Positions 1-10,565 of a DNA stretch of 10,565 nucleotides are shown here, piece after piece. Both the position numbers and the translations under genes were made by a program. The notes under the pieces were generated by a model. The model did not search any database. It was given only the letters and a program-made list of their open reading frames with translations, and was not told the DNA's origin. The stretch's first letter is position 1; every line of letters starts with the position of its first letter. Origin of the DNA: an uncultured Nitrosomonadales bacterium (GTDB lineage: Bacteria > Pseudomonadota > Gammaproteobacteria > Burkholderiales > Gallionellaceae); contig CAIZNF010000261.1 of the NCBI GenBank assembly GCA_903934275.1, forward strand, positions 1 to 10,565, read 5' to 3'.

Positions 1-1
1 C

Positions 2-1414
2 ATGCGCAAGGATGCCGGTACTTACGGCGACGCACAGCGACTCGAACAGCTTGGCTGGATGTTCTTCCTGAAGATTTTCGACGACCGCGAAAAAGAACTC
101 GAAATCCTGCGCGACCACTACAAATCGCCGCTGCCCAAGCATCTGCGCTGGTCGGAGTGGGCCACCAATGAAGAAGGCATCACCGGCGAGGCGCTGCTCG
201 ACTTCGTCAACAATACGCTATTGCCGAAACTCAAGGCGATGACGGGCGGCGCCGACAAAATCGCCGGGCTGATCCGCATGACCTTCGAGGATGCCAACAA
301 CTACATGAAGAACGGCACCCTAATGCGGCAGGTCATCAACAAGGTCAACGGCATCGACTTCAATGCCTCCGATGACCGCCACATGTTCGGCGACATCTAC
401 GAGAAAATCCTCAAAGACCTCCAGTCTGCGGGCAACGCGGGCGAGTTCTACACCCCGCGCGCCGTCACCCAATTCATCGTCGAACAGGTCAACCCGCGCC
501 TCGGCGAAACTATCCTCGATCCCGCCTGCGGCACCGGCGGCTTTCTCACCTGCGCCATCGAACACCTGCGCAAACAGGCCAAGACCGAAGCCGACGAACA
601 TATCATTCAAGACTGCTTTCAGGGCATCGAAAAAAAGCACCTGCCGCATGTACTGTGCATGACCAACCTGCTGTTGCACGGCATCGACGTACCTTCCAAC
701 GTGCGCCACGACAACACGCTGGCGCGCCCGCTACGCGATTGGTCGCCCAAGGAGCGCGTGGACGTGATCGTCACCAACCCGCCGTTCGGCGGCATGGAAG
801 AAGACGGTATCGAAGCCAATTTCCCGTCCGAATTCCGCACCCGCGAAACTGCCGATTTATTTCTCGTGCTGCTGATGAAAATCCTCAAGCCGGGAGGCCG
901 TGCCGGGCTGGTGTTGCCGGACGGCACGCTGTTCGGCGAAGGTGTGAAGACGCGCATCAAGGAAGAGCTGCTGCGCGAGTGCAACCTGCACACCATCGTG
1001 CGCCTGCCCAACGGCGTGTTCAACCCCTACACCGGCATCCGCACCAACCTGCTGTTCTTCACCAAAGGCCAGCCCACCACCGAGGTGTGGTATTACGAGC
1101 ATCCGTATCCAACCGGCGCGAAGAGCTACAACAAAGGCAAGCCGATCCGCATCGAAGAGTTCGAGCCGGAACGAGCGTGGTGGAATAATCGCGTAGAAAA
1201 CGAACAGGCTTGGCGCGTCTCGATTGAAACCATCAAGACGGGCAACTACAACCTCGACCTGAAAAACCCGCACAACTCCGACACCGGCCCCGGCGACGTG
1301 GATCACCTGCTGCCGGAATATGAAAAGCTGCTGGCGCAGATCACCGAGACGCGCACTGCGTTGAAGCAGGAGCTCCATCACGCCCTCACTGAAAAAGCCG
1401 GAAGCGACGCATGA
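2..1414 (+). CDS. hsdM: Type I restriction-modification DNA methyltransferase subunit M (5' end cut by window)
   Basis: HsdM is the adenine-N6 methyltransferase subunit of a type I restriction-modification complex; with HsdS it methylates a bipartite target using S-adenosylmethionine. Visible are the N-terminal signature MRKDAGTYGDAQRLEQL, the family motif GEFYTPR (residues 147-153), the SAM-binding motif I DPACGTGG (173-180) and the catalytic motif IV NPPF (259-262). The C-terminal part (about 330-470) has the RLPNGVFNPYTGIRTNLLFF block typical of the N6_Mtase family. The first ATG is at base 2, but family members normally have some residues before the MRKDAGT block, so the true start probably lies upstream of the window. 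The stop overlaps the start of hsdS as ATGA. No hsdR follows in the cluster, so it must lie to the left or be absent. Identification is firm; whether the enzyme is active is inferred from intact motifs. Confidence 0.96.
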   Translation: MRKDAGTYGDAQRLEQLGWMFFLKIFDDREKELEILRDHYKSPLPKHLRWSEWATNEEGITGEALLDFVNNTLLPKLKAMTGGADKIAGLIRMTFEDANNYMKNGTLMRQVINKVNGIDFNASDDRHMFGDIYEKILKDLQSAGNAGEFYTPRAVTQFIVEQVNPRLGETILDPACGTGGFLTCAIEHLRKQAKTEADEHIIQDCFQGIEKKHLPHVLCMTNLLLHGIDVPSNVRHDNTLARPLRDWSPKERVDVIVTNPPFGGMEEDGIEANFPSEFRTRETADLFLVLLMKILKPGGRAGLVLPDGTLFGEGVKTRIKEELLRECNLHTIVRLPNGVFNPYTGIRTNLLFFTKGQPTTEVWYYEHPYPTGAKSYNKGKPIRIEEFEPERAWWNNRVENEQAWRVSIETIKTGNYNLDLKNPHNSDTGPGDVDHLLPEYEKLLAQITETRTALKQELHHALTEKAGSDA

Positions 1415-3078
1415 AACTGGAGCGGTTTTTCGAGAAGTTCGAGCAGTTTGCAGATACGCCGAATGCGATAGCGAAGATGCGGGAGTTGATCCTCGAATCA
1501 GCGATCCGCGGTAACCTTGTTCCGCACAACGACAGCGACGAGCCTGCATCCGCACTACTCAAACGGACGGAGACCGGCATTCAAGCCGGGAAGGTTCGGA
1601 AACAAGCGGCGCTTCCTCCTGTTGGTGATGATGCCTATCTTCATATCCCACCGGGATGGGAGTGGACAAGACTTGGTAACACTGGACGGATATTCAACGG
1701 CGATAGTGTTAGTGAGAGCGGCAAAGCCGAACTCGCGAAGATCGAAGACGGCCTGCCCTTTATAGCAACTAAAGATGTCGGCTACGGACGAAATACATTG
1801 GTATACGACAACGGACTGAAAGTCGCGCTTGGTGATCCTCGCTTCAAGGTGGCTCGTGCGAAAGCCGTATTGATTTGTGCCGAAGGTGGAAGTGCTGGGC
1901 GGAAGATTGGGATTGCCGATCGCGATATTTGCTTTGGCAACAAGCTTTATGCGAACGAGGTCTGGGAAGGCATTCATCACCGATATATATTCTACGTTTA
2001 TCAAGCGCCGACGTTCTTTAGGGAGTTCGCCGCCAGAATGACCGGGATCATCGGCGGCATTGCGCGCAGTGAGTTCATTTCACTGCCTATTCCATTGCCC
2101 CCCGAAGAAGAGCAGAAGCGCATCGTGGCAAAGGTGGATGAGTTGATGGCTTTGTGTGACCGGCTGGAGGCACAGCAGCAGGAACGTGACACCCGCCACG
2201 CCGCGCTCGCCCGCGCGTCCCTCGCGCGCTTCGCCGAAGCCCCCACCCCGGCCAACCTCGACTTTCTGTTTCACGACTCCTACACCATCACCCCCGCCGA
2301 CTTGCGCAAATCCATTCTCACCCTTGCTGTGCAAGGCAAGCTCGTCCCGCAGAACGCAAACGACGAGCTTGGCGAAGTGTTACTCCAGCGAATTTTGTTA
2401 GATAACTTAGGCCGAAAGCCCGGGAAAAACAGCGTGCCCGAAGTGGATCTCAATGATCTACCATTTAACCTTCCAGGTGGTTGGTCAGTCGCAAAGCTTG
2501 GCTCCATCCTGAATTCGAAGCGGGGTATTTCTTATGGTGTGATTAAACTTGGCCCTGAACCGCAGCAAGGAGGCGTCTATGTTTTGCGTTGCAGCAATGT
2601 CCGTTTTCGTAGGATCGATCTTAGCGGTATCCGTAAAGTGACCGAGGAGCTCTCATCAGAATATGGGCGAACAATTCTCGAAGGAGGTGAGGTCTTGATC
2701 AATGTTCGAGGAACACTCGGCGGATGCGCCGTCGTTCCTCAGTCCTTGAAGGGGTTCAACATTGCGCGGGAAGTAGCCGTAGTTCCCGTACACGCAGAAA
2801 TCGATGCTAATTTTCTTCTGAATGTTGTCGCAGCACCTTATTTCCAAAACAAAGTCGACGAGAGCCTCCGGGGTATCGCTTACGAAGGCCTCAATCTTGG
2901 TCTTTTACGCGACTTCCTCGTCCCCATTCCACCTCTTGCCGAACAACACCGCATCGTCACCAAAGTGGATCGACTCATGGCCTTGGTGGATCAGTTGGAA
3001 ACCCAGCTTGCCGCCTCCCGCACCAGCGCCGTAAAGCTCATGGCAGCCGTGGTCGCCGAACTGACCGCGCAGAATTGA
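1411..3078 (+). CDS. hsdS: Type I restriction-modification specificity subunit S
   Basis: HsdS supplies DNA target recognition for the type I complex, each of its two target recognition domains (TRDs) reading one half of a bipartite site. The 555-residue protein shows the expected internal duplication. A conserved helix block LILESAIRGNLVPHN (26-40) recurs as ILTLAVQGKLVPQN (302-315). TRD1 spans about 75-235 and TRD2 about 350-515. Each TRD ends in a near-identical spacer-helix block, EQKRIVAKVDELMAL (234-248) and EQHRIVTKVDRLMAL (511-525). ATG at 1411 overlaps the hsdM stop (ATGA), and GGAAG at 1400-1404 is a suitable ribosome site six bases before it. The TRD-coding parts look richer in A+T and in less common codons than the conserved blocks, which suggests domain exchange. 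The length is somewhat above the roughly 400-460 residues of many HsdS proteins because of the extended N-terminus and central linker. Confidence 0.95.
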   Translation: MKLERFFEKFEQFADTPNAIAKMRELILESAIRGNLVPHNDSDEPASALLKRTETGIQAGKVRKQAALPPVGDDAYLHIPPGWEWTRLGNTGRIFNGDSVSESGKAELAKIEDGLPFIATKDVGYGRNTLVYDNGLKVALGDPRFKVARAKAVLICAEGGSAGRKIGIADRDICFGNKLYANEVWEGIHHRYIFYVYQAPTFFREFAARMTGIIGGIARSEFISLPIPLPPEEEQKRIVAKVDELMALCDRLEAQQQERDTRHAALARASLARFAEAPTPANLDFLFHDSYTITPADLRKSILTLAVQGKLVPQNANDELGEVLLQRILLDNLGRKPGKNSVPEVDLNDLPFNLPGGWSVAKLGSILNSKRGISYGVIKLGPEPQQGGVYVLRCSNVRFRRIDLSGIRKVTEELSSEYGRTILEGGEVLINVRGTLGGCAVVPQSLKGFNIAREVAVVPVHAEIDANFLLNVVAAPYFQNKVDESLRGIAYEGLNLGLLRDFLVPIPPLAEQHRIVTKVDRLMALVDQLETQLAASRTSAVKLMAAVVAELTAQN

Positions 3079-3081
3079 ACT

Positions 3082-4188
3082 ATGTCGAAGAATCACATGT
3101 TTACTTTTGACCACGAAGCCTCGCTGGAAGAACTTGCTGGCATCGGCAAGAACCGCCGCTTCGACGAAGTCATCGACGACGAGGAAAGTGAGGATATTCA
3201 GGTCATCTGCAAACGCGGTGATGAGGAAATTCCCCTCGCGAAACCCAGCCGTGCCTTCTACTTCGGCGACCGTGCGCTCTACGATCAAGAGGCCAAACGC
3301 TATGACCAGGAAGAAAAATCACGCATCCTCAACACGGATCAATTCACCCGCAACCTTGCTCGCTTCGATGAACTAAAACGCGCCTGCCAGCGCGGCTTCG
3401 TCATTCCGTTTGTTGGCGCAGGCATGTCAAAAAGCGCGGGGCTTCCGGAGTGGAAGGAGTATTTGCTCGGCCTCTGCCCGGAGGCAAATCTTGATGCAGA
3501 TGCCATGCGCGAACGGCTGGAAATAAACGGCGATTACGAAGGTGTGATGAATGATCTGGTTCAGGCGCTCGGTGTAAACCGCTTCAATCTCGATTTCGAA
3601 CGCGACTTCAAGACGCCGGAAAATATTTCTGGTGCAGTGACGCTGTTACCACGCCTGTTCGACAGTTGTGCAGTCACCACCAATTTCGACCGGGTGCTCG
3701 AACAGGTCTATACGAGCGAGGGCCGGGCATTCGTTGAAAAAGTGACCGGGCGGGGAATGGCGAACGCCTTCTTCCGCGCGATTCCTGCCGGTGATCGCTA
3801 CCTTTTGAAATTGCATGGCAACCTCGACAATGCTGCCGAGCGCGTGTTGATTCAAGCCGAATACGATACCGCCTACGGCAATGACGGCAACATCCATTTC
3901 GACTTCCCGTTGCCGAAACTGCTGAAGCGCCTCTTCACCAGTTACAGCTTCCTCTTCGTCGGTTGCAGCCTCTCCGCCGACCGTACCATCCAGACCTTTA
4001 TGAAAGTCGCGCAGGAGCTTGGTGGCGACAACCTGCCCCACCACTACGCGCTTCTCGCCAGCCCAGCCGACACCGCAAAGCGCCAAGTTCTCGACCAACG
4101 CCTTGCTGATGCGCACATAACGCCTGTGTGGTATCCCGATGGTGAGCACGACCATGTCGAACAGATTCTTCAGCTGCTCAGCGAGTAA
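3082..4188 (+). CDS. SIR2-like domain protein, probable NAD-binding defence effector
   Basis: A SIR2-family Rossmann domain occupies about residues 103-330 of 368. Visible are the NAD-binding glycine loop FVGAGMSKSAG (110-120), TTNFD (199-203) with its conserved Asn and Asp, KLHGN (243-247) with the candidate catalytic His245, and the second glycine loop FVGCSLSAD (292-300). This arrangement matches the SIR2_2 type found in bacterial defence genes, where known members (for example in ThsA and DSR systems) hydrolyse NAD+ rather than deacetylate proteins. The first 100 residues are an extension without a recognised domain, very acidic near 28-49. The gene starts three bases after the hsdS stop and ends 17 bases before the kinase gene, so it is probably co-transcribed with hsdMS. 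The ribosome site is weak; ATG at 3097 (Met6) is an alternative start. The NADase role is inferred from family motifs; SIR2_2 domains can also serve only as sensors. Confidence 0.85.
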   Translation: MSKNHMFTFDHEASLEELAGIGKNRRFDEVIDDEESEDIQVICKRGDEEIPLAKPSRAFYFGDRALYDQEAKRYDQEEKSRILNTDQFTRNLARFDELKRACQRGFVIPFVGAGMSKSAGLPEWKEYLLGLCPEANLDADAMRERLEINGDYEGVMNDLVQALGVNRFNLDFERDFKTPENISGAVTLLPRLFDSCAVTTNFDRVLEQVYTSEGRAFVEKVTGRGMANAFFRAIPAGDRYLLKLHGNLDNAAERVLIQAEYDTAYGNDGNIHFDFPLPKLLKRLFTSYSFLFVGCSLSADRTIQTFMKVAQELGGDNLPHHYALLASPADTAKRQVLDQRLADAHITPVWYPDGEHDHVEQILQLLSE

Positions 4189-4205
4189 AATCAAGAATCG
4201 AACCC

Positions 4206-5114
4206 ATGAGTTACCCAATCATTCAGCTTCCCGACGACGCGCCTACCCAGCTTGAGCAGTTGGGTACAAAAACCAAGTTCTGGTTTCGCGATCAGGGCGG
4301 GCATAGCATGTTGTTCAAGGAGGGCAGGCCGGGCACGGGCGAAAATTGGGCGGAGAAGGTCTGCTGTGAAATTTGCCAGCTTCTTGATATTCCCCATGCC
4401 ACCTATGATCTGGCGGTCTGGAAGGAGCGCAAAGGTGTCGTGTCTCCGATATTTGTCCCGGAGGGCGGACGTCTGGTGTGTGGCAACGAGTTGCTGGCAA
4501 AGATCATCAATGACTATGAAGAGGGCAAGCGTTATAAGGTGCGGCAGCACACCGTGCGTTCCGTGATGGCGGTGGCATCTGCCAAGGCTATCGGATTGCC
4601 ATTAGGCTGGGCGGCGCCATCTGCAATCAAGGATTCTGCGGGCCTCTTTGCAGGTTACCTCATGCTGGATGCGCTGATCAGCAACCAGGATCGCCACCAC
4701 GAGAATTGGGGGCTGGTTTTTGTGCCGGACAAGGGTGTTTTTTTTGCGCCTACATTCGATCATGCTTCCAGCCTGGGGCGGAACGAGACCGATAAAGTTC
4801 GCACCGAGATGCTGGCTACTCGTGACAAGGGGCGTAGCGTGGAAGCTTATGTCCAGCGTGCCATATCGGCCCTGTATGCATCCCCCTCCAGCTCCAAGCC
4901 ATTGGGAACCTTGGAAGCATTCACAGAAGCAGCTAAAATTCGCCCTGACGCGGCCAGTTACTGGATGGGCAAGCTGGCCGATATCAATCTTGAGGGGTTC
5001 AGGACCATATTGGCGGAAGTTCCCGGTTCGGAGATTTCAGCGCCTGCGCGTGATTTTGCGTGTAGGATACTGGAGGTCAATATGCAAAGAATCCTGAAAT
5101 ATTCGGGTGGTTAA
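4206..5114 (+). CDS. HipA-like Ser/Thr kinase, short form lacking N-subdomain 1 (HipT-like)
   Basis: This 302-residue protein has the C-terminal kinase fold of the HipA/CtkA family. Visible are a probable ATP-binding lysine in LFKEG (Lys38), an acidic pairing residue in NWAEKVCCEI (Glu50), GNELL (93-97), the catalytic loop NQDRHHENWG (160-169, probable base Asp162 and metal ligand Asn167), and the metal-binding FDHASSLG (184-191, Asp185) that stands in for DFG. HipA itself is about 440 residues and begins with a roughly 100-residue N-subdomain 1. That part is missing here, and a similar sequence is found at the front of the next gene. Related short kinases (HipT of HipBST) phosphorylate translation components such as tRNA synthetases; the target here cannot be read from sequence. 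It follows the SIR2 gene by 17 bases and is followed by the HIRAN gene after 18. No HipB-type helix-turn-helix gene lies beside it. The kinase family is well supported; a toxin role is inference. Confidence 0.85.
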   Translation: MSYPIIQLPDDAPTQLEQLGTKTKFWFRDQGGHSMLFKEGRPGTGENWAEKVCCEICQLLDIPHATYDLAVWKERKGVVSPIFVPEGGRLVCGNELLAKIINDYEEGKRYKVRQHTVRSVMAVASAKAIGLPLGWAAPSAIKDSAGLFAGYLMLDALISNQDRHHENWGLVFVPDKGVFFAPTFDHASSLGRNETDKVRTEMLATRDKGRSVEAYVQRAISALYASPSSSKPLGTLEAFTEAAKIRPDAASYWMGKLADINLEGFRTILAEVPGSEISAPARDFACRILEVNMQRILKYSGG

Positions 5115-5115
5115 T

Positions 5116-5136
5116 ATGGAAGTGTGGATGCAATGA
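5116..5136 (+). other. Six-codon open frame overlapping the HIRAN gene start
   Basis: ATG at 5116, two bases after the kinase stop, opens a frame of six codons (MEVWMQ) whose TGA overlaps the ATG at 5133 as ATGA. It could let ribosomes leaving the kinase gene re-initiate at the HIRAN gene. It may equally be chance. Confidence 0.15.
5118..5122 (+). promoter_or_regulatory. Ribosome binding site GGAAG that decides the HIRAN gene start
   Basis: GGAAG stands ten bases before ATG 5133 but only one base before the in-frame GTG at 5124. It therefore supports initiation at 5133. Confidence 0.5.
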
Positions 5137-5861
5137 AAGCGCTGTTTGTCGCATGGCAAGATATGAAAAACCGTAGCTGGGCGCCGGTGGGTCGACTTAC
5201 GCATGAAGACGGCGTTTATCGCTTTGTTTACACGCGCGGTGCGGAGACTATGCCCGATTTCAGGCCGTTTGGCGTCATGCAGGATTTGCATTCGGCATAC
5301 AAGTCGGAGAAGTTATTCCCCCTCTTCGCCAACCGGATTTTGGCGAAGAATCGTCCCGAGTATGGCGACTACCTGAAATGGTTGGGATTGAATGAGGCCC
5401 GGTATGACGAGTTAGAGGAACTCGCGCGCACTGGCGGTTTGCGTGCGACCGATTCCCTGGAGCTTTTTCCCTGTCCCGAGCCAACCACTGGTAAAAACTA
5501 TGAGGTTTATTTTTTCTGCCGGGGACTGCGTCACCTGCATACGGAAAATCAGGAGCGTGCCCAGCAGTTGAAACCGGGTGAGCGTTTGTATCTGATGCAG
5601 GATTTACAGAATCCCCATGACCCGATGGCGTTGTTGATGCGCACTGTAGAACCCATCACCCTTGTCGGTTACGCGCCCCGCTACTATTCGGCGGAGTTTA
5701 CTCAACTGATTAAATCCACTGGCCCTGACCAGGTGAAGGTTACCGTAGAGCAGGTTAATCTCAATGCGCCCGCTCAATATCGCGTGCTTTGCAAGCTGAC
5801 CAGCCCTTGGCCCATGAACTTTTCCCCTTGCACCACGAAAGAGTTTGAAGCGCTTGCTTGA
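5133..5861 (+). CDS. HIRAN domain protein with HipA N-subdomain-like (HipS-like) N-terminus
   Basis: The 242-residue protein has two parts. Residues about 122-222 fit a HIRAN domain: a strand with GERLYLMQD (149-157), the signature QNPHDPMAL (159-167), and VGYAPRYYS (178-186). Residues about 17-86 begin with APVGRL (17-22) followed by YRFVYTRGA and FPLFANRIL (62-70). This order (VGxL, FxY, then FF/LFxNxL) resembles HipA N-subdomain 1, with its VGEL and FFDNLLPD landmarks. That is the same region HipA has and the adjacent kinase lacks. In HipBST, a free-standing N-subdomain (HipS) neutralises the kinase HipT. HIRAN domains are known from HLTF, where the domain binds 3' DNA ends. The inferred role is a partner or inhibitor of the kinase with a DNA-sensing domain. 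An in-frame GTG at 5124 would add three residues, but the ribosome site favours 5133. It is the last plus-strand gene of the cluster. HIRAN is well supported; the HipS likeness is a reading by eye. Confidence 0.8.
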   Translation: MKALFVAWQDMKNRSWAPVGRLTHEDGVYRFVYTRGAETMPDFRPFGVMQDLHSAYKSEKLFPLFANRILAKNRPEYGDYLKWLGLNEARYDELEELARTGGLRATDSLELFPCPEPTTGKNYEVYFFCRGLRHLHTENQERAQQLKPGERLYLMQDLQNPHDPMALLMRTVEPITLVGYAPRYYSAEFTQLIKSTGPDQVKVTVEQVNLNAPAQYRVLCKLTSPWPMNFSPCTTKEFEALA

Positions 5862-6054
5862 AGTTCGGTATTTCAGTAAGCAGACGTTCGCAGCAAGCTG
5901 AATCAGATAACCCACCATCGTCCGCATAGGCCGAGAAGCCGACATTCTCAGTGGAAACATCAACTGGCAGTTCATGGCACGCACCGTTCATTCAAGCATC
6001 TAAAATAGCCGCCTATAAGCAGTCATTCAAATACCCTTTGCAGATGCATCGCCA
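5862..6054. other. Convergent intergenic spacer without a recognised gene
   Basis: These 193 bases lie between the end of the HIRAN gene (plus) and the end of the PilZ-like gene (minus). No start codon with a ribosome site and no tRNA-like fold was seen. GCTTGCT (5852-5858, inside the HIRAN gene end) and AGCAAGC (5892-5898) are complementary but 33 bases apart and lack a following T-run, so a factor-independent terminator is not evident. Confidence 0.5.
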
Positions 6055-7593
6055 TTATCGTTCTGACTCCTTTTCCTGCACGATGATGCGAAATTTTGCC
6101 AAATCATAATCAAGACCTTTTTCCAACAATCCGCTAGGGATCAGCAAATAGCTTTTCCCATCCATCTGAGTCTGCAAACTACGATGCGCTGAAAACGTAT
6201 CCACTTTCATCAACAAGCTGACCTCTCCCGAGGGCGCACCTTGTTTTGCTTGCAGCCACAGGGCTGGTTGCCCGTCTTCAAATTCTCCGCCTCCGCCCCC
6301 GCCGCTTTGGGACAAGGCCACGCCGATTATCTGATTGGCCAGCATCTCCACGCCCACATGCAACTGGTTCGCATCATCGCGCATCAGACGGCGCACCACC
6401 GCGACACCCCAATGCGGTACGCCGTCCGGTTGCACGCCGAGCAGGCTGCCGATACGCAGCCCATCCGTCCCCTGCACGGGCAACACGGTAAAAAAACCGC
6501 TGATGCTGATGTCATCTACCTCCCAGAGTGCCGGTTGTTCCTCGTTGAAATTCAACCCTACATCGGTGCGCTCGATCACCTTGGCGAAACCGCTCGCCAC
6601 ATTCAAATTAACCTTGATACCGCGGCGCACACTGCGCCGCAACGGTGGCTCTATCAAATAATCCAGAAGAAATTGCGCGGCCTCGCGCACCTGTTCAGCA
6701 TCGTATGTCCCGCCCAGGTTGATATTTTCCGGGACAACCTTTTTTTCCAGTGCTTTGATCAGCGCTTCCAGTTTCGGCTGCATCGCCGCCATGCCGATAA
6801 AGCGTGTGGATGGATGCACGGCAGTGCCGACCTTGACACGCATCGGCGCTGATGGGCGATCCAGATCAAAGCTGAACAGGCTGCCTGCATCTTGCTGCAC
6901 GCCCATGTAAATGTCGTGGCAGTATTGGGCCGCAATGCGCTCGGTCAGGTGCATATACAGTTGGCTCAGGGTGCCGACCCCGCAACCGTACCATCCTAGC
7001 AGATGTCCAATTTCTCGTTTTACCGTAGTGTTTCCGGACACACCGGAATAAAGGCCTAGCGGTGTATCCAGATATTGCTGTTGCTCGGCATGCCGGTAAA
7101 TTTTGGCAAGATTGTCCCAAATTGTTTTATCGATTGGGCCATAGTGCGCGCAAATATATTTCAACTGCCCGGCCATGGAATGCACCGCACGAACCGCCAG
7201 CAACGGCACATGCGCTTTGACGGCAGCGGCACCTTTGTCACCGCTGCAATAACGGTTGAACACCGCACAGTAAGCCTTGGCAGTATGGCGAAACAAATTA
7301 CCCAGAACCAGCCACAAACGGTTCTCCTGAAATTTATTCAGCTCTTGCGGCGCAAAATAATCGCGTGCCAGTTTCCGCGCATAAGGTTGCGCGGCCTCGT
7401 CGAGCAGGAGCAATACAGCAAACTGGTGATCCAGCTTAAAATCGGTATTATCCGACACTGACTCTACCCAATCGGTCAGCTCCATGAGCGTTTTGTGCGC
7501 GTCATTCTTCGGCAAGTCGTCCAATAACGCTTGCACAGACTTGATATCCGCCATGGGGTGATCGGATTTTTTGCTAAATATGCCCGATAACAT
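6055..7593 (-). CDS. Uncharacterised protein with PilZ-like C-terminal region, possible cyclic-di-GMP binder
   Basis: The 512-residue product has no signal peptide or obvious membrane segment. Residues about 20-300 form a largely helical region I do not recognise, rich in Leu, Ala and aromatic residues. Residues about 319-425 resemble a PilZ domain: an arginine cluster RRSVRR (319-324), then about 35 residues later DDISISG (360-366, fitting D/NxSxxG), then strands WGVAVVRRL (395-403) and LHVGVEML (411-418). PilZ domains bind cyclic-di-GMP through exactly these RxxxR and D/NxSxxG motifs. The spacing between motifs is longer than usual, so binding is a hypothesis. A run of six glycines (about 431-436) precedes a C-terminal domain of roughly 75 residues. 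ATG at 7593 is chosen because GAGG lies six bases before it; an in-frame GTG at 7605 overlaps that site and has none of its own. It is divergent from aat and convergent with the HIRAN gene, so it forms its own transcript. Confidence 0.7.
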   Translation of the reverse strand: MLSGIFSKKSDHPMADIKSVQALLDDLPKNDAHKTLMELTDWVESVSDNTDFKLDHQFAVLLLLDEAAQPYARKLARDYFAPQELNKFQENRLWLVLGNLFRHTAKAYCAVFNRYCSGDKGAAAVKAHVPLLAVRAVHSMAGQLKYICAHYGPIDKTIWDNLAKIYRHAEQQQYLDTPLGLYSGVSGNTTVKREIGHLLGWYGCGVGTLSQLYMHLTERIAAQYCHDIYMGVQQDAGSLFSFDLDRPSAPMRVKVGTAVHPSTRFIGMAAMQPKLEALIKALEKKVVPENINLGGTYDAEQVREAAQFLLDYLIEPPLRRSVRRGIKVNLNVASGFAKVIERTDVGLNFNEEQPALWEVDDISISGFFTVLPVQGTDGLRIGSLLGVQPDGVPHWGVAVVRRLMRDDANQLHVGVEMLANQIIGVALSQSGGGGGGEFEDGQPALWLQAKQGAPSGEVSLLMKVDTFSAHRSLQTQMDGKSYLLIPSGLLEKGLDYDLAKFRIIVQEKESER

Positions 7594-7598
7594 TGTTG

Positions 7599-7604
7599 AC
7601 CTCA
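7599..7604 (-). promoter_or_regulatory. Ribosome binding site TGAGGT of the PilZ-like gene
   Basis: Read on the minus strand, TGAGGT precedes ATG 7593 with about six bases between GAGG and the start. It overlaps the alternative GTG start at 7605, which argues against that codon. Confidence 0.5.
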
Positions 7605-7605
7605 C

Positions 7606-7680
7606 TAGCCAATTTTTTCACTCGCGGCTATATAACCACAAAATGGCTTTGGTGGATAATATTTTGAAAGGAATTAAGGA
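7606..7680. promoter_or_regulatory. Divergent promoter region between the PilZ-like gene and aat
   Basis: Both flanking genes must be read from this short A+T-rich gap. An imperfect palindrome GGCTATATAACC (7626-7637) could supply a -10-like TATATA to the minus-strand gene, and GATAAT (7655-7660) is a possible -10 for aat. No matching TTGACA-like -35 is seen at standard spacing for either, so exact promoters are not assigned. Confidence 0.35.
7667..7672 (+). promoter_or_regulatory. Ribosome binding site AAAGGA for the GTG start of aat
   Basis: AAAGGA ends eight bases before GTG 7681. A second purine block AAGGAG (7676-7681) overlaps the GTG itself and is better spaced for an out-of-frame ATG at 7689. 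Confidence 0.45.
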
Positions 7681-8400
7681 GTGATCTCATGGCTGGCCAG
7701 CAATGCGCCATTTCCGCCTGCCGAACGCGCCCTGCGCTCGCCCAACGGCTTGCTTGCGGCGGGAGGAGATTTGTCTGCCGCACGCCTGCTGGATGCCTAC
7801 CGACGCGGGATATTTCCCTGGTTTAATCCGGGCGAACCGATCCTGTGGTGGAGCCCAGATCCGCGCATGGTGCTGGTTCCGGGTGAATTTAAAATTTCCC
7901 GCTCACTCGCTAAAGTGCTGCGCAATCATGCTTACGAAGTGCGCTGCGACACCGCTTTCGAACAAGTGATGCGCGACTGTGCCGCGCCGCGAAACGGGCA
8001 TCACGGCACATGGATACACGAAGATATGATCGCGGCGTATTGCGAGTTGCACCGGATGGGCTATGCACATTCGGTGGAAACCTGGGTTGGCGGAAAACTA
8101 GTGGGGGGCTTGTATGGCATTTGCATCGGGCGTATGTTCTACGGCGAGTCGATGTTCAGCAATGCCAACGACGCATCAAAAATCGCGTTGGCGCATTTAG
8201 CCAAACAGCTTGAACAGTGGCAACCCGGCTCTGCAACCTGCTCCATGACAAGCATGATCGACTGCCAGATGAATACGCCGCACCTCGCTTCGCTCGGCGC
8301 ACGCGAAATCCCGCGCAACGAATTTATCGCGCGGCTGCAAGAATTGGTAAACTGTGCGCCGATTACTCACTGGCAATTCGACACCGATCTTTTTACATGA
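7681..8400 (+). CDS. aat: Leucyl/phenylalanyl-tRNA--protein transferase
   Basis: Aat transfers Leu or Phe from aminoacyl-tRNA to proteins with N-terminal Lys or Arg, creating a destabilising end recognised by ClpS and degraded by ClpAP in the cytoplasm. The 239-residue length is typical. Family landmarks are GLLAAGGDL (23-31), YRRGIFPW (40-47), WWSPDPR (56-62), TWI (110-112), the core [11 protein letters not shown] (150-160), DCQ (194-196) and HLASLGA (201-207). The start is GTG: an in-frame TAA sits at 7675-7677, so nothing further upstream is possible, and the N-terminus MISWL fits the family. The last bases overlap the start of bpt (ATGA), so the two transferases are probably translationally coupled. 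Confidence 0.96.
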
Positions 8401-9155
8401 GCCTGCTTAACGACATCCCGCTCTCCGCGCTGCGCTTCTATATGACCGCGCCGTATCCGTGCAGCTATTTGCCCAACCTGACGGCGTGCTCACAAGTCGC
8501 CACGCCCGCCTTCCTGATCAACACCCCGGTATATTCGGAGTTGTTGCAACACGGCTTTCGCCGTAGCGGAACCTATACCTACCGCCCGCGTTGCGCTAAC
8601 TGTAGCGCTTGTGTACCGCTGCGCGTCCAGGCAAAACAATTCACGACAAACCGCTCACAGCGGCGCGCTTGGGCGCTACATGCCAATCTGGATGTCAGCC
8701 TGCACCGGCTGCAAGACGACCCCGAGTATTACGATCTTTATTTACGCTATCAGCGCGCACGGCACAGGGATGGCGGCATGGACAATGACGATCGCGAGTC
8801 GTATCAAAATTTTCTACTGCAAAGCCATGTCGATTCACTGCTGGTGGAATTCCGCGATCAGGGTGTACTGCGCATAATCAGTGTGATTGATTTACTCAGT
8901 GATGGATTGTCATCGGTATACACTTTCTACGAGCCGGATTTACCGGGTACACGCTTTGGGGTTTACAACGTGCTGTGGCAAATCGAGCTGTGCCGCAAAC
9001 TCGATCTGGATTTCGTCTACTTGGGCTACTGGATCAAACACAGCCGCAAAATGGCTTACAAAACCGTGTACCAGCCCGCACAAGGCTTGATAGACGGCGT
9101 TTGGTGCACAATCGACAAGCATGACCTGAGTTCAGCCGAAGGAGAATTGCCGTAA
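8397..9155 (+). CDS. bpt: Aspartate/glutamate leucyltransferase (arginyl-tRNA--protein transferase family)
   Basis: Bpt attaches Leu from leucyl-tRNA to proteins with N-terminal Asp or Glu, feeding them into the same ClpS/ClpAP N-degron route as Aat. The 252-residue product shows the N-terminal family block [12 protein letters not shown] (15-26), the cysteine cluster CANCSAC (66-72) followed by VPLRV, and the C-terminal block YLGYWI...KMAYK (208-222) of the ATE1-like acyltransferase fold. ATG 8397 overlaps the aat stop. The same frame stays open upstream into aat as far as an ATG at 8217, but the extra 60 residues are unlike the family, and MSLLNDIP is a typical start. Related proteins are also annotated ate; Bpt is the usual bacterial function for this short form, so the choice of substrate rests on family knowledge. 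Confidence 0.94.
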
Positions 9156-9161
9156 CGCTAT

Positions 9162-9191
9162 TTGACAGAACATGACCTTCACCAACATGAC
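9162..9191 (+). promoter_or_regulatory. Possible promoter element and 8-base direct repeat upstream of pyrD
   Basis: A perfect TTGACA (9162-9167) lies in the bpt-pyrD gap, but no good -10 follows at 16-18 bases. AACATGAC occurs twice (9169-9176 and 9184-9191), 15 bases apart. It might be a weak promoter with a regulator site; pyrD could equally be read through from bpt. Confidence 0.25.
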
Positions 9192-9195
9192 AAAC

Positions 9196-9200
9196 AAAGG
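9196..9200 (+). promoter_or_regulatory. Ribosome binding site AAAGG that decides the pyrD start
   Basis: AAAGG ends nine bases before ATG 9210, supporting that start over the in-frame TTG at 9162. Confidence 0.5.
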
Positions 9201-9209
9201 TATATAAAC

Positions 9210-10226
9210 ATGTATTCATTATTCCGCTGTGCGCTTTTTCAGCTTGACTCGGAAGCTGCGCACAACCTTATCCTGGGCGGCCTGCAATCGGCGCATTCAT
9301 TCGGCTTAAGCAGCATTATCGCAACGCACCCGACCGACAACCCACGCACCGCGATGGGGCTGACGTTCCCCAATCCGGTCGGCCTCGCCGCCGGGCTCGA
9401 CAAAAATGGTGACTGCATCGACGGCCTGGCGGCGCTCGGTTTTGGCTTCATCGAAATCGGCACTGTCACGCCGCTGCCACAGCCGGGCAACCCCCAACCG
9501 CGCCTGTTCCGCCTGCCGCAGGCCAAGGCCATCATCAACCGCATGGGCTTCAATAATGACGGCGTGGACAAGCTAATCGAAAACGTGCGGCGCGCCGACT
9601 ATCGCGGCATATTGGGTATCAACATCGGCAAGAACGCCGCCACACCGATTGAAAATGCGGCGGACGATTATCTGATTTGCCTGCGAAAAGTATACGCGCA
9701 CGCGAGTTACGTCGCCGTCAACATCTCCTCACCCAACACCAAGAACCTGCGCCAATTGCAGGGCGAAGATGCGCTGAATAATCTGCTGAAACTGCTCAAG
9801 GACGAACAGCAAAAGCTCGCCGACATGCATGGCAAATACGTGCCCATCGCCCTGAAAATTGCACCTGATATGGAAAGCGAACAAATCGCACAAATCGCGC
9901 AATTGCTGATGAAACATCGCATTGACGGCGTGATCGCCACCAACACCACGTTATCGCGCGAAGGTGTGGAGAATTTGCCGCATGGCACGGAAATCGGTGG
10001 CCTGAGCGGCGCACCGGTGCGCGACAAGTCCACCGCCGTGATACGCCGTCTGGCCGCAGAATTGCAAGGTACATTGCCGATCATCGGCGTAGGTGGTATT
10101 TTGAACGGCGCGGATGCTGCCGAAAAAATCAATGCCGGGGCATCATTGGTGCAGCTATACAGTGGCCTGATTTACCGTGGGCCAGAACTTGTTGGCGAAT
10201 GCTGCGCCGCGATTCGCGCCATTTAA
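9210..10226 (+). CDS. pyrD: Dihydroorotate dehydrogenase (quinone), class 2
   Basis: PyrD oxidises dihydroorotate to orotate, the fourth step of pyrimidine synthesis, passing electrons through FMN to membrane quinone. The product from ATG 9210 has 338 residues, close to the 336 of E. coli PyrD. The short N-terminal helical part ([18 protein letters not shown]) is the quinone-channel and membrane-association segment that marks class 2. Visible are [11 protein letters not shown] (58-68, FMN contact with Lys65), NRMGFNN (110-116), NISSPNT (171-177, catalytic base Ser174 by position), TNTT (244-247), GVGGI (293-297) and YSGLIYRGP (317-325). The frame is open back to a TTG at 9162, but the added residues are unlike the family and lack a ribosome site. 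It lies 54 bases after bpt in the same direction, so read-through is possible. Confidence 0.97.
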
Positions 10227-10355
10227 CGTGAAGCTCGCGTAGCGATCCAGAGCCGTGGTCTGTCAAATTATCCTTTTATGAAGAACTGAAAATAACTTTT
10301 TAAAAATCGCCACCAGATTTGATCAGCAAGACTGAGTTGTTAGTGGGATTAATGA

Positions 10356-10433
10356 GAAGCCCGACAGGCTGCTAGTCGAATGGTTGGTGATTTTATCAGA
10401 GGAGGCAAACAAATCGCTGCGCGGGCTTCACCA
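10356..10433. other. Nested complementary segments around an AGGAGG, possible structured RNA
   Basis: GAAGCCCG (10356-10363) is exactly complementary to CGGGCTTC (10422-10429). TGGTGA (10385-10390) can instead pair with TCACCA (10428-10433), and GATTT (10389-10393) with AAATC (10411-10415). The first two pairings exclude each other. AGGAGG (10400-10405) lies in the enclosed loop but has no ATG, GTG or TTG at proper distance. Folding is by eye only. Confidence 0.3.
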
Positions 10434-10500
10434 CAAAATGAGCCACAAGACACAGCAACAGCGCGAGTGCGTTGACCGTAATAGTCTCTAATGCAAAATT

Positions 10501-10522
10501 AAGCGACAACAAATTGTCGCTT
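10501..10522. terminator. Perfect 9-bp hairpin, possible terminator for minus-strand transcription
   Basis: AAGCGACAA, loop CAAA, TTGTCGCTT form a perfect stem. On the minus strand the stem is followed by AATTTTGC, a weak T-run; on the plus strand there is none. It is also compatible with a plain palindromic repeat. Confidence 0.4.
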
Positions 10523-10535
10523 GTGGATAAAAAAC

Positions 10536-10565
10536 TGTCATTCCGAACGAAGTGAGGAATCTTGA
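10536..10565. repeat. Edge of a dispersed intergenic repeat (TGTCATTCC...GGAAT type)
   Basis: The sequence begins TGTCATTCCGAACGAAGTGA and continues GGAATCTTGA to the window edge. ATTCC and GGAAT are complementary ends around a GAACGAAGTGA core. Sequences of this form are recalled as widespread intergenic repeats in many bacterial genomes; copy number here cannot be judged from one window. Confidence 0.5.

What the first reader, a model, noticed from the sequence alone, without database searches (positions are those of the whole stretch)
4206..5861. Split HipA: kinase half and a HipS-like half fused to a HIRAN domain
The kinase has the HipA catalytic loop and metal-binding motif but no N-subdomain 1. 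The very next gene begins with a VGRL...FVY...FPLFANRIL pattern resembling that missing subdomain and ends in a HIRAN domain. In HipBST, a free HipS inhibits HipT. Here the order is reversed (kinase first) and the HipS-like part is joined to a putative DNA-end binder. That would make a kinase whose inhibitor could respond to damaged or phage DNA. Motifs are seen; the regulatory link is inferred.
Basis: partly seen in the sequence, partly recalled or inferred. Interest (0 to 1): 0.72.

Follow-up and report, generated by a model that had tools for sequence, protein, structure and literature searches.

The report
hipIN kinase module in restriction operon
The two genes are a bacterial kinase and its likely inhibitor carrying a DNA-end-binding domain, a gene pair already described in print; what stands out is that it sits inside a DNA-restriction gene cluster, as some of its relatives do, which hints that it may act in defence against viruses.

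The parts
2..1414 (+). hsdM, type I restriction methyltransferase subunit; 5' end cut by the contig start
   Evidence: Pfam N6_Mtase 2.1e-74 and HsdM_N from profile position 15; PADLOC MTase_I 2.1e-220
1411..3078 (+). hsdS, type I specificity subunit; overlaps hsdM by 4 bases
   Evidence: Pfam Methylase_S, two stretches, 1.3e-18; PADLOC Specificity_I
3082..4188 (+). SIR2_2-domain protein (368 aa), 3 bases after hsdS
   Evidence: Pfam SIR2_2 4.2e-23; PADLOC ThsA1 1.5e-20, LmuA 1.6e-14
4206..5114 (+). hipI: short HipA-family kinase without N-subdomain 1, 17 bases after the SIR2 gene
   Evidence: PADLOC PDC-M03A 3.2e-119; Pfam HipA_C 8.9e-6, below curated cut-off
4263..4277 (+). Gly-rich loop GTKTK (residues 20-24); T21 is the candidate autophosphorylation site
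   Evidence: G20 119/119, T21 112/119, K24 119/119 among distinct sequences; role inferred from the HipA/HipT Gly-rich-loop serine
4317..4319 (+). K38, presumed ATP-binding lysine
   Evidence: 119/119; role inferred
4683..4709 (+). catalytic motif NQDRHHENW (D162, N167)
   Evidence: D162, R163, H164, N167, W168 each 119/119; role inferred from HipA
4758..4760 (+). D185 of TFDHA, presumed metal-binding aspartate
   Evidence: 119/119; role inferred from HipA
5133..5861 (+). hipN: putative antitoxin, HipS-like plus HIRAN (ATG at 5133 preferred; GTG at 5124 also open)
   Evidence: PADLOC PDC-M03B 4.2e-94; homologue starts
5133..5474 (+). HipS-like / HipA N-subdomain 1 domain (residues 4-117 of the 245-aa frame)
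5484..5834 (+). HIRAN domain (residues 121-237)

Best explanation
This is a hipIN module: HipI is a HipA-family Ser/Thr kinase held off by the HipS-like half of HipN, which stands in for the missing N-subdomain 1. The HIRAN half is the sensor. When it binds a free DNA end or single strand, as made by infecting phage DNA or by a restriction cut, the lid is loosened, HipI phosphorylates a host target (probably in translation, by analogy with HipA and HipT) and the cell stops growing, which aborts infection. Shown here: domain make-up, conserved active site, near-strict pairing, operon layout, defence and phage contexts. Inferred: inhibition, DNA sensing, target, outcome.
For: Domains. HipS-type inhibition is published for HipBST (passages of PMC10627512, and PMC9325769). 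Pairing: hipN follows hipI in 79 of 79 testable genome loci (80 kept by the search; L064 ends inside hipI) and in 63 of 63 viral loci; of 78 pairs measured, 44 overlap by 4 bases and 74 overlap or lie within 30 bases. Natural fusion HipL in one 547-aa chain, model pTM 0.90. Catalytic residues invariant. Contexts: R-M operons; the slot between a P2-type replication gene and the portal gene in 25 of 63 viral loci, plus 7 with the portal gene next, a hotspot from which anti-phage genes were tested (PMC9122126, passages); beside an integrase gene in the two phage records read.
Against: No toxicity, inhibition or DNA binding was measured. Trp65 of HipS, which blocks HipT, has no clear counterpart by alignment. 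Pro stands where human HLTF seems to have Phe142 (P216 in 109 of 114; this equivalence is by eye). The Vibrio phage HipN shows no Couple_hipA match at all in Pfam. A hipN on an Oscillatoria plasmid keeps only a 38-residue remnant of the kinase, so hipN can be kept without hipI. 71 of 81 loci show no R-M gene in the operon by my queries plus the scans of chosen neighbours. The R-M enrichment is modest and lineages are not independent. 31 of 63 viral loci are in neither P2-slot class.
Confidence: 0.6

Rival explanations
1. Restriction-coupled version: hipIN is an add-on effector of the R-M system beside it. DNA ends made by the restriction enzyme, or a phage protein that disables the R-M complex, trigger the kinase, so that a failed or heavy restriction event becomes growth arrest (compare PrrC, recalled, which is encoded in a type I operon).
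For: hipIN in operons of type I (window, L032, L054/L060/L077, Rhodococcus plasmid), type ISP (L012, L017, L036), type III (L049) and a DUF1156 methylase (L021). 8 of 81 against 1 of 69 hipA controls, one-sided Fisher p 0.030.
Against: Most hipIN loci in the sample and the phage-borne copies read have no R-M gene attached; defence genes cluster anyway; p is not corrected for shared ancestry; the tree forces only two changes of the type I label among labelled rows; hsdR was not found next to the window.
Confidence: 0.2
2. HipN is not an antitoxin but a targeting subunit: the HIRAN half brings the kinase to stalled or broken DNA, where it phosphorylates repair or replication proteins.
For: HIRAN in HLTF binds DNA ends and serves fork remodelling (PMC8262856); the HipL fusion keeps kinase and HIRAN together.
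Against: The HipS-like half matches domains whose known role is to lid or inhibit the kinase.
Confidence: 0.15
3. Plain addiction module kept by mobile elements, with HIRAN used for operon control or not at all.
For: Found on plasmids and in phages or prophages.
Against: No HTH domain matched in the pair; HIRAN is thought to bind ends without sequence preference (PMC11706625).
Confidence: 0.05

Closest known systems
hipIN modules (HipI kinase, HipN = HipS-like + HIRAN), Gerdes, Baerentsen and Brodersen 2021, PMC8262856
   Same: short kinase without N-subdomain 1, kinase gene first, downstream two-domain HipN; same hypothesis of phage DNA ends
   Different: that paper's main text has no occurrence of restriction, prophage, PrrC or integrase; here the pair lies behind hsdM-hsdS-SIR2
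PADLOC candidate system PDC-M03 (A and B)
   Same: both proteins match, 3.2e-119 and 4.2e-94
   Different: a computed candidate; the name PDC-M03 is in no paper of the library searched
HipBST (E. coli O127, Legionella)
   Same: kinase and HipS-like domain on separate chains
   Different: order reversed, no HipB gene upstream, HipS joined to HIRAN, Trp65 not evident
HipL (kinase-HipS-HIRAN in one chain)
   Same: same three domains in the same order
   Different: one gene; the E. coli form and its neighbour exonuclease gene are in 61 of 5426 complete genomes, of which one locus was read and is a P2-like prophage
diDNase-HipA-HIRAN clusters, Jan 2025, PMC11706625
   Same: HipI/HIRAN pair in defence and mobile contexts, type I R-M noted near some (passages and section 27)
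   Different: a DEDD dinuclease is the third gene there; none was matched in the window

Membership tests
hipIN (Gerdes 2021) | core kinase without N-subdomain 1 | tested here: met
   Gly-rich loop at residues 20-24, 302 aa; HipA_C match
hipIN (Gerdes 2021) | conserved Gly-rich loop, catalytic and Mg motifs | tested here: met
   invariant or nearly so in 119 sequences; the activation loop was not examined
hipIN (Gerdes 2021) | downstream gene coding HipS-like + HIRAN | tested here: met
[quoted passage not shown]
   the paper's sequences were not at hand
hipIN (Gerdes 2021) | HipN neutralises HipI | not testable with these tools
   needs expression; given as a possibility in that paper
HipBST | hipB (HTH) and hipS upstream of the kinase | tested here: not met
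   upstream genes are SIR2, hsdS, hsdM
HipBST | inhibitory Trp65 in HipS | tested here: inconclusive
   no Trp at the aligned place; no superposition was possible, and the paper says it is in some HipS only
HIRAN domain | Pfam match over curated cut-off and fold | tested here: met
HIRAN domain | binding of DNA ends | not testable with these tools
   N163/D166 motif kept; duplex-binding Phe apparently replaced by Pro
Type I R-M operon | hsdM, hsdS and hsdR together | tested here: inconclusive
   hsdM and hsdS present; the contig starts inside hsdM; no end overlap with five whole contigs and most of a sixth (20,000 of 22,406 bases) that match HSDR_N
HipL | kinase, HipS-like and HIRAN in one chain | tested here: not met
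   two genes, TAA between them

The most novel reading that the evidence does not exclude
hipIN is a portable kinase effector coupled to restriction: restriction systems of several unrelated types have separately taken it into their operons, and HIRAN reads the DNA ends that restriction makes (or the loss of restriction) and turns them into kinase-driven abortive infection.
Probability: 0.2. Interest if true: 0.75.

Novelty: new member of a known kind. Interest (0 to 1): 0.4.

Why it matters
The module and its hypothesis have been in print since 2021, and I found no experiment on it in the library searched. The contexts gathered here make the hypothesis directly testable: the same domains as a single gene (HipL) in a P2-like prophage slot known to hold anti-phage genes, with the gene in 61 of 5426 complete E. 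coli genomes, and as a pair inside restriction operons of types I, ISP and III. If HIRAN gates the kinase, it would link DNA-end sensing to a HipA-type kinase and could explain why restriction systems carry it.

Tried and rejected
Full-length HipN profile against PDB sequences: no match. Foldseek with the HipN model listed, below E 0.01, only HLTF HIRAN entries and the related-looking lp_0118 (3k2y); the HipS match came from the VIA-align second look. Structural alignment of the HipL model with HipA covered the kinase part only (about residues 7-317), since HipL carries its HipS domain after the kinase; so the position of the lid on the kinase was not tested. A first R-M census gave 9 of 81 against 0 of 19 (one of 20 fetched controls had no hipA ORF). 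It used queries taken from the loci themselves, so I redid it leave-one-out with 80 fetched controls, of which 11 had no recognisable hipA ORF and were dropped. L021 then falls out because it is its own query, and L049 (type III) likewise; both are counted only through domain scans of 20 chosen neighbour proteins and a few more, not done on the controls nor on every locus. In one search, three genome loci seemed to lack hipN; two have it, masked by my ORF caller. Three weak kinase hits in the family search (E about 1e-12) were not followed. The family hits G569, G398 and G422 match the contig lengths of L012, L018 and L017 and are not extra evidence. A search with HirAT as a word gave nothing useful, and one for PrrC as a guard gave no paper I used. 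A SIR2 relative was seen only in the window among the loci scanned.

Full report
What is there. The window is one whole contig (10565 bases) of a 722-contig, 94% complete assembly. The closest named HipN, 95% identical, is labelled Gallionella sp.. On the + strand, in tight sequence, lie hsdM (2-1414, cut at its start), hsdS (1411-3078), a SIR2_2 protein (3082-4188), the kinase (4206-5114) and the HIRAN protein (5124 or more likely 5133 to 5861). Gaps are -4, 3, 17 and 9 or 18 bases, so one operon is likely. A convergent gene without a Pfam match follows (6055-7605), then reading frames that look like aat, bpt and pyrD (my reading of the sequences, not searched). GC content is even, 0.53-0.59 over the genes.

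Checking the observation. The kinase matches HipA_C over residues 148-213 at E 8.9e-6, below Pfam's own cut-off, and PADLOC's PDC-M03A at 3.2e-119. Among 119 distinct sequences K38, D162, R163, H164, N167, W168 and D185 are kept in 119, and T21 beside the Gly-rich loop in 112. Nothing precedes the Gly-rich loop that could be N-subdomain 1. The second protein has HIRAN over the cut-off and only a 12.5-bit hint of Couple_hipA. A profile of HipN residues 1-112 (114 sequences, 79 after filtering) against 29 HipA N-terminal segments gave 92.9% and E 3.8e-7; HIRAN half against HipA, kinase against HipA, HipN half against HIRAN and against kinase gave 0.3, 0.3, 8.2 and 0.7%. Distant relatives vary on Pfam's Couple_hipA: 19.5 bits in a C. 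difficile phage HipN and 18.4 in a Rhodococcus plasmid HipN, both under the 22.5 cut-off, no match in a Vibrio phage HipN, and 26.9, over the cut-off, in a fused HipL.

Pairing. 80 genome loci (the best 80 of 397 relatives) and 63 viral loci, with 36 distinct HipN among them, were examined. hipN follows hipI in all of them except L064, whose contig ends inside hipI. Of 78 pairs measured, 44 overlap by 4 bases. Outside that sample, an Oscillatoria plasmid keeps hipN with only a remnant of the kinase's C-terminus before it (profile 262-299, E 2.9e-7), and in a Mycolicibacterium plasmid an IS110 gene lies between kinase and HIRAN gene. The module is rare: a HipN profile hit 2 of 398 Pseudomonadota genomes, one of them the window's own and the other weak, E 2e-4; a HipI profile hit 7 of 158 genomes of the family, three of them weakly.

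Context. The window's pair sits behind hsdM-hsdS-SIR2. Other loci: hsdR-hipI-hipN-hsdS-hsdM (L032), hsdM-hipI-hipN-hsdS with hsdR downstream (L054, L060; L077 has hsdM before and hsdS nearby), a DEAD-box helicase family protein, hsdS, hipI, hipN and a DNA methyltransferase on a Rhodococcus plasmid, a type ISP enzyme directly upstream (L012, L017, L036), type III mod and res upstream (L049) and a DUF1156 methylase (L021). With leave-one-out queries, 8 of 81 hipIN loci (window included) and 1 of 69 hipA loci have an R-M gene in the same-strand chain (one-sided p 0.030), and 13 of 81 against 3 of 69 anywhere in the flanks (p 0.018). A tree of 89 kinases puts the window and the L032/Chromatiaceae group in different well-supported clades, type ISP in two places, and the Rhodococcus copy on a long, unsure branch outside; among labelled rows it forces two changes for type I and two for ISP. 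So several separate associations are likely, but the count is small and the test is not lineage-corrected.

Phages. In 25 of 63 viral loci hipIN lies between a replication gene of P2 type and the portal gene; in 7 more the portal gene is next, in 5 an integrase is near, and 26 fall in none of these classes. Many of the 25 are near-copies. Rousset et al. 2022 (PMC9122126, passages) place a hotspot between gpA and the portal gene gpQ of P2-like phages and tested systems from it, several of them active; their text has no HipA and no HIRAN (listing). HipL stands in the same slot beside a DEDD 3'-5' exonuclease in the E. coli locus and phage read; the two genes are found in 61 of 5426 genomes at 99% identity or more. 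In a Vibrio PM2-like phage and a C. difficile phage hipIN stands next to the integrase.

What is known. Gerdes et al. 2021 (abstract, outline, section 3 parts 1 and 2, section 15 and passages) named hipIN and HipL, described this anatomy, and proposed that HIRAN recognises phage DNA ends and so frees the kinase for abortive infection. They noted that most bacterial HIRAN domains lack the Phe needed for duplex DNA and may bind single strands. The NAR 2025 paper (passages and section 27) found diDNase genes beside HipA/HIRAN pairs and noted type I R-M near some. Searches for later work on hipIN, HipN or HipL (listings, the first showing 20 of 150), on HIRAN with HipA and defence and on PDC-M03 showed no experiment on the module. 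HipS inhibition of HipT is established (PMC10627512, passages; PMC9325769, passages).

Verdict. The feature is real and is a hipIN module, a known kind. Its restriction-operon setting is the part I did not find stated in the papers read, and it supports, without proving, a defence role triggered by DNA ends.

Noticed in passing
window 3082-4188; L233 9265-10404: A SIR2_2 protein follows hsdS; in a family relative (G568) a SIR2_2 protein lies between a type I methylase-like gene and an hsdR-like gene, followed by a Schlafen AlbA_2 protein where the window has hipIN, so this slot of the operon may carry exchangeable effectors.
   Followed up: partly
L188 3119-3670; L194 15001-15552: A DEDD 3'-5' exonuclease (Rv2179c-like) precedes HipL in the P2-like prophage, recalling the published diDNase next to HipI/HIRAN.
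   Followed up: partly
L026 4544-9786; L031 528-5803: A UvrD-PDDEXK protein and a RecD-like helicase lie upstream of hipIN on the same strand in L026, and ORFs of similar size in the related L031 (L031 proteins not scanned).
   Followed up: no
L192 1-7122: A Nostoc plasmid carries hipIN convergent with genes annotated DUF499 and DUF1156.
   Followed up: no
L187 3854-5596: A Selenomonas plasmid has a HipA-domain gene followed by a recombinase, which resembles the published hipMP type.
   Followed up: no
window 6055-7605 (-): A 516-aa protein without any Pfam match faces hipN.
   Followed up: no
L185 about 5870-6750: An Oscillatoria plasmid keeps a hipN behind a short remnant of hipI only.
   Followed up: partly
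L189 7253-7711; L193 8382-8960: Two Mycolicibacterium plasmid copies have an annotated HIRAN protein of 152 and 192 aa, shorter than full HipN; in L193 an IS110 transposase gene lies between it and the kinase.
   Followed up: no
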